From Salinigranum salinum (lineage in GTDB: Archaea > Halobacteriota > Halobacteria > Halobacteriales > Haloferacaceae): DNA of 64,000 bases. The notes beneath the pieces were generated by a model. That model saw only the letters and a program-made list of their open reading frames with translations, was not told the DNA's origin and ran no database searches. The stretch spans positions 372,001 through 436,000 of the forward strand of contig NZ_VTOJ01000001.1 of the NCBI RefSeq assembly GCF_009176545.1, read 5' to 3'. Both the position numbers and the translations under genes were made by a program. Below, piece after piece: positions 1-64,000 of the stretch; within the stretch, counting starts at the first letter, position 1; each line of letters opens with the position of its first letter.

Positions 1-2
1 AG

Positions 3-1010
3 ACCGAACCCGAGACCGAGACATCCGAAGACGACGGTGAGAGCGAGACGTCGGAAGAGACAGAGACGACAGAGGGAGAGGCCGAGGACGCGGACGATGC
101 TGAGGACGCCGACGAGGCCGAGGAGACGGAGACGTCGAACGACATCGCGGCGGGTGCGGATGGAGCGGGCGACGCCGATCCGTCGTCGGACTCGGGTTCG
201 GAGTCGGACGCCGACTCGAGTATGGATTCGGACTCCCCCACCGGATTCGGCCCGTCGGCCGGTGCGGGCGTCGCGGTCGGTGCGGGCGCGCTCGCCGCCG
301 GCGCGGTCGCACATCGCGTCCTTCTCTCGGGGTCGACCAGTGGGACCGCCGCGGCGACGAACGTCGCCTCGACGGCCGCGACCACGACACCACGTGGGTT
401 CGCACAGCTGGTCGTCTCCGCGGCCTCGGACCTCGTCCACCGGGTGCACACGACGCTCGCCGACTGGTACGGCCGGCTCCTCGGCGCGGCCGGCTACACG
501 AAGTGGGCCGGCGACGAACCGCTGGAGCACGACACCCGGGCGGAGCTGTACGACCACCTTCGGGCCGAGCCGGGTACGTACCTCTCGGCGCTCGACGACG
601 CGCCGGCCGTCGACGCCTCGCTCGGCACGGTCCGCTACCACCTGAAGATCCTCGAACGCGAGGGGCTGATCACCTCCGAGAAGGTGCGTGGCAAACGGCG
701 ATTCTACCCCGTCGGGACGTCGCCCGACGCGCTCGACGTCGCGCTGGAGCACGAGTCGACCCGTGCGATCCTCGGTGCGCTCACGGAGTCGCCCGACAGC
801 GTCTCCGGACTCGCCGACCGGGTCGACCGCGACCCGAGCACGGTCTCACACCACCTCTCTCGACTGGAGGAGGACGGCCTCGTCGAGCGGGAGCGAGACG
901 GCCAGGCGATGATCAACCGCCTCACGCCGGGAGCCGAGACGGTGCTCACACGAGGACCGTTCGCCGGGGCCGAGCAGACCGACGCCGAGCGGTCCGCAGC
1001 CGACGACTGA
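3..1010 (+). CDS. Membrane-anchored winged-helix transcriptional regulator (5' end outside window)
   Basis: The reading frame is open from base 3, so the gene begins upstream and only its 3' part is seen; the ATG at 222 is probably internal. Visible order: a long Glu/Asp/Thr-rich acidic stretch (3 to about 235), a Gly/Ala-rich hydrophobic segment near 245-330 that could span the membrane, then two winged-helix units. The first contains TVRYHLKILEREGLI followed by a basic wing (VRGKRRFYP); the second contains STVSHHLSRLEEDGLVERE. Tandem ArsR-like helices behind a membrane segment fit the haloarchaeal membrane-tethered regulators; ligand and targets cannot be read. The acidic stretch may be an exposed linker. 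A related one-domain protein lies at 33060-34103. Confidence 0.8.
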   Translation, partial: TEPETETSEDDGESETSEETETTEGEAEDADDAEDADEAEETETSNDIAAGADGAGDADPSSDSGSESDADSSMDSDSPTGFGPSAGAGVAVGAGALAAGAVAHRVLLSGSTSGTAAATNVASTAATTTPRGFAQLVVSAASDLVHRVHTTLADWYGRLLGAAGYTKWAGDEPLEHDTRAELYDHLRAEPGTYLSALDDAPAVDASLGTVRYHLKILEREGLITSEKVRGKRRFYPVGTSPDALDVALEHESTRAILGALTESPDSVSGLADRVDRDPSTVSHHLSRLEEDGLVERERDGQAMINRLTPGAETVLTRGPFAGAEQTDAERSAADD

Positions 1011-1178
1011 GCGGTTCGTCACTGGACGCGGCGCTCGCTTCCCGGACCGTGAGCGGGTGTTCGAACCGGGTGATGCGCCCGATCTGACGACGATTCGCGG
1101 CACCGACCCCGTCACCGATCGCGGACGCAGGTGCAAGCACAACCCTCTGGCCTCGCGTGTCCCTACTCGAGACACACG

Positions 1179-1682
1179 ATGAGTGACAGCCAAGCGGACC
1201 CACAGCCGACCCGAACGACGGCGTTCGTCGAGCGAACGATCAAACAGCCGGTGAAGGAGGCCGTGAGAGAGGCGCTGGCGGAACACGACGCGGACCGAAC
1301 GGCCGACCGGCCGGAGGCGGACGACGGGTCGGGTGCGACCTCCGACTCGGAGGAGTCGACTGCGACCGACGCGGACGACGACGCGGGGTCCCGTGACTCG
1401 AGTACTGTCCGGCTCCTCCTGCTCGCCGGTGCCCTCGGCGGTGCCGCGTACGCCGTCGTCCGGCGTCGCGGGAGTGAGGACGACGGTAGCGCGGAGACCG
1501 AATCGTCGTCGGGAACCGCCGGCGACACGGACGAGACGGCTACCGACGACGAACCGGACGACGCCGACGAGGCCGACGACGCCGACAGCTCGTCACGACG
1601 GGACGTCGACGCCGACAGTGACGGCCAGATCCCAGACGGTGACCGGCCCACGGCCCCGGCCGAGGACGCCACGGCGAACTGA
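1179..1682 (+). CDS. Acidic single-pass membrane protein, function unknown
   Basis: 167 residues from the ATG at 1179 (MSDSQADPQP); the frame stays open upstream to an ATG at 1131, but the cysteine-containing leader does not look haloarchaeal. The N-terminus has a possible amphipathic helix (VERTIKQPVKEAVREAL), then an acidic linker, one hydrophobic segment (LLLLAGALGGAAYAVV) followed by RRR, and a very acidic C-terminal tail. The positive-inside rule would put the acidic tail, together with the RRR, in the cytoplasm. It lies 168 bases after the regulator on the same strand. I do not recognise a named family. Confidence 0.65.
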   Translation: MSDSQADPQPTRTTAFVERTIKQPVKEAVREALAEHDADRTADRPEADDGSGATSDSEESTATDADDDAGSRDSSTVRLLLLAGALGGAAYAVVRRRGSEDDGSAETESSSGTAGDTDETATDDEPDDADEADDADSSSRRDVDADSDGQIPDGDRPTAPAEDATAN

Positions 1683-1928
1683 CGGCGAGCAGCCGATCCG
1701 TCGACCACCTGGTCGACGTCGCCAGGCGCGATATTCTCCGACGCCCGTCCCATGACCGAGTGACGACGCCGAGCGAGCAGCCGGTGTTCCCGTCCACGTC
1801 CGCCCGCCACGCTCACGGTTCGACGCTCTCTCTGGGCCGACCCAGATCGCTCTCCGCCGTTTCGGCGACGTGGCGTGGCCCGTTGAGGACGACTGTCGGC
1901 GGAAAAACGCGGTACGGTCTCGTCCCGG

Positions 1929-2123
1929 CTACAGGAGGAGCGAGACGACCGCCAGGACGAGGAACACGACGACGAGTATCTTGGCGATGCTCATAGTGAT
2001 CCCGGCGATGCCACGGAACCCCGCGATGGCGGCGATCACCGCGACGATGAAGAACGTGATGGCCCAGCCGAGGAAGTCGCCCGAGAACTGCAAGGGCACC
2101 AGTCCGACACCGGTCGGCGTCAT
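1929..2123 (-). CDS. DUF1328-family small membrane protein
   Basis: 64 residues with two hydrophobic helices joined by a glycine-rich turn ([17 protein letters not shown]). This is the pattern of the DUF1328 (YtjA-like) family, where the second helix ends in a run of Val and Leu as here ([15 protein letters not shown]). The family is widespread in bacteria and haloarchaea and its function is not established. The length fits the family. It stands alone between an acidic membrane protein and galT, on the opposite strand to both. Confidence 0.75.
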
Positions 2124-2423
2124 CTCTCACCCCGCCGTGGCTCCGTTTCGTCTCTCCGCGCCCGCCTGCGCTGTCGCTCGGTCGCCCATCTCTCGTCGTG
2201 TCGGTTCACGTGCTCGGTACGACTGCTCGATGTCGTTCGTCTCGGTTGCATCACTCGTACGAACACCGGTCACGACCCAGGCCCTTCTGCTTGCACACTA
2301 CCCCTTCTCCCGGCGTGCTCCGACCGTAACTCCCCGACAGCGACGGCGTAAGTGACGCGTCGTCCCGTCGACCGGGTTGCTCGCAGGGCTACGCTTTTCA
2401 CCCGACCCGTCCAACCGTCGTTC
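2124..2423. other. 300-base intergenic region with galT promoter
   Basis: No convincing gene is seen on either strand. Close to the galT ATG there is a T-rich element (ctacgcttttcac, about 2388-2402), at the distance expected for a haloarchaeal TATA box of a leaderless or short-leader mRNA. The rest is pyrimidine-rich sequence without clear repeats. Confidence 0.4.
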
Positions 2424-3434
2424 ATGTCAATCGAATTCGAACGCGAGAGCCAGGAGGCGACGTTCTACAGCCCGCTGGAGGACTTCGAACAGACGACCGT
2501 CGAGACCGAGGTCAGGGTCGATCCGCTGACGGGTCGAACCGCACGAGTCGTCACGGACAACTTCCTCGTGCCCGACTCGCCCGAGATCGCCGACGAGGTC
2601 CTCGACAGCGAGGGCTGTTTCTTCTGCCCGGGGACGGTCGAGGAGGCGACACCGACGTACCCCGACTGGGTCGGGCCCGACCGCGGGAAGGCGGGCGAGG
2701 CGACGTCGTTTCCGAACCTGAACCCCTACGGCGCGCACTCGAACGTGGTCGCGCTCACCGAGGACCACTACGTCCCCATCGACGAGTTCACCACCGACCA
2801 GTTCGCCGACGGCCTCTGCGCGGCGCTGCAGTACGTCCGCGACGTCTTCGACCACGACGACGACGCCCGGTACGCCTCGGTGAACATGAACTACCTCCGC
2901 CCGGCGGGGTCGAGCCTCATCCACCCGCACATGCAGACGCTCGTCGACGGCCGCGGGACGAACGAACAGCGCCGCGTCGCCGACGCCGCCCGCGCCTTCT
3001 ACGAGGAACACGACGAGGTGTACTGGTCGGAACTCGCGCTCGACGAGCGCGGCGGCGACCGATACGTCGCGGAGATCGGCAACGTCCACTGGCTCGCCCC
3101 GTTCGCCCCGAAACACCACCGTCACCTCGTCGGTGTGGCCGCACAGATCCACTCGGGCGTCCCGGACCCCCGCGGCGACGTCGCCCACGACTTCGTCCAG
3201 GGACTCGTGAACGTCCTCCAGTACTACGCCTCCGTCGGGCTGAACAGTTTCAACGTCGCGCTGTTCCTCGAACGCGACGACCCGGCCCTGCCCCCGCTGC
3301 TGAACGTCACCGCCCGCTCGGTGTTCGACGAGTACTACTGGAGCGACGCGACCTTCTTCACCTCGCTGCACGACGAGGGCGTGGTCGACGTCGCGCCCGA
3401 AGAGTACGGCAAAGAGGCGCACACGTTCTTCTGA
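2424..3434 (+). CDS. Galactose-1-phosphate uridylyltransferase family protein (HIT superfamily)
   Basis: 336 residues from the ATG at 2424 (MSIEFERESQ); an in-frame ATG at 2352 would add an Arg-rich leader not typical of the family. GalT enzymes exchange UMP between UDP-glucose and galactose-1-phosphate through a covalent UMP-histidine. Here the zinc-site pair C65-x-x-C68 and the active-site motif HPHMQ at 167-171 are visible, the second His being the expected nucleophile. The usual HPHGQ has Met in place of Gly, so the substrate may differ from galactose-1-phosphate (sugar or nucleotide phosphate). There are no Leloir-pathway neighbours, so I give no gene symbol. Confidence 0.8.
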   Translation: MSIEFERESQEATFYSPLEDFEQTTVETEVRVDPLTGRTARVVTDNFLVPDSPEIADEVLDSEGCFFCPGTVEEATPTYPDWVGPDRGKAGEATSFPNLNPYGAHSNVVALTEDHYVPIDEFTTDQFADGLCAALQYVRDVFDHDDDARYASVNMNYLRPAGSSLIHPHMQTLVDGRGTNEQRRVADAARAFYEEHDEVYWSELALDERGGDRYVAEIGNVHWLAPFAPKHHRHLVGVAAQIHSGVPDPRGDVAHDFVQGLVNVLQYYASVGLNSFNVALFLERDDPALPPLLNVTARSVFDEYYWSDATFFTSLHDEGVVDVAPEEYGKEAHTFF

Positions 3435-3544
3435 ACCGCGTTCGGTCTCGTTCGACCTCTAGTCGTGTCCGACTTCTCGACTTCCCCGCTTTGGCCACTC
3501 GATGACGCCCCTGGACCGCGACGGCACCCCGCGTCGTCCCGTCG

Positions 3545-4333
3545 TCAGATCCCGTCGTCGAGGTAGAACGCGATCACGGCCCCTTCGACCGTCCCGTCTT
3601 CACCCCACAGCGGCGAGCCGTACACGACCAGCCGCTGTTCGGTGCCGCCAGCCGTTCGGAGGAGGTAGCGTTCACCTTCGAGGCGAGACGCGGTGTCGAC
3701 GACCCGGCGGTACGGCAGATCAGGTTCCGTCACCGGATCGCCCGCCTCCGTCAGCAGCTCCCAGCTCGCCTCCGGATACGCCCGGCCGTCGAGTTCGTCG
3801 GTCGGTGCCGCGAGGATCTCGGTCGCCCGGTCGTTCCGGAAGATCACGTCGCCCGCGGCGTCGTGGCCGACGATGCCGACCGGCGTCGCCTCGAGGATCC
3901 ACTCGCGGATGCGGCGCTCGCGCTCGACCTCGCGTCGACTCCGGACGCTCTCGACCGCGTTCACCACCCGGTTGGCCAGCAGGTCGTACTGTTCGGGCCC
4001 GCGCTTCTGGAGGTAGTCCGTCACGCCCGCCGTGATGGCGCTGCTCGCGATCGACTCGCTCCCCTTCCCCGTGAAGAGGATGAACGGGAGGTCGGGATCC
4101 GACTCGCGAACGCGCTCGAGGAACGTCAGCCCGTCCATCTCCGGCATCTGGTAATCACTGACGACGGCGTCGATCGGCCGGTCGGCGAGGACCGAGAGCG
4201 CCGCCTCCGTGTCGGTCTCGGTGCGGACGCTGAACCGCCCGTCGTGTTCGAGATACGCCGCCGTCACGTCGAGGAACGACCTGTCGTCGTCGACACAGAG
4301 TACCCGTATCTCGTCCTCGGTGCTCCCAGTCAC
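3545..4333 (-). CDS. Response regulator: receiver domain plus PAS sensor domain
   Basis: 262 residues. Residues 8-125 form a CheY-like receiver with acidic residues D15-D17, phosphoacceptor D60 in VVSDYQMPEMDG, T88 and K110. Residues from about 140 to the end form a PAS domain (ILEATPVGIVGHDAAGDVIF). There is no DNA-binding or kinase domain. Such receiver-PAS proteins are common in haloarchaea and probably relay phosphate or bind a small ligand or cofactor rather than act directly on DNA. No partner kinase is adjacent; the histidine kinase at 13003 is too distant to assign. Confidence 0.88.
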   Translation of the reverse strand: MTGSTEDEIRVLCVDDDRSFLDVTAAYLEHDGRFSVRTETDTEAALSVLADRPIDAVVSDYQMPEMDGLTFLERVRESDPDLPFILFTGKGSESIASSAITAGVTDYLQKRGPEQYDLLANRVVNAVESVRSRREVERERRIREWILEATPVGIVGHDAAGDVIFRNDRATEILAAPTDELDGRAYPEASWELLTEAGDPVTEPDLPYRRVVDTASRLEGERYLLRTAGGTEQRLVVYGSPLWGEDGTVEGAVIAFYLDDGI

Positions 4334-4595
4334 GCCTATCCCTGATTACGTCGAGACTGACGAGTAAATCTACACTGGCTATCACTCGTGACTGAATCGA
4401 TCACGCTTCGGGCTCCTCCGGCGTCGCGACGACAGACGCTGGAGCCGACGGTCGGAACGGCGACCGGGGCAGTGCTGTCGACGGGGTCGGCACGGGCGGC
4501 GCGGATCGACGGGTCGAGCCCCGTGACTGCCGGACGCTACCCGGTCCGATCGGCTCGGGAGCGCGTACGTGTTCGAACGAACGGGCCGACCGCAC

Positions 4596-5231
4596 TCAGT
4601 TGCCCACCAGCGTCCCGAGCGCCTCGCCGACTGCGGCCTCGTACGCTCCGTCGTCGTAGCCGAGTCGCGCGACCCACACGTCCTGGTACGAGGGATGTAG
4701 AACCGGGAGCAGGGAAATCCCGAGCGATGGGAGTTCCTCCGGCTCGAGGATGCGCTCGACGAACCCTTCCAGCTCGCGTCCCTCGAACGCGAGCATGGTC
4801 GCCGTCGCGTGCCTTCCCGTCGCGACGACGACGTCGGGATCGACGAGCGAGAGTTCCCGTTCGAGGTGCTCTCGACAGTTCCGTCGTTCGTCACCGGTGG
4901 GTTCACGGTTCGACCCGTCCGCTCCCTCGGGGAAGCACTTCACGGCGTTGGTGTAGTACGGGTCGTAGCCGAGGCGGGCGAACAGTCCCCTGATGCGACG
5001 TCCCGAGTGGCGCGTCGTGTACGCCATCCCGGTGTGATTGCCACCCCGCCACCGCTCGGCGTCGGGATCGCCCGCCCCCGGTGCCTCCCCGACGACCATC
5101 ACGGGTGCGCCGGTGGGGCCGGTCCCCCACGAGATGCACGCCCGAGAGTCGACGAGCGCCGGACAGCGCCGACAGTCGGGGAGGAGAACGTTCCGCGTCT
5201 CGCGTTCGGGGAACAGGTCGTCGTCGGTCAC
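4596..5231 (-). CDS. Uracil-DNA glycosylase, family 4 (iron-sulfur)
   Basis: 211 residues. It removes uracil arising from cytosine deamination, starting base excision repair. Family 4 hallmarks are visible: motif 1 GEAPGAGD at 49-56, the NAVKCFPEG block at 95-103, motif 3 HPSYQ at 179-183, and four cysteines spaced as 4Fe-4S ligands (C20, C23, C99, C119). The short N-terminus is typical of archaeal members. It sits on the minus strand between a response regulator and a pseudogene, with no operon partner. Families 4 and 5 are close; GEAPG and the four cysteines favour family 4. Confidence 0.9.
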   Translation of the reverse strand: MTDDDLFPERETRNVLLPDCRRCPALVDSRACISWGTGPTGAPVMVVGEAPGAGDPDAERWRGGNHTGMAYTTRHSGRRIRGLFARLGYDPYYTNAVKCFPEGADGSNREPTGDERRNCREHLERELSLVDPDVVVATGRHATATMLAFEGRELEGFVERILEPEELPSLGISLLPVLHPSYQDVWVARLGYDDGAYEAAVGEALGTLVGN

Positions 5232-5242
5232 GGTCGAACGGT

Positions 5243-5470
5243 TACTCCGTCGATGGGAGTGCGATGTCTAACACGGACGGCACAGCGGGCGGTAGCACGA
5301 CGTCGAGCGCCTTCCGGTCGAACGCGAGAGGAGTGTTCCCACGCCGGGAGCGGCCCGAGACGAACCGATCCGCCAGTCTCGTCACGCATCCCGACGAGAC
5401 GCATCGCGCCGAGGAGCGTGCCGTGTTTCGTCGTCCGGACGCAGTCGATGTCTCCGTGTGGGTCGGTCAT
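5243..5470 (-). pseudogene. Decayed paralogue of the small membrane-protein gene at 11012-11242
   Basis: Read on the minus strand, the segment begins ATG-ACC-GAC-CCC and gives MTDPHGDIDCVRTTKHGTLL. This matches the intact gene's start MPGRYGDIDYPRVTKLGMLA, and both contain GPLPAWEH. After that block the pseudogene frame shifts and the hydrophobic second half is lost. The DNA remains alignable along the whole length: for example gtgttcccacgc and gatgtctccgt occur in both copies. Small deletions in the middle explain the frame loss. It lies just upstream of the giant repeat-protein gene, whose other side carries the intact copy, both in the same orientation. Confidence 0.75.
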
Positions 5471-5578
5471 GTGTGTCGATGATGCCACGACGGGTGTAGC
5501 TCTTGTCGTCGACCCGCGTCGTGTCCCCGAGCGGCCGTGACACCGCGTCGACCCGCCGCCGGCCGCGACCGATCGAAC

Positions 5579-5640
5579 TCCCGGAATAACCTGATACGTA
5601 TTATTTCATAGGGTATAAGTGACGCCCAACTCACATACGG
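5579..5640 (+). promoter_or_regulatory. AT-rich promoter region of the giant secreted protein
   Basis: In this GC-rich chromosome the stretch ggaataacctgatacgtatt and the following atttcatagggtataagtg stand out as AT-rich. They lie 50-110 bases before the ATG at 5689. Two TATA-like elements (tattatttc, ggtataagt) could drive transcription to the right and leave a short leader. A second AT patch (aatatcatcagatatg) runs into the start codon. Confidence 0.45.
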
Positions 5641-5688
5641 CTGGACGGTCACCCATCCGAAGCGACCACTCGGAGAATATCATCAGAT

Positions 5689-8600
5689 ATGAGATTTTAT
5701 CGGCAGGGAATCGTCCTCGCGCTGGTGGTCTCGCTCGTCGTAGCCGGGGCTGCCCCGGTCCACGCCGAGCTGCCGACCACGCGGGACGCCGACGACACGG
5801 TTCGGTCGGATACGACGGGCACCCCACGCCCCGACACGGGGACAGCGACGACGCGTACGGCAATGGAATCGACTGACGCCACGACCGGGCCCGCACCGAC
5901 TGCGACCCAGGTAGACGGATCGGAGATCAGCGAGTGTACCGAAATCGACACGCCCGGCTACTACACGCTCACGTCGGACATCACGGTCGACGCCGCGCCC
6001 GAGGACGAGGTGACCTGTCTCGAAATCACGGCGGACGACGTCGTCATAGACGGAAACGGGCACGAACTGAGCGGCAATATCAGCATCCGGGGAACGTACG
6101 CCACTATCTTGACTGGTGGGACCGCGATCAGGGCAGACGGGGTATCGAACGTCACCGTCCGCAACATCCACCTGCGCACGTGGGAGCGCGGAGTCGACTT
6201 CCGGAACGTCTCGGACGTACTGCTGGAACTCTCCGCCTCGGAGTACGCTGCCTTGCGCGTGGTCGGTGCCGACGACGTGACCGTGCAGGACAGCGTCCTC
6301 GAGTCGGCTGGAACCGACCTCGAAGCCGACAATGTCGTGTTCCGTCGGAACGAACTGGATATGGGCGTGACCCCATTCCGGAGTCCGATCGGCGTCAATG
6401 GGACTAACGCCGTCATCGTTGACAACACCATCGACGTCGCAGAGAACCGATACAGTCGCAGAGGTGGCCGACGAACCACGTACATCCGGGGGACCGACCA
6501 CCGAATCGTGGACAACTACATGTTCGGTGGCAACCCCACGAGGGCAGACCCGAACCAAGCAGAGGGAAGCGGGTTCGTAATTGCAGGGAACGACCACACC
6601 TTCGTGAACAACACGGTCGTCCGGACGTTTACCGGGTCGTCGATAAGCGGAACCAATCACACTATTACGGACAGTTACCTCCCGACAGGACTCAGCGGTG
6701 ATTTGCGTTCATCCCGTATCACGGACTCGGTCATCGGACAAGGCCTCAATCCGGATGGATACGGGCACCGGCTCAGCGCTAGTGGCTCCAACAATACCCT
6801 ACGGAACATCACGAGCAATTGGGTTAGCCTCGGCGGGACTAACTCGAGCATCACCAACTCACAGTTATCGTCGCTTGATCTTCGCTCGAATGCTTCCGCG
6901 GTAAACAATACAATCACGTCCGGAGTCCGGTACGAAGGCTCTAGTGCTGTCTCGGTACGACTCAGGGGAACGAATATCACTCTGGCCGAAAGCCGCGTCC
7001 ATCAGCTGACCGCCGGTGCGGCGAACAGCACGCTCCGCGACGTCACCGTGAGCTCTGACAGCCGGTCGGGGAGCGTTTGGTTCCGAGGGTCCGGCAACAC
7101 GGTCGAAAACGTCACCGCAGGGAGCATCACTCTCGTCTCGTCACCGAACAACACGATTCGAAACTCGACGGCGGAGAGTATCAAACTCAACTGGGTGGTG
7201 GGCGAAGAGATCTTCCCGGACAACAACACGCTCGTCGGAAACACGGCCGACGAGATCGTCCTCTCCAACAACGCTCGAAACAACACGATCCGCGGTAACG
7301 ACGCCACAGTGCGCGTCGCCGGGACCGAGACGTTCGACAACCGGATCGTCGGCAACGACGCGTCGGGATCGACGGTCGGGATCGAGATCGACCGGGCCAG
7401 TCGAACGACGGTCCGCAACAACACGGTGACGGGGAACGACCGCGGCATCGTCCTCGTCGGCGCGACGGACAATCGACTGGCGAACAACACCGCTGTCGGG
7501 AACGCCGAGTGGGACTACTACTCCGCGAGCGCGTCGACGAACAACACGGTGACGAATCTGACAGTCGGCCCGACGCTCTCGTTCGACAGCCGCGACGTCG
7601 CGATCCGGGAGGCGGCCGACCCACCACGGCTCCCAGCGGGGATCGCCGGCGTCGGCGCGTACGTCGTGGTGAACGGCACGAGCGTCGACTCGTGGGCGGA
7701 CCTCACGGTCCAGTACGCCGACTCGGACACCGTCGGCGTCGACGAGGAGAGCCTGCGACTGTGGCGGTACGCCGACGGTAGCTGGGAGCCGGTCGGCGAA
7801 GAAGACCGGCTCGACGTCGCGCTGAACCGGGTGGGCGCCAACGTCAGCGGCTCCGACTTCGGTGTGGTCGCCCCGCTCGGGAACGCGACGGACGACCAGC
7901 AACCGTACGATGGAACCGCTCCCGCACTTCCGGGCGAGATCGACGCGTCGCACTTCGACACCGGCGGCGAGGGCGTCGCGTACCACGACGACGAACCAGC
8001 ACGCCGTGACGACAGCGGGTTCCGCCCCGAGGTCGGGGTCGACATCGAGTCACCGTCGCTGGGCGGGACGGGCGACGGGTCGATCGGTTACGTCGAACCC
8101 GGCGAGTGGGTCGAGTACACCGTCGACGCCGAACCAGGCACGTATCGGCTCGCCCTCGCCGTCGCGAGCAAGCGGGACGGTAAACTCACCGTGTCCGTCG
8201 ACGGTCGCGAGATCGGGGCGGTCACGAAAAACACGGGCGGATGGTACAACTTCGCCGAGGTCGATGTCGGCGAGTTCACGATCGAGGAGGGCGGCAAGCA
8301 CACCATCCGGATCGAATCGACCGAGGGCCCGATCAACTACGACAGTCTCGTCGTCGAGGAGGCCGACTCCACCCCGACTCAGCAGGCCTACGGCGGGACG
8401 GCTCCCGCACTTCCAGGCGAGATCGACGCGTCGCACTTCGACACCGGCGGCGAGGGCGTCGCGTACCACGACGACGAACCCGAACGCCGTGACGACAGCG
8501 GGTTCAGATCCGACGTCGGGGTCGACATCGAGTCGCCGTCGCTGGGTGGCACGGGCGACGGGTCGATCGGCTACGTCGAACCCGGCGAGTGGGTCGAGTA

Positions 8601-10989
8601 CACCGTCGACGCCGAGCCGGGGACGTATCGGCTGTCGCTGGCGGTCGCGAGCAAGCGGGACGGTAAACTCACCGTGTCCGTCGACGGTCGCGAGATCGGG
8701 GCGGTCACGAAAAACACGGGCGGATGGTACAACTTCGCCGAGGTCGAGGCCGGCGAGTTCACGATCGAGGAGGGCGGCGAGCACGTCATCCGGATCGAAT
8801 CGACCGAGGGCCCGATCAACTACGACAGTCTCGTCGTCGAGGAGGCCGACTCCACCCCGACTCAGCAGGCCTACGGCGGGACGGCTCCCACCCTTCCGGG
8901 TGAGATCGACGCGTCACACTTCGACACCGGCGGCGAGGGTGTCGCGTACCACGACGACGAGGCTGCACGCCGTGACGACAGCGGGTTCCGCCCCGAGGTC
9001 GGGGTCGACATCGAGTCGCCGTCGCTGGGTGGGACGGGCGACGGGTCGATCGGTTACGCCGAGGAGAGCGAGTGGGTCGAGTACACGGTCGACGCCGAGC
9101 CGGGGACGTATCGGCTCGCCCTCGCCGTCGCGAGCAAGCGGGACGGCGAACTGACGGCGTCGATCGACGGCCGAGAGATCGGGGCGGTCACGAAAAACAC
9201 GGGCGGATGGTACAATTTCGCCGAGGTCGAGGCCGGCGAGTTCACGATCGAAGAGGGTGGCGAGTACACTATCCGGATCGAATCGACCGGACCGTTCCTC
9301 AACCTCGACAGCCTCGTCGTCGAGGAGGCCGACTCCACCTCGACTCAACAGCCCTACGACGGGACGGCTCCCGCACTTCCGGGCGAGATCGACGCGTCGC
9401 ACTTCGACACCGGCGGCGAGGGCGTCGCGTACCACGACGATGAACCCGAACGCCGTGACGACAGCGGGTTCCGCCCCGAGGTCGGGGTCGACATCGAGTC
9501 TCCGTCGCTGGGTGGGACGGGCGACGGGTCGATCGGTTACGCCGAGGAGGGCGAGTGGGTCGAGTACACCGTCGACGCCGAACCAGGCACGTACCGACTG
9601 TCGCTGGCGGTCGCGAGCGAGCGGAACGGCGAACTGACGGCGTCGATCGACGGCCGAGAGATCGGAAGCGTGGCGAAAAACACGGGTGGATGGTACAACT
9701 TCGCCGAGGTCGAGACCGGCGAGTTCACGATCGAGGAGGGCGGCGAGCACGTCATCCGGATCGAATCGACCGGACCGTTCCTCAACCTCGACAGCCTCGT
9801 CGTCGAGGAGGCCGACTCCACCCCGACTCAGCAGGCCTACGGCGGGACGGCTCCCGCGCTTCCGGGCGAGATCGACGCGTCGCACTTCGACACCGGCGGC
9901 GAGGGCGTCGCGTACCACGACGACGAGGCTGCACGGCGGGACGACAGCGGGTTCCGCCCCGAGGTCGGGGTCGACATCGAGTCGCCGTCGCTGGGCGGGA
10001 CGGGCGACGGGTCGATCGGCTACGCCGAGGAGGGCGAGTGGGTCGAGTACACCGTCGACGCCGAACCAGGCACGTATCGGCTCGCCCTCGCCGTCGCCAG
10101 TGAGCGGGACGGCGAACTGACGGCGTCGATCGACGGTCGCGAGATCGGGGCGGTCACGAAAAACACGGGCGGATGGTACAACTTCGCCGAGGTCGAGGCC
10201 GGCGAGTTCACGATCGAGGAGGGCGGCGAGCACGTCATCCGGATCGAATCGACCGGACCGTTCCTCAACCTCGACAGCCTCGTCGTCGAAGAGAGTGGAA
10301 CCGATCCGGCTCAACAGCCCTACGATGGAACCGCTCCCACCCTTCCGGGCGAGATCGACGCGTCGCACTTCGACACCGGCGGCGAGGACGTCGCGTACCA
10401 CGACGACGAGGCTGCACGCCGTGACGACAGCGGGTTCCGCCCCGAGGTCGGGGTCGACATCGAGTCACCGTCGCTGGGCGGGACGGGCGACGGGTCGATC
10501 GGTTACGTCGAACCCGGCGAGTGGGTCGAGTACACCGTCGACGCCGAGCCGGGGACGTACCGACTGTCGCTGACGGTCGCGAGCGAGCGGAACGGCGAAC
10601 TGACGGCGTCGGTCGACGGCCGAGAGATCGGGAGCGTGGCGAAAAACACGGGCGGGTGGTACAACTTCGCCGAGGTCGAGGTCGGTGAGTTCACGATCGA
10701 AGAGGGTGGCGAACACACCATCCGGATCGAGTGGATTGGGCCACCGATCAACGTCGATCGTCTCGTCGTCGAGGGAGCAGAGGGGACGAGCGCGGTTCGA
10801 TCGTCGATCGAACCGGACACGAGAATCGACGCTCCGGACGCCTTCGGGACCGCCACGCTCGCGCCCACTGTCACGACCGACGTCGGCCCGCTCACGCCCG
10901 GAGCAGCGTCCGATTCACGGGGCACGTCCGCACCGACGGGAGCGACGCTGGCAGCGCGGACGTCGCGTTCGAGCGTCTCGGTCCCGTAG
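5689..10989 (+). CDS. Giant secreted right-handed beta-helix protein with six CBM6-like repeats
   Basis: 1766 residues. Order: Sec-type signal peptide (residues 1-27, ending VHA), Thr/Asp-rich spacer to about 80, a NosD-like parallel beta-helix (about 85-625) opening with TSDITVDAAPEDEVTCLEI and full of short Asn/Thr rungs such as NNTIRN, a small beta domain (about 625-735), six 161-residue repeats (737-1702) and a Ser/Thr-rich tail. The repeats read like carbohydrate-binding module family 6 (PGEIDASHFDTGGEGVAYHD, GEWVEYTVDAEPGTYRL, GGWYNF). Beta-helix folds usually bind or cleave polysaccharide, so adhesion or modification of surface glycans is likely. There is no PGF-CTERM or LPXTG-like anchor. 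The end of the tail overlaps a relic of a prs gene. Confidence 0.9.
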   Translation: MRFYRQGIVLALVVSLVVAGAAPVHAELPTTRDADDTVRSDTTGTPRPDTGTATTRTAMESTDATTGPAPTATQVDGSEISECTEIDTPGYYTLTSDITVDAAPEDEVTCLEITADDVVIDGNGHELSGNISIRGTYATILTGGTAIRADGVSNVTVRNIHLRTWERGVDFRNVSDVLLELSASEYAALRVVGADDVTVQDSVLESAGTDLEADNVVFRRNELDMGVTPFRSPIGVNGTNAVIVDNTIDVAENRYSRRGGRRTTYIRGTDHRIVDNYMFGGNPTRADPNQAEGSGFVIAGNDHTFVNNTVVRTFTGSSISGTNHTITDSYLPTGLSGDLRSSRITDSVIGQGLNPDGYGHRLSASGSNNTLRNITSNWVSLGGTNSSITNSQLSSLDLRSNASAVNNTITSGVRYEGSSAVSVRLRGTNITLAESRVHQLTAGAANSTLRDVTVSSDSRSGSVWFRGSGNTVENVTAGSITLVSSPNNTIRNSTAESIKLNWVVGEEIFPDNNTLVGNTADEIVLSNNARNNTIRGNDATVRVAGTETFDNRIVGNDASGSTVGIEIDRASRTTVRNNTVTGNDRGIVLVGATDNRLANNTAVGNAEWDYYSASASTNNTVTNLTVGPTLSFDSRDVAIREAADPPRLPAGIAGVGAYVVVNGTSVDSWADLTVQYADSDTVGVDEESLRLWRYADGSWEPVGEEDRLDVALNRVGANVSGSDFGVVAPLGNATDDQQPYDGTAPALPGEIDASHFDTGGEGVAYHDDEPARRDDSGFRPEVGVDIESPSLGGTGDGSIGYVEPGEWVEYTVDAEPGTYRLALAVASKRDGKLTVSVDGREIGAVTKNTGGWYNFAEVDVGEFTIEEGGKHTIRIESTEGPINYDSLVVEEADSTPTQQAYGGTAPALPGEIDASHFDTGGEGVAYHDDEPERRDDSGFRSDVGVDIESPSLGGTGDGSIGYVEPGEWVEYTVDAEPGTYRLSLAVASKRDGKLTVSVDGREIGAVTKNTGGWYNFAEVEAGEFTIEEGGEHVIRIESTEGPINYDSLVVEEADSTPTQQAYGGTAPTLPGEIDASHFDTGGEGVAYHDDEAARRDDSGFRPEVGVDIESPSLGGTGDGSIGYAEESEWVEYTVDAEPGTYRLALAVASKRDGELTASIDGREIGAVTKNTGGWYNFAEVEAGEFTIEEGGEYTIRIESTGPFLNLDSLVVEEADSTSTQQPYDGTAPALPGEIDASHFDTGGEGVAYHDDEPERRDDSGFRPEVGVDIESPSLGGTGDGSIGYAEEGEWVEYTVDAEPGTYRLSLAVASERNGELTASIDGREIGSVAKNTGGWYNFAEVETGEFTIEEGGEHVIRIESTGPFLNLDSLVVEEADSTPTQQAYGGTAPALPGEIDASHFDTGGEGVAYHDDEAARRDDSGFRPEVGVDIESPSLGGTGDGSIGYAEEGEWVEYTVDAEPGTYRLALAVASERDGELTASIDGREIGAVTKNTGGWYNFAEVEAGEFTIEEGGEHVIRIESTGPFLNLDSLVVEESGTDPAQQPYDGTAPTLPGEIDASHFDTGGEDVAYHDDEAARRDDSGFRPEVGVDIESPSLGGTGDGSIGYVEPGEWVEYTVDAEPGTYRLSLTVASERNGELTASVDGREIGSVAKNTGGWYNFAEVEVGEFTIEEGGEHTIRIEWIGPPINVDRLVVEGAEGTSAVRSSIEPDTRIDAPDAFGTATLAPTVTTDVGPLTPGAASDSRGTSAPTGATLAARTSRSSVSVP
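7897..10794 (+). repeat. Six in-frame tandem 483-bp repeats (CBM6-like modules)
   Basis: Each unit begins at a Gln codon followed by Q/A-Y-D/G-G-T-A-P. Starts are 7897, 8380, 8863, 9346, 9829 and 10312, an exact 483-bp (161-codon) period without a single indel. DNA identity between units is very high, including third codon positions, and differences come in blocks (for example EGPINYDSL in units 1-2, GPFLNLDSL in units 3-5, GPPINVDRL in unit 6). That pattern points to recent unequal crossing-over or gene conversion rather than old domain duplication. Copy number is likely to vary between strains. Confidence 0.95.
10930..10987 (-). pseudogene. Relic of the 3' end of a prs-like gene, antisense to the giant protein's tail
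   Basis: On the minus strand this stretch reads YGTETLERDVRAASVAP. The end of the intact PRPP synthase at 15201-16061 reads YGTDTLERDVSAVSVAP. The DNA is nearly the same over about 47 bases, including the run gacgtcgcgttcgagcgt. Only the last 15-20 codons of prs are represented. On the plus strand the relic is translated as the last residues of the giant protein (TLAARTSRSSVSVP). The match could reflect a recombination scar or an old partial duplication. Confidence 0.6.
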
Positions 10990-11011
10990 TCGCGTCCTCG
11001 CTCCCGGACGC

Positions 11012-11242
11012 TCACTCCGTCAGCGGCAGTGCGATCCCGAAGACGAACGGCACCAGCAAGAGGAGCACGACGCCGAACGCCTCCAGGTCGAAAAAGAGCG
11101 TGTGTTCCCACGCGGGGAGCGGGCCGAACACTACGGGGGCGACGAGTTCACCGAGCAGGCCGACGACGAACAGCGTCGCGCCCGCGAGCATCCCGAGCTT
11201 CGTGACGCGCGGGTAGTCGATGTCTCCGTATCTTCCTGGCAT
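11012..11242 (-). CDS. Small two-helix membrane protein, haloarchaeal, function unknown
   Basis: 76 residues from the ATG at 11242 (MPGRYGDIDYPRVTKLG); an in-frame ATG at 11326 would add an improbable basic leader. Two hydrophobic helices flank the conserved-looking loop FGPLPAWEHTLFFDLE. The second helix ends in FGIALPLTE. The promoter-like aaagcctatatcgcccgcc lies just upstream on the minus strand. A decayed second copy is at 5243-5470. The gene is convergent with the giant repeat-protein gene, whose stop is 22 bases away. I do not assign a family name. Confidence 0.75.
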   Translation of the reverse strand: MPGRYGDIDYPRVTKLGMLAGATLFVVGLLGELVAPVVFGPLPAWEHTLFFDLEAFGVVLLLLVPFVFGIALPLTE

Positions 11243-11338
11243 CGGCAATGCGTCTCTCGGCGGGCGATATAGGCTTTTTCGGTGAGAGGGGCCGTTCGCC
11301 CGCATCACCGTGGTCGTCGTTTCCATGGGAGAGACCGT

Positions 11339-12730
11339 TCACCCGGTCGGCTCGACGTTCTGGTTCCCGCGGAAGAGGTTCTCCGGGTCCCACGCGGCTT
11401 TGATCTCGGCGAGCCGGTTGTAGTTGTCGCCGTAGGCGGCCCTGACTCGCTCTCGGCCCTCGTCGTCGGTCAGGAAGTTCATCGCCACGTCGCCGGTCGT
11501 GTACGGCGCCATCGCGTCGTGGAACGCGCGCACCCACGTGAGGTGTTCGTCGTCTCGCTCGGACGCGTCCCACCGTGCCTCGATCAACAGGTGGTGGGCG
11601 GCGTCCCGGTGGGCGTACGCGGTCGCGTCCGACGGTGGCTCGGTCTCCGCACCGCCACGGGGCGAGACGAACACCGTCGCTCCCGGAGACGGAGCGTCCT
11701 CGGCGTACGCGACGAGCGTGTCGATCGCGGGATCGGACAGCGTCGCCAGGTACTGGCTCCGCAGGTCGGTTCGTCGCGAACCCTGGCTGTCGCCGGCCCG
11801 CTGGAACGCCGCGTAGGGACGTCCGCGCAGGCTGTCCATGAGGGGGTCGCCCCGTGCCCGGAGTGACGCGAGCACCTCTTCGCCTTCCGCGGGTGGCCCG
11901 GCGTAGAAGGCGACGATGATGGCGACACGAGTGTCGTGTATCGCCTCGGGGAAGTACGGCTTCGCGGGGAGGTGCATGCTCCCGAATAGGAGTCGCGCCT
12001 CGGGCGGTGCGTCGGCCACGAACTCCCGGTAGTACCGGGCGACTTCGCGGGTTTCCCCGGCAGGGTAGATGAGCGATCCGGCGAAGACCTCCGGGCCGAC
12101 CGCGTGGAGCTGGAACTCGAACGAGGTGACGACGCCGAAGTTCCCACCGCCGCCACGGAGTGCCCAGAACAGATCCGGGTGGCTCTCGGCGCTCGCGTGG
12201 ACCAACTCGCCCTCGGCCGTGACGACGTCGGCCGACAGGAGGTTGTCGCTCGTGAGGCCGTACTTCCGCGAGAGCCAGCCCACGCCGCCGCCGAGCGTCA
12301 GTCCGGCGACGCCGATGTTCGGGTCCTGTCCGCCGGGAACCGCGAGGCCGAACGCCTGTGTCTCGTGGTCGACGTCGCCCCAGGTCGCCCCCGCCTCGAC
12401 GCGAGCCGTCTTCGTCTCGGGGTCGACCCGGATCCCGTCCATCGGTCCGAGGTCGATCACCAGCCCGTCGTCACAGACCGCCGCCCCGGAGACGTGGTGA
12501 CCGCCACTTTTCACCGCGAGACGCAGGTCGTGCTCCCGAGCGACGTCCACGGCGGCGACGACGTCGGCGACACCGGTACACCGGGCGATGGCCGCCGGTT
12601 CGCGGTCGATCCGCGCGTTCCACACCGTCCGGGCGTCGTCGTACCCGTCGTCACCGGGACGGAGCAGCGCACCGCGAAGTCGCTCACCGAGTGCTCGGTA
12701 CGCGTCGTCGGGGTGATCAGTGGTCGTCAT
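11339..12730 (-). CDS. FAD-linked oxidoreductase of the berberine-bridge (BBE-like) family
   Basis: 463 residues from the ATG at 12730 (MTTTDHPDDAYRALGERL). Residues about 45-215 form the PCMH-type FAD domain, with KSGGHHVSG at 74-82, where the histidine of GGH carries the flavin. The second, Cys-type flavin bond of bicovalent members is not visible (VPGGQDPNIG instead). GGGVGWLSRKYGLTSDNL and RGGGGNFGVVTSFEF are family blocks. The C-terminal BBE segment is present (YNRLAEIKAAWDPENLFRGNQNV). Such enzymes oxidise alcohols, sugars or secondary metabolites; the substrate cannot be read. It is a single gene, divergent from the histidine kinase. Confidence 0.88.
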   Translation of the reverse strand: MTTTDHPDDAYRALGERLRGALLRPGDDGYDDARTVWNARIDREPAAIARCTGVADVVAAVDVAREHDLRLAVKSGGHHVSGAAVCDDGLVIDLGPMDGIRVDPETKTARVEAGATWGDVDHETQAFGLAVPGGQDPNIGVAGLTLGGGVGWLSRKYGLTSDNLLSADVVTAEGELVHASAESHPDLFWALRGGGGNFGVVTSFEFQLHAVGPEVFAGSLIYPAGETREVARYYREFVADAPPEARLLFGSMHLPAKPYFPEAIHDTRVAIIVAFYAGPPAEGEEVLASLRARGDPLMDSLRGRPYAAFQRAGDSQGSRRTDLRSQYLATLSDPAIDTLVAYAEDAPSPGATVFVSPRGGAETEPPSDATAYAHRDAAHHLLIEARWDASERDDEHLTWVRAFHDAMAPYTTGDVAMNFLTDDEGRERVRAAYGDNYNRLAEIKAAWDPENLFRGNQNVEPTG

Positions 12731-12959
12731 GCTGTCCGGCCGTGATTCGGTTTCGACGGACGGGATCAGTAAGCAAAAGCGTTGACCGCCGGTACTGGCG
12801 TCGTTTTTGTCGACGTTCGACGTTCGACGATCGATCAGCGCGCTCGACGTTCTCTGCATCGAGTTCTGGATCGCCACGACGAGACGCGAGAATCGACCGC
12901 TCGCCCCGTCAGGTGGGCAAATCCATCCCTTCGAAACCCGATTTCAATTCGTGATATCC

Positions 12960-12985
12960 AGCGCCGAAGATTTATTCCCGTCTCT
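12960..12985 (+). promoter_or_regulatory. TATA-box region of the histidine kinase gene
   Basis: The element gaagatttattcccg lies about 30 bases before the ATG at 13003, and is A/T-rich within GC-rich flanks. This is the position of a haloarchaeal TATA box for a transcript with little or no leader, and it supports the chosen start. Confidence 0.45.
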
Positions 12986-13002
12986 CGTCTCGAACAGGGC
13001 AG

Positions 13003-14583
13003 ATGGCCACGCGAGTGAACTACAGTGGCCTCGTCATCGCCGGTGTCGGGTTCTTCCTCACACGCTTTACCGTCACGCTCGCGCTGTACGACGACCCGGT
13101 CCGCTTCTACCTGGCCGGCGTCGTCCCGCTGGCGCTCGGACTCGGGTTGGCGGCGTTCGGTGTGGCGCTGACCGTCGCCGACGTCGACGCGTCGCTGGTC
13201 CGGACCACGGCGCTCTGGTGTGTCGTCGGTGCCGGCACGATGCTCGTGCTCGTCGTTCTCACGCTGCTGGGGTCGACGACGGGCGACCTCCCGACGCTCG
13301 CGTCGCTCAGCTCCCGGGCGTACTTCTCGAACTTCCTCATCGGTGGGAGCGTCGGCGGGACGCTCACGGGACTGTACGCGTCGCGCACGCGACGACAGCG
13401 TGGTGAACTGCTCCAACAGACCTACCGGCTCGAAGTGCTCAACCGGCTCCTCCGCCACGAGGTGCTCAACGCCGTCACCGTCATCCGGGGGTACGCCACG
13501 CTCGACGTCGACGAGGACCCCGCCGCCGAACGGGTGATCGAAGAGCGGTCGGCGACGATCGAACGGACCATCGAGGAGGTGAAGTACCTGACTCGGAGCG
13601 CGGGCCGGGGACCCGCATCGGGGGGCTCGGTCGATCTCGATCGGTGTCTCTCGGAGAGCGTCGAGGCGGTGCGGAACCGGCACCCGACCGCCCGTATCTC
13701 GATCGACACCACCGCAGAGGCGGTGACGGTGCGGGCGAACGAACGGCTGGAACAGGTGTTCGTCCACCTGCTGGAGAACGCCGTCGTCCACACGCCGGCG
13801 TCCGAGCCGGCGGTCGAAGTGTCGGTGTCGGCGACGGCGACCGCCGTCCGGGTGAGCGTGACGGACGAGGGGCCGGGTCTCCCCGAGACCCAGCAGGCCC
13901 TGGTCGAAACCGGCGACATCGGTGAGTTCGACGACCCCAGCGCTGGGTTCGGTCTGAACGTCGTCCGCTTCCTCGTCGAGAGCTACGGCGGGAGCATCGA
14001 CGCCGACACGGGGGAGTCGGGCACCACGATCAGCGTCGTCCTGCAACGGACGGACGTCGAGGACACGGGGCTGGGGACGATCAATCCGGCCACGGGTGTT
14101 CGACCGGCCCTCCCACACCTGTTCGTCACGCTCGTGGCGGCGCAGCTCGCGGGCGTCGCCTACGGCGTCACGGCGGAACTCCTCGGCGGGTCCGTCGCGG
14201 CCATCGGCGTGTTCTACGGGATCCAGAACGAGGTCGTCGGCTGGTACACCCACCAGTTCCACAGCGTCGTCTTCGCGTTCGTCTTCGCCGGTCTCGTCTC
14301 GCTGGTGCCGACGCGGTACCGCAACCACACGCCGACGTACGCGCTCGTCGGGCTCGGCTGGGGAGCCTTCATCTGGCTCGTCGCAGCCGGCGTCGTCGCC
14401 CCGGTCTGGCTGCGACTGCTCGGAATCCCGGCTCCCGTTCCGAACGTCTCGCTCACGCTGCTCGTGAACCACCTCGTCTGGGGGGGCTCACTCGGCGTAC
14501 TCACGGCCTGGGGGTACCGGCACGTCGCACCCCAGGTGGCCCGTCTCGGTCGACGATCGACCGCTGGCTCCGAACGAACGTGA
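13003..14583 (+). CDS. Sensor histidine kinase with membrane domains on both sides of the kinase core
   Basis: 526 residues. The N-terminal 125 residues carry about four hydrophobic helices. The phospho-acceptor box is RLLRHEVLNAVTVIRGY with H152. The ATP-binding domain shows the N box (HLLENAVVH, N259), the G1 box DEGPG (288-292) and a G2-like FGLNVVR (316-322). Unusually, residues 370-520 form a second membrane region of about four or more helices, starting LPHLFVTLVAAQLAGVAYG, with WYTHQFHSVVFAF inside. The C-terminal membrane part may be the sensory module or anchor the kinase to a partner. No response regulator is adjacent. Confidence 0.88.
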   Translation: MATRVNYSGLVIAGVGFFLTRFTVTLALYDDPVRFYLAGVVPLALGLGLAAFGVALTVADVDASLVRTTALWCVVGAGTMLVLVVLTLLGSTTGDLPTLASLSSRAYFSNFLIGGSVGGTLTGLYASRTRRQRGELLQQTYRLEVLNRLLRHEVLNAVTVIRGYATLDVDEDPAAERVIEERSATIERTIEEVKYLTRSAGRGPASGGSVDLDRCLSESVEAVRNRHPTARISIDTTAEAVTVRANERLEQVFVHLLENAVVHTPASEPAVEVSVSATATAVRVSVTDEGPGLPETQQALVETGDIGEFDDPSAGFGLNVVRFLVESYGGSIDADTGESGTTISVVLQRTDVEDTGLGTINPATGVRPALPHLFVTLVAAQLAGVAYGVTAELLGGSVAAIGVFYGIQNEVVGWYTHQFHSVVFAFVFAGLVSLVPTRYRNHTPTYALVGLGWGAFIWLVAAGVVAPVWLRLLGIPAPVPNVSLTLLVNHLVWGGSLGVLTAWGYRHVAPQVARLGRRSTAGSERT

Positions 14584-14696
14584 TCGGTGCTGACCCCGTC
14601 GTGCGACCGCCGTCGGGGTGACCGAGCCGCGGATCGGATGCGCCACGGACTGTCGGGATGGTAGGTATTAGACCGCTCGGTCCCGTAGCCGGACGT

Positions 14697-15143
14697 ATGC
14701 CCGACACGTCCCTCCGCCTCCGTCGCGCGACCGCCGTCGACGCGCTCTCGGACGTCGAGACGCTGCTGGCGGAACACGGCCTGCCGTCGGCGGACGTGCG
14801 ATCCACGCCCGACGCGTTCTACGTGGCCTTCGAGGGAAGTGAGCGGGTCGGCGTCGGCGGCCTCGAGCCACACGGGACGGACGGGTTGCTCCGCTCGGTC
14901 GTCGTCGAGCCGTCGGTGCGTGGGGAGGGGTACGGAGGTGACCTGTGTGCGGCGCTGGAGGCACGGGCGTGCGCCGACGGGATCGACACGCTGTACCTGC
15001 TCACGACGACCGCCGCCGACTTCTTCGGCGCTCGCGGCTACGAGCCGATCGACCGTGCCGACGCCCCTCCCTCGATCCGGTCGACGACCCAGTTCGCCGA
15101 CCTGTGTCCGACGACGGCGACCTGCATGCGAAAACAGCTGTGA
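14697..15143 (+). CDS. GNAT N-acetyltransferase, ArsN2-like
   Basis: 148 residues from the ATG at 14697. The acetyl-CoA loop is SVRGEGYGGDL. The C-terminal half, LYLLTTTAADFFGARGYEPI followed by SIRSTTQFADLCPTTATCM, closely follows the ArsN2 pattern known from arsenic-resistance operons, where the enzyme N-acetylates arsinothricin-type compounds. No ars genes are adjacent, so arsenic detoxification is an inference; another small amine substrate is possible. A TATA-like ggtaggtattagacc lies 30-40 bases upstream, suggesting its own promoter. Confidence 0.8.
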   Translation: MPDTSLRLRRATAVDALSDVETLLAEHGLPSADVRSTPDAFYVAFEGSERVGVGGLEPHGTDGLLRSVVVEPSVRGEGYGGDLCAALEARACADGIDTLYLLTTTAADFFGARGYEPIDRADAPPSIRSTTQFADLCPTTATCMRKQL

Positions 15144-15200
15144 CCTGTCCCGCGGGACGGCTCTCGTCGCGTGAGGGGCAGGGATCGCCCACGGAGTCGC

Positions 15201-16061
15201 TCACAGCACCCCGACGAGCGTCGGCGCGACGCTGACGGCGCTGACGTCGCGTTCGAGCGTGTCGGTGCCGTACACTCGGGCGACGCCGGCGGCCTCGAGC
15301 CGTGTCCGGGCCGCGCGCGCCAGGAGTGGGTGGACGCAGACGGTGAAGATGCGGTTCGCGTCGCGCTCGCGGAGGACGGCGACGGACTCGGCCATCGTCG
15401 ACCCCGTGGCGATGATGTCGTCCGTGATGACGACGTCGCGGCCCGCGACGGCGGCGTCGGAGGGTTCGACGCTCACCTCGGATCCCGAGTGACGCGTCTT
15501 CTCGAAGTAGTCGACGTCGCCGCCGCCGTAGGCGTCGCGGACCGTCGTCGCGATGTCGACCGCGCCGTCGTCGGGCGAGAGGAACAACGGCTCTTCGAGC
15601 GGCGTCTCCAGTTCCTCGAGCGGGACCGCGAGCCGACTCGCGGCGTCGACCACGTCACAGGGGACGTCGAAGAACTCCGCGATCGACGCCTCGTGCGGGT
15701 TCACGAGGACGACGCGGTCGGTGCCGGTCGAGACGGCGCGAGCGACGGCGCGCGCGGAGATCGGATCGCCCGGCTCGAACGCGCGGTCCTGCCGGGCGTA
15801 CCCCATGTACGCGAGGACGGTCACCACCTCGTCGACGCCGGCCTCGCGGACGGCGTCCTGTAGCTGTAACAGCTCGACGTACGCGTCGTTCGACGGCGTC
15901 GCGGCGACGATCACCGCACGCTCGGCGTCCACGGCGTCGGGGACGGCGGCGAACGTCTCACCGTCCGGGAACCGGTCGAACGCCGGGACGGCGAGACTGT
16001 CGTCGAGAGCGGCCGCGAGCGACGCCGCCAGCGCCTGCGAGCGCGAACCTGGCACGATCAT
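15201..16061 (-). CDS. prs: Ribose-phosphate pyrophosphokinase (PRPP synthase)
   Basis: 286 residues, the usual archaeal length. The enzyme makes PRPP from ribose-5-phosphate and ATP for nucleotide, His and Trp synthesis. Motifs: FPDGE at 31-35, YARQDR at 88-93 (nucleotide site), NPHE at 121-124, K188 in the flexible loop, and the PRPP loop DDIIATGST at 214-222. The C-terminus VYGTDTLERDVSAVSVAPTL is duplicated as a relic at 10930-10987. It begins 83 bases from the stop of nothing else upstream: the next minus-strand gene (16145-17035) ends 84 bases before its start, so the two may be cotranscribed. Confidence 0.93.
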   Translation of the reverse strand: MIVPGSRSQALAASLAAALDDSLAVPAFDRFPDGETFAAVPDAVDAERAVIVAATPSNDAYVELLQLQDAVREAGVDEVVTVLAYMGYARQDRAFEPGDPISARAVARAVSTGTDRVVLVNPHEASIAEFFDVPCDVVDAASRLAVPLEELETPLEEPLFLSPDDGAVDIATTVRDAYGGGDVDYFEKTRHSGSEVSVEPSDAAVAGRDVVITDDIIATGSTMAESVAVLRERDANRIFTVCVHPLLARAARTRLEAAGVARVYGTDTLERDVSAVSVAPTLVGVL

Positions 16062-16144
16062 GTGCGATGGTCTCTCAGTGCCGGGTTAAACCCGTTTTCG
16101 TCTCCGTTTTCGCCCCGGATCGGTTCGCGTCGCCGCCGCGCCCG

Positions 16145-17035
16145 TCAGGGGACCGCGATGCCGCCGACCCCGCGGAGGCCGAGCGCCTGCGTCCGCGGGC
16201 CGTCGCCGGCGTCGACGAGGAACGTGCCGTCGCCGGTCACGGTGCAGACGAACCCGTCGCCGTAGGCGAACCCCACTGGGGGCCCGTCGAGCGGGAGGTC
16301 GACGGCGCGCCACTCCCCGCCGTCTCTCGCCTGCCGACGGCGGACGCCGGGCACCCCGGCGGCGTGGGCGCGCTCGCGGTCGGGGGTCGCGTCGACGACG
16401 TCCCACTCGCCGGCTTCGATCTCCATCCAGCCGTTCCCGAGGTAGAACAGCCCCTCACCCGTCGCCGCGAACGGCCCGGCGGCGGCGACGTCGCGGACGT
16501 CCGAGAGCCCGGCCGGGTGGAGGTCGCCCCCCACGATCCGGCGGACACCGTCGGCGGTCGCGACGAGCAGGGCGTCGACGCCACGGGCGCCGTCGACGCG
16601 GCCGACCGTCCGCCACGGGCCGGCGTCCGCGTCTGTCCCAGTCCCGGTGTCTGCGTCCGCATCCACGTCCGTCTCCACGTCCGCGTCACCGTCGGTACCA
16701 AGAGCCGACGCGAACGGAAGCGTCCCGACGCGACCGTCGTCGCCGACGGCGACGATCCGGTCGTCGGCGAGGCCGACCGCGGTCGCGGGCCCGAAGCCGG
16801 TCGCCTCGTAGCCCGGCGCGAGCAAGACGTCCTCGTCGGTCGCGACGGCGATCCTGCCATCTCGCCCGGCGACGTCCCGGGCGGTACAGCGGTGGTCGAC
16901 GTGGAACCCGCCGACGCGGTCGTCGGAGACGTCGACGACGACCACGCCGACGGCCGCCGCGACGAACACCTCGGTCTTGCCCGATCTCGACGAGAAGACG
17001 CGCTTCTCGTCGATCGAGAGGTCGTCGTCGGTCAT
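16145..17035 (-). CDS. Conserved haloarchaeal protein, likely beta-propeller (HVO_0234-like)
   Basis: 296 residues rich in short beta-strand pairs separated by Gly and Asp (VFVAAAVGVVVVDV, RIAVATDEDVLLAPG, GLFYLGNGWMEIEAG, GFVCTVTGDGTFLVD), which fits a WD/kelch-like propeller. From memory, a haloarchaeal family with this composition is called HVO_0234-like beta-propeller; I could not check it. An Asp/Thr-rich insert (about 118-140) looks like a variable loop. No catalytic residues are recognisable. It lies directly upstream of prs and downstream of a SWIM-domain gene on the same strand. Confidence 0.7.
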   Translation of the reverse strand: MTDDDLSIDEKRVFSSRSGKTEVFVAAAVGVVVVDVSDDRVGGFHVDHRCTARDVAGRDGRIAVATDEDVLLAPGYEATGFGPATAVGLADDRIVAVGDDGRVGTLPFASALGTDGDADVETDVDADADTGTGTDADAGPWRTVGRVDGARGVDALLVATADGVRRIVGGDLHPAGLSDVRDVAAAGPFAATGEGLFYLGNGWMEIEAGEWDVVDATPDRERAHAAGVPGVRRRQARDGGEWRAVDLPLDGPPVGFAYGDGFVCTVTGDGTFLVDAGDGPRTQALGLRGVGGIAVP

Positions 17036-17167
17036 ACCCGTACGTCGCTCGGCGCGATGGAAAGCGCTTCCGCTCGGGGCGGTTCTCCGTCGTCCTCGCG
17101 GTCGCGGGGACGAACACTCGGGGGTCGACCGACGTCCGTCAGGCCCGCCGCGACGACCGCTCTTCGA

Positions 17168-17617
17168 TCAGAGGAACTCTCTCACTTCGGAGTACCACAT
17201 GTCGTGGTGGTCGACCTCGCCGAGGGCCTCGGCGACGTCGACCGCGATGGCGTGCCAGCAACGCTGGTCGGGATCGTCCGGCGAGAGGTTGTACTCGGCG
17301 TCCTTGCAGGTGCAGCCGCCGTCCTCGACGACGTACTCGTCGTCGTAGCCGACGACGACGGTGAAGTCGCGGTACTGCTTGACACGACCCTCGGAGACGG
17401 CTTCGATGGCCCGCCGTCCCCGACTCCCGTGTGTCGAGACGATGGCGTCGACGACGGCGGGCGTGAGCCGACCCGCCGCGGCGAGCGACGCCCGCCAGCC
17501 GTCGGTGGAGTCGGGGACTGCGTCGCTCTCCTCGCCGCGATCGGCCTCGTCCCCGCGTCCGCTCCCGCGTTCGTCCCCACCGCCGTCGCGGTCGCGGTCG
17601 TCGTCGGCGTCCGTCAC
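17168..17617 (-). CDS. SWIM zinc-finger protein, haloarchaeal
   Basis: 149 residues from a GTG at 17617; an upstream ATG at 17644 adds only nine residues that overlap the promoter-like gcttttgcccg. The N-terminal 40 residues are an acidic, Gly/Asp-rich disordered arm. A helical region follows (LTPAVVDAIVSTHGSRGRRA), then the SWIM motif C102-T-C104 ... C120-W-H122 (CxCx15CxH), which binds zinc and usually mediates DNA or protein contact. The role is unknown. It is divergent from the gene at 17730, sharing a 112-base promoter region. Confidence 0.78.
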   Translation of the reverse strand: MTDADDDRDRDGGGDERGSGRGDEADRGEESDAVPDSTDGWRASLAAAGRLTPAVVDAIVSTHGSRGRRAIEAVSEGRVKQYRDFTVVVGYDDEYVVEDGGCTCKDAEYNLSPDDPDQRCWHAIAVDVAEALGEVDHHDMWYSEVREFL

Positions 17618-17729
17618 GGCACGCGGTTTGCCCGATGCGGGCAAAAGCCGTTCGGTCGTCGGGGGTTCGGCGACGTCGTCTCGGAGCCCCGGGCGGAACT
17701 GTCACACTCGTTCGCCGCCGCCGACTGGT

Positions 17730-18227
17730 ATGGACTCGGACGGACCGGTCCGCGGGGAGCACGACGCCGACGTCGCGGTCGAGGCGATCGAAGACGACGA
17801 GCACGTCGAGTACCTGCCGGACGAGCGCGCCGTCCGGTACGTCGCCGGCTGGATCGCGGCGGACGACTCGTCCGGGCGCGTGCCGCGGTTCTCGACGACC
17901 CCGTTCGAGCGGTGGGCCGAGACGCGGTGTCTCCACGGGGCCGCGCGTGCCGCCGCCACCCACGCGGCGGCCGAACTCGACGTCGACGACGAGACGGTCT
18001 CCGGCGGGGTGACTGCCGACGTCGACGGCATCGACCGGGCGGCCGTCGTGACGGTCCGAACGATCCTCGACCGTGAGGGACGGGTCGTCTCCGCGCCGGC
18101 AGTGGCGTTCGACGCGCTCGTCGCGGCGACCCCTCGCACCGTCGAGATACGCTACCGGCTCGCCGACCAGATGTCCGAGCGGGACGTGCCGGTGTACGCT
18201 CGGTCGATCGTCGAACGGCTTGAGTGA
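17730..18227 (+). CDS. Conserved haloarchaeal hypothetical protein
   Basis: 165 residues from the ATG at 17730. An acidic N-terminus (residues 1-35) precedes an alpha/beta region with [21 protein letters not shown] and a second half made of beta strands ([38 protein letters not shown]). No motif of a known enzyme is seen. It lies 98 bases before trm1 on the same strand and opposite the SWIM gene, a setting that suggests a conserved chromosomal neighbour rather than an acquired gene. Confidence 0.65.
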
Positions 18228-18325
18228 CTGCCGGGACGCACGGACGACCGGCGAACCACCCGCTCCGATCCGCGTACCGCGGTCGTATCAGAACCGCTTT
18301 GGGCCGCGCACACGGTCGGTCGATC

Positions 18326-19447
18326 ATGCTCGTCAGCGAGGGCGGCGTCGAGGTCGAGGTGCCCGAGGCACGCGACGGCGCCTCGGAAGGCAGCGGCGGC
18401 GGTGTCTTCTTCAACCCGACGCAGGAACTCAACCGGGACGTCACCGTCGCCGTTCTGCGCGCCTTCGAAGAGCGCGAACCGCGTGTGGAGTCGTACCTCG
18501 ACGCGATGGCGGCCTCGGGAATCAGAGGCGTGCGCGCCGGCCACGAGGGGTACGCGGTCACGTGTGCCGACGTCGACGCCGACGCGGTCGACCTCGCGCG
18601 GGAGAACCTCGCGCGCAACGGCGTCGACGGTCGGGCGGTCCACAGGGACGTCAACGCCCTCCTCCACGACGATGGCCCGTTCGACGTCGTCGACATCGAT
18701 CCGTTCGGGACGCCGATCCCGTTCGTCGACAGCGCCTTCGCGAACACGCGCGACCTCGTCTGCGTGACGGCGACGGACACCGCGCCGCTCTGTGGCGCCC
18801 ACCGCAACTCCGGGGTCCGAAAGTACGCCACAGTGCCGCAGAACACCGAGTACCACGCCGAGATGGGGCTTCGGGTCCTCGTCTCGGCACTCGTCCGAAC
18901 GGCGGCGCGGTACGACACTGCCGCCGTCCCGATCCTGTCGCACGTCACGCGCCACTACGCGCGGACGTATCTCGAACTGGACCACCGCGCGACGAGCGCC
19001 GACGCCACTCTCGAGGAACTGGGCTACGTCCACCACTGCGACGACTGCCTCCACCGCTCCGCCGAAGCGGGCCTCGTCGCACACCCGCCCGACGCGTGCC
19101 CGAACTGCGGCGCGTCGACCCGGACGGCCGGGCCGATCTGGCTCGGATCGATCCGCGACGCCGACTTCACCCGCGCCGTTCTCGACCGGGTGACCGACGA
19201 CATGGGCGCGGCGAAGCACGCGCGGTCGCTCCTCGAGACGCTCGCCGACGAGGTCGAGGCACCCACACACTTCGACCAGCACAAACTCTGCAAGGAGTGG
19301 GGGGTGCCCGCACCCGCGATGGACGACTTCGTCGACGCGCTCCGCGACGCCGGCCACGAGGCCTCGCGCGCACACTACCACGGCACGGCGCTGAAGACCA
19401 CCGCGTCGGTCGCCGAGATTCGCGCGGCGACGGCGGAACTGTTCTGA
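18326..19447 (+). CDS. trm1: tRNA (guanine(26)-N2)-dimethyltransferase Trm1
   Basis: 373 residues from the ATG at 18326, directly after a promoter-like region; typical archaeal length. Trm1 forms m2G/m2,2G at position 26 of tRNA using S-adenosylmethionine. Visible marks: the N-terminal [11 protein letters not shown] block (28-38), the SAM-binding region with [14 protein letters not shown], motif IV DPFG at 125-128, and a zinc ribbon C238-x2-C241 ... C258-x2-C261. The C-terminal winged-helix-like part includes [12 protein letters not shown]. There is no operon partner beyond the preceding hypothetical gene. Confidence 0.93.
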
Positions 19448-19472
19448 CGTCTGCCCCGCGACGCTCCACCGG

Positions 19473-19590
19473 CTGTTTCCCGACTCTCTCCCTGCTCCCC
19501 GGCCATCCATCTGTTTCCCGACTCCCTCCCTGTCCACTGGCTCCCCACCTGTCCCCGACTCCCTGCTTGACCCCGGCTCTCCACCTGCCC
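19473..19590 (+). repeat. C/T-rich degenerate tandem repeat, 38-bp period
   Basis: Three units start at 19473, 19511 and 19549. The first two share ctgtttcccgact and ccctccctg-type blocks; the third keeps ctgtccccgactccctg. The plus strand is nearly free of purine runs, so the minus strand is a long purine-rich tract. It fills most of the gap between trm1 and the YihY gene. Confidence 0.6.
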
Positions 19591-19659
19591 CCGCCACCAT
19601 CCGACGCCGTCGACCGGAGGCGTCGTCTTCTTGTATCGGCGGATTGAACGCTCGCCCGA

Positions 19660-20913
19660 ATGTCAACGCTCTCTCGGACGCAGACCGCGCGGGCCGTCGT
19701 AGATACGGTTCGCGACAAGGAGGTGACGTTCCTCGCTGCGGGTATCTCCTACTACATCCTCGTCTCGCTCGTGCCACTCCTGGTGCTGGCGCTCGTCGGC
19801 GCCGCGCTCGTCGGTGGCGAGGCGTTCAGCACCCGGGTGCTGGCGCTCGTCGACGCGAACCTCCCTGCGGGCAGGGGGATCGTCGCACAGGCGCTCGGCG
19901 ACCGGGTGTCACAGGGCGGGCTGGGCGTCGTGAGCCTGCTGTTGACCGTCTGGGGGGCGCTGAAGGTGTTCCGCGGGCTCGACACGGCGTTCAGCCGGAT
20001 CTATCCCGGCGACGCACGCGGGCTCGTCGCTCAGTTGAAAGACGGTGCGGCCGCGCTCGCGTCGATCGGTCTGGGCGTCGCTGGCGTCCTCGTCGTCGGC
20101 AGCCTCATCGCGCTCGTGGACCTCCCGCTCGTCGGCCTGGTCGGCCCGTTCGTCCTCCTGGCGACGCTCGTCGTCGCGTTCTTCCCCCTCTACTACATCC
20201 TCCCCAACGCCGACGTCTCTGTCAGGGAGGTGATTCCGGGGACCGTCTTCGCCGCGCTGGGGTGGGCGATCATCGCGACGGGTTTCGGGCTGTACGCCCA
20301 GTCGGCAGGGGGGAGCGTCGCCGGCGCGCTCGGGGCGATCCTCCTGTTGATGACGTGGTTCTACCTCTCGGGCATCGTCATCCTTACCGGCGCGGTGATC
20401 AACGCGGTCACCGGGGGCCGGACCGAATCAGACGGCGCGGACCGGCAGGTACAACACCGGGGAGACCGACGTGTCACATCGACAGAAATGAGCGAGGGCG
20501 AGACCGACACCGACCGACGCGAGACGATCGAACCGAGCGGTGCGCCCGACATCTCCGAACTGGAACACCGGGTCGAGGAGCTCCGGGCCGATCTCGACGA
20601 CTTCGAGCGCGACGTCGACGAGCGGACCCTCCCCAAGGCCGACGTCGAGGCCGAGCTGAAACGGTACGTCCGTCGGCGGATGCGGCGGGGCAAGGCACGC
20701 GGCTGGGGGCCGTACCTCGTGCTCCTCTACGGCACGGTGATGACGCTCGGCGCGTTCTTCTTCCTCGACGGGCTCTGGGCCATCCTCGCCATGATCGTCC
20801 TGTTCCTCTCGACGCTGGGGCTGTACGCGCTCTTCCTCGTCGTCGGTATCGGCTTCAACGTCCTCTCGGTCCCCGGCAAGGCCGCCGACGCGGTGCGTGA
20901 CCGCCGGAGCTGA
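19660..20913 (+). CDS. YihY/BrkB-family membrane protein fused to a coiled coil and C-terminal membrane pair
   Basis: 417 residues. Residues 1-255 form the YihY (UPF0761, once annotated ribonuclease BN) domain with about six helices, beginning DKEVTFLAAGISYYILVSLVP and containing FRGLDTAFSRIY and FPLYYILPN. An acidic linker (255-300) leads to a predicted coiled coil (ISELEHRVEELRADLDDFERD, about 300-345), then two further hydrophobic helices with WGPYLVLLYGTVMTLGAFFF. The YihY family's job is unresolved (envelope transport has been proposed). The C-terminal extension is a fusion not seen in the basic family. Promoter-like ttcttgtatcggcgg precedes the ATG. Confidence 0.85.
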   Translation: MSTLSRTQTARAVVDTVRDKEVTFLAAGISYYILVSLVPLLVLALVGAALVGGEAFSTRVLALVDANLPAGRGIVAQALGDRVSQGGLGVVSLLLTVWGALKVFRGLDTAFSRIYPGDARGLVAQLKDGAAALASIGLGVAGVLVVGSLIALVDLPLVGLVGPFVLLATLVVAFFPLYYILPNADVSVREVIPGTVFAALGWAIIATGFGLYAQSAGGSVAGALGAILLLMTWFYLSGIVILTGAVINAVTGGRTESDGADRQVQHRGDRRVTSTEMSEGETDTDRRETIEPSGAPDISELEHRVEELRADLDDFERDVDERTLPKADVEAELKRYVRRRMRRGKARGWGPYLVLLYGTVMTLGAFFFLDGLWAILAMIVLFLSTLGLYALFLVVGIGFNVLSVPGKAADAVRDRRS

Positions 20914-21082
20914 CTCCGAGGAGACGAGGAGACCGACCGTCGTCACGCCGACGAGTCCGACTCTCTTCCCGCTGACGAGACCACCCCTCGTCGCCCCGTC
21001 GTCCACCCCCCACCACGCCGCTGCGACGCTCGGCGGGTTCCGGGTCCACACCGTTATGACGGTCTCCGTCGAAGCGACACCG

Positions 21083-21397
21083 ATGATCAAGCTCGTCGTC
21101 ACCATGGACCGGCAACCGGGCACCACGACCGCGGCGTTCCGCCGCTACTACCGCGAGGAACACGCCCCGCTCGCCCGGCAACTCCCCGGTCTCGAACGCT
21201 ACACCGTCTCGTTCCCGCTCGTCCCCGAGGACAGCCCACACGACGCGCAGGCCGAACTCTACTACGAGAGCGCCGAGGCGCTCGACGAGTCGTTCGCCTC
21301 GGCGACCAGCACCGACGTGAGAGACGACCTGGCGGCTTTCGCGGACACCGACTCAGTCACGCGGTTCGTCGCCGACGAGGAGGTCTTCCTCGAGTGA
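21083..21397 (+). CDS. EthD-like dimeric alpha/beta-barrel protein
   Basis: 104 residues from the ATG at 21083 (MIKLVVTMDRQPG); an ATG at 21054 is also in frame. The pattern RRYYREEHAPLARQLPGLERYTVSF is the EthD signature found in small ferredoxin-like proteins that form dimeric barrels. The C-terminal VTRFVADEEVFLE is likewise typical. Some relatives act with cytochrome P450 or as small-molecule enzymes; nothing nearby indicates a substrate. Confidence 0.78.
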   Translation: MIKLVVTMDRQPGTTTAAFRRYYREEHAPLARQLPGLERYTVSFPLVPEDSPHDAQAELYYESAEALDESFASATSTDVRDDLAAFADTDSVTRFVADEEVFLE

Positions 21398-21520
21398 ACA
21401 GACGCCGGTGACGTCCCGTTCGGATCGGTCGTCTCGTACCGTCGGCTGTCACCGGTTCGAGACGGTCGACACCCCGAGGTCCGAACCCGTTCACGGACCG
21501 ACCGCCGACAGCCCACGGTG

Positions 21521-22426
21521 TCAGCCCACCGGCGTCACCGTCACCGAGACCACGTCCGCGACCGCGGGGTAGCTGAACCCGTCGTCGACCTCGGCGACGA
21601 GTCGGACCGTCCCGTTCTCGTCCTCGCCGGTGTCGGGCCCCGACTGCCGCGGTGCCTGGTTCGGCCCCGTCCCCGGCTCCTCGTTCACCTCGGTGCCGGC
21701 GTCCCACAGTTGGACCTGGTCGGTCACGTCACCGTCGACGGGCTCGTCGCCGTCGAACAGTGCGATCCCCTCGGGACCGGGCGCGTAGAAGAGGTCGTTC
21801 GACTGGATGAACATCGTGACGAACGACAGCCGCGCGTCGTGTCCGGCCGTCACCTCGAACTCGTAGGCGTCGCCGGACGCGATCGGTCCCGCCGATGACG
21901 CCCCTGCCGGTGTGTCGAACGCGTCGCCCGTCGTGGTCATCTCCATCCCGCCGAGCGACTCGACGAGCGTGGCGGGCATCCCGTCCTCGGCGATCCGTTC
22001 GAGCCCCTCGCTGGCGGGTTCGCCGGGCGTGAAGAGTACACCGGGATCGGTGTGGACGGCGAACGCACCCGGCGAGAGCGGGGCGGCGACGCTCCCGTCC
22101 ATGGTCCGGAGCGTGTCTCCCGTCGAGACGTTCTCGATGCGGACCCGGAACTCCTGTGCCATCGACTCCCCGCCGTCCATGTCCGACTCGGTCATCGAAT
22201 CGTCGTCCATCTCCGTCTCGGTCATGCCGTCGTCCATGCCCGACTCGGTCATGCCGTCGTCCATGTCCGTCTCGGTCATCGAACCGTCGTCCATCCCCGA
22301 CTCGGTCGCCGTCGCCTCGCCGCTGCCGCCCTGTCCGGCACAGCCAGCCAGTCCAGCGAGCAGGACGCCACCACCGATCTGTACGAACCGCCGTCTACTC
22401 GGGGTACTGATACTGTCGTCGATCAT
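21521..22426 (-). CDS. Tat lipoprotein with Met/Asp-rich repeats and a spondin-N-like domain
   Basis: 301 residues from the ATG at 22426. A twin-arginine signal (RRRFVQIGGGVLLAGLAGC) with lipobox C29 marks export in folded form and lipid anchoring outside the membrane. Residues 45-89 hold ten methionines in a repeat of about MDDGMTE (45, 50, 55, 59, 64, 68, 73, 78, 83, 89). The rest resembles a spondin-N fold protein (FRVRIENVST, PGAFAVHTDPGVLFTPGEPA, RLSFVTMFIQSNDLFYAP). Such proteins in prokaryotes are secreted and uncharacterised. The Met-rich arm could bind soft metals such as Cu(I). The two genes upstream on the same strand are DUF2182 and DUF1326. Confidence 0.82.
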   Translation of the reverse strand: MIDDSISTPSRRRFVQIGGGVLLAGLAGCAGQGGSGEATATESGMDDGSMTETDMDDGMTESGMDDGMTETEMDDDSMTESDMDGGESMAQEFRVRIENVSTGDTLRTMDGSVAAPLSPGAFAVHTDPGVLFTPGEPASEGLERIAEDGMPATLVESLGGMEMTTTGDAFDTPAGASSAGPIASGDAYEFEVTAGHDARLSFVTMFIQSNDLFYAPGPEGIALFDGDEPVDGDVTDQVQLWDAGTEVNEEPGTGPNQAPRQSGPDTGEDENGTVRLVAEVDDGFSYPAVADVVSVTVTPVG

Positions 22427-22661
22427 TGACGTTTCACGTCTCGACCGTCGCCACCAGTCCGAATGAACATTTTTCAAACTTCGTATATATTGTCCACTGA
22501 ATCCGGGACGACTCTCTGCCACTGTGCGCCGAATTCGGGCTCACTCTCTCCCAAATTCGACGTGACTCGACTCGATCCGACGCGAGTCGGCTCAACGGTC
22601 CGCCGACGAACCGGTGTCGTCGACTCCCGACTCCGGACGGCGTCCCCGGTTGGAAATTCAG
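22427..22661 (-). promoter_or_regulatory. Promoter region of the spondin-like lipoprotein gene
   Basis: On the minus strand the element caatatatacgaag (plus-strand 22481-22495) is the only strong TATA-like sequence in this 235-base gap. It lies about 60 bases before the ATG at 22426. The gap separates the lipoprotein from the DUF1326-DUF2182 pair, so it is probably transcribed on its own. Confidence 0.45.
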
Positions 22662-23480
22662 CTACACGATCCCGACGATCGGACCGACGAGCACGACGAC
22701 GCCGGCGACGCCTGCGGCGAGACCGACACCGCGCGCGAGCGTGTCGCCCCACGACACCGTCCGCTCAACCGAGAGCACGACGGTGATGGCCGCCATCCAG
22801 ACGAGGTTCATCGTCCCAACGACGACCATGAACGCGAACAGCGCCCAGCAGCAGCCGAGGCAGAACCAGCCGTGTTCGAGACCCATCCGTGCCGCGCCCC
22901 GAACGCCGGGGTGGTGATGGGTCAGCAGGAATCCCAGGGGCGTCCGGCAGTGGCTGAGACAGCGGTCCTTGTACGGCGACAGCTGGTACGCCGCGAGCAC
23001 GAGGAGCGTCCCCCCGAGGAGGACGCCCGACCCGGCGACGCGGGCGAGCGGCGTGAAATGGTTCACGACCAGCGGGACGACGCCGACGCCGGTCCAGAGC
23101 AGCGTGTACGCCCCGAGGAACGCGCCGACACGCGCCAGTCGCTCGTGTCTGTCCCGGCCGGCCAGCGTGCCGTGGTACATCCTCACCAGCGGAACCGACG
23201 ACGGGTACATCATCGCGACCATCATGACTCCCCACATGAGGAGGTAGAGCACCCAGCCTGACACTCCCGCTCCCGTCGCCATCATCTCGGGCACGCCCGG
23301 ATCGGCCATGTCCATCGTCATACCCATGCCGCCGCTCGTGCCGGGCATCGGGAGCAACTGACCGATCATCGCGAGCCAGGCAAGCAGGGCGACCACGTAC
23401 ACGACGAGTCCGACGAGACGCGTCTCGCGGAGGCCGAGCGTGCTTCGCCGTCTGCTGCCGACAGTTTCTCCCGACCCCAT
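22662..23480 (-). CDS. DUF2182 membrane protein (predicted metal-binding)
   Basis: 272 residues with about seven hydrophobic helices. Family blocks are MMVAMMYPSSVPLVRMY (86-102), LSPYKDRCLSHCRTPLGFL (167-185) and EHGWFCLGCCWAL (202-214). Candidate metal ligands are C174, C178, H188-H190, C207, C210 and C211. The loop after the first helix is Met-rich (M45, M52, M54, M56, M58, M66, M67). DUF2182 proteins are described as predicted metal-binding integral membrane proteins with no proven substrate. The gene starts 4 bases after the stop of the DUF1326 gene, a clear operon. Confidence 0.88.
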   Translation of the reverse strand: MGSGETVGSRRRSTLGLRETRLVGLVVYVVALLAWLAMIGQLLPMPGTSGGMGMTMDMADPGVPEMMATGAGVSGWVLYLLMWGVMMVAMMYPSSVPLVRMYHGTLAGRDRHERLARVGAFLGAYTLLWTGVGVVPLVVNHFTPLARVAGSGVLLGGTLLVLAAYQLSPYKDRCLSHCRTPLGFLLTHHHPGVRGAARMGLEHGWFCLGCCWALFAFMVVVGTMNLVWMAAITVVLSVERTVSWGDTLARGVGLAAGVAGVVVLVGPIVGIV

Positions 23481-23484
23481 GGCC

Positions 23485-24093
23485 TCAGGCGTTCGTCAGC
23501 TCGAAGTCACAGACGAAGGCGTTGTTGCCGCCCAGGTCCCAGTCGAACCGGTCGTTGTACGACACCGTGGCGCTCGTCGACTTGGCGACATTCATCACAC
23601 CACTCGACGTGAACGGGTGCGGCGAAATAGTCGCCGCTTCCTGGTTGAATCCGACCCTCTCGACTACCTCCATGGCGATGTCGTCGCCGAACGACACGCG
23701 GGTGGTGTCGCCGTCGCGCTCGAACTCGACCGGCCCTGTCGCCACCTCGGTCGACCGGAAGTGCGTATCGGCCACGGGGGCGAAGATTCCCCCTGTCCGG
23801 CCCAGATAGATATCCTCGAGGGCGGCCCGCTCCTCCTCGCTCGCCTCCTCGTCGACGAGCAATACCACGTCGTACTGCGTCGAAGGGTCGAAAAACACGC
23901 CCTCGTCGCTGGAGATGAGAAACGCCGCTTTCCGTCCACTCAGATCCACGTCACCGTACTTCCCGCTCGTGATGTTCCACGCCAGCGCGGCCGTACAGAA
24001 ATCGTCGTCCGGCGGCTCTAACATGATGCACTGGCAGGCCACGTCGCAGTTGCAGGCCTCTGCGTACTCCCCGCTGAGTTTCCAGGTCTCCAT
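23485..24093 (-). CDS. DUF1326 family protein with N-terminal cysteine cluster
   Basis: 202 residues. The N-terminus carries the family's cysteines: C14, C16, C20, C22 (EACNCDVACQC) and C33, a plausible metal site. GVFFDPSTQYDVVLLVD and FRSTEVATGPVEFERDGD belong to the beta-rich remainder. There is no signal peptide, so the protein is cytoplasmic. DUF1326 and DUF2182 are recurrent neighbours in bacteria and archaea, and their function is unknown. It is the first gene of a two-gene operon, with a promoter in 24094-24242. Confidence 0.88.
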   Translation of the reverse strand: METWKLSGEYAEACNCDVACQCIMLEPPDDDFCTAALAWNITSGKYGDVDLSGRKAAFLISSDEGVFFDPSTQYDVVLLVDEEASEEERAALEDIYLGRTGGIFAPVADTHFRSTEVATGPVEFERDGDTTRVSFGDDIAMEVVERVGFNQEAATISPHPFTSSGVMNVAKSTSATVSYNDRFDWDLGGNNAFVCDFELTNA

Positions 24094-24242
24094 ACTTTTG
24101 CACCATGTTAGCCCATGACATATTAACTAATAAACATAACTATTATTGTATCTGTTTGTTTGCGGCTGAGAACAACTCCCCGCGGCTGCGTCGATCGGCG
24201 CGACCCACCGGCTTATATGCCCCGTGCACCCTCCGTACCGGT
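24094..24242. promoter_or_regulatory. AT-rich divergent promoter region
   Basis: The stretch gacatattaactaataaac and the following ataactattattgtatctg is the most AT-rich point of this neighbourhood. It serves DUF1326 to the left (ATG at 24093) and, further right, the PAP2 gene, which has its own cggcttatatgccccg about 25-35 bases before the ATG at 24243. I see no clear operator palindrome. Confidence 0.5.
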
Positions 24243-25154
24243 ATGCGCGGACTCGGTGAACTCGCCGTCGTCTCCGGTCTCTCCCCCGTCGTCGTCGACC
24301 TCTTCGGCGTCCTCACCCGGCTCGGCGACCCGTGGCTCCTCCTCGGGGCGCTCGCCCTCCTCTACGCCGTTGCGGACCGTCTCGCCCTCGACCGGCGGCG
24401 AGTAGGGCTCGTCTTCGCGGCCGCCTTCCTCGCCCTCGGTGTGACACTGGCGCTGAAGGCGGCCTTCGCCCTCCCCCGCCCGCCCGGTGCCGCCGCCGAG
24501 GGGTACGGCTTCCCGAGCGGCCACGCGCTCGGGACGACGGTCGTCTGGGGGACTGCAGCCGTGGTCCTCGACGTCGGTCGCCGTCGCCTCTGGACGGCGG
24601 TCGCCGCCGCCGTCGTCCTCCTCGTCGCCGCCTCGCGCGTCGTCATCGGCGTCCACTACCTCGTCGACGTCGTCGTCGGCGTCGGCGTCGGTCTCGCCGT
24701 CGTCGGCGTCGCACTCGCCGTCGGCGTCGGTCGACTCCCCCGTCTCACGCGGTCCACACGTCAGGGGGTCGGCGGGGTCGCGGTCGAGCGGGTGTCACAC
24801 GCGGACGTCGACCGCGTGTTCGCTCTCGCCGCGGGCGTCGGTCTCGTCGCCCTCCTGCTCCGTGCGTCGCCGGACACGCTCCTCACCGCGGGGGCGGCGC
24901 TCGGCGGCTGGTCGGGGTGGCGCGTCGCCGAGCCGACGGTCGACGTCGACACGCACAGATCGTCCGTCCCGCTCAGTGGGACTGCCGTCTCTGTCGCCGG
25001 CCTCCCGCTCGTTCTGGGTGGACTGCTCACTGCCGACGTCATCGCCGAGGCCGCCGCGACCCCCGGCCTCCTGACGATGGGGGTCGCAGGGGTGTTCGTC
25101 GCCCTCCTGTTCGCGTTGCCGCGGCTGGCCGTTCGCGTCGTCGGTTCGGTGTAG
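24243..25154 (+). CDS. PAP2-superfamily membrane phosphatase
   Basis: 303 residues from the ATG at 24243. The three catalytic motifs of lipid phosphatases are complete: K-x6-RP (KAAFALPRP), PSGH (GFPSGHALG) and SR-x5-H-x3-D (SRVVIGVHYLVD). Several hydrophobic helices surround them. The second half (from about residue 195) is a further membrane region of four or so helices joined by an Arg/Thr-rich linker, an extension beyond the basic 200-residue fold. Such enzymes dephosphorylate isoprenoid or phosphatidyl phosphates at the outer face of the membrane. The exact substrate is unknown. Confidence 0.88.
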   Translation: MRGLGELAVVSGLSPVVVDLFGVLTRLGDPWLLLGALALLYAVADRLALDRRRVGLVFAAAFLALGVTLALKAAFALPRPPGAAAEGYGFPSGHALGTTVVWGTAAVVLDVGRRRLWTAVAAAVVLLVAASRVVIGVHYLVDVVVGVGVGLAVVGVALAVGVGRLPRLTRSTRQGVGGVAVERVSHADVDRVFALAAGVGLVALLLRASPDTLLTAGAALGGWSGWRVAEPTVDVDTHRSSVPLSGTAVSVAGLPLVLGGLLTADVIAEAAATPGLLTMGVAGVFVALLFALPRLAVRVVGSV

Positions 25155-25253
25155 TCGTCGGCGTGTGGCCCGCTGGCCAGTGCCCGTGTGATCGCACGGC
25201 TTCGGCTGTCGGTGACGAGCCCGTCGAAAAAATTCGGTCGTGGTCGGCGAGCG

Positions 25254-26618
25254 TCAGAACGTCTCGAGGTACTGGTCGAGCTCCCACTGCGAGACGTCGA
25301 CGCGGAACTCGTCGTACTCGTGGCTCTTGGCCTCGACGAATTTCTCGTAGACGTGGGCGCCGAGCGCCTCCTGGACGACCTCGTCGGCCTCGAGTGCGTC
25401 GAGTGCCTCGCCGAGGTTGCTCGGGAGCGTGGTGATGCCGCGCTCCTCGCGCATGGACTCGTCGAACTCGTAGATGTTCTCGCGGATCGGATCCGGCGCG
25501 TCGAGCCCCTGCTCGATGCCGTCGAGCCCGGCGTGGATGAGCGCGGCGAACGCGAGGTACGGGTTACACGACGGGTCGGGGAAGCGCGCTTCGATGCGCG
25601 AGGCGGCCGGGACGCGCGCGGCGGGCTTGCGGATGAGCGCCGAGCGGTTCCGGTCGGACCAGGCGACGTAGACGGGTGCCTCGTAACCCGGGACCAGGCG
25701 CTTGTAGCTGTTGACCGTCGGGTTCGTGACGGCGGCGAGCGCCGGGGCGTGTTCGAGGATGCCCGCGAGGAACGAGTGAGCGGTGTCACTCAGGTCGAAC
25801 TCGTCGCTCTCGTCGTGGAACGCGTTCTCGCCGTCCTCCGTGAACAACGACATGTGCGTGTGCATCCCGGAGCCGTTGATGCGTGGGATGGGCTTCGGCA
25901 TGAACGTCGCGTGGAGGTCGTGCTGGGCTGCGATCGCGCGGACGACCATCCGGAAGGTGGCGACGTTGTCCGCCGTCGAGAGCGCGTCGTCGTACTTGAA
26001 GTTGATCTCGTGCTGACCCTCGGCGACCTCGTGGTGGCTGGCTTCCATCTCGAAGCCCATGCTCTCGAGGCCGTAGATGATGTCGCGGCGGACGTCCGAC
26101 GCGAGGTCCTTGGGGGCGACGTCGAAGTAGCCGCCGTGGTCGGCGGTGTTCGTCGTCGCGCGGCCGTCTTCGTCCTCCTCGAACAGGAAGAACTCGGGCT
26201 CGGGGGCCGCGTTGACCTGGTAGCCCATCTCCTCGGCGCGAGCGAGCACCTGCTTGAGGACGTAGCGCGGGTCTCCCGTGAAGGGTTCGCCGGTCGATGT
26301 GTCGATGACGTCGCACATGAGCCGCGCGGACCGGCCGTCGCGCCACGGGAGGACCGCGAACGTCGAGGGATCGGGCTTGAGACGCATGTCCGACTCCTGG
26401 ATGCGGACGAACCCCTCGATCGAGGAGCCGTCGAAGTAGATTCCCTCCGTGAAGGCCTTCTCCGCCTGCGAAGCCGGGATCGCGACGTTCTTTACGGTTC
26501 CGAGGATGTCAGTGAACTGTAGTCTGAGGAAATCGACACCTTTCTCGTCGATCTCGTCGAGGACTGCCTGTGCTTCACCACTCAATCCACCGTCTGGTGC
26601 TGTATGTTCGTCCGTCAT
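25254..26618 (-). CDS. glnA: Glutamine synthetase, type I
   Basis: 454 residues. It makes glutamine from glutamate, ammonia and ATP, the main ammonium assimilation step. Blocks seen: FDGSSIEGF near 65-73, [35 protein letters not shown], and [16 protein letters not shown]. There is no adenylylation-loop signature that I can identify. The divergent lrp gene begins 127 bases away, the classic haloarchaeal arrangement in which Lrp acts on glnA. TATA-like tttatactgg is present upstream on the minus strand. Confidence 0.96.
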
Positions 26619-26744
26619 CTTCTGGACACACTACGCCAATACAGCCAGTATAAAGATCTTGTCGATTAACGCAAGGTGATTAATGGTGGGTGCTGAACTG
26701 GGCATTCGTAAAGTTCTAAACCCCCGGACGTGTGTTGAACTGTA
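26619..26744. promoter_or_regulatory. Divergent glnA / lrp control region
   Basis: This 126-base region has a TATA-like tttatact for glnA (minus strand, plus coordinates 26651-26658) and ttctaaac for lrp (26715-26722, 23-30 bases before its ATG). Between them lie short A/T patches (cgattaac, gtgattaatgg) that could be Lrp sites, though no perfect palindrome is seen. Confidence 0.6.
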
Positions 26745-27203
26745 ATGACGTACGAAAACCTCGATGCCAAGCTGATCAACGCACTCCTCGGCGACGGTCG
26801 CGCCAGTCTTCGAAGTCTCGCCGAGGATCTCGACGTCTCGGTGACGACCGTCTCGAACCACCTCCGCGACCTCGAGGAGGAGGGTGTCGTCGAGGGGTAC
26901 ACCCCGATCGTCAACTACGACGCCCTCGGCTACGACGTCACCGCGATCATCCAGCTCAAGGTCGAGGGGAGCGCCCTCCCCGAGATCACCGAGCGACTCC
27001 AGGACCAACAGCAGATGATCTCCGTCTACGAGGTCACGGGCGACTACGACATCATCGCCATCGGCAAGTTCAAAGACACCGACGGGATGAACCGACAGAT
27101 CAAGGAGCTCCTCACGGACGTGGACATCCGCGAGTCGAACACGTCCGTCGTGCTGAACGCCGTCGTCGAGAACCAGCAGTTCGAACTCGACATCGACGAC
27201 TGA
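26745..27203 (+). CDS. lrp: Lrp/AsnC family transcriptional regulator
   Basis: 152 residues. N-terminal helix-turn-helix ([21 protein letters not shown], residues about 20-40) and a C-terminal RAM ligand-binding domain ([31 protein letters not shown]). Lrp proteins form octamers that sense amino acids. Placed divergently from glnA, it most likely controls glutamine synthetase and itself in answer to amino acid or nitrogen supply, as known for Lrp next to glnA in other haloarchaea. The start is supported by the TATA-like box about 25 bases upstream. Confidence 0.93.
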
Positions 27204-27315
27204 GGCGGCTGTCGTCGGTCACTGGCGGATCGATCGCGGAACCACGCGCGACCGAGCGGGAGGCAGTGACGACAGAACTCGTCGGACGCCGGGTCGACGC
27301 TCGACGACTCCGCTC
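27204..27315. other. Spacer after lrp
   Basis: There is no gene or clear signal here. It leads into the 122-bp tandem repeats that start at 27316 and fill the rest of the 350-base gap before the aminopeptidase gene's stop codon. Confidence 0.4.
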
Positions 27316-27590
27316 CTCGAACCCGTCCTCGAACACGAACGTGCGCGTCCCAGCGTTTCCCTCGCTCGCTCACTCCGTTCGCTCGCTCGGCAAAACCTGG
27401 ATCAAAACGACCTGGAATCGATCGACAGCAGAGACTACTCGAACCCGTCCTCGAACACGAACGTGCGCGTCCCAGCTTTTCCCTCGCTCGCTCACTCCGT
27501 TCGCTCGCTCGGCAAAACCTGGACCAAAACGACCTTGAATCGACCGACAGCAGAGACTACTCGAACCCGTCCTCGAACACGAACGTGCCG
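27316..27590 (-). repeat. 122-bp tandem repeats derived from the aminopeptidase gene's 3' end
   Basis: Two full units (27316-27437 and 27438-27559) and a partial third (27560-27590) share the start ctcgaacccgtcctcgaaca. In the third unit this is the coding end of the M29 gene (last residues FVFEDGFE on the minus strand). The two other units are extra copies of that gene end plus about 90 bases of downstream DNA, including gctcgctcactccgttcgct and caaaacctgg. Only about five to six differences separate the two full units, so the duplication is recent or kept uniform. Confidence 0.9.
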
Positions 27591-28687
27591 TCGCGCTGGA
27601 CCACCTCACCGTCGACTTCGATCACCGAATCCTCGGCCATGTCGACGATCATGTCGACGTGTTCGGCCGACTCGTTCGCCTCGTTCTCCTCGCCGACGCA
27701 CTCCTCGTACGCGGCACCGACGGCCATGTGGACCGTGTCGCCCATCTTCTCGTCGAACAGCATGTTGTACGTGAACTGGTCGATGTTGCGGTTCATCCCG
27801 ATCCCCAGTTCCCCGAGGTAGCGTGCACCGTCGTCGGTGTCGAACACACCGTCGAGGACGTCCTCGTTCCGTTCCGCCGAGTACGACTCGACGCGACCCT
27901 CCTCGAACCGGACGCGGACCCCTTCGATCTCCCGGCCCTGGCGGTAGAGCGGCATGTCGAAGTGGACCTCGCCCTCCACGGAGTGTTTGACCGGTGCGGT
28001 GAACACTTCGCCGCCGGGCAGGTTCTTCTCGCCGTAGTCGTTCAACGTCGTGTTCCCGGCGATCGACATGGTCACGTCGGTCTCCTCGCCCGACCTGATG
28101 CGGACCTCGTCCGCGCCGTCGAGGATCTCGACCATCTCGGCCTGGTGTTCGCGCTGGGCGTCCCAGTCCAGCCCCACGGCGTCCCAGACGAAGTTCTCGT
28201 ACGCCTCGGTGCTCATCCCCGCCAGCTGGGCGTGCCCGCTCGTGGGGAACTGCGTGAGACACCACCGCTTCGAGAGCCGTTCCTTCAGGACGGGCTGCAT
28301 CGCCCGCCGGTACGCCGCCGTCGTCGCCGGCGCGACGTCGGACTGTTCGCTCACGTTCGCGCCGCCCCGGGCGACGACGACCACGTCGCTCTCCTCGTAC
28401 AGCGCCAGCTGGTGCGAGGGCGTTTCGAACGCGCGCTCGTCTTCGCGCTCGCCGTCTGCCGTCTCCGTCTCACTGTCGTCGGCCCGCGCTCGCAGGAACG
28501 CCCGCGACGCGCGTTCGGAGTTGTTCAGGTAGACGGGGTTGGCGCCGCGGTCCCCGACCACCTCGTGGAGCGCGACGGCGAGTTCCTCGGCCTCCTTCGG
28601 CATCGCGATGACGACGTTCTCGCCCGCCTCGATCCCGGTCGAGTGGTCGGCGACGATCTCCGCGTGCTCGCGGATGCGTGGATCCAT
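27557..28687 (-). CDS. M29-family metalloaminopeptidase
   Basis: 376 residues, the normal size. M29 enzymes (AmpS/PepS/thermophilic aminopeptidase T type) remove N-terminal residues using two metal ions. The probable ligands are E in GGEVFTAP, E in RYLGELGIG, H in DTVHMAVG, and D in HVDMIVDM. NVVIAMPKEAEELAVALH is the N-terminal Rossmann-like part. The gene's last 30 bases are part of a tandem repeat that extends past the stop. It is a single gene without operon partners. Confidence 0.9.
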   Translation of the reverse strand: MDPRIREHAEIVADHSTGIEAGENVVIAMPKEAEELAVALHEVVGDRGANPVYLNNSERASRAFLRARADDSETETADGEREDERAFETPSHQLALYEESDVVVVARGGANVSEQSDVAPATTAAYRRAMQPVLKERLSKRWCLTQFPTSGHAQLAGMSTEAYENFVWDAVGLDWDAQREHQAEMVEILDGADEVRIRSGEETDVTMSIAGNTTLNDYGEKNLPGGEVFTAPVKHSVEGEVHFDMPLYRQGREIEGVRVRFEEGRVESYSAERNEDVLDGVFDTDDGARYLGELGIGMNRNIDQFTYNMLFDEKMGDTVHMAVGAAYEECVGEENEANESAEHVDMIVDMAEDSVIEVDGEVVQRDGTFVFEDGFE

Positions 28688-28846
28688 ACGCCTCCCTGTT
28701 CGCCGTGATGTATGCCTCTTTCGACGGTCCTCTCCCCTCTATCGACACACGTTCCGCCTCCCCTGACAGACTCGTGGAGGAGAGAAACTGGTATATCATT
28801 ATAGAACGTGTATGACCTCGCCCGCTCACGCGAGGCGGAGAGACCA

Positions 28847-29137
28847 ATGGCCACGTACATCACGCTGGTAGACTGGACCGGAGAGGGGATCACGAACGCG
28901 AAACGGAGTCCCGAGCGCCTCCAGCAGGCGAAGGAGGTCTTCAGCAGACACGGCGGCGAGATAACCGACTTCTTCATGACGATGGGCGCACACGACATCG
29001 TCGTCGTCTCGAAGTTCCCGGACGACGAGTCCTACGCGAGGGCGACGCTACAGGTCGCCAGCGGGGGGTCGATCCGAACGGAGACGCTGAAGGCGTTCAC
29101 CGAGGACGAATACCGCGACATCATCGACTCGCTCTGA
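28847..29137 (+). CDS. GYD-domain protein
   Basis: 96 residues from the ATG at 28847, with the purine-rich ggcggagaga just upstream acting as a possible ribosome site; an ATG at 28808 is also in frame. TYITLVDWTGEGITNAKRSPE and GAHDIVVVSKFPDDESYARATL follow the GYD family, small alpha/beta proteins named after a G-Y-D motif (here GAHD). Function is not established; they form ferredoxin-like dimers. It has its own AT-rich promoter (ggtatatcattatag about 45-60 bases before the start). Confidence 0.82.
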   Translation: MATYITLVDWTGEGITNAKRSPERLQQAKEVFSRHGGEITDFFMTMGAHDIVVVSKFPDDESYARATLQVASGGSIRTETLKAFTEDEYRDIIDSL

Positions 29138-29309
29138 GGCGTCACGGTCGCACGGTTTGCGCCGATTTTTCCGGATCGGGTTCCTCTCGCCGCGAGCCCA
29201 CGCAACTCGATCGGGTGGCTCTCCCCTTGACCCGCGCCCCGTCGTTCGGCCACCGTCCCCCGCACCCGTCGACCACTACCGCTTTGTCGCTCGACCGATT
29301 CGTACGACC

Positions 29310-30332
29310 ATGATCGACCTCCGCTCGGACACCGTCACTCGGCCCTCCGACGCGATGCGCGACGCCGCACGCGACGCCGAGGTGGGCGACGACGTCTACC
29401 GCGACGACCCCACAGTGAACGAACTCGAACGCCGTGCTGCCGACCTCCTGGGCATGGAGGCGGCGCTGTTCGTCCCGTCGGGCACCATGGGCAACCAGGT
29501 GGCCGTCCGCACCCACACGGACCGCGGACAGGAACTCGTCGTCGACGAACAGGCGCACGTCGTCAAGTGGGAACTCGGCGGCGTCGCCGATCTCTCGGGG
29601 GTTCAGGCTCGGATGGTCGACGCGGGGCCGAGCGCAGTCCCCTCGCCCGAGCAGGTCCGCGACGCCTACGTGGCGGAGTCGCTGCACCGCCCCGGAACCG
29701 GTCTCCTCTGTCTGGAGAACACCCACAACAGTCGGGGCGGAGTCGCGGTCCCGGCCGAGCGGATCGCGGCCGCGGCCGACGCCGCCCACGACCTCGACGT
29801 GCCGGTCCACCTCGACGGCGCGCGGCTGTTCAACGCCTGCGTCGCCCTCGACACCGACCCCTCGGAGATGGTCGCGCCCGTCGACAGCGTGCTGTTCTGT
29901 CTGTCGAAGGGGCTCGGCGCGCCCGTCGGCTCCGTGCTCGTCGGAAGTGAGGTGTTCGTCGAACGCGCGCGCCGGCTCCGCAAGCTGTTCGGCGGCGGGA
30001 TGCGGCAGGCGGGGATGATCGCCGGGCCGGGTCTGCTCGCGCTGGAGAACGTCTCACGGCTCGCGGAAGACCACGCGAACGCCCGCGCGCTCGCAACGGG
30101 CCTGAACGACCTCCCGGGGCTCTCAGTCCCGGAGCCGGACACGAACATCGTGCTGCTCTCGACCGACGGGCTGTCGGCTCCCGGCCTCGAAGCGGCCGCG
30201 GGCGAGCGGGGCGTCGCGTTCAACGCGCGGGACGCAACCTCGGCCCGCCTCTGCACCCACCTCGACGTCTCCCGCGCCGACGTCGAGGAGGCGGTCCAGC
30301 GGATCGCGGCTGCTGCCGATTCGCTCGCCTGA
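29310..30332 (+). CDS. Threonine aldolase (low-specificity, PLP-dependent)
   Basis: 340 residues from the ATG at 29310. It cleaves threonine or allo-threonine to glycine and acetaldehyde. MIDLRSDTVTRPSDAMRDA is the family N-terminus. The PLP-binding lysine is K200 in FCLSKGLGAPVGS, and the cofactor aspartate lies in HLDGARLFNA. FGGGMRQAGMIA is another family block. The whole chain is present. It is probably the only glycine-forming aldolase of this type here; ltaE would be the bacterial counterpart name. A TATA-like element (gctttgtcgc) lies about 25-30 bases upstream. Confidence 0.92.
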   Translation: MIDLRSDTVTRPSDAMRDAARDAEVGDDVYRDDPTVNELERRAADLLGMEAALFVPSGTMGNQVAVRTHTDRGQELVVDEQAHVVKWELGGVADLSGVQARMVDAGPSAVPSPEQVRDAYVAESLHRPGTGLLCLENTHNSRGGVAVPAERIAAAADAAHDLDVPVHLDGARLFNACVALDTDPSEMVAPVDSVLFCLSKGLGAPVGSVLVGSEVFVERARRLRKLFGGGMRQAGMIAGPGLLALENVSRLAEDHANARALATGLNDLPGLSVPEPDTNIVLLSTDGLSAPGLEAAAGERGVAFNARDATSARLCTHLDVSRADVEEAVQRIAAAADSLA

Positions 30333-30417
30333 CACTGTCCCAGCGTGGTCCCGCACTGCTCGGCCTGTGGGCGGCTTTCGGCCGAAGACGTATCACGGAT
30401 GCGACCCACCCGTCCGT

Positions 30418-30636
30418 GTGAACACGGCTCTCGTCGGCGTCGGTGTGCTGATGATCCTGCTCGGACTCTCCGGCGTCCTGCGGCCGATGAATCCGTACCT
30501 CCGGAACTTCTCGTCCGCCCGGTCGTGGCGGGAGAACCCCGCCGAGGCCGAACGGCGGCACCGACGACGCGCGAGGCGCTGGGGTGGGGTCATCGTCCTC
30601 TTGGGGATCGGGGTCGTCGTCGGCGTGGGCGACTGA
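30418..30636 (+). CDS. Small membrane protein, unknown
   Basis: 72 residues from a GTG at 30418; an in-frame ATG at 30367 would run through a promoter-like tatcacgg. Two hydrophobic helices (ALVGVGVLMILLGLSGVL and WGGVIVLLGIGVVVGV) flank an Arg-rich loop (RRHRRRARR), so both ends face outward. Its last codons and stop lie inside the first unit of an 18-bp tandem repeat. Confidence 0.6.
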   Translation: MNTALVGVGVLMILLGLSGVLRPMNPYLRNFSSARSWRENPAEAERRHRRRARRWGGVIVLLGIGVVVGVGD

Positions 30637-30702
30637 CCGGTCGTGGGCGACTGACCGGTCGTGGGTGACTAACTGCTCGTGGGCAGCGGACTGTTCGTGG
30701 AT
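30624..30702 (+). repeat. 18-bp tandem repeat overlapping a stop codon
   Basis: Two perfect units of cgtgggcgactgaccggt are followed by diverging copies (cgtgggtgactaactgct, cgtgggcagcggactgtt). Each perfect unit carries the in-frame tga of the preceding gene, so the repeat provides duplicate stop codons. Confidence 0.75.
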
Positions 30703-30841
30703 GAGGGATCGTCGCGCCGGACGTGTCCGGCGGAAGCGAGGACGCCCGAGCGACGGCACGCTCCGACCGCGGGTCGCTTCCCCGACGGGTCCCTGGCGAC
30801 TCCCTGGTACCCGGCACCCCTCGGCACTCCCACCGCGTCCG

Positions 30842-31786
30842 TCACACCTCGGGTTCGATGAACACCATCCCGACCCGGCTGTCGAGGCCGCGGATCGTCT
30901 CCTCGATGGCCGAGATGTCGTCGTCGATGGTGCTCGTGTCGCGGTCGTCGGCGAAGCTCACGTCGGCCGTCACGACGACGTTCCCCGGGCCGAAGAACAC
31001 CGTCCCGAAGCGGTCGACGTGGGTGACCCCTTCGTGACTCCGGATCGCCTCTCGTAGCCGTTCTTCGACCTCTTTCGGGAGGGATTCGCCGATGAGGAGG
31101 CGCTTGTTCTCCCACGCCAGTGCGAGAGCAAAGCCCATCAGGAGGAGCCCGATGATGACCGCCGAGACCGAGTCGTAGATGGGGTTGCCCGTCACTCGCG
31201 TGAGGACGATCCCCACGAGCGCGATCGCCGCACCGCCGAGGGCGATGGCGTCCTCGGTGAACGCCGTCAGGGTGGTGATGTCGCTGGTCTTCCTGAACGC
31301 CTCGGGGATCCCCGACCAGCCGTACTCCGTGATCTGTCGCTGGAGCTCCGCGTTGGCCTTCGCGAGCGCGTACGTCTCGAAGCCGATCGCGCCGACGAGG
31401 ACGACGACGTTGACGAAGAACGGGTCGATCGTGGCTCCGAACAGGGTGAAGGGGTCGCCGCCACCGCCGTGAGCCGGGTGTAACACCGCGTCGTAGCCGT
31501 GTTTGAGCGACTCCCACCCCGCGATCCCGAACAGGAGGACGGCGACGAGGAACGCGTAGAAGAACTGCGCCTTGCCGTAGCCGAACGGGTGTCTGCGGTC
31601 GGCGTCCTGGCCGCTGTACTTGATGCCGACGAGCAGGAACACCTGGTTGCCCGTGTCGGAGACCGAGTGGTACGTCTCCGAGAGCATCGACGGGCTGCCC
31701 GTGAGGAGGAAGCCGACGAACTTCATGATCGCGATGGCACCGTTCGCGACGAGCGCGGCGAGGACGACGGAGGTGCTACTGCCCAT
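30842..31786 (-). CDS. Cation diffusion facilitator (CDF) metal transporter
   Basis: 314 residues with about six helices and a cytoplasmic C-terminal ferredoxin-like domain (from about residue 230, HVDRFGTVFFGPGNVVVTADV). The first metal site is H-x3-D in SETYHSVSDTGNQ. The second helix pair carries FTEDAIALGG, where Glu replaces the usual first His (ExxxD-like), as in the ZnT9-like subgroup. It exports divalent metal in exchange for protons or is a related carrier; Zn, Mn or Fe cannot be chosen from sequence alone. It is monocistronic and divergent from the phosphoesterase. Confidence 0.88.
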   Translation of the reverse strand: MGSSTSVVLAALVANGAIAIMKFVGFLLTGSPSMLSETYHSVSDTGNQVFLLVGIKYSGQDADRRHPFGYGKAQFFYAFLVAVLLFGIAGWESLKHGYDAVLHPAHGGGGDPFTLFGATIDPFFVNVVVLVGAIGFETYALAKANAELQRQITEYGWSGIPEAFRKTSDITTLTAFTEDAIALGGAAIALVGIVLTRVTGNPIYDSVSAVIIGLLLMGFALALAWENKRLLIGESLPKEVEERLREAIRSHEGVTHVDRFGTVFFGPGNVVVTADVSFADDRDTSTIDDDISAIEETIRGLDSRVGMVFIEPEV

Positions 31787-31923
31787 ACGATCCGGAGTCG
31801 CGGGCGCGTGTTACCTGTTTTGGGTCCCGGCCCTCCCGGTCGTGCCGACGACGCGGCTCAGGCCGGGCCCACTTTCGGCTCTCGCTCCGGTATCTTCCTG
31901 TACCGCCCACCCCTACCCCCGGT

Positions 31924-32442
31924 ATGCTCGTCGTCGTCTCCGACACGCACGCCCGGACCGACCACCGACTCGCGGGGCGTACCCTGGAGGCCGTCCGCGC
32001 TGCCGACCTGGTCGTCCACGCCGGCGACTTCAACCGCGAGCCCGTCCTCGACGCCTTCCGGGACGTCTCGGCGGAGTTCCTGGGCGTGTACGGGAACACG
32101 GACGACGAGGCCATCCGCGACCGACTCCCACCCGCGCGGAACTTCACCTACCGCGGGGTCGAGTTCGCCGTCACTCACACCCGCGAGGGTGGACCGACCG
32201 CGCTGTCGCTGTTCGGTCGCGAACGTGACGCCGACGTCGTCGTCTTCGGTCACTCGCACCGACCGACGCTCGACGTCTCCGGCCCCGTGACGTTGCTCAA
32301 CCCGGGGAGCCACGCGCAGCCGCGAGGGAACCGACCCGGCCACGCCGAGATCGACGCCGTCGCCGACGGCCTGCGCTGTCGACTCGTGACGCCGGACGGT
32401 GAGGTGTTCGAGGAGGCGACGCTGGGCGGCGATCGACGGTGA
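31924..32442 (+). CDS. YfcE/MJ0936-type metallophosphoesterase
   Basis: 172 residues. All metal ligands are present: D7 and H9 (SDTHAR), D35 (GDFN), N58 (GNTD), H85, and H110 and H112 (GHSH). Members hydrolyse phosphodiesters such as bis-pNPP and cyclic nucleotides with Mn or Ni. The length and the LLNPGSHAQPR block fit the family. It has its own promoter (gtatcttcctgta 25-35 bases before the ATG) and is not in an operon. Confidence 0.92.
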   Translation: MLVVVSDTHARTDHRLAGRTLEAVRAADLVVHAGDFNREPVLDAFRDVSAEFLGVYGNTDDEAIRDRLPPARNFTYRGVEFAVTHTREGGPTALSLFGRERDADVVVFGHSHRPTLDVSGPVTLLNPGSHAQPRGNRPGHAEIDAVADGLRCRLVTPDGEVFEEATLGGDRR

Positions 32443-33059
32443 GCGGCGAGAACAGCGGCGGCGACGGAGACGACCCCACCGTCCGGGCGAGAGACAGGAG
32501 CTCGCACCCGGCCGGTCGTTGTGGAGCGTGAGCGCACGGGAGGGCTGAGCCGAACGGGCAGAGTTTGGGGGACCGGACCGGGCGCACCTTCGGATAGGGC
32601 GGCCGGGAACAAGAAGACACCCAATCCTCAAAGAAGCGTTTGAGCCTCCCGAGGACCGGGACCACGCGCGTGGACGACGGTGGTCCCGACGTGCCGTCGG
32701 CTGCCCGCGGCGGGCGACTCCCGGAATGATCAGTGCCAGTCGGAGGAGCCGGTCGGCCCGGTCGGACTCGTGGTGACGAGTCGCGGCGGTCGAGGGGGGA
32801 TCGATGCGGCCCGGTCGGAGGCCACGAGGCCGAGGAGAGAGATCAGTACCGGTCGAGGTCGCGACTGGTGCGAATCGTGGTGACGACGGAGACGGACGTT
32901 CGCACCCGGTCGGTCGTCGACAGCGGTGGGGAGGGCACGTGGTGGAGGGCGGAATCGTCAGCGGGGACCGAACCGGGCGCACTCCCTACTACGACCTTCC
33001 GTCTCAAGAGGGCATCTAAGACTCAAACAGTCGTTTTACTCTCCGCTCCACGACACGTG
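32443..33059. other. 617-base gene-free region with a degenerate 84-bp direct repeat
   Basis: No credible reading frame is seen. Two stretches, 32502-32586 and 32900-32982, both open with tcgcacccgg(c/t)cggtcg, both end with ggggaccg(g/a)accgggcgcac, and are similar in spacing though divergent inside. The centre also has an inverted ggaccgggaccacgcgcg...gtggtcccg motif near 32652-32690. It may be remnants of an old element or an RNA. Confidence 0.4.
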
Positions 33060-34103
33060 CTACCGCGTGACCCACCAGACGGCGAACCCGCCGAGCAGCA
33101 CTGTCGTCCCACCGAGGAAGAAGAGCAGCCCCGGAGACGTCGCCATGCCGTCGAGGAGCGACGGCTGTGTCGCGGCCACCGTCTCGACCGTCTCCACGGT
33201 GAGGTCGGCGGTCGGTGACGGCTCGGTCGGTGTCGACGCCGGCGTGGACGTCGGCGCCACCGCCGAGGTCGGCTCTTCGGTCGGGACCGCCGTCGGTGCC
33301 GGGGTCGCCGTCTCGGTCAGCGTTGTAGCCGCGGTCTCCGTCGCGCTCGGTGCCGGCGTCGCGGTCTCGACTGGCGTTCCGGTCCCGCTCGGTGCCGGCG
33401 TCGCCGTCGCCGCGTCCGTCGGACCCGTCGTGGTCGTGGTCGCCTCGGCGATGTCGAAGCCGCCGCCGTCCGTCGCGGTCTCGGTCGTCGTCTCGGGTTC
33501 GGCCTCGGTCACGATCGCCGTCTCTGTCGGCGTCCGCGTCGCCGCGGCACCCCCGTCCCCTCCCGCTTGCGCCTCGGGCGTCGGCGTGTCCCCGTCGGTC
33601 GTGGCCGCGCCACCGCCCGCGCCGCCTCCCTCCGCTGTTTCTCCGCCGGCACCGAGGCCGACCGAGAGCCCGCGCCGGGCGAGCCGGTCGACGACGACGC
33701 TCGCGAGACCGAGGACGCCGATCCCGCCGATGAGACGCGAGAGCGCCGCCTTCAGCCCCGTCGTCTCCTCCTCGCGTCCGGCGACGACGACGAGGGCGCG
33801 GTCGGCAGGGACGTACACGTTCATCTCCCGTCCCTTCTCGGAGTAGACCGTGTCGCCTACCTCGACGAGACCGGCGTCCTCGAGTTTGCGGAGGTGGTAC
33901 TGGGCGTTCTGTATCGAGGTGTCGACACGCTCGGCCAGGGCGGAGGCGGAGGCGGGCTCCTCGTGGAGGGCGGCGAGGATCTTCCGAGTGGTCGTCGACG
34001 AGAGGGCGTCGATCAGTTCGTCGGCGGCGTCCGAGTCGAGGCCGACGACCCGCGGTTCTTCGTTCGGGTCGATGTCGGGTTTGGAGGGCAACAGACCGGC
34101 CAT
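33060..34103 (-). CDS. Membrane-anchored ArsR-like regulator with Thr/Pro-rich linker
   Basis: 347 residues from the ATG at 34103 (MAGLLPSKPDIDPNEEPRV). Residues about 20-105 form a winged helix: DALSSTTTRKILAAL, then TSIQNAQYHLRKLEDAGLVE and the wing VYSEKGREMNVYVP. A weak hydrophobic segment follows (RLIGGIGVLGLASVVV). Next come about 130 residues of Thr/Ala/Pro/Glu low complexity (TPTETAIVTEAEP), which would lie outside the cell, and a C-terminal hydrophobic helix (GLLFFLGGTTVLLGGFAVWW). The layout resembles a membrane-tethered sensor-regulator; the haloarchaeal sense of the linker is a glycosylated stalk, by inference. Confidence 0.8.
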   Translation of the reverse strand: MAGLLPSKPDIDPNEEPRVVGLDSDAADELIDALSSTTTRKILAALHEEPASASALAERVDTSIQNAQYHLRKLEDAGLVEVGDTVYSEKGREMNVYVPADRALVVVAGREEETTGLKAALSRLIGGIGVLGLASVVVDRLARRGLSVGLGAGGETAEGGGAGGGAATTDGDTPTPEAQAGGDGGAAATRTPTETAIVTEAEPETTTETATDGGGFDIAEATTTTTGPTDAATATPAPSGTGTPVETATPAPSATETAATTLTETATPAPTAVPTEEPTSAVAPTSTPASTPTEPSPTADLTVETVETVAATQPSLLDGMATSPGLLFFLGGTTVLLGGFAVWWVTR

Positions 34104-34287
34104 CGTCGACACCGTTTCGACCCCGCACCTATGAGTTTTGTCTCTCCCCTGCAGTCGATCGATTTCGCCGCTCTCGGGGCCGTTCCCCGGAGCGCCCCTC
34201 GGCCGGTCTTCCGTCCGGTGCCCGGTCCCCCGTGAGTCCCGGCGGAGTCCCGAAACGGCTTTACCTCCGCCGAGGAAAGCGCCGTAC

Positions 34288-34458
34288 ATGCTCCCCGTCG
34301 CGCCTGCGGCTGGAGTCGTCGACACGATCACGGGAGACCCCGTTCTGGCCGTTCTCGTGGTTTCGCTCCTCCTGATCGTGCTCTTCGGCTACCTCTACCT
34401 CCGCCGGACGCTCATGAACCTGCGCGACGGTTACGAAGACGCCTACCGCGGGAAGTAG
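34288..34458 (+). CDS. 56-residue single-helix membrane protein coupled to a phosphate transporter
   Basis: ATG at 34288, with a TATA-like ggctttacctccg some 25-30 bases before it. One transmembrane helix (PVLAVLVVSLLLIVLFGYLYL) is followed by a short basic/acidic tail (RRTLMNLRDGYEDAYRGK). The stop codon TAG abuts the next gene's ATG with no gap, so translation is probably coupled to the PiT-type transporter. It may be a subunit or regulator of it; I know no characterised homologue. Confidence 0.75.
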   Translation: MLPVAPAAGVVDTITGDPVLAVLVVSLLLIVLFGYLYLRRTLMNLRDGYEDAYRGK

Positions 34459-35658
34459 ATGGTCGCGACAGCGACCCTCGCGACGTTCCTGCTCGCCGCG
34501 CTGGCTTCGCTGTTCATGGCGTGGGCCATCGGCGCGGGATCGTCGGGCTCGACCCCGTTCGCCGCCGCCGTCGGCGCGAACGCCATCTCCGTGATGCGGG
34601 CGGGTTTCGTCGTCGGCGTCCTCGGCTTTCTCGGGGCCGTCCTCCAGGGTGCGAACGTCACGGAGGCGGTCGGCACCCAGCTCGTCGCGAACGCGACGCT
34701 CACCGCGACCGCCGCGATCGTCGCGCTCCTCGTCGCCGCCGCGCTCGTCGCTCTCGGCGTCTTCGCCGGCTACCCCATCGCCACCGCCTTCACCGTCACC
34801 GGTGCCGTGGTGGGGGTCGGCCTCGCGCTCGGCGGCGACCCCGCGTGGGCCAAGTACCGGGAGATCGGCGCGCTCTGGGTGCTCACGCCGTTCGTCGGCG
34901 GTGGCGTCGCCTACGCCACCGCGAGGCTCCTGCGCAACGACGACGTCCCCGAACGTCTCGCCGTTCCGTTCCTCGCCGGCCTCGTCGGAGCCATCGTCGC
35001 CAATGTCGAGTTCGCGATCCTCCCCGGACCGGACGGGGCCGGATCCATCGCCGGCACGGTCACGCGTGCCGCCGCTCTCCCGGGGTCGCCGCTCGTCGGC
35101 CGGCTCGCCGTCACGCTCGTCCTGTCGGTGCTCGTCGTCGTCGTACTCGCCCGCGAGATGGCCGACAGCCAGGAGCGCGGTCAGCGCCGTTTCCTCCTCG
35201 TCCTCGGCGCGCTGGTCGCCTTCTCGGCCGGCGGCTCGCAGGTCGGCCTCGCCATCGGCCCGCTCGTCCCGCTGCTGGACGTCGTCGCCCTCCCCCTCCC
35301 CGCCGTGCTGGCCGGCGGCGGACTCGGTCTCCTCGTCGGATCGTGGACGGGCGCACCCCGGATGATCAAGGCGCTCGCGCAGGACTACTCCTCGCTCGGA
35401 CCGCGGCGGTCGATCGCCGCGATGATCCCCTCGTTCGCGATCGCCCAGGCCGCCGTCGCGTTCGGCATCCCCGTCTCGTTCAACGAGATCATCGTCAGCG
35501 CGATCATCGGCTCGGGCTACGCCGCCGCCGACGAGAGCGGTGGCGGCGTCAGCGCGGCCAAGATGGGGTACACCGTGCTGGCGTGGCTCGGCTCGCTCGT
35601 ACTCGCCTTCGGACTCGGCTACGGCTCGTTCACGATCGTCGACTCACTCCTCGGTTGA
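34459..35658 (+). CDS. PiT-family inorganic phosphate transporter
   Basis: 399 residues, about ten helices. The duplicated PiT signature is visible: near the N-terminus FMAWAIGAGSSGSTPFAAAVGANAIS and in the second half FSAGGSQVGLAIGPL, the counterparts of the GANDxxNxxG motifs, though altered (SSGST and GSQVG). Members move phosphate with sodium or protons. The changed motif could mean sulfate or another anion. It is the second gene of a two-gene unit with the 56-residue protein. The 3' end overlaps the convergent gene by 15 bases. Confidence 0.88.
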   Translation: MVATATLATFLLAALASLFMAWAIGAGSSGSTPFAAAVGANAISVMRAGFVVGVLGFLGAVLQGANVTEAVGTQLVANATLTATAAIVALLVAAALVALGVFAGYPIATAFTVTGAVVGVGLALGGDPAWAKYREIGALWVLTPFVGGGVAYATARLLRNDDVPERLAVPFLAGLVGAIVANVEFAILPGPDGAGSIAGTVTRAAALPGSPLVGRLAVTLVLSVLVVVVLAREMADSQERGQRRFLLVLGALVAFSAGGSQVGLAIGPLVPLLDVVALPLPAVLAGGGLGLLVGSWTGAPRMIKALAQDYSSLGPRRSIAAMIPSFAIAQAAVAFGIPVSFNEIIVSAIIGSGYAAADESGGGVSAAKMGYTVLAWLGSLVLAFGLGYGSFTIVDSLLG

Positions 35659-35982
35659 GTCGGTCGCTTCGTCGTCTATCGGCGGCGTCCCGGCTGCGGT
35701 TCCGCTCCTCGTCTCCGTCCCCCTCCCCGTCGCCTCGGCCGGCTCCCGCCGCCCGGCGGTCGCCATCGTCTCCGCGGCGGCGGCGATCCGTTCGTGTGCG
35801 CGGACGAACCGCCAGGCGAGGTAGATGCCGAACACCCACACGAGGAGGGCGACGGCCGCGAGGATCTGCTGGGCGACGACGACGCTGTAGAGGAGGACGA
35901 ACGCGCCGAGCACGACGGCGACGATTCGCAGGCGGCGGTCACGTCGCTCGTCACTGGCTCTGGCGGTGGAGGACTCCGTCAT
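35644..35982 (-). CDS. Small membrane protein, unknown
   Basis: 112 residues from the ATG at 35982. There is a basic N-terminus (ASDERRDRRLR), two hydrophobic helices (IVAVVLGAFVLLYSVVVAQ and ILAAVALLVWVFGIYLAW) and a Thr/Glu/Gly-rich cytoplasmic tail. No family is recognised. It overlaps the end of the PiT gene by 15 bases on the opposite strand and precedes nothing in its own direction. Confidence 0.7.
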   Translation of the reverse strand: MTESSTARASDERRDRRLRIVAVVLGAFVLLYSVVVAQQILAAVALLVWVFGIYLAWRFVRAHERIAAAAETMATAGRREPAEATGRGTETRSGTAAGTPPIDDEATDSTEE

Positions 35983-36031
35983 CGACCGGGGTTGGCCGGG
36001 CGAGCGACAAAAACGTTGAGTTTCCGCGCGT

Positions 36032-37423
36032 TCAGCTCTCGACTTCGGCTTCGGTCTCGTCGTCGACGTCACCCTGGGAGTCGATCTCGTCCCCGGACGG
36101 ACGGGTGATGCGTGCCTTCATGATGCGGGTGTTGTCGACCTGTTCGATCCGGATGACGACGCCGTCGTACTCGATCTCCTCGCCCTCCTCGACGAGGCGG
36201 CCGGCCCGGTTGAAGATGAAGCCGGCGAGCGTCTCGAACTCCTCGCCCTCGGGGAGGTCGAGGTCGAGCACGTCGTTCACCTCGTCGATGTTCACCTCAC
36301 CGCGGACGAGACAGATACCGTCGTCGAGGAACTCGAACGGCTCCTCCTCGTCGCCCTCGAGGATGTCGCCGACGATCTCCTCGACCATGTCCTCCATGGT
36401 GATCAGCCCCTCGGTGGTGCCGAACTCGTCGATGACGACGACCATCTGCATCCGTTCGTTCTGGATCTCCTGGAGCAGTTCGTCGACGTTCTTCGACTCG
36501 GGGACGTGCAGCGTCGGCTGGACGATGTCGGTCAGCCGCGCCGTCCCCTCGCCGTAATGTTTCTCGCGGACGAGGTCGCGGATGTTGACGATGCCGATGA
36601 CGTTGTCGAGGTTGCCGTCGTAGACGGGGACGCGCTCGTGGTCGGACTGGACGCACGTCTCGATGGCCTCGTCGAGGGTGGCGTCCTTCGGGACGGCGGT
36701 CATGTCGAGTCGAGGCGTCATCACCTCCTTGGCGATCGTATTGTTGAACCGGAAGATGCGGTCGAGCATCTCGCGTTCGTCCTCCTCGATGACGCCCTCG
36801 CGCTCGCCCGTCTGGATCATGTTCTGGATCTCGTCGCGGGTGACGTACGTCGTCTCGATCGCGGACCGTCCCCCGGTAACGCGGTTGATGACCCGCGTGA
36901 GGTAGTCGAAGACGACGATGAGCGGGAAGAGGACGTACTCCGAGAGTTTGAGCGGGCGGGCGATGCGGAGCGCCCACGACTCGGTGTTCTCGACGGCGTA
37001 CGATTTGGGGGCGGACTCGCCGAACAGTAAGACGAGCGCGGTGATGCCGAACGTCGCCGCGACGACGGCCTGTCCCTGCGAGAGATAGAGGGCGAACAGC
37101 CCCGTCGCGACCGAGGACATCGCGATGTTGGCGATGTTGTTCCCGACGAGGATCGTCACCAGGAGGCGGTGGGGGTCCTCCTTCAGGTCCTTCACCGCCG
37201 CGGCACCCGGCACGCCCTCCTCGACCATGTTGTCGACGCGGTGTTTCGCGAGCGAGAACATCGCGATCTCCGACGAGGAGAAGAACGCCGAGAGTCCGAT
37301 GAGGAGCACGATAGCCACGACTCCGCCGACGGTGACGGTCGTGTCGTTGATCGGTAGCGCGTCAGCCAGCCCACCGGGGCCGGTCTGTGCGATGATGACC
37401 GTTGAGAGCAGCGACAAACCCAT
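36032..37423 (-). CDS. CNNM/CorC (HlyC)-family membrane protein with CBS pair
   Basis: 463 residues from the ATG at 37423 (MGLSLLSTVIIAQT). Order: DUF21 membrane domain (about 25-205; SAFFSSSEIAMFSLAKHRVD), two CBS domains (about 215-340; VMTPRLDMTAVP, DHERVPVYDGNLDNVIGIV, VVIDEFGTTEGLIT), and a C-terminal CorC_HlyC domain (about 355-440; GEEFETLAGFIFNRAGR). Family members are linked to Mg or Co transport or export, with CBS domains sensing ATP-Mg. The Asp-rich tail is typical for haloarchaea. It stands alone, convergent with the small membrane gene side. Confidence 0.9.
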   Translation of the reverse strand: MGLSLLSTVIIAQTGPGGLADALPINDTTVTVGGVVAIVLLIGLSAFFSSSEIAMFSLAKHRVDNMVEEGVPGAAAVKDLKEDPHRLLVTILVGNNIANIAMSSVATGLFALYLSQGQAVVAATFGITALVLLFGESAPKSYAVENTESWALRIARPLKLSEYVLFPLIVVFDYLTRVINRVTGGRSAIETTYVTRDEIQNMIQTGEREGVIEEDEREMLDRIFRFNNTIAKEVMTPRLDMTAVPKDATLDEAIETCVQSDHERVPVYDGNLDNVIGIVNIRDLVREKHYGEGTARLTDIVQPTLHVPESKNVDELLQEIQNERMQMVVVIDEFGTTEGLITMEDMVEEIVGDILEGDEEEPFEFLDDGICLVRGEVNIDEVNDVLDLDLPEGEEFETLAGFIFNRAGRLVEEGEEIEYDGVVIRIEQVDNTRIMKARITRPSGDEIDSQGDVDDETEAEVES

Positions 37424-37537
37424 GCAACACCTCTCATTGCTCCGGCGTGAAATTAAGAGTTGTCCATCCGGGACCGCCGTGCAGCGGGCCCGTTCGGTTG
37501 CGACACGCTTAGGCCGTTCACGTTCGAAACTCGACTC

Positions 37538-37795
37538 ATGAGCGAGCCACAGATCACCCTGTACCGGCTCCAGGCGTGTCCGTTCTGCGAGCGCGTCGTC
37601 CGCACACTCGACGAGTACGACCTCGACTACCGGTCGCGATTCGTCGAACCGATGCACGGCGACCGGAACGTCGTCAAGCGCGTCTCGGGCAAACGCACCG
37701 TCCCCGCAATCGTCGACGAGCGCACGGGCGTGACGATGTCCGAGTCGGCGAACATCGTCGACTACCTCACGAAGACCTACGGGGAGGGTGCCTGA
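37538..37795 (+). CDS. Glutaredoxin-like / GST-N domain protein
   Basis: 85 residues from the ATG at 37538. Redox motif CPFC at residues 14-17 (YRLQACPFCERVVRTLDEY), a cis-proline region (GKRTVPAIVDE) and the MSESANIVDYL end shared by GST N-terminal domains. A single-domain thiol carrier. The stop is one base from the start of the peroxiredoxin-like gene, so the two are cotranscribed and probably work together. Confidence 0.9.
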   Translation: MSEPQITLYRLQACPFCERVVRTLDEYDLDYRSRFVEPMHGDRNVVKRVSGKRTVPAIVDERTGVTMSESANIVDYLTKTYGEGA

Positions 37796-37796
37796 G

Positions 37797-38306
37797 ATGG
37801 TCGACTTCGATGTGGTCGACCTCCCCGAGACCGACCACGTCGACGTCGGCGACACCGCTCCCGACTTCACCCGTCCACTGGTGAACGACGAGTACTGGGA
37901 GGACGTCTCGCTCTCGGATCTCACCGCCGAGGGCCCCGTCTGTCTCGTCTTCTACCCGATGGACGGCGCGTTCCCCGCGACGTACATCTGGAACGAGCTC
38001 CGCGACCGCGCCTGGGGCGACCGCCTCACGGTCGTCGGCGTCTCGATCTCCACGCCGTACGAACACAAGACGTTCGTCGACGAGCGGGAGATGGACTACC
38101 AGCTCTTCTCGGACCCCGCGAACGGCGTCGGGACGGCGTACGGTATCGAGAACCCGCTGGACGGGATGACGGGCGTCGAGGAACCGCGCCCCGCCGTGTT
38201 CCTGCTCGACGGCGACTGCATGGTCACGTACGCCTGGGTCGCCAGCGAGTGGCCCGACTTCCCCGACTACGACGCGGTCGAAGACGCCATCGAGGCGCTC
38301 GTCTGA
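37797..38306 (+). CDS. Peroxiredoxin-like (AhpC/TSA fold) protein lacking the peroxidatic cysteine
   Basis: 169 residues from the ATG at 37797. The redoxin fold is recognisable (VGDTAPDFTRPLVNDEYW, LSDLTAEGPVCLVFYP, GVSISTPYEHKTFVDE, PAVFLLDGDCMVTYAW). In active enzymes the block after FYP reads D-x-T/F-x-C-P-T-E; here residues 53-68 read YPMDGAFPATYIWNEL with no Cys. Only C49 and C139 or so exist, in strand positions. It cannot work as a standard peroxidase unless one of these substitutes. Its operon partner is the CPFC glutaredoxin-like protein. Confidence 0.82.
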   Translation: MVDFDVVDLPETDHVDVGDTAPDFTRPLVNDEYWEDVSLSDLTAEGPVCLVFYPMDGAFPATYIWNELRDRAWGDRLTVVGVSISTPYEHKTFVDEREMDYQLFSDPANGVGTAYGIENPLDGMTGVEEPRPAVFLLDGDCMVTYAWVASEWPDFPDYDAVEDAIEALV

Positions 38307-38327
38307 CCTTCCGCTTCGTTCCCGACC

Positions 38328-38957
38328 GTGACCCACACTTCAGCCGACGACGACCGACTCGACCGGGCGGCCAGCGCCATCGCCGACGGCGACCTGGTCG
38401 TCTATCCGACGGAGACCGTCTACGGTCTCGGTGCCGACGCCACCAGCCCCGCGGCGATCGAGCGCGTCTTCGACTGCAAGGGTCGCTCCCGCGAGAAACC
38501 ACTCTCGCTCGGCGTCCCCGACGTCGAGACGGCCCGGCGGTACACGCGACTCACCGACCGTGACGAGCGGTTCGTCGACGCGTTCCTCCCCGGCCCCGTG
38601 ACCGTCGTCGTCGCCGCCGACCCGTCGCTCCCGCGCGAACTCACTGCGGGGCGCGACCGCGTCGGCGTCCGCATCCCGGACCACGACCTCGCGCTCGCGC
38701 TCCTCCGGCGGGTCGCCCCGACGCCCGTGACGGCGACCAGTGCCAACGTCTCGGGGAGCGGGAGCGTCCGCCGGGTCGCAGAGCTCTCCCCGCAGGTCCG
38801 CGACGCGTGCGCCGTCGTCCTCGACGGCGGCGAGACGCCGGGGACCGAGAGCACCGTCGTCGACCCCTCGCGGGGTATCGTCCACCGGCGCGGGGCCCAC
38901 GCCGACGCCGTCGAGGCGTGGCTGGCCGAGACGGCCGGCGAACGCGACGTGGAGTGA
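38328..38957 (+). CDS. Threonylcarbamoyl-AMP synthase (Sua5/YrdC/TsaC family)
   Basis: 209 residues from a GTG at 38328, 22 bases after the peroxiredoxin-like gene. It forms threonylcarbamoyl-AMP from Thr, bicarbonate and ATP for t6A37 of tRNA. LVVYPTETVYGLGADATSP and KGRSREKPLSL are substrate-binding blocks, and PVTATSANVSGSG and GTESTVVDPSRG complete the YrdC fold. Only the YrdC domain is present, without the extra Sua5 domain, so it is the short TsaC-like form. It probably belongs to the same transcript as the two redox genes. Confidence 0.9.
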   Translation: MTHTSADDDRLDRAASAIADGDLVVYPTETVYGLGADATSPAAIERVFDCKGRSREKPLSLGVPDVETARRYTRLTDRDERFVDAFLPGPVTVVVAADPSLPRELTAGRDRVGVRIPDHDLALALLRRVAPTPVTATSANVSGSGSVRRVAELSPQVRDACAVVLDGGETPGTESTVVDPSRGIVHRRGAHADAVEAWLAETAGERDVE

Positions 38958-39017
38958 CGGGGCGGCCTCCCACCTCCATCTCCGTCTCGGTCCGCCTCTC
39001 GGTCTCGTGTCCTCGTT

Positions 39018-39677
39018 TCACAGGCCGAGCAGCGATCGCATCGACCGCGTCCGGACGCCGCACTGCGTTCGAAAGTCACAGGCACGGCACTTCGACGTGT
39101 CGCGCAGCCGTGGTGGCGGCCCGTCGAGTGCCCGGACCGCGCGGAGTGCTCGGCGGTAGGTCGCCTTCGCGCGCGTCGTCAGCCGGACGGTTCGGACGAC
39201 CGCGTGTGCCGGATACTCGACGAGTGCGCGGGGGACGGACTCGCCTCGCTCCCACGATAGCGCCTTCGCAGCCGCGACCGCCCGGACCTGCTGCGGTTCC
39301 CACACTCCGTGCTCCGGTGGACTGCCGGGCGAGACGAGCGTCGGCACCACGCCGTCGGCCGTGTCGATCAGCTTGTGGACCCGCCCGTGGCAGTCCTTTC
39401 CCTCCAGCGCGACGTGTGTCGAACGCGGTTCGCAGAGCGCGCTCCAGTCGTCGCGGCCGGCCAGTCGATCCAGCGCTGTCCGGTAGTCGCTCGGCGCGAG
39501 ATCGATCGGCTCGGCGCGGAGCCGTGCGTCGCTCGCCTCGCGGAGGCTGGCGTACTCGAACGCGAGCCGCTGCCGTGCTCGCGCCGTCTCCGGGGGGCCG
39601 TCGTCCCCGTCGCGCCGGGCGTAGTACAGCTGTCGCGGGCAGAACGCCGCCCGCGAGAGGTCGGTGAACGTCGGCAT
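39018..39677 (-). CDS. Cas4/Dna2-like protein with degenerate nuclease centre
   Basis: 219 residues from the ATG at 39677. Cas4-like features: N-terminal Cys block FCPRQLYYARR (C13) and C-terminal cysteines C197, C200, C206 (KCRACDFRTQC), the four ligands of a Cas4 iron-sulfur cluster. The PD-(D/E)xK centre is lost: the GxxD aspartate is H101 (GRVH), and the E-x-K pair is replaced by L114 and S116 (VPTLVSPG). No cas genes or CRISPR arrays are in the window. It is likely a chromosomal relative of Cas4 with a structural or DNA-binding role. Confidence 0.75.
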   Translation of the reverse strand: MPTFTDLSRAAFCPRQLYYARRDGDDGPPETARARQRLAFEYASLREASDARLRAEPIDLAPSDYRTALDRLAGRDDWSALCEPRSTHVALEGKDCHGRVHKLIDTADGVVPTLVSPGSPPEHGVWEPQQVRAVAAAKALSWERGESVPRALVEYPAHAVVRTVRLTTRAKATYRRALRAVRALDGPPPRLRDTSKCRACDFRTQCGVRTRSMRSLLGL

Positions 39678-39901
39678 CCACGGACGGGTGGCCGCCTCTT
39701 CACGTTTGAACCCTCGGTCGACCGGAAACGGTCCCGACACGGGTGTGTTCGCACACACCATTCGGTGCACGGGCTGCGTGTTTCGGCCGCTCTCGTCCGA
39801 GGTTCGCGGAATCGACGACCCCCTCCTTTCGACTGCACGCCCGCGTCGGTCGACCGACGACGGAGACGGGATCGCACCGACTCGTCGTCTCGCTCCGTCG
39901 C

Positions 39902-40900
39902 TCAGTTCGCGTCGGTCGCGGACGTGGTGGTCGTCCCGCCGTCGGAGAGATCGAAGCGACTCCGGGTCGCGGTCGCCTTCTCGTCCGCCAGGCCGCGCAG
40001 GTCGCGCGCGATCGGAGCCAGGGCGTCCGCCGGCGTGTCGAGTCCCTCGGCGAACGCGGCCAACGACTCTTCGGCCGCCTCGAACCGTTCGACCGCCGTC
40101 TCGGCCCGGTCCTCGGCCGTCTCCGTCGATCCGTTCTGCGCTAACGCGGCCGCGGCTTCGAGCGTACTCACCGCACCGAGGAACTGGTCGAGCGGTCCGC
40201 GCAGGTCGCCGAACGCGCGCATCTCGGCGTCGAACTGTTCGCGCTTCGCGCGGTACGTCGACGCGTCGAGCGCGGAGAGGGCGGCCATCGCCTCGGCGTT
40301 CGTCTCCTCGACGAGCGTCGTGTACGGTGCCTGCGCGATCCGTCGCTCCGTGTCCATCCTGGTCAGCGACGCCTCGGCCGCCTCGCTGCTCTCGTTCGCG
40401 AGCGCGGCGCGGGTCTCCCGCAGGTGGCGGTGCGCCCCGACGAGCGCGACCTGCGTCTCCGCGGCCGCCCGCAGGAACCGGCGGACCGTCACGAGTCGCT
40501 CGAGGGTCCGCTCCTGTCCCTCCGTCACCACCCGATCGCGTGCCCGCTCCGTCTCGCGTTTCGCCTCGGCGGCACCGTCCAGCACGTTCCCCTCCTCGAA
40601 GCCGACGGTCGACGCGTCCACCGCGAGCATCGTCTCCGCGTTGCCACGGTACTGTTCGACCACCGCCCCGAGGGTCGACTGCACCTCGTCGATTGCCTCG
40701 CGTGCCTCCGCTTCGGCCGCCGTCGGCGTCTCTGTCGGTTCGGGCGTCGCAGTCGGTGTCTCCGTCGGCGTCTCGGTCGGTTCGGGCGTCGCTGTCGCCG
40801 TTCGCGTCTCCCGCGATGTCGACATCTCCGTCGGCCGGTCGGTGGCGCTGCACCCGGCGACCGCTGCCGTGAGGAGTGCGAGAAACGGTCGACGTTCCAT
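39902..40900 (-). CDS. Secreted lipoprotein with Thr/Pro stalk and helical body
   Basis: 332 residues. The lipobox is LLTAAVAGC (C17) after an RR-containing start (MERRPFLALL), fitting Tat or Sec export with lipid anchoring. Residues 20-60 are a TPEPTETPT-type stalk. The rest is almost entirely alpha-helical with heptad-like spacing (EAREAIDEVQSTLGAVVEQY, ERARDRVVTEGQERTLERL), consistent with a coiled-coil bundle. No enzyme motif is seen. It is a single gene divergent from the tRNA-Pro. Confidence 0.72.
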   Translation of the reverse strand: MERRPFLALLTAAVAGCSATDRPTEMSTSRETRTATATPEPTETPTETPTATPEPTETPTAAEAEAREAIDEVQSTLGAVVEQYRGNAETMLAVDASTVGFEEGNVLDGAAEAKRETERARDRVVTEGQERTLERLVTVRRFLRAAAETQVALVGAHRHLRETRAALANESSEAAEASLTRMDTERRIAQAPYTTLVEETNAEAMAALSALDASTYRAKREQFDAEMRAFGDLRGPLDQFLGAVSTLEAAAALAQNGSTETAEDRAETAVERFEAAEESLAAFAEGLDTPADALAPIARDLRGLADEKATATRSRFDLSDGGTTTTSATDAN

Positions 40901-41031
40901 GGGCGGCGGTCGTGTAGCCCGACATACATATCTTGTGTCTCGATCGGTTCGGAGACCCGCCCAGCCCTGTGCAGGGCCCGAGAGGGAGCAACGAAAGCGC
41001 TTTACACCTGCGCAGGCCCACGTACGAACGC

Positions 41032-41104
41032 GGGACCGTGGGTTAGCCTGGTATACTTCGGGCCTTGGGTGCCCGTGACCCCGGTTCGAATCCGGGCGGT
41101 CCCA
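41032..41104 (+). tRNA. tRNA-Pro (anticodon TGG)
   Basis: 73 bases fold into a full cloverleaf: acceptor GGGACCG pairs with CGGTCCC, the anticodon stem CGGGC pairs with GCCCG around loop CTTGGGT (anticodon TGG at loop positions 3-5), and the T arm is CCCGG-TTCGAAT-CCGGG. The discriminator is A and no CCA is encoded. It has no intron. AT-rich gcgctttacacctg lies upstream as a promoter. Its 3' end is repeated twice downstream. Confidence 0.95.
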
Positions 41105-41553
41105 CTTCTACGCGAACTCTCCAGCGAGCGCCGCGAAGCGTGCGCGAGCCCCACGAGTTCGCGGTGCGTGGAAGACCCCGCGATTCGAACCAGACCAGTC
41201 GCGCGCAGCGAACGGAGTGAGCGAGCACGTCTGGGCGAGGTTCGAATCCGGGCGGTCCCATCCCACTTTTTGTTCGGTCGCTTCGCTCCCTCGCAAAAAC
41301 TTGGGGAAAAACCGCAGTGGTGGATTCGAACTCGACGAGGCCGAACGGAGTGAGGTCTCGGCCCAGTTCGAATCCGGGCGGTCTCACTCCATCTTTTTAC
41401 TTCGTCGGGTCGCGCTCCGCGCGACCGCTCCTCGCAAAAAGCGGGGACAAAAACGTGCCGCGACTCGCGATGCTCGTCGCGGTGCCCACATGATTCACCC
41501 ATGTGCGCTTAGTTCTCTGCGTCGTTCTGTGAACCCGTTATGTCGGCCCGCGC
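41105..41553. repeat. tRNA-Pro 3'-end copies, inverted repeats and GC-dyad modules
   Basis: Two partial copies of the tRNA's T arm and acceptor 3' half lie downstream: 41239-41260 (22 bases, perfect) and 41366-41386 (one mismatch). Each is the right arm of an inverted repeat: gattcgaacc at 41182-41191 faces ggttcgaatc at 41239-41248, and ggattcgaact at 41322-41332 faces agttcgaatcc at 41365-41375. Each copy is followed by a T5 tract and then a GC-rich dyad ending in ctcgcaaaaa (41273-41314, 41405-41456). There is no gene in the rest. Confidence 0.8.
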
Positions 41554-43398
41554 TCACAACCCGAAGAAGAAGACGATGCCGAGCGTCGTCGTCACGACGA
41601 ACAGCAACTGCATCGGTCCGCCGACGCGGATGTAGTCCGTGAACTTGTAGCCGCCCGGCCCGTAGACGAAGAGGTTCGTCTGGTAGCCCACGGGCGTCAT
41701 GAACGCCGTAGAGGCGGCGAACGTCACCGCGAGGACGAACGAGAAGGCGTTGGCGCCGAGCGTCGTGGCGGCCTCGACGGCGACGGGCACCATCAGGACG
41801 ACCGAGGCGTTGTTGGAGATGACGTTGGTCAACAGCGCCGTCACGACGTAGAAGAGTGCGAGCACGCCGACGAGCGGGAGCAGGGTCGAGCTCAGCACGA
41901 CGAACTCGGCGAGGAGCGCGGCAGCCCCCGTCCGTTCCATGGCGATGCCCAGGGGGATGACGCCCGCGAGGAGGAAGACGACGTCCCACTGGACGGCGTC
42001 GTAGATCTCGGTGGGGCGGAGACAGCGGGTCGCGACCATCGCCACCGCGCCGGCGAGCGCCGAGACGACGATGGGGACGAAGTCGAGCGCCGCGAGCGCG
42101 ACGACGACGGCGACGATGCCGACCGCGACGGGGATCTTCGACTCGCGGTAGTCGTGGCGTTCGACCTCCTGAGCCACGATGAAGTTGCGGTTCCGGTCGA
42201 GCTGTTCGATGCTGTCGGCCGAGGCCTGCACGAGCAGGGTGTCGCCGACGCGGAAGCGGACGTCGTCGAGCCGCCGCCGAACGAGTTCGCCCCCGCGTCG
42301 GAGCGCGAGGACGGTCGCGTCGTACCGCTGGCGGAACCGCGAGGTGACGAGCGACTCCCCGACGAGCGTCGAGCCGGGCGCGACGACGACCTCGACGAGG
42401 TTCTGGCCGCCCTCTGCCGTCTCGAGCTCGGCCTCGTCGACGGTGACCGGCACGAGATCGAGCCCCTCGGCGTCGAGCAGTTCGACGAGGGTGTCGCGGT
42501 CGGTCCTCAGTGCGAAGACGTCGCCGACCTGGATCTCCTTCGGGCCGAGCGGTTCGAGGAACACCTCGTTGTGGCGGACGAGCTGCAAGAGGTCGACGTC
42601 GAAGTCGGTCTCGACGAGCGCGTCGCGCACCCGCATCCCCACGAGCGGCGAGTCCTCGCGGACCATCACCTCCGTGAGGTAGTCGGCCATCTCGAACTCC
42701 TCGGTCAGGTCGCTCCGCGGCTTGATGCGTTCGGGGGTCAGGTAGCGCCCGAGGGTGAGGAGGTACACCGTGCCGACGACCGAGACGACGATCCCCAGCT
42801 GCGTGAACTCGAACATCCCGAACGGCTGCCCCAGCAGACGGTCGGACAGCTCCGACGCGAGGATGTTCGTCGAGGTGCCGATGAGTGTGAGCATCCCGCC
42901 GAACATCGACGCGTACGACAGTGGCAAGAGCAGCTTCGACGGCGAGGTGCCGCCGCGCTCGGCGAGGTCGGTCACCATCGGCAGGAGGATCGCGACGGCG
43001 GCTGTGTTGTTGATGAAGCCGGAGATCGGCCCGACGACGCTGATCGTCGCCCCGAGCTGTCGGCTCTCGCTGTCGGCGGTGTACTGCGAGATGAACGCGC
43101 CGAGTTTCTGGACGATCCCCGTCCGCTGGACGCCCTCCGAGAGGATGAACATCGACAGCACGGTGAGCGTCGCGGCGTTGGCGAACCCCGACAGCCCCTC
43201 CTCGGGCGAGACCATGGGGATCGGCGCGCCGAGGACACCGACGTCGACGAAGAGTCCCGACACCGGCTCGACGAGCATCAGCGTCACCATCACGGCGATC
43301 GCCGTCACGTCGACCGGGACCGGCTCGGTCGCGAAGAGGACCAGCGCCACGAGGATGAGGACGGAGACGACGACGATGCCGGGCGTGAGCGCGACCAC
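41554..43398 (-). CDS. DASS/SLC13-type transporter with two TrkA-C domains
   Basis: 614 residues from a GTG at 43398, chosen because the first helix (LTPGIVVVSVLILVALVLF) starts there and the sequence upstream holds a promoter-like cacgcttttgacccg; an ATG at 43551 would add 51 residues of no clear type. Two blocks of membrane helices carry the SLC13 signatures (GPISGFINNTAAVAILLPM, TNVISNNASVVLMVPVAV). Between them lie two cytoplasmic TrkA-C domains (ADYLTEVMVREDSPLVGM, GQNLVEVVVAPGSTLVGESL). This architecture is known in sulfate/selenate transporters of the SAC1 type; the substrate could be sulfate or a dicarboxylate. Confidence 0.85.
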   Translation of the reverse strand: MVALTPGIVVVSVLILVALVLFATEPVPVDVTAIAVMVTLMLVEPVSGLFVDVGVLGAPIPMVSPEEGLSGFANAATLTVLSMFILSEGVQRTGIVQKLGAFISQYTADSESRQLGATISVVGPISGFINNTAAVAILLPMVTDLAERGGTSPSKLLLPLSYASMFGGMLTLIGTSTNILASELSDRLLGQPFGMFEFTQLGIVVSVVGTVYLLTLGRYLTPERIKPRSDLTEEFEMADYLTEVMVREDSPLVGMRVRDALVETDFDVDLLQLVRHNEVFLEPLGPKEIQVGDVFALRTDRDTLVELLDAEGLDLVPVTVDEAELETAEGGQNLVEVVVAPGSTLVGESLVTSRFRQRYDATVLALRRGGELVRRRLDDVRFRVGDTLLVQASADSIEQLDRNRNFIVAQEVERHDYRESKIPVAVGIVAVVVALAALDFVPIVVSALAGAVAMVATRCLRPTEIYDAVQWDVVFLLAGVIPLGIAMERTGAAALLAEFVVLSSTLLPLVGVLALFYVVTALLTNVISNNASVVLMVPVAVEAATTLGANAFSFVLAVTFAASTAFMTPVGYQTNLFVYGPGGYKFTDYIRVGGPMQLLFVVTTTLGIVFFFGL

Positions 43399-43750
43399 GA
43401 CCGCACGTTGTAACCGCGGGTCAAAAGCGTGCTGGACTGGTTCGGTCGCAGTGTCTCGGTTCCGTGCGGTGACCTTGATCGGTGAAGCGACCGACCGCTC
43501 CGGAGCGCCGAACCCGTCGAAGGGACGAGCGGCGCTCGACAGGTTCGCCACGAAGAAAATCGACGGACGTGTGGGGAGGTGACCAAGCCGAGGTCGACGG
43601 TGTGGGCCGGTCCCCGGCCGACCGCGCGTTCAGTTCGTCTCCGATCCCCCCTCGGTGTCGCGCGCCCGGACGGACGCCGGGTCCACCCCGACCGCTGCCG
43701 GTCGTCCAGGCGCCGTCGGTCGTCCGCGTGCGTGATGATGCGTCATGCGG
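43399..43750. other. Gap between transporter and isocitrate lyase genes
   Basis: If the transporter starts at 43398, 352 bases are without a gene. The part near 43410-43440 holds the probable transporter promoter (minus strand). The centre is pyrimidine/GC-rich with no clear repeat, and no tRNA or obvious RNA is seen. If the ATG at 43551 were used, the gap would shrink to 199 bases. Confidence 0.4.
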
Positions 43751-44806
43751 TCAGTCGTCGTCGCTCTCGCTCGTCAGCGGATCGCTCTGTTCTCCGGTGA
43801 ACCCCTCCGATCCCTCGATCCGGTCGCGGGCGAGGGGGTCGAACTCCATCTCGATGTCCTGGTAGCGCGAGACGAACGACAGCTCGTGGTGGGACTCGGT
43901 CGGGTGGCCCAGATAGCGCTCTTCGAGGTCGAACTGCGCTCGTTCGTCCATCTCTGCCAGCTCCCTGAAATCCTCGTACACCGCGTGAGCGCCCGAGTGG
44001 AGTCCGAAGAGCGTGATGAAGATGTACTTGTACCCCAGCTCGCCCAGTTCGGCGAACGTGAGCGGGTCGTCCTCCTCGGACCACGCGAACGACGACGAGT
44101 AGTTGAACGCGAGATCGAGCTCCGGGTGCGTCTCGTGGATGGCCTCGGCGTACCGGCGCGCGTCCTCGCGCGAGGGGTCGGGCATCTCCGGCCAGACGAG
44201 GTCGACGCCGGCGTCAGCGTAGATCCGCCCCCGTTCGAGATGCTCTTCCCAGTCGCCGTTCGCGGAACCGTAGGCGTCGGTCCGGGCGATGATCACGGTG
44301 TCCTCGGACTGTCTGGCGTCGACGGCGGCCTCGAACCGCGACCGGGCCTCCTCGCGGGAGATGATCTGCTTGCCCGCGATGTGGCCACACCGCTTGGGCG
44401 ACGTCTGGTCCTCGATGTGCACGGCAGCGACACCCGCCTTCTCGTACTCGCGGACCGCGCGACGGACGTTGTGGACGCCGCCGTAGCCGGTGTCGCAGTC
44501 GGCGATCACGGGGATGTTACACGCGTCGACGATCCGCTTGGCGTTCTCGACCATCTCGGTCATCGTCACCATCTCCAGGTCGGGGAAGCCGAACTGGCCG
44601 AGTACGGTCGAGTAGCCCGACATATACGCGGCGTCGTGGCCGGTCATCTCGGCGAGGCGGGCGTCGAGCGCGTGGTAGAGCCCGGGCGCGAAGACGAACG
44701 GCTCCTCGTCGAATTTCCGACGGAGCTCCCGCCCCATCGGGTTATCGATGTCGCGGGTGACTGTGTCCGACTCCATCGCCGTCGGCTCGAGCGGGGCGTC
44801 GGTCAT
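43751..44806 (-). CDS. aceA: Isocitrate lyase
   Basis: 351 residues, the short archaeal form. The enzyme splits isocitrate to glyoxylate and succinate for growth on acetate or fatty acids. The catalytic signature KRCGH lies at 138-142 ([13 protein letters not shown]). Metal-binding [11 protein letters not shown] (100-110) and ARTDAYG are seen. It shares its start with the end of the small gene 44803-45006 (4-base ATGA overlap). A malate synthase gene, usually adjacent in Haloferax, is not in the window. The PEP-mutase superfamily is alternative, but KRCGH favours isocitrate lyase. Confidence 0.9.
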
Positions 44807-45006
44807 CGCTCCGTCTCCAGCCGCTGTTCGATGCGGTCGAGCTGTTCGCGTATCGTCCGGAGCTCGCGCCGGAGCTGGGCGGTAGAATCCCTTCCGCTCG
44901 TCCCCAGATCGGGACAGAGCGGTGCCTCCGTCTCTCGTTCCTCGCGGTCGGTCCGGGCGTCGGTTCGGCGATCGGTGCGTCGAGTCGAGTCGGGTCGTGT
45001 GCTCAT
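44803..45006 (-). CDS. Small coiled-coil protein translationally coupled to aceA
   Basis: 67 residues: an Arg/Thr/Asp-rich disordered N-terminal half with one Cys, and a C-terminal helix with heptad spacing ([22 protein letters not shown]). Its stop overlaps the aceA ATG (ATGA), so the two are read from one mRNA. No family is recognised. It may be a real regulator or stability partner of isocitrate lyase, or a leader peptide. The upstream AT-rich region at 45110-45200 would hold their promoter. Confidence 0.6.
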
Positions 45007-45482
45007 GTCAGGGTCGTGTGGGCGGTGTCGGTGGGTAGGTCGATCCGGTCGTCGGGCGCTCGGTCGCGTCGGATACGTGTTCGGTCTTCATCGCAGTTCG
45101 GCACACTCGAGTCCGGGAGATAAAGTTTATGAATTATAATGATAATATTCTATAATGCGGTTAAATAGTTCGACCGAGTCTTAGGTGTATAAATGTCTGT
45201 CATTGTCTATCACGATCTGGACGATAGAACGGTTTTCCCCGGACGTACACCCACGAGATGGATCTTCTCGGGATCTATCGGTGATAAGTGACCAGACGAA
45301 CACGGCAGACGGAGAGACTGTCGGGGATACCAAGAACTACGTGCCCCGTCCATCCGTGGCTCTCACGCGTGGTCGCGACGGACTGCCCGCGTCGACGGTG
45401 CCTGCCGAGCGACGTGTTCACAGTCGACAGCTGTCGATCGATGTCGTCGGTCTTAATCGGCTCGCGCCCCTCCACCGAAGCA
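45007..45482. promoter_or_regulatory. Long AT-rich divergent regulatory region (aceA side / ABC exporter side)
   Basis: 476 bases without a gene. From about 45118 to 45200 the sequence is strikingly AT-rich (ataaagtttatgaattataa, gataatattctataatgcgg, aaatagttcg, gtataaatgtctg). It can serve the aceA unit to the left and, more distantly, the ABC exporter to the right. A closer exporter promoter is cggtcttaatcggc, about 25-35 bases before the GTG at 45483. Glyoxylate-cycle genes are normally carbon-regulated, so an operator is expected in this region. Confidence 0.55.
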
Positions 45483-46433
45483 GTGACACCTGCCATCGAG
45501 GTGGAGAACCTCCAGAAGCAGTACGACGACGTGCAGGCGCTGACGGGCATCGATCTGACCGTCCCCGCGGGCTCGTTCTTCGGTCTCCTCGGGCCGAACG
45601 GCGCGGGCAAGACGACGTTCATCAACATCCTCGTCGGGCTCGTCCGGAAGTCGGGCGGGCGCGCCGAGGTGTTCGGCCACGACGTCGAGGCCGACTACCG
45701 CGAGGTGCGCGACCGGATCGGACTCGCCCCACAGGAGTTCAACGTCGATCGGTTCTTCCCGATCCGTGAAGTCCTCGAACACAAGGCGGGTTACCACGGT
45801 ATCCCCCGTTCTGAGGCCCGCGACCGTGCCGAGACGGCGCTGAAACGCGTCGGCATCTGGGAGAAGCGCGACACGCGCTTCGACTGGCTCTCGGGGGGGA
45901 TGAAGCGCCGGTTCGTCCTCGCCCGCGCACTCGTCACCGAACCCGACCTGCTCATCCTCGACGAGCCCACCGCGGGGGTGGACGTCCAGCTCCGTCGTGA
46001 CCTCTGGGAGCTCATCACCGAACTCAACGACCGCGGGACGACGATCCTCCTCACCACGCACTACATCGAGGAGGCCGAGCGCCTCTGTGACGAGGTCGCC
46101 ATCATGGACGAGGGACGGATCGTCGAGGTGGCGACCCCCGACGAACTGATGAACCGCGGCACCGACCGGGTCCGCGTCACGCTCCGCAATCCACCGACCG
46201 ATGTTCCCGACATCGTCGCCGGCAACGGACAGGTCGAGGCCGTCGAACTCGTCGACTCCGACCTCGTCGTCACGGCCCGACAGGGCGGTCTGCTCGCACC
46301 CGATCTGCTCCGCGAACTCGACCGCAAGGGGTTCGAGATCGTCGATATCGACATCTCGCGCACCTCGCTCGAGGAAGTGTTCGTCGAGATGACTCACTCC
46401 CAGGAGACGATCCCCGCCGGGGGTGTCGAGTAG
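45483..46433 (+). CDS. ABC exporter ATP-binding protein
   Basis: 316 residues from a GTG at 45483 (VTPAIEVENLQKQYDDVQAL), chosen because a TATA-like ttaatc sits about 30 bases upstream; an ATG at 45441 is in frame. Walker A GPNGAGKTT, Q-loop (LAPQEFNVDRFFP), signature LSGGMKRRF, Walker B LLILDEPTAGVD, and H-switch TTHY are all present. The C-terminal 90 residues (from RVRVTLRNPP) resemble the DrrA-type extension. It powers the adjacent ABC-2 permease, with no gap between the two genes (TAG followed by ATG). Confidence 0.92.
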   Translation: MTPAIEVENLQKQYDDVQALTGIDLTVPAGSFFGLLGPNGAGKTTFINILVGLVRKSGGRAEVFGHDVEADYREVRDRIGLAPQEFNVDRFFPIREVLEHKAGYHGIPRSEARDRAETALKRVGIWEKRDTRFDWLSGGMKRRFVLARALVTEPDLLILDEPTAGVDVQLRRDLWELITELNDRGTTILLTTHYIEEAERLCDEVAIMDEGRIVEVATPDELMNRGTDRVRVTLRNPPTDVPDIVAGNGQVEAVELVDSDLVVTARQGGLLAPDLLRELDRKGFEIVDIDISRTSLEEVFVEMTHSQETIPAGGVE

Positions 46434-47234
46434 ATGTCCGCCCTGTCGGTCGTCCTCGCGCTCGTCTCGCGCGTGACGTCGGTCGGCTTTCGGACCGTCG
46501 CTCGCCGCGAGATCGAACGCTTCCTCCGCCGACCGAAGAACACCTTCGCCCCGCCGCTGATCACGAACATCCTCTACTTCTCCGTGTTCGGCGTCATCCT
46601 CGGCGAGCGCATCGACACGATCAACGGCGTCCCCTACATCCTCTTCATCCTCCCCGGGCTCGTGGTGCTGGGCACTATCTCGAACGCGTTCGAGAACGCC
46701 TCCTTCTCCATCTTCCACGGTCGGTGGAACCGCTACATCGAGGAGGCGCTCACCTCGCCGCTGTCGTACTCGACGATGGTCGCCGGCTACACGGTCGCCG
46801 GCGCCGTCCGGGGGCTGCTCGTCGGCGTCCTCATCGCGATCGTCGGCGCGGTGTTCACGAGCGTCGGCGTCGCTCGACCGTTCTACCTGCTCTCGTTCGG
46901 CCTCGTGATCACGCTGCTGTTCGCCTCGATCGGCATCGTCGGCGGGCTGTGGGCCGACGACTGGGACGACCTCACCATGATGAATCAGTTCATTATCCGA
47001 CCGCTGGTCTTCTTCGGGGCCGTCTTCTACTCGCTGGCCGAACTCCCGCCGCTCCTGCGGACCGTCTCGCTGTTGAACCCGATGGTGTACATGGTGAACG
47101 GGGTCCGCTACGGCTTCCTCGGCCAGGCGGAGGTCGATCCCAACGTCTCCCTCGCCGTGCTGTCGCTGCTGACCGCGGCGCTCGTCGGCGTCAACGTCAC
47201 GCTGTTCAGGCGGGGCTACGGACTCACCGAGTGA
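46434..47234 (+). CDS. ABC-2 type exporter permease
   Basis: 266 residues with six helices. TVARREIERFLRRPKNTFAPPL is the cytoplasmic start; FENASFSIFHGRWNRYIEEALTSP and VVFF-type helices follow, and LNPMVYMVNGVRYGFLG is the ABC-2 signature near the C-terminus. It pairs with the ATPase to export lipid, drug or polysaccharide; the substrate is unknown. The start codon follows the ATPase stop directly, so the two are coupled. Confidence 0.9.
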   Translation: MSALSVVLALVSRVTSVGFRTVARREIERFLRRPKNTFAPPLITNILYFSVFGVILGERIDTINGVPYILFILPGLVVLGTISNAFENASFSIFHGRWNRYIEEALTSPLSYSTMVAGYTVAGAVRGLLVGVLIAIVGAVFTSVGVARPFYLLSFGLVITLLFASIGIVGGLWADDWDDLTMMNQFIIRPLVFFGAVFYSLAELPPLLRTVSLLNPMVYMVNGVRYGFLGQAEVDPNVSLAVLSLLTAALVGVNVTLFRRGYGLTE

Positions 47235-47446
47235 CCGCGGCTCCCGGCTCTGCTCGCTCTGTCGTCCCGACACGTGAGAGGGGTTACCCGCCGTGACGAC
47301 TCTGTCCCCCATGACGACCCCGTTCCTCGGTGTGCGACCTCGACCCCTGTCCGTGACTCCCCGTGACTCCCCGTGTGCGGAGTGACTGAAACCGCTCTTT
47401 GACCCAGGCGTGCTCCTTTCCGTCCGGCCTCCCGGGGTCAGCACGC

Positions 47447-48328
47447 ATGGCATCCGACACGGATCCGAAGACGGCCGCGTACGTCGTGGCCGTCGTCGCA
47501 GCAGTCCTCCTGAGTGCAGTCCTCGCGCCCGTGATCTGGGACTACGGCACCCGCTCCGACGGGAACGTCGCCGTCGTCTCGATCACCGGCTTCGTCTCCT
47601 CCTCCTCGGTCGACCGCGTCGCCGAGGACCTCCGCGAGGCCCGCGAGAACGAGAGTATCGACGCCGTGGTCCTCGAGGTCGACAGCCCCGGGGGCTCGGC
47701 TGCCGCGAGCGAACAGCTGTATCTCGCGGTCAGGCGCACGGCGCAGGAACTCCCGGTCGTCGCCAGCGTCCGATCCATGGGCGCCTCCGGCGCGTACTAC
47801 GGGATGCTCCCGGCCGAGCGCATCTACGTCACGCCCGCGTCGATGGTCGGGAGCGTCGGCGTCCGCGGAACCGTCCCTCCGCCGGCCCCGAACTACGAGG
47901 TCCGCTCCGGCCCCGACAAGGCGTCGGGGACGCTGGAGCAGCGCCGCGAACAGATCGGGACGCTCCAGCGCGCGTTCGTCGGGAGCGTGATGGAACACCG
48001 CGGTGACGACCTCGCCATCTCCCGCGAAGAGGTCGCCCACGCCAAGGTCTACACCGGCGCCCGGGCAGTCGACAACGGGATGGCCGATCGCATCGGCGAC
48101 CGGACCGCGGCGATCGACGCCGCCGCCGAGATGGCGGGCCTGTCAGACTACGGCGTCGTCGAGAAGGAGCCGCCCCGACGCCGCGGCATCGTCCTCGCGT
48201 CGACGACGAACGGGACGGTCGTGGTCGACCCCGGGGTCGGCTACCGGCACGTCGACACGACCCGGTTCCTGATGGTCCACGGTGAGGTCGACCTCGACGG
48301 GGAGGTGATCGCGAATGCGAGCGCGTGA
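47447..48328 (+). CDS. Signal-peptide-peptidase-like serine protease (SppA, S49)
   Basis: 293 residues from the ATG at 47447. One N-terminal hydrophobic helix anchors the enzyme with its catalytic part outside. Family blocks: SITGFVSSSSVDRVAEDL, VLEVDSPGGSAAASEQLY, and SMGASGAYYGMLPAERIYV, where the Ser of GASGAYY is the likely nucleophile. Residues VAHAKVYTGARAVDNGMAD form the S49 C-terminal motif. It digests leftover signal peptides or membrane-protein fragments. The next gene overlaps it by 14 bases. Confidence 0.88.
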   Translation: MASDTDPKTAAYVVAVVAAVLLSAVLAPVIWDYGTRSDGNVAVVSITGFVSSSSVDRVAEDLREARENESIDAVVLEVDSPGGSAAASEQLYLAVRRTAQELPVVASVRSMGASGAYYGMLPAERIYVTPASMVGSVGVRGTVPPPAPNYEVRSGPDKASGTLEQRREQIGTLQRAFVGSVMEHRGDDLAISREEVAHAKVYTGARAVDNGMADRIGDRTAAIDAAAEMAGLSDYGVVEKEPPRRRGIVLASTTNGTVVVDPGVGYRHVDTTRFLMVHGEVDLDGEVIANASA

Positions 48329-49337
48329 CAGCCTCCGCGTCGTCGGCGTCTTCGTCCTCGTCGTCGCGCTCGTCGTCGGTGGCACGGGAATCGCGTCCGT
48401 CGTCGCCGATCCCGACGGGCGGACGTACACGTCCGTCGAGGCCGACCAGTTCCAGCCGTCGGCGCTCCTCCCCACCGGGGACGACACTACCGGGACCGTC
48501 GAGATGAGTGTTCAGGGCGAGAAGACGGTCGTCGTCGACATGGCCCACGACAACGCCGTCGACGAGTCCGATCTCGAACCGCTGACGTCGGCGCTCGTCC
48601 GCAACGGGCACGAGGTGCGAGTCCACAGCCGTGGCGAGTTGAACGCGTCGCTCCGCCGCGCGGACGCCTACGTGATCGCCACGCCGCGGCAGCCGTTCAC
48701 CGCCGACGAGGTGGCGGGCCTCCGCTCGTTCGTCGACGCCGGCGGTCGCCTTCTGCTCCTCTCGGAGCCGCCGAAGACGACGGTCCAGGGCGGCTTCTTC
48801 AGCGTCACGTTCAACACGGTCGGCGACACGCACACGACCGTCTCCTCCGGCTACGGGCTCTCGTTCGGGGACGGCTACCTCTACGAACTCTCCGAGGAAC
48901 GGCACTTCAAGTCGATCTCCGTCGAACCGACGGGTGAGGCCGACCTCGTCGACGGCGTCGACCGCCTCGTGTTCCGCGAGGCGGTGCCCGTCACCGCCAG
49001 CGACGAGGCGACGGTCGTCGCGAGCGACACCGGGGAGACCACTCTCTCGACGACGCGCCGTGCCGGCGACCACGCCGTCGTCGCCCGGAACGACGGCGTC
49101 GTCGCCGTCGGTGACACCGACTTCCTCCGGAGCGAGAACGCCGTCGTCGCCGACAACGAGGTGTTCGTCGGTAACCTCGCCGACTTCCTCGTGAGCGGCG
49201 AGAAGACGCCCGGCGCACCGCAGCCACCCGAGGAGGGCGAACGCGGCCCGGGCGGCCCCGGAGCGGGCCCGCGTCCCGCACCGCCGTCTGGTGGGAGCGG
49301 TGAGTCGACGCCGGCACCGACGCCAGCGCCGGCCTGA
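48315..49337 (+). CDS. DUF4350-type exported protein
   Basis: 340 residues. An N-terminal helix (VVGVFVLVVALVVGGTGIA) anchors it. The body resembles the DUF4350 fold, a class I glutamine-amidotransferase-like domain without the nucleophile (TVVVDMAHDNAVDESDL, VRVHSRGELNASLRRADAYV, LRSFVDAGGRLLLLSEPP). The last 45 residues are Pro/Gly-rich. It overlaps the S49 protease by 14 bases, so the two are cotranscribed and may act on the same membrane substrates. DUF4350 is often next to MoxR/ATPase genes; not here. Confidence 0.8.
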   Translation: MRARDSLRVVGVFVLVVALVVGGTGIASVVADPDGRTYTSVEADQFQPSALLPTGDDTTGTVEMSVQGEKTVVVDMAHDNAVDESDLEPLTSALVRNGHEVRVHSRGELNASLRRADAYVIATPRQPFTADEVAGLRSFVDAGGRLLLLSEPPKTTVQGGFFSVTFNTVGDTHTTVSSGYGLSFGDGYLYELSEERHFKSISVEPTGEADLVDGVDRLVFREAVPVTASDEATVVASDTGETTLSTTRRAGDHAVVARNDGVVAVGDTDFLRSENAVVADNEVFVGNLADFLVSGEKTPGAPQPPEEGERGPGGPGAGPRPAPPSGGSGESTPAPTPAPA

Positions 49338-49480
49338 GTCGGCCTGCGTCGGTCCGAGGTGAGCCGCCCTTCGTCGGAACCGCCTCGTACGCCTCCACAG
49401 AGCCGACCCACTCCCGGACACGCTTTTTTGACTCCCCTGGCGGTCGACACAGCTTTGCGTTCGTGGCCGATCGCGGACGT

Positions 49481-50329
49481 ATGTCGACCGTTCTCGTCAC
49501 CGGTGCCGCCTCGGGCATCGGGCGTGCGACTGCGCTCCGCCTCGCCGGTCGCGGCCACCGCGTCCTCGCGTACGACGTCGACGCCGACGGCCTCGGGTCG
49601 CTCCCCTCGACGGTCGAGACGCACGCCGGCGACGTCACCGACGAGGCGCGCGTCCGCGAGGTCGTCCCCGCGGACCTCGACGCGCTCGTCAACTGCGCCG
49701 CGGCGTACGAACTCGGCGCAGTCGAGGACGTCGACTGGGAGCGCGTGGAAGCACAGTTCCGGGTCAACGTCTTCGGGACGCTCGCGGTCACGCGGGCGGC
49801 CCTCCCGACGCTCCGGGCGAACGGGGGGTGCGTCGTCACGCTCTCGTCCGTCCTCGGGCGGACGTCGCTCCCACTCCACGGTATCTACGCCGGGACCAAA
49901 CACGCCCTCGAGGGACTGTTCGACGCCCTCCGGGCCGAACAGTCCGCCGTCGACGTCGTCCTCGTCGAACCCGGCCCGGTCGACACGGGACTGAACGAAC
50001 GGGCGAAGGCCGGCCTCGCCCGGGACGACGACTCCGCCCACCGCGACCTGTACGACCGCGTTCTCGCGGCGTACGATCCCGGCGGTGTCCCACCCGACCG
50101 GGTCGCCCGGGTGGTCGTCCGGGCGATCGAGACCGCCGACCCGGACGCCCGGTACGTCGTGACCGGACAGGCACGGCTCCTCCTCGTCTCCCGACTACTG
50201 CTCCCCGAGCGCGTCTACGACCGCGTCGCGCTCGCGCGCGTCCGCAACCGAACCGTCGTCGGGGCGTCGCTGGAACTCGCCGGCGACGCCCTCCACGCGG
50301 TCGTCGGTCGCACGCTCGGCCGGCGGTAG
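49481..50329 (+). CDS. Short-chain dehydrogenase/reductase
   Basis: 282 residues from the ATG at 49481. The NAD(P)-binding TGAASGIG (8-15), catalytic S (TLSSVLGRTS) and Y-x3-K (YAGTKHAL) are complete. An Asp at the end of the second strand (AYDVDADG) favours NAD over NADP. The C-terminal half (ARYVVTGQARLLLVSRLLLP) is like bacterial SDRs acting on ketones or alcohols with a hydrophobic tail. It is its own transcription unit. Confidence 0.9.
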   Translation: MSTVLVTGAASGIGRATALRLAGRGHRVLAYDVDADGLGSLPSTVETHAGDVTDEARVREVVPADLDALVNCAAAYELGAVEDVDWERVEAQFRVNVFGTLAVTRAALPTLRANGGCVVTLSSVLGRTSLPLHGIYAGTKHALEGLFDALRAEQSAVDVVLVEPGPVDTGLNERAKAGLARDDDSAHRDLYDRVLAAYDPGGVPPDRVARVVVRAIETADPDARYVVTGQARLLLVSRLLLPERVYDRVALARVRNRTVVGASLELAGDALHAVVGRTLGRR

Positions 50330-50379
50330 CGGTCGCGGAGGGGGAGAGGAGAACGAAGAGCGGGAAGAGAGTCGTGGGC

Positions 50380-50392
50380 TCTTTTTTCACAC
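50380..50392 (+). promoter_or_regulatory. T-rich element before the gamma-glutamyltransferase gene
   Basis: gctcttttttcac lies 24-30 bases before the ATG at 50412. It can be read as a TATA/BRE-like promoter element for that gene or as a U-rich terminator of the SDR gene 54 bases upstream. I favour the promoter reading on distance. Confidence 0.4.
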
Positions 50393-50411
50393 CCCGTTCC
50401 CAAGGGACGGT

Positions 50412-52025
50412 ATGCCTGCTCCGGACCTCGACCGCTTCACCTCCCGCCGCTCGACCGTCTACGGCTCCCGGGGGGTGGTCGCCACCAGCCAGCCGCTCGC
50501 CGCCGAGGCAGGGGTCGAGCTGCTCCGGCGCGGCGGCAACGCCTTCGACGCCGCGGTCGCGACCGCCGCGGCGCTGAACGTCGTCGAACCGACGAGCACC
50601 GGGCTGGGCGGCGACGTGTTCGCGTGTTACCGGACCGCCGACGGTGAGGTCGGCGCCCTCCGCTCGTGCGGGGGCGCGCCCGCTGCGGCGACCGTCGACG
50701 CGGTCCGCGAGGCGGTCGCCGCCGGCGACGACGAGGCTCCCTCGATGCCGTTCCGCGGCCCGCACACGGTGACCGTCCCCGGCACGGCACGGGGCTGGGA
50801 GACGACGGTGACGGAGCTCGGCCGGTTGACGCTCGCCGAATGCCTGGCCCCGGCCGTCGAGTACGCCACCGAAGGGTACCCCGTGAGCGAGGTCGTCGCC
50901 GACCAGTGGACTCACGCCGAGGAACTGTTCACCGACGACGTCGCCCGCGACACCTACCTGTTCGACGGTCGGTCGCCCCGTGTGGGGGAGACGGTCCAGC
51001 TCCCCGCCCTGGGTCGGACGCTCGAACGCGTCGGTGAGGTGGGTGCGGACGTCGTCTACGAGGGCGCGGTCGGCGAGGCGATCGTCGACGCGGTCCGGTC
51101 GCGGGGGGGCTTCCTCTCGATGGACGACCTCGCCGCGTTCGAGCCGGAGTTCCTCGAGCCGATCTCGACAACGTACGGCGGGAGCGAAGTGTACGAACTC
51201 CCGCCGAACAACCAGGGGCTCGTCGCGCTGGAGGCGCTGAACATCGCCAGCGAGGTGGGTGCCCCCGACGCCACGGGCACCGAGCGGCTCCACCTCCTCG
51301 CCGAGGCCACGAAGTTCGCGTTCCACGACGGTCACCGGTACATCACTGATCCCGCCTACGAGACGATCCCCCCGCTGAACTCGCGGGCGTGGGCGGCACG
51401 CCGCGCGGCCGAGATCGGCGACGAGGCGGCCCGCGACGTCTCGTTCGGCGTGCTCGACGCCAACGCCGAGGACGCGGACACCGTCTTGCTCTGTGTGGCC
51501 GACGACGCGGGTAACGTCGTCTCGTACATCAACTCCCGGTTCGCCGGCTTCGGCTCCGGCATCGTCGCGGGCGAGACGGGTATCGCCCTGCAGAACCGCG
51601 GAGCGTCGTTCTCGCTCCAGCCCACGCACCCGAACCGACTCGAACCGGGCAAGAAGCCGTTCCACACCCTGATCCCCGCGCTCCTCGACTTCGCGCCCGA
51701 CGACGACACCGACGACTGGGCCGCCTTCGGCGTCATGGGCGGCTACATGCAGCCGCAGGGCCACGTCCAGGTCGTCTCGAACCTGGTCGACCGCGACCTG
51801 CCGATCCAGCGCGCCCTCGACGAGCCGCGCTGGCGCTACCGCGAGGACGGCACGCTCGCGGTCGAAGCGCGCCTGCCCGGGGCGACGAAACTCGCCCGCC
51901 ACGGCCACGACGTCCGGGTGCTCCCGCCGTCGTCGTTCGGCGGGGCACAGCTCGCGCGCAACTGCGAGGGAACGCTCTCGGGGGCGACCGAACCCCGGAA
52001 GGACGGGGCCGTCACACCGTACTGA
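50412..52025 (+). CDS. ggt: Gamma-glutamyltransferase
   Basis: 537 residues. It is made as a precursor that cleaves itself at a threonine, probably T357 in EDADTVLLCVADDAGNVVSYI. The large-subunit part starts SRGVVATSQPLAAEAGVELL, with STGLGGDVFACY and the second half NNQGLVALEALNI. FHTLIPALLDF and GVMGGYMQPQGHVQVVSNL are family blocks. The bacterial enzyme is exported; here I see no signal peptide, so the protein is probably cytoplasmic. It transfers or hydrolyses gamma-glutamyl groups; haloarchaea use gamma-glutamylcysteine, a possible substrate (inference). Confidence 0.93.
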   Translation: MPAPDLDRFTSRRSTVYGSRGVVATSQPLAAEAGVELLRRGGNAFDAAVATAAALNVVEPTSTGLGGDVFACYRTADGEVGALRSCGGAPAAATVDAVREAVAAGDDEAPSMPFRGPHTVTVPGTARGWETTVTELGRLTLAECLAPAVEYATEGYPVSEVVADQWTHAEELFTDDVARDTYLFDGRSPRVGETVQLPALGRTLERVGEVGADVVYEGAVGEAIVDAVRSRGGFLSMDDLAAFEPEFLEPISTTYGGSEVYELPPNNQGLVALEALNIASEVGAPDATGTERLHLLAEATKFAFHDGHRYITDPAYETIPPLNSRAWAARRAAEIGDEAARDVSFGVLDANAEDADTVLLCVADDAGNVVSYINSRFAGFGSGIVAGETGIALQNRGASFSLQPTHPNRLEPGKKPFHTLIPALLDFAPDDDTDDWAAFGVMGGYMQPQGHVQVVSNLVDRDLPIQRALDEPRWRYREDGTLAVEARLPGATKLARHGHDVRVLPPSSFGGAQLARNCEGTLSGATEPRKDGAVTPY

Positions 52026-52224
52026 GCAGTGGGGAGTGCTCCGCGTGCTCCGATCGTCGGTCCGGTCCGTCGCACCCCTCGGGTCGCGTCGGTTTCTCTC
52101 GTGACGACGTCTGTGACGAACCGTCACCCGCGACCGTGCCCGCCGGCTGTCGCGCCACGTGTGTCGGCCCCGCAATCGGGCGGATCGACCGCGAAACGGT
52201 CCCGCGTCGGACATCGGTCAATCG
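52026..52224. other. Gene-free stretch after the gamma-glutamyltransferase gene
   Basis: No reading frame with halophile-like composition and no RNA structure are seen; the sequence is GC-rich (cgaccgtgcccgccggctgt) and leads into the 25-bp repeats. Confidence 0.4.
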
Positions 52225-52324
52225 CCCCACATCGAGCAGCCGTTACTCGCCCCACATCGAGCAGCCGTTACTCGCCCCACATCGAGCAGCCGCTACTCGC
52301 CCCGTATCGGGCAGCCGTTCCACG
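52225..52324 (+). repeat. 25-bp tandem repeat, four units
   Basis: The unit ccccacatcgagcagccg plus ttactcg is present at 52225-52249 and 52250-52274. The third unit (52275-52299) has one change, and the fourth (52300-52324) begins ccccgtatcgggcag. It occupies most of the 314-base gap between ggt and the hydrolase gene. No spacer structure of a CRISPR is present. Confidence 0.85.
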
Positions 52325-52339
52325 CTCACGTGCGCGGCG

Positions 52340-53230
52340 TCAACCGGTGATCGAGTCGTCGGTCAGAAAGTCGACGAGCAGGTCGTTCACCTCGACGGGG
52401 CGGTCGAGCATCACCCAGTGGCTGGCCCCCTCGATCCGTTCGTACCGCCACGGCCCGTCGACTTTCTCCGTGGACTCCGTCATATACCCCTCGGTGAGAT
52501 AGTTGTCGCCGTCGCTCCACACGCCGAGCACTGGACACGTCACGTTCGGATACTCGACCCCGTTCTCTTCGGGGGACTGAGGATGGAGATTGGCCCGGTA
52601 CCAGTTCAGCGCGGCCGTGAGTGCCCCCGGCCGGGAGAGCTCTTCGACGTACCGCTCCGTATCGCCGTCGCCTCGGCTCCACTCGCGGAAGAGCCGCCAG
52701 TCGTCGTGCCGGAGCCACGCCTCGGCGGCTCCCTCGAACTGGAAGAAGTAGACGTACCAGGAACGCTCGCGCTGCTCGATCGTTCGCGTCCCCGAGTTCC
52801 CCGGTGCGCCGACCGAGATGGCGACCAGTCGCTCGACGAGGTCGGGCCGGGTCGCCGCCAGTAACCACCCGACGCCCGCGCCCCAGTCGTGTCCAACGAG
52901 ACGGACGGTCGAGACTCCCATCGCGTCCACGAGTCCGGTGACGTCCCCGATCGCGTTCGGGAGCGCGTACGCATCGATCCCCTCCGGTCGCGGCGCGTCG
53001 CCGAACCCGCGCATGTCGGGTGCGACCACGCGGAAGCCCGCGTCGGCGAGCGCCGGGATCTGGTGGCGCCAGAGGTGCCGAGAGTCCGGCATCCCGTGGA
53101 GCAGGAGAACGGCCGGTCCCTCGCCGTGGTCGATCACGGGAAACGACCCGCTCTCGATCTCGACGATCCTGGTGGTGCTCTCGACGTCGGCCGTCGGTGG
53201 TGCCCTCCCCGTTCGCTCTGATGCGGTCAT
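52340..53230 (-). CDS. Alpha/beta hydrolase, epoxide-hydrolase-like
   Basis: 296 residues from the ATG at 53230. Catalytic frame: oxyanion HGMP at 45-48, nucleophile D115 in GHDWGA (an Asp rather than Ser, as in epoxide hydrolases and dehalogenases), acid in the WSDGDNYL block (D240 or D242) and H271 (GASHW). Lid tyrosines (Y159, Y161, Y211) fit the epoxide-opening pair. Fluoroacetate/haloacetate dehalogenases share the fold but lack the HGxP plus lid-Tyr combination. Substrate not known. It is divergent from nothing and monocistronic. Confidence 0.88.
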   Translation of the reverse strand: MTASERTGRAPPTADVESTTRIVEIESGSFPVIDHGEGPAVLLLHGMPDSRHLWRHQIPALADAGFRVVAPDMRGFGDAPRPEGIDAYALPNAIGDVTGLVDAMGVSTVRLVGHDWGAGVGWLLAATRPDLVERLVAISVGAPGNSGTRTIEQRERSWYVYFFQFEGAAEAWLRHDDWRLFREWSRGDGDTERYVEELSRPGALTAALNWYRANLHPQSPEENGVEYPNVTCPVLGVWSDGDNYLTEGYMTESTEKVDGPWRYERIEGASHWVMLDRPVEVNDLLVDFLTDDSITG

Positions 53231-53362
53231 GACGTGTGCTCCCCCACAGTATTGTAGGCGCAATGTCATAACTGTGCGTCTCGTGGGGATCGCGTCGTCA
53301 CTGCACACCGATCGTCTCGCTCTCACGGCCGTCGCTCCACGCCCCCGGCTGCTTCCGTTGGG

Positions 53363-53941
53363 TCACCGCACCCGGAACGCGACCGCGTCGGACTCGGCTT
53401 CGAGACTCGTCACGCGGTCGGTGACACGCGCGGTCGCCGCGTACCGTCCCGGGCTGAGACCGGGTTCGCCGAACCGCACCGGCAGTTCGGCGAGTGTCGC
53501 GTCGGTGTCGAGAAACAGCTGGACGCTGCGTTCGTTCCGGGCCACCCGCTGGCCGTCGGCGTCGGTCACCGTCACGGCGAGTCCGACGTCTACCCGCCCG
53601 GTTCCGCTGTCGCCCCGGATCGGATACGTGAAGCTCACTGCGACCGCCAGCGGGTCGCCCGCGGCGACGTCGTCGACGCGCCGGACGACGACGTCACCGG
53701 TGCGCTCCCACGATTCGACGACCGAGACGGCGTTGATCCGTGGTCCCGAGAGGCGTCGCCGAAGCCGTTCGACCTCGCGTTCGAGGTCGGCGATCCGCTC
53801 GTCGCGCGCCTCGACCGTGGCCTCGAGTTCGGCGATGCGGACGCGGCGGTCGGCGACGGTCTCCTCGTCGACCACCTCGTAGCCGAGACAGCCGGCGAGC
53901 GCGGCCACGGTGCCGACCGCGAGCAGGTCTCGTCTGTTCAT
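53363..53941 (-). CDS. Lipoprotein with coiled-coil stalk and beta domain
   Basis: 192 residues. An N-terminal RR-containing leader (MNRRDLLAVGTVAALAGC) has lipobox C18. Residues 30-66 are a heptad coiled coil (VRIAELEATVEARDERIADL). The rest is a beta-rich module (DPLAVAVSFTYPI, GRYAATARVTD) that resembles an Ig-like fold. The function is unknown. It is divergent from the gene at 54078. Confidence 0.7.
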   Translation of the reverse strand: MNRRDLLAVGTVAALAGCLGYEVVDEETVADRRVRIAELEATVEARDERIADLEREVERLRRRLSGPRINAVSVVESWERTGDVVVRRVDDVAAGDPLAVAVSFTYPIRGDSGTGRVDVGLAVTVTDADGQRVARNERSVQLFLDTDATLAELPVRFGEPGLSPGRYAATARVTDRVTSLEAESDAVAFRVR

Positions 53942-54077
53942 ACCACGGAGACGGGACGGGTCGTCATGAATCGTCGACCCCGTCGCGGCGGGTTTCCCCG
54001 GTACGACCCCGGCGCACCTCGGACGAGTCCTCTCGACACCGACAGACCGAAACCGCCGACGTCCCTACGCGACGGCG

Positions 54078-54605
54078 ATGGCCGCGTCCGACCGGATCGA
54101 CGACCCGTTCGGCTTCGACGAGAACCGGAACGTGCTCACCGAGGCGCTCGGGAAGCTCGTCCCGCAGTCGGTGGCCCGACGGGCGCTCACGATCGACGTC
54201 GAGGTCGGCCACACGCCCTACGAGGTGGGCGACGACGTCCCGTTCCGCGTCACGTTCCGCAACCGACTGCCGCTCCCGATCGTCGTGCAGACGCCCGACA
54301 GACGGCTCTGGGGCTGGACGGTCGACGGCGAACTGGAGGCGTCCGACGAGTCGCGATTCGCCGATCCCGATCGCGAGACGCCGGGGAGTTTCGCGTTCCG
54401 CGGGGGCGAACGACGGGTGATCTCGCGGACGTGGCACGGCCGGTTCCGGCGTGTCGGCGACGACGAGCCGACGCGGTGGGTCGACGTCGAACCCGGCCGA
54501 CACGAACTCGAGGTCTTCCTCGCTTACGACGGCGGCGCGCGCGCGACGGCGACGTTCGAGGTGACCGCGTCCGATGGGGCGTCCGCGTCCGACCGACCCG
54601 ACTGA
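54078..54605 (+). CDS. Conserved haloarchaeal beta-sandwich protein
   Basis: 175 residues without a signal peptide. An N-terminal helix (NVLTEALGKLVPQSVARRAL) precedes a beta domain (IDVEVGHTPYEVGDDVPFRV, RLPLPIVVQTPDRRLWGW, GRHELEVFLAYDGGARATAT). The pattern recalls intracellular proteinase-inhibitor (BsuPI-like) sandwich folds, but I cannot confirm it. The C-terminus is low-complexity (SDGASASDRPD). It is convergent with the small gene at 54634. Confidence 0.6.
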   Translation: MAASDRIDDPFGFDENRNVLTEALGKLVPQSVARRALTIDVEVGHTPYEVGDDVPFRVTFRNRLPLPIVVQTPDRRLWGWTVDGELEASDESRFADPDRETPGSFAFRGGERRVISRTWHGRFRRVGDDEPTRWVDVEPGRHELEVFLAYDGGARATATFEVTASDGASASDRPD

Positions 54606-54633
54606 CGCGGGCGACGCCGGCCGTCCCCGGCGG

Positions 54634-54909
54634 TCACACCCACGCCCAGAGGACCTCGCCGTGGCCGTCGGCGGGCACGCCGATGTCGAGTTTGGCGCCG
54701 ACGAACCAGATGGGGTCGGCGAGGCTGATCTCGGCGGTGTTGACGACGACTCGCTCGACGGCGTGGACGCGCGTGTCGCCGTCCTTGCGCCGGACCTCGA
54801 CCGAGTAGTGGTCGGGTGCCTCGGGCCTGATGACCGTCTGGACGTCCGTGTAGGTCGTCATTCCGGTCGTGACTTCGCTGGACGGGGGGGCTGGTGTGGT
54901 GTTTGGCAT
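54634..54909 (-). CDS. Small conserved-looking protein, unknown
   Basis: 91 residues from the ATG at 54909, or 75 from the ATG at 54861 (MTTYTDVQTVIRPEAPDHYS). A compact alpha/beta composition (HYSVEVRRKDGDTRVHAVERV, PIWFVGAKLDIG) and ends with WAWV. No known family motif is visible. The next gene downstream on the plus strand side is the terminal gene of the peptide importer on the same minus strand, 207 bases away. Confidence 0.55.
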   Translation of the reverse strand: MPNTTPAPPSSEVTTGMTTYTDVQTVIRPEAPDHYSVEVRRKDGDTRVHAVERVVVNTAEISLADPIWFVGAKLDIGVPADGHGEVLWAWV

Positions 54910-55116
54910 CGTGTTTCCGCGGGCGTGGCCGGTCGTCGACCGCCACCCGTCTCCCTGTGTGAGTGTCCGTGGTATGTGACTTTACTATGCGGCGCTTGCA
55001 CCTGCACTAACTGGACGTTTAGGTCGAGCACGCCGACCTTGTCGGTCTCTATCCAGATCGGTCCACCGCGCCGCTGTCGTCCACTAATGGGCGATTATGC
55101 GCCGCCGACCCGACGC

Positions 55117-56391
55117 TCAGCGGTGCAGGTGGCAGGCCGCGAAGTGACGGCCGTCGCCGTTCTCGGTGTCGACCTCGTACGCCGGCTGTTCGCGGGCGCA
55201 GATGCTCCGATCGGCGAACGTCTCGGTCAGTATCTTGTCGGCACGCTCGACGTCGTCGTCGAGCAGCGCGTCGATGGCCGTCTCGACCGCGTCGCCGGCC
55301 TCACCCGTCGGCGTTCCGTCGACGAAGTACTCCGAGCGGATCGCCCGCTCCCCGCCGCCGTCGACGGTGATCGTCCGGCGATGCACGGCGCGCATGAACG
55401 CCCGGACCGACTCCCACTCCGAGTCGGTAACCGGCACGTCGTCCGGCGCGATGAGCTTCGGACACCGCGTCCGGAACCGGCAGCCAGAGGGCGGTTCGAT
55501 CGGCGAGGGGACGTCACCCTCGAGGACACCGCGCGCTCCCGTCGCGCGCGGATCGGGAACCGGGATCGACCGCAACAGCGCGTCCGTGTAGGGGTGCTGT
55601 GGGTTGTCGAACAACTCGTCGGTCCCGGCGAGTTCGACCAGTTGCCCCAGATACATGACGGCGACGCGGTCGGAGATGTGCCTGATGACCGAGAGGTCGT
55701 GACTGATGAACAGGTAGGTGAGCCCGAACTCCCGCTGCAGCTCCTTCATCGTGTTGAGCACCTGCGCCTGGATGGAGGCGTCGAGCGCGCTCGTCGGCTC
55801 GTCACAGACGATGAAATCCGGGTTCACCGCCAGCGCGCGTGCGAGGTTCACCCGCTGGCGCTGCCCCCCCGAGAACTGGTGCGGGAAGCGGTTGTAGTGC
55901 TGGGGGTCGAGTCCGACCTTGTTCAGGAGCATCCGCGCGCGCTCTTCGCGCTCGCCCTCGTAGAGGCCGTGGGCCCGCATGGGCTCCTCGACGATCGGCC
56001 CCACCTTCATGCGCGGGTCGAGCGACGACTGCGGGTCCTGGAAGATCATCTGCATGTCCTCGCGCTCGCGTCTGAGCCGCTCGCCCGAGAGCCCCGCGAG
56101 GTCCTTCCCTTTGAAGTAGACCGACCCCTCCGTGGGGTCCAGCAGCCGCAGGACGGTCCGCGCGAGCGTCGACTTCCCGCAGCCGGACTCGCCGACCAGC
56201 CCGAGCGTCTCGCCCCGCTCGATGTCGAACGTGACGTCCTCGACGGCCTTCACCGTCTCCGTCCCGAAGACGCTCGCGAGGAGGCCACTGCCCTGGGTGA
56301 AGTGTTTGGTCAACCCCTCGACTCGCAACAGCGGGTCGTCGGTGTCGGTGCCGCTGTCGGTTCTCGTGCGGCGTTCGACCGCCTCGCTCAT
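55117..56391 (-). CDS. Peptide/oligopeptide ABC importer ATP-binding protein (DppF/OppF-like)
   Basis: 424 residues from the ATG at 56391, which overlaps the previous gene's stop (ATGA). Walker [10 protein letters not shown], signature FSGGQRQRV, Walker [14 protein letters not shown]-switch ISHD. The C-terminal extension has the Oligo_HPY domain ([16 protein letters not shown]) and the cysteines [10 protein letters not shown] plus a later C...C of a probable iron-sulfur site ([18 protein letters not shown]). An acidic insert (about 330-395) extends it. It is the last gene of the operon. Confidence 0.9.
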
Positions 56392-57512
56392 GGCTCCCCC
56401 CCGTCCGTCTCGGCCTCGTCCACGAACCCGCCCGCCCCGAACGCGCTCGTCGCCTCCGTGTCGAGTGGCGGGGCGTCGTCGTAGCCGACGTCCTCGTACT
56501 TGACGCAGGAGACGTAGTGGTCTCTCTCCTCGCCGTCGCCGACGGCCTGGTGGGTCGGTTCGACGCGGGGACAGACCTCTCGCGCCTCCGGACACCGGGT
56601 GTGAAACCGACAGCCAGAGGGCGGATCGATCGCCTCGGGCATCACGCCCGTGATCGGCTCGAGTTCGTCGACGCGCTGGTCGGGTCGCGGGATCGACCGC
56701 AACAGCGCCTCCGTGTAGGGGTGTTTCGTCTCGTAGAAGAGGTCGTCGACGGGTGCCTGTTCGATGATCTCGCCGAGGTACATCACGTTGACGCGGTCGC
56801 AGACCTCGGCGACGACGCCCATGTCGTGGGTCACCCAGATGAACGAGGTGTCGTACTTGTCCTGGAGGGCGTCGACGAGGTCGAGGATCTGTCCCTCGAC
56901 GGTGACGTCGAGCGCCGTCGTCGGCTCGTCGGCGACGATCAACGAGGGTTCGCACGACAGGGCCATCGCGATGAGGACGCGCTGGCGCATCCCTCCGGAG
57001 AACTGGTGCGGGTAGCTGTCGTACCGGCTCTCGGGTTCGGGGATCCCCACCTCGTGGAGCATCTCGATGGCGATCTCCTTCGCCTCCTCCTTCGAGACGT
57101 CGCGGTTGATCTCGATGAACTCCCTGAGCTGTGACCCGACGGTGAAGACGGGGTTGAGCGCCTCCATCGGGTCCTGGAAGATGATGGCGATTTCGCGCCC
57201 TCTGATGCGGGTGCGCATCTCGCGGTCCGAGAGCATCGCGTCGGAGCGACGGCGCTCGCCGTCCTCCTCGACGATGTCGACGATGGGCTCGCCCTTGAAC
57301 TCGACGCGCCCACCGACGATCTCGCCGGGTTCCTCGACGAGACGCATGATCGACGTGGTGGCGACGGATTTGCCGGCGCCGCTTTCGCCGACGAGACCGA
57401 CGATCTCGCCCTCTTCGACGTCGAACGAGACGCCGTCGACGGCGCGGACGACGCCCTCCTCGGTGTAAAAGCGGGTCTCCAGGTTCTCGACGCGGAGTAG
57501 TGGCTCTGACAT
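56388..57512 (-). CDS. Peptide/oligopeptide ABC importer ATP-binding protein (DppD/OppD-like)
   Basis: 374 residues. Walker A GESGAGKS, signature FSGGMRQRV, Walker [14 protein letters not shown]-switch VTHDMG. Oligo_HPY region ([17 protein letters not shown]) and [14 protein letters not shown] with a final C for a probable iron-sulfur cluster. It forms the heterodimeric ATPase with DppF. Start 1 base from the previous gene's stop; its own stop overlaps the next start by 4. Confidence 0.92.
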
Positions 57513-57513
57513 A

Positions 57514-58581
57514 TCAGTTGTTGATTCGGGGGTCGAGTGCGTCTCGCAGGCCGTCGCCGAGGAGGTTGAACCCGACCACCGTCACGAGGATGGCGAGGCC
57601 GGGCCAGATGCTGAACCACGGGTTCGGCAGCATGTAGTTGCGCGAACTCGACAGCATCTGTCCCCACGACGGGGTCGGGGGCTGCGCGCCGTAGCCCAGG
57701 AACGAGAGGCCAGCGATGATGAGGATGTTGATCCCCACCTGAAGGGTGGCCTGGACGAGGACGGGCGCGAAACTGTTCGGGATGACGTGTCTGAGGATGA
57801 TGTTCCGGTCCCTGACACCGGCGGCGCGAGCGGCCTCGACGAAGGCCTCCTCTCGCACGCTGAGCACGCGCGAGCGGATCAGGCGGGCGAACGTCGGGAT
57901 GGTGGCGATGCCGACGCCAACCATCGCGAACGTGAGGTTGCGGCCGAACGCCGTCATGAACGCGATGACCAGCACGAGGAACGGGATGGCGAACAGCACC
58001 TCGGCACCGCGCATGAGCGCGTCGTCGATGCGACCGCCGTAGTAGCCGGCGACCGCGCCGACGAGCGTCCCCAGCGCCATCGCGATGCCCGTCGAGACGA
58101 TGCCGACGGTGATCGCGATACGCGTCCCGTAGAAGAGGCGGGCGAGGATGTCGCGCCCGCGGTGATCGGTTCCGAGAGGGTGTGCGAGCGTTCCGGCCTG
58201 TTCGGGGTGGATCTCGTTCGTCAGCCCGACGGGGGGGAGCAGGATCTCCGCGTTGTCCGGATCGTTCACCGGGTTGATCCAGACGGCCTCGACGAGCGCG
58301 TACTGCCGGATGCCGAGGTCGGCGAAGAAGGCCACGTCGCCGAGCACGTCGAAGACGATACTGTCGACGAACGCGATCAGGGCGACGGCCGTCATGAAGC
58401 CGATGATGCCGAGACCCAAGAGCGCCGTCGGATCGCGTCTGACCTGCGTCAGCGTGTACTTGAGACCGACACGCGCTTCGGGCTGTCCCTCCGAATCGAA
58501 GCCATCCTCGCTCGTGGAACCCCGCCACGACTGCTGCGTTCTGTTCGCCGTCGACGTCGAAGATGAGGTGTCCTGTGCCAT
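57514..58581 (-). CDS. Peptide ABC importer permease (DppC-like)
   Basis: 355 residues from the ATG at 58581. An N-terminal polar arm (QDTSSSTSTANRTQQ) precedes six helices. The permease loop is EAARAAGVRDRNIILRHVIPN, the EAA motif that docks on the ATPase. LGTDHRGRDILARLFYGTRI is a DppC hallmark. It lies 2 bases after the DppB stop and 1 base before DppD. Confidence 0.92.
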   Translation of the reverse strand: MAQDTSSSTSTANRTQQSWRGSTSEDGFDSEGQPEARVGLKYTLTQVRRDPTALLGLGIIGFMTAVALIAFVDSIVFDVLGDVAFFADLGIRQYALVEAVWINPVNDPDNAEILLPPVGLTNEIHPEQAGTLAHPLGTDHRGRDILARLFYGTRIAITVGIVSTGIAMALGTLVGAVAGYYGGRIDDALMRGAEVLFAIPFLVLVIAFMTAFGRNLTFAMVGVGIATIPTFARLIRSRVLSVREEAFVEAARAAGVRDRNIILRHVIPNSFAPVLVQATLQVGINILIIAGLSFLGYGAQPPTPSWGQMLSSSRNYMLPNPWFSIWPGLAILVTVVGFNLLGDGLRDALDPRINN

Positions 58582-58583
58582 CG

Positions 58584-59582
58584 TCAATCACTCTCGTCGA
58601 ACGAGACGCGCGGGTCGACGTACGCGTACGACAGGTCGGTGATGATGACGCCGATGACGAACACGAGCCCGAACATCAGCGTCGTCCCCATCACGAGCTG
58701 GAAGTCCTGGTTCTGGATGGCCGTGATGATGAGTCGGCCCATCCCGTTGATCGAGAACACGGTCTCGGTCAGCACGGCCCCACCGAGCGCCTGCGTCAGC
58801 TGGAGGCCCACGATAGTGATGAGGGGGAGCTGCGCGTTGCGGAACGCGTGTTTGCGTACGATGGTCGACTCCTTGACGCCGTACGCGCGGGCGAGCTTCA
58901 CGTACTCCTGGTTGAGCACCTCGAGCATCGACGACCGCTCGATCCGCGTGAACGCGGCCATCTGGAGCGTTCCGAGCGTGATCGTGGGCAAGATGAGGTG
59001 TTCGATGGCGGTCACCACCACCTCCAGTTGCGTCTCGGCTCCTTCGACGTTCGACGGTGCGGCCCACGGCATCACGAGGTTCGTCGCCGGGAGGAGGTTC
59101 AGCTGGAAGGCGAAGATGATGATGAGCATCAGCCCGATCCAGAACGACGGCGTCGAGACGCCGAGCAGGGCGACGACGCGCGAGACGTGGTCCGTGGGCT
59201 TGTTCCGCCGCTTGGCCGAGACGATCCCGAGCGGGACCGCCGTCACGAGCGCGAACGTGAAACTCGAAACCAGGAGGAGCAAGGTCACTGGCAGCCGTTC
59301 GATGATCTTCTGCGTCACCGGGACACCGTAGTAGAGGCTGGTTCCGAGGTCGCCACGGACGACGTCGAAGAGGTAGTTGATGTAGCGGATGTGGAGCGGC
59401 TGGTCGAGGCCGAACTTCGCACGGATCGCCGCGGCCTGCTGTGCGCTCGGCGACGGCCCGAGCATGATCGAGACCGGATCGCCGGGGATGGCGTCCGTCA
59501 GCAGGAACGTGATCGTGATGATCCCGACGACGACCGGAATCGACTGTAGCAGCCGATTGACGGTGTACCGGAGTCGGCTCAC
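58584..59582 (-). CDS. Peptide ABC importer permease (DppB-like)
   Basis: 332 residues from a GTG at 59582. RLLQSIPVVVGIITITFLL is the family N-terminus, GDPV and LGPS follow, and the EAA-type loop QEYVKLARAYGVKESTIV is seen near the C-terminus. Six helices. Its start lies 94 bases after the solute-binding-protein gene's stop, a gap that may hold a processing site or attenuator. Part of a five-gene operon. Confidence 0.92.
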   Translation of the reverse strand: MSRLRYTVNRLLQSIPVVVGIITITFLLTDAIPGDPVSIMLGPSPSAQQAAAIRAKFGLDQPLHIRYINYLFDVVRGDLGTSLYYGVPVTQKIIERLPVTLLLLVSSFTFALVTAVPLGIVSAKRRNKPTDHVSRVVALLGVSTPSFWIGLMLIIIFAFQLNLLPATNLVMPWAAPSNVEGAETQLEVVVTAIEHLILPTITLGTLQMAAFTRIERSSMLEVLNQEYVKLARAYGVKESTIVRKHAFRNAQLPLITIVGLQLTQALGGAVLTETVFSINGMGRLIITAIQNQDFQLVMGTTLMFGLVFVIGVIITDLSYAYVDPRVSFDESD

Positions 59583-59676
59583 GGCTCGCTCACCCGCGTG
59601 CGTCGCTGCCGGTTCATACGTCTCTGACGCGTGTGTGTGACCGGTTCGTACATAAATGTGGGTTCGGTCGCGCCGA

Positions 59677-61392
59677 CTACTTGTCGACGGAGACGTTGTT
59701 GTGGTTGGTCGTGATGTGGAAGCTGTCGACCGGGTGGGAGGTGAAGTCGTTGACGTACTCCTTCACCCCGAAGCTGTTCTTGAGGTTGTACGCGGGCAGG
59801 TGCGCGCGCTCTTCGAGCATCGTGGTGATGGCCTCCTGGTAGAGCTGCTGGCGCTCGCTGCGACTCGCGGACTCACGCGCCTGGACGAACTGCTGGGCCG
59901 CCTGCGTGCCGGCCTCGCTGTTCGCCCCCCAGTAGGTCCCGTTGGTGACACCCAGCGTGTCCTCGGTCCGGCCCAGGAGGAAGTACGTGAACGAGTCGGG
60001 GTCGGGCGTCCCGGACCAGCCGAGCGTGTACATGTTGTAGTCGTCCTCGTTGCCGGTGACGTACTTATCCAGGAACGCCCCCCAGTCGAGCCGCTGGACG
60101 GAGACGTTCTGGAAGCCGGCCTCCTTGAGGCCGTTCGACACCGTGATGCCGATCTGTTCGCGCTTGTCGTCCGGCGGGACGATGATGTTCCACGAGTAGT
60201 CCATCGGGACACCGGCCTCCTCGAACAGTGCCTGCGCCTCCTCGATGTTCTTGTCGTGGGGGATCTGACTCCACTGGTCGACCGGCATGTCCCAGTCCTC
60301 GGCGACCGACGCCGGGAGTGGGCTGTACTGCCGGACGCCGGTGGGCTCGACGTAGCTGGAGACCGCCTGGTCCATGCTGAAGCAGTAGTCGACCGCCTCG
60401 CGGACTCGCGCGTCGGCCGTCGGGCCCTCGTTACAGTTGAACGCGAGGTAGAAGTAGCCGATGCCGGCCACCTCGTCGATGCTCGCGTCCGAGATGCCCC
60501 GAACGGTGGAGTACAGCTTCGGCGGAATCTCCTCGATGACGTCGTTCTCGCCGTTGCGGAGGGTGGTCACCCGCGTGGTGGCCTCCTCGACCGGGACGAG
60601 CTCCAGTTCTGCCAGGTTCGGCTTCGTCCCCCAGTAGTCGTCGTTGCGCTGGAGGCGGACGAAGTTCCCTTCCTGCCACTCGACGAACTCGAACGGGCCG
60701 GAGCCGACCGGGTTCTGCGTGTTGAACGCATCCTTGTCCTCTTCGCGGACGGACATCGGGACGATGTCCCAGACGAGGTTGTGGTTGAACGCTCCGTAGG
60801 GGAACTTGAGGTCGAACTGCACCGTCGTCTCGTCGACGACGGTGACGGTGTCGATCATGTTCAGTTCGCTGGCGTTCTCGGTCTCCTCGGCGACCGGCGC
60901 CTCGTAGGAGTACTTCACGTCCTCGGCGGTCACCGGGTCGCCGTTGTGGAACGTCGCGTCGCCGGTCATCTCGACGACCCAGCGCGTCCCGTCGTTCGAG
61001 ACTTCGGGTTCGCCCGTCGCGAGCGACGGGGCCAGCCCGGTCGACTGGTCGTACTCGTAAAGCCCGTCGTAGATGTTCTGTGCCACCTGGTCCGAGGGAA
61101 CGTCGTTCAGGACGATGGGGTCGAACTCGAGCGGGCTCTTGACGAGCGCGATGCGGAGCTTCCCGCCGGACATCCCGCCCGACGAGGAGCTCGAATCCGA
61201 TCCGGACGAGTCCGAACCGTCCGACTCCATGTCGGAGTCGGAGTCGGAGCCCGAACTCCCGCCCGAGTCGCCCGATCCGGAGGAGTCGTCGTCACCGCCT
61301 GTACATCCGGCGAGGCCCGCGAGCCCGGCCGCGCCGAGTCCGAGCACTCGCCGCCGGTTCAGTACGTTCCAATCAGGGCTGTCGTCTTGCAT
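59677..61392 (-). CDS. Peptide ABC importer solute-binding lipoprotein (DppA-like)
   Basis: 571 residues. Tat lipoprotein signal (RRRVLGLGAAGLAGLAGC). A Gly/Ser/Asp-rich linker (residues 31-75) precedes the SBP_bac_5 body (PLEFDPIVLNDVPSDQVAQN, ATFHNGDPVTAEDVKYSYE, GTGPFEF-like VGSGPFEFVEW). The C-terminal lobe (TLGWSGTPDPDSFTYFLL) closes the peptide site. It is the first gene of the importer operon and is preceded by an AT-rich region with repeated ggacaatt motifs. Confidence 0.93.
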   Translation of the reverse strand: MQDDSPDWNVLNRRRVLGLGAAGLAGLAGCTGGDDDSSGSGDSGGSSGSDSDSDMESDGSDSSGSDSSSSSGGMSGGKLRIALVKSPLEFDPIVLNDVPSDQVAQNIYDGLYEYDQSTGLAPSLATGEPEVSNDGTRWVVEMTGDATFHNGDPVTAEDVKYSYEAPVAEETENASELNMIDTVTVVDETTVQFDLKFPYGAFNHNLVWDIVPMSVREEDKDAFNTQNPVGSGPFEFVEWQEGNFVRLQRNDDYWGTKPNLAELELVPVEEATTRVTTLRNGENDVIEEIPPKLYSTVRGISDASIDEVAGIGYFYLAFNCNEGPTADARVREAVDYCFSMDQAVSSYVEPTGVRQYSPLPASVAEDWDMPVDQWSQIPHDKNIEEAQALFEEAGVPMDYSWNIIVPPDDKREQIGITVSNGLKEAGFQNVSVQRLDWGAFLDKYVTGNEDDYNMYTLGWSGTPDPDSFTYFLLGRTEDTLGVTNGTYWGANSEAGTQAAQQFVQARESASRSERQQLYQEAITTMLEERAHLPAYNLKNSFGVKEYVNDFTSHPVDSFHITTNHNNVSVDK

Positions 61393-61750
61393 GGAGTTGA
61401 CACCTCGCGTCGGAGGATATCGGAACCAGCGTTTCGCACACTAAATACCTGACGAAGGAACAGTCGACCACAGATACGATACACAGAGCGGCTGTAGCCG
61501 GTGATCTGGACAATTTACATAGAGTGAGAGAGCTAATATTAGAACGGGAAGTTCAGTTTCGTCGCCGACTTGATGACGCTTGGGCATACAACGCGCACTT
61601 TCACCAACGTATGGACAATTATGGTGACTTCGGCGACCCCCCGTGACAGCCGGACAATTATCATGGTCGTTGATTATACATTGTCGCACAGGACCGGCGA
61701 CAGCCGAACGAGTGGACAGAGCGAAGGTACCCGGACTGGAGGGGGGTACC
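61393..61750. promoter_or_regulatory. Importer/trmY intergenic region with repeated ggacaattat motif
   Basis: 358 bases. The decamer-like ggacaattta at 61508, ggacaattat at 61613 and ggacaattat at 61652 recur on the plus strand, spaced 105 and 39 bases. The AT-rich ttgattatacattgtcgc and ctaatattag patches give the promoter regions of dppA (leftward) and trmY (rightward). The repeats are candidates for a regulator site of the importer. Confidence 0.5.
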
Positions 61751-62347
61751 ATGCGACAGTTCGTGATCACGGGCCACGACGCGCCCACGACGGACCAGTT
61801 CTCGCTCGACGACCTCCCGGGCGGTGCCGGCCGGCTCGACGTCCTCTGTCGGTGTGTCAACTCGGCGTTCTTCCTCTCGCACGCCATCCGCGAGGACGTC
61901 CGGGTTCACCTCGTCCTCGCCGACGCGTTCACCGTCACGTTCGACGGCCGTGAGGTCCGGCGACTGAACCCCGACGAACGGAGCACGGCCGCGCTCGTGC
62001 GCGGGGCGCTCGCCGAGCGAGACGAGGCGATCGGTCACGTTCCCGTCGAGACGAGCCCCGGCGTCGCCATCCGGCGTGTCGGCTTCGAGCAGACGGTGCG
62101 GGACGTCGCGAGCGAGTCGACCGTCGTCGAACTCCACGAGGACGGCACGCCGGTCGTCGACGCCTCGCCCCCCAGCGATCCGGCGTTCGTCCTCTCCGAC
62201 CACCACGACTTCTCCGAGGCCGAGGCTGCGCTGCTCGCCGAGGTCGCCGACGACCGCGTCCGACTGGGTCCGCACGCGCTGCACGCCGACCACGCGATCA
62301 CCGTCGCACACAACTATCTCGACACCGACGGCTACACCGAATACTGA
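61751..62347 (+). CDS. trmY: tRNA pseudouridine(54) N1-methyltransferase TrmY
   Basis: 198 residues from the ATG at 61751. TrmY (DUF358, SPOUT fold) converts pseudouridine 54 in the T loop to N1-methylpseudouridine in archaeal tRNA. MRQFVITGHDAPTTDQFSLD and RLDVLCRCVNSAFFLSHAIR are the family N-terminus. RLNPDERSTAAL and FVLSDHHDFSEAEAALL belong to the knot/SAM side. It lies 66 bases from a tRNA-Pro(CGG), which would be one substrate. Confidence 0.93.
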   Translation: MRQFVITGHDAPTTDQFSLDDLPGGAGRLDVLCRCVNSAFFLSHAIREDVRVHLVLADAFTVTFDGREVRRLNPDERSTAALVRGALAERDEAIGHVPVETSPGVAIRRVGFEQTVRDVASESTVVELHEDGTPVVDASPPSDPAFVLSDHHDFSEAEAALLAEVADDRVRLGPHALHADHAITVAHNYLDTDGYTEY

Positions 62348-62413
62348 CCGACTGCGCCGGGGAGGTGGGTAATCACAACTGTTAAACGCCGGCCTGTCTT
62401 GAGTGCGAGGTGC

Positions 62414-62486
62414 GGGCCGGTGGGGTAGCTTGGTATCCTTCGGCCTTCGGGTGGCCGTAACCGCAGTTCGAATCTGCGCCGGCCCA
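62414..62486 (+). tRNA. tRNA-Pro (anticodon CGG)
   Basis: 73 bases. Acceptor GGGCCGG pairs with CCGGCCC, anticodon stem CGGCC pairs with GGCCG around loop TTCGGGT (anticodon CGG), T arm CGCAG-TTCGAAT-CTGCG, discriminator A, no CCA. It has no intron. The TATA-like acaactgttaaacgcc lies about 30 bases upstream. Confidence 0.95.
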
Positions 62487-63071
62487 CTTCTCCCGCATTT
62501 CTCCCGGCGAGTGACGCGGAGCGTTCACGAGCCACGACGAAATGCGGCTGTGTGGGAGACGCGAAGATTCGAATCAGGGAGTGGAGCGAGCACTGCGAGC
62601 GGAACGACCGTGGTTCGAATCTGCGCTGTCGCCGCGAACATCGTGAGCGGCGGCTCGTGACGAGCGAAGCGAGTCACGGTGGCCCACTTCTCCCGCACAC
62701 GTTCCGAATTCGCACGACGGCAGTACGGCGGTTATCAATCATCCCAGACAGCCGACTGGAGAGTTCACCTGCGCTGCGGGCGCATTCCCGCGCCGTCACG
62801 GGCTTCACTAGAGTCGACGCGGACCAGACGGTTACAGCTCGTCACTATCAAGAAGACTCGGGGAGCGACCGATGTCCGACCGACCAGCACTGTCCTCTCT
62901 GAGACCACCAGCACCCCTTCCACGGACCGTCAGTCCATTTCGGGCAGCCTCGGTGGAGATCCATCGGGCCGTGTGATGGGATCGTCGCGACGGCCGTCCC
63001 CGGCAGACACGGCGTCCGCTCTGCCCGTTCGTGTCGGAGTGGTTATGCGCTTCCGTCCCCTCACTCGTCCA
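62487..63071. repeat. tRNA-Pro(CGG) 3'-end scar and gene-free region
   Basis: The 17 bases ggcccacttctcccgca, spanning the tRNA 3' end, occur at 62481-62497 and again at 62681-62697, exactly 200 bases apart. Inside lies a partial T-arm copy (gttcgaatctgcgc, 62613-62626) and an opposed gattcgaatc at 62566-62575. From 62700 to 63071 I see no gene or RNA; a short A/T patch (ggttatgcgcttc, 63041) is probably the promoter of the next gene. Confidence 0.7.
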
Positions 63072-63791
63072 GTGACCGACTCCCTCGACCTCTCGCTTCT
63101 CCCCACGACGGACGTCGCCGCACGCCGCGACGAGGTGGTCGCGCTCGTTGAGGCCCACGCGGGCGAGATCGCCCGCGAACTCGCACGTCTCCGCGGTGGC
63201 GACTTCGGCAGCCACGATTTCGACACCGCTCGCGGCACGTGGACGGTCAAGTACGAGGGGGGTGACGTGCAGTACCTCCGGTACGACGACGGGGCGAACG
63301 AGGTGTACGTCGTCTCGACGCACCAGCCACCGGATCCGGCGGCGCTCGCGGCAGCGATAGACGACTACCCGGCGCTCGTTCGCGCGTACAACGACCACGT
63401 CGCGAGCCTCGACGGCGTCCTCGACGGCATCGAGATGGACGTGCCAGACGTCGCGTCCACCGAGGCGGTCGTCGCCGAGCGCGACCGTATCCTCACGCAG
63501 ATCCGTGACGTCTGCACCGAGATGGCCGGACAGCTCCACCGTGCCGAGGGGACCGACTACGGGACGTTCACCGCTCGCGTCTCCGGGACGCGGTGGGAGC
63601 TGAAACGCGAGCGCGATCGGGTGTCGTACCTCCGGGTCGGCGGCGAGGGCGGACGCTATCTCCTCTCACAGTACCGAAGCCCCGCCGCGGTCGACGTGCG
63701 CGAACTCGTCACGGACGTGCCCGCGTTCGTCACGGCGTTCAACGACCACGTCGCCGCCCTCCAGTCGGACCTGGAGGGCGTCAGTGGCTGA
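63072..63791 (+). CDS. Conserved haloarchaeal hypothetical protein
   Basis: 239 residues from a GTG at 63072, with the TATA-like ggttatgc about 25-30 bases upstream; an ATG at 63045 lies inside that promoter. The chain has two similar halves: EAHAGEIARELARLRGGDFGS...WTVKYEGGDVQYLRY and RDVCTEMAGQLHRAEGTDYGT...WELKRERDRVSYLRV. An internal duplication of an alpha/beta module of about 110 residues is therefore likely. No known motif is visible. Confidence 0.7.
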   Translation: MTDSLDLSLLPTTDVAARRDEVVALVEAHAGEIARELARLRGGDFGSHDFDTARGTWTVKYEGGDVQYLRYDDGANEVYVVSTHQPPDPAALAAAIDDYPALVRAYNDHVASLDGVLDGIEMDVPDVASTEAVVAERDRILTQIRDVCTEMAGQLHRAEGTDYGTFTARVSGTRWELKRERDRVSYLRVGGEGGRYLLSQYRSPAAVDVRELVTDVPAFVTAFNDHVAALQSDLEGVSG

Positions 63792-63949
63792 ACGACGCCG
63801 GCGTCGACGGGTGAACACAGCGAGCGACTCGCCTGCCAGTACGACTGGGACGGGATCGCCGGGACGACCACCTGTCTGTACTTTCAGATTCGATAGCGTA
63901 ACTGGTGCGTGACCCATTCGACGACGTGGCCGCCCAGATCCGACCGACG

Positions 63950-63990
63950 ACACGGTTTTATCGGTTTTCTTTCCCGTCACGTGCTCGACA
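63950..63990 (+). promoter_or_regulatory. Promoter-like element near the right edge
   Basis: The element cggttttatcggttttc, about 63952-63968, is T-rich in a GC-rich setting. GTG codons follow at about 63981 and 63993, so a plus-strand gene probably starts at the edge and continues outside the window. Bases 63792-63950 hold no gene. Confidence 0.35.
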
Positions 63991-64000
63991 CTGTGACCTC

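Follow-up and report, generated by a model that had tools for sequence, protein, structure and literature searches.

Do three adjacent genes rich in methionine and cysteine, from the haloarchaeon Salinigranum salinum, form a single metal-handling system? The genes lie within a 64,000-nucleotide stretch of DNA (hereafter, the window). An earlier note, made from the letters alone, had proposed that a Tat lipoprotein, a DUF2182 membrane protein and a DUF1326 protein could together capture, pass and sense copper or another soft metal as an undescribed system.

Gene content of the locus

Gene calls and profile matches confirmed three genes carrying the reported Met and Cys features at positions 21521–24093, arranged as follows:

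23485–24093, minus strand: DUF1326 (PF07040) gene, 202 amino acids
22662–23480, minus strand: DUF2182/PpoB2-family (PF09948) membrane protein gene, 272 amino acids, assigned by the PF09948 profile and by motifs
22427–22661, minus strand: 235-base gap between the DUF2182 and lipoprotein genes, for which upstream DNA of three species was aligned
21521–22426 (open reading frame 21521–22522), minus strand: Tat-type lipoprotein gene encoding a Met/Asp/Gly linker and a spondin domain (NF038123 profile), judged to lie outside the metal pair

The DUF1326 and DUF2182 genes are adjacent, both on the minus strand and 4 bases apart, and 235 bases separate the DUF2182 stop codon from the lipoprotein ATG. 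Codon-bias gene calling favored this ATG, at 22426, as the lipoprotein start, yielding a protein of 301 amino acids; the choice agrees with the earlier placement of ten methionines at residues 45–89. In Pfam searches, the DUF2182 protein matched PF09948 with 195 bits (cut-off 28.7) and the DUF1326 protein matched PF07040 with 124 bits (cut-off 25), making the latter a clear member of its family. The spondin-N-like body of the lipoprotein was likewise recovered, with 24.8 bits against Spond_N (cut-off 24) and 165.1 bits against the NCBIfam spondin domain NF038123 (cut-off 40). The named matches nearest to the window came from Halocatena, Haloferax and Natrinema, among others. Genes were called with a codon-bias caller in haloarchaeal genomes and as longest open frames in the 80 named loci described below.

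The spondin lipoprotein is independent of the DUF1326–DUF2182 pair

If the three genes made up one soft-metal system, the Met-rich lipoprotein would capture metal for the other two proteins. The genes are adjacent and on the same strand in the window genome, and the lipoprotein and DUF2182 alike contain Met-rich stretches, as this reading would have it. However, a search of 242 haloarchaeal genomes revealed no conserved linkage, an outcome that the earlier note had itself named as counting against its proposal; 50 of these genomes have the spondin domain, 40 have DUF2182 and 24 have DUF1326, with a hit above cut-off in 23. Judged for hits sharing a contig, one of the 54 spondin hits lay within 10 kb of DUF1326 or DUF2182, and this was the window itself. 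A spondin gene was also present in 2 of the 24 DUF1326 genomes, a co-occurrence not beyond chance (Fisher p = 0.18).

Of the three other species of the genus, two preserve the lipoprotein in the gene order of the window but without the pair. One of them (G244) has, in order, a BrkB-like gene, the spondin lipoprotein, a PAP2 gene and what looks by eye like a glutamine synthetase gene; a second (G242) has the same order with one extra gene before PAP2; and the pair is absent from both loci. A third (G243) has neither the lipoprotein nor the pair at the window's locus. DNA similarity to the lipoprotein loci of the two sister species ends at window position 22521, short of the pair. All three species hold a DUF1326–DUF2182 pair elsewhere, with DUF1326 ~42% identical to that of the window, and a joint tree of both proteins separated the window from the pair of its own genus and joined it, with support 1.0, to two genomes from a different genus in the family. 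Together, the sister loci and the tree placement indicate that the pair came to the lipoprotein locus on its own, via transfer or a different paralogue history, and that the adjacency is incidental. The lipoprotein side of the 235-base gap resembles the DNA of sister species that lack the pair here, and this part is therefore probably the lipoprotein's own promoter region.

The lipoprotein linker, which has ten Met in 62 residues (the Met themselves at residues 45 to 89), is not a trait specific to this locus; we rejected that possibility because looser Met/Asp/Gly linkers occur in most of the spondin lipoproteins read. A recognizable lipobox followed by a linker of 3 to 12 Met was present in 14 of the 19 spondin proteins read, window included, whereas one had a lipobox and a linker devoid of Met. 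The remaining four had no lipobox in their gene calls, and one of these, L093, called from an internal start, was Met-rich. The linker is thus common to the window's lipoprotein and 14 of the 18 others (13 with a lipobox and at least 3 Met, plus L093); the generic-lipoprotein control comprised 8 proteins only, giving its p value little weight. Strict DNA patterns for the linker repeat hit 2 of 60 genomes, namely the window lipoprotein and that of G244, and, in a further count, 4 of 232 genomes, where the hits (L257 to L260) appeared by eye to be secreted or membrane-anchored repeat proteins lacking a spondin body. Since the linker occurs in spondin lipoproteins away from any pair and in non-spondin secreted proteins, it is best understood, as far as sequence can tell, as a trait of such surface proteins. 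Met-rich linkers of haloarchaeal lipoproteins should accordingly not be taken as metal sites on this basis, which removes a false lead.

Spondin genes elsewhere also keep different company: across the 16 of 54 hits whose neighborhoods were inspected, a molybdopterin oxidoreductase occurred in 11 loci, an HTH regulator in 10 and a small membrane protein in 11, and all three neighbor clusters are absent from the window. We rejected the three-gene system on the sister-species loci, the limit of DNA similarity and the single linkage among 54 hits; with the 235-base gap and the occurrence of the linker away from pairs added, we regard it as scarcely credible. The soft-metal reading is thus not supported for the lipoprotein, and the part that stands concerns DUF2182, with copper as the most likely metal.

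DUF1326 and DUF2182 form a true, widespread two-gene unit

Among the 242 haloarchaeal genomes, all 23 above-cutoff DUF1326 hits lay within 1.5 kb of a DUF2182 gene; the 24th, below cut-off, did not. A genome-collection scan with a DUF2182 alignment, which selects for DUF2182 motifs, returned at least 581 confirmed stretches, and the best 80 of these were analyzed. DUF1326 was located on the same stretch as DUF2182 in 76 of these best 80, and in 63 of the 76 it lay directly upstream on the same strand. Pairs in this set came from Alpha-, Beta- and Gammaproteobacteria, Actinomycetota, Acidobacteriota, Chloroflexota, Gemmatimonadaceae, Nostoc and others, and the next commonest neighbor cluster of DUF2182 occurred in 6 of the 80 loci. 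DUF1326 was absent from the stretch in the other four, of which L139 and L183 are near contig ends. The earlier description of the two families as recurrent neighbors therefore holds in haloarchaea and across phyla. Plasmid copies exist as well (15 records for DUF1326 and 60 for DUF2182), and in Haloferax mediterranei ATCC 33500 the pair is located on pHME505.

A cysteine motif of DUF2182 goes with DUF1326

The window DUF2182 protein (AlphaFold pLDDT 82.3) contains the motifs M-M-V-A-M-M-Y-P (residues 86–93), C174-L-S-H-C178 and C207-L-G-C-C211. Its loop after helix 1 carries seven Met in residues 43–72, so that both the Met-rich loop and the Cys/His sites seen earlier were borne out. Lys and Arg are absent from this loop, while the N-terminal tail has four and the CLxxC segment three. 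In 77 sequences from the best 80 of at least 581 loci (aligned without the near-duplicates L143, L162, L190 and L196), Met and His averaged 19.8% of the loop versus 7.9% of the remainder of the protein, and 64 of the 77 had at least three Met or His between helices 1 and 2. M90, M91, C174, C178, C207, C210 and C211 were present in 77/77, in sequences that are related and were retrieved by motif.

A haloarchaeal sample chosen by Pfam-profile hits, with sister species added by DNA similarity, and not by motif, displayed a sharp split. All 26 DUF2182 genes that adjoin DUF1326 carried the strict C-x-G-C-C motif, as against none of the 23 without DUF1326 (26 rows, three fragments left out). On plasmids, sampled by a protein-similarity search that leans towards window-like sequences (L108 to L113 through the DUF1326 search, the rest from 40 of the 60 DUF2182 records), the motif was present in 21 of 22 rows with DUF1326. 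The exception is half of a broken gene in L267, whose DUF2182 is split over two reading frames and so contributes two rows. Of the six plasmid rows without DUF1326, four lacked C-x-G-C-C and two had C-x-G-S-C. These data indicate that C-x-G-C-C marks a DUF1326-linked subgroup and not the whole PF09948 family. Outside haloarchaea the link is not absolute, given the DUF1326-less loci and the C-x-G-S-C plasmid copies. Such a split would be expected if the membrane Cys site served the soluble Cys protein, with the counts inflated by shared descent.

DUF1326 carries five conserved cysteines on a predicted barrel

The C-x-C-x3-C-x-C cluster noticed earlier in DUF1326 corresponds to C14-x-C16-x3-C20-x-C22, to which we add a fifth conserved cysteine, C33. 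All five were conserved in 67 of 68 sequences across phyla from the best 80 of at least 581 loci (an alignment drawn from 69 calls, without the near-duplicate L143 and the truncated gene call L197). Both this conservation and the Met/His enrichment of the DUF2182 loop exceed chance. No signal peptide was apparent by eye in DUF1326. Pfam gives no function for PF07040, and no paper in the literature searched names DUF1326 or COG5588.

The protein is predicted to form an acetoacetate-decarboxylase (ADC)-like barrel, sharing the fold of the ADC superfamily, as exemplified by MppR (PDB 4jmd), with 14% identity in the alignment and Foldseek's own TM-scores below 0.5. This fold match raises the possibility that DUF1326 is an enzyme with a small organic substrate, making or breaking for example a metal-binding metabolite, with DUF2182 as its transporter or metal supplier. 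In contrast to the ADC fold family, however, DUF1326 has conserved cysteines and no sequence-profile relation: 68 DUF1326 rows aligned against 19 haloarchaeal PF06314 rows gave an hhalign probability of 0.1. ADC enzymes have a catalytic lysine. No lysine was invariant in the 68 DUF1326 sequences, where the commonest Lys column reached 32%. Overall, we consider an enzymatic role improbable.

Evidence for copper and the alternatives

DUF2182 itself is not without a described role, contrary to the earlier note. According to a review, PpoB2 of Marinomonas supplies the tyrosinase PpoB1 with copper, and it is described there as the first member of COG5486 to be given a role (PMC2855505). In Pfam, PF09948, formerly DUF2182, now bears the name PpoB2, copper chaperone. 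The window protein belongs by the PF09948 profile to the same family as PpoB2 of Marinomonas mediterranea (COG5486) and, like it, has several membrane helices and carries motifs of soft-metal ligands. The context differs: PpoB2 is described as lying in an operon with tyrosinase, whereas the window gene lies beside DUF1326. We detected no tyrosinase match in the window genome and a match in one of the 242 haloarchaeal genomes, which is not a pair genome. Multicopper oxidases occur in 208 of the 242 and thus do not discriminate as a client.

The copper evidence bears on DUF2182 members, for the most part on copies that lack DUF1326. On the M. avium plasmid pMAH135, DUF2182 is flanked by csoR and a multicopper oxidase gene, and a gene for a copper ATPase is close by. 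Where haloarchaeal DUF2182 stands without DUF1326, 12 of 22 loci had a heme-copper oxidase subunit I (COX1) gene within 8 kb, 10 of 22 an ArsP-type permease within 8 kb and 6 of 22 a small HMA-like protein within 4 kb (neighborhoods from 21 of the 22 stretches, L083 being without a gene call; COX1, ArsP_1, HMA and Mo-enzyme identities from a Pfam check of one representative per cluster). COX1 or ArsP-type permease neighbors were found at 0 of 23 haloarchaeal pair loci (neighborhoods from 22 of the 23, L051 being without a DUF1326 gene call, with several gene calls partial), which weakens a copper reading of the pair. A plastocyanin-family gene lies 97 bases upstream in one pair locus, and the archaeal and bacterial loci that were read showed no conserved client gene next to the pair.

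Soft ligands suit several metals, and the pair might instead confer resistance to silver, mercury, gold, arsenic or another soft metal or metalloid. The plasmid copies fit this idea, as does the M. avium plasmid, where arsM, an ArsR-type regulator and a second P-type ATPase are found close to a DUF2182 gene without DUF1326, although the copper ATPase is nearer. The direct literature nonetheless concerns copper, and no resistance neighbor recurs beside the pair in the best 80 of at least 581 loci, making resistance to another metal quite improbable.

Finally, the cysteines could be redox-active instead of metal ligands, with DUF2182 and DUF1326 exchanging disulfides across the membrane. Paired Cys motifs (CxC, CxC, CLxxC and CxGCC) are spread over both proteins, and in L048 and L049, the closest tree relatives of the window pair, the pair has a glutaredoxin-like gene (PF05768) in its vicinity. 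Similarly, a Sulfitobacter plasmid DUF2182 gene without DUF1326 is located beside an annotated disulfide bond formation protein B gene and near a glutaredoxin gene. Nevertheless, a pure disulfide relay would not be expected to have invariant Met pairs and a loop rich in Met and His, PpoB2 is reported to take part in copper transfer, and the glutaredoxin-like cluster occurs in 2 of 23 pair loci. We therefore hold a thiol-disulfide relay to be unlikely.

Discussion

We favor the view that DUF1326 and DUF2182 constitute a two-protein transfer pair for a soft metal, most probably Cu(I), and on balance judge it probable. In this relay, whose metal, topology, transfer direction and client we infer, the Met-rich outer loop of DUF2182 would collect Cu(I), and the conserved Met pairs (MMxxMMxP) together with C-x-G-C-C would pass it across the membrane part of the protein. 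The segment bearing C-L-x-x-C would lie on the cytosolic side, where the five-Cys site of the soluble DUF1326 barrel would exchange the ion with DUF2182, in one direction or the other, so that a copper protein could be loaded. Against the copper relay stand the COX1 neighbors confined to DUF2182 copies without DUF1326, the lack of a conserved client gene beside the pair, the rarity of tyrosinase in haloarchaea, a fold match to enzymes and not to metal carriers, and the potential redox activity of the Cys pairs, with the glutaredoxin-like neighbors in L048 and L049.

New here are the conservation of five cysteines on the predicted DUF1326 barrel and the finding that C-x-G-C-C of DUF2182 goes with DUF1326. 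More tentatively, DUF1326 may represent a new kind of metallochaperone, an ADC-like barrel without an enzymatic role that would hold Cu(I) on its five-Cys site and exchange it with the C-x-G-C-C and C-L-x-x-C motifs of a PpoB2-type protein, in haloarchaea and many bacterial phyla. If the copper relay is correct, a very common gene pair, one half of which is without a described function, would serve copper trafficking through ligands that can be tested, and the Cys motif of DUF2182 that goes with the partner would suggest which copies need DUF1326.

Gene neighbours and loop variation of the pair

In L048, a haloarchaeal stretch whose DUF1326–DUF2182 pair is among the closest relatives of that in the window, a plastocyanin-family gene lies 97 bases upstream of DUF1326 and is itself preceded by a glutaredoxin-like gene (locus L048:9637-10703). 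The DUF2182 loop after helix 1 also varies: in L053 (haloarchaeal genome G213) it is His-rich (HDHSTHDHS...) rather than Met-rich, as if the ligand type had been swapped from Met to His.

Spondin lipoprotein loci and repeat proteins

One further gene adjoins the spondin lipoprotein in the window:

21056-21397, EthD-domain gene (PF07110)

Gene calling did not recover it at the equivalent position in any of the genus's three sister species. At spondin loci (haloarchaeal stretches L093-L107), a molybdopterin oxidoreductase gene recurs with the spondin proteins in 11 of the 16 loci read, an HTH regulator in 10 and a 99-residue membrane protein in 11. Together with spondin, these three form a conserved haloarchaeal cluster. 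Elsewhere, Met/Asp/Gly repeats make up the bulk of four small proteins that look secreted or membrane-anchored (L257, L258, L259 and L260).

DUF2182 on plasmids and beside heme-copper oxidases

On the Mycobacterium avium plasmid pMAH135 (L278), csoR, multicopper oxidase and copper ATPase genes are grouped with a DUF2182 in which CxGSC replaces CxGCC, at a locus without DUF1326. The DUF2182 adjoining DUF1326 on a Ciceribacter thiooxidans plasmid (L267) is split over two frames and is apparently a broken copy.

DUF2182 occurs without DUF1326 at 22 haloarchaeal loci, 12 of which carry a heme-copper oxidase subunit I gene within 8 kb:

L070-L078, L083, L084, L090, haloarchaeal stretches with oxidase-linked DUF2182 and no DUF1326

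An ArsP_1 permease is frequent near DUF2182 at these loci (10/22), and a small HMA-like protein accompanies DUF2182 in 6/22. The DUF2182 proteins here retain MMxxMMxP and lack CxGCC. Such loci look like a copper-loading cluster for the terminal oxidase.
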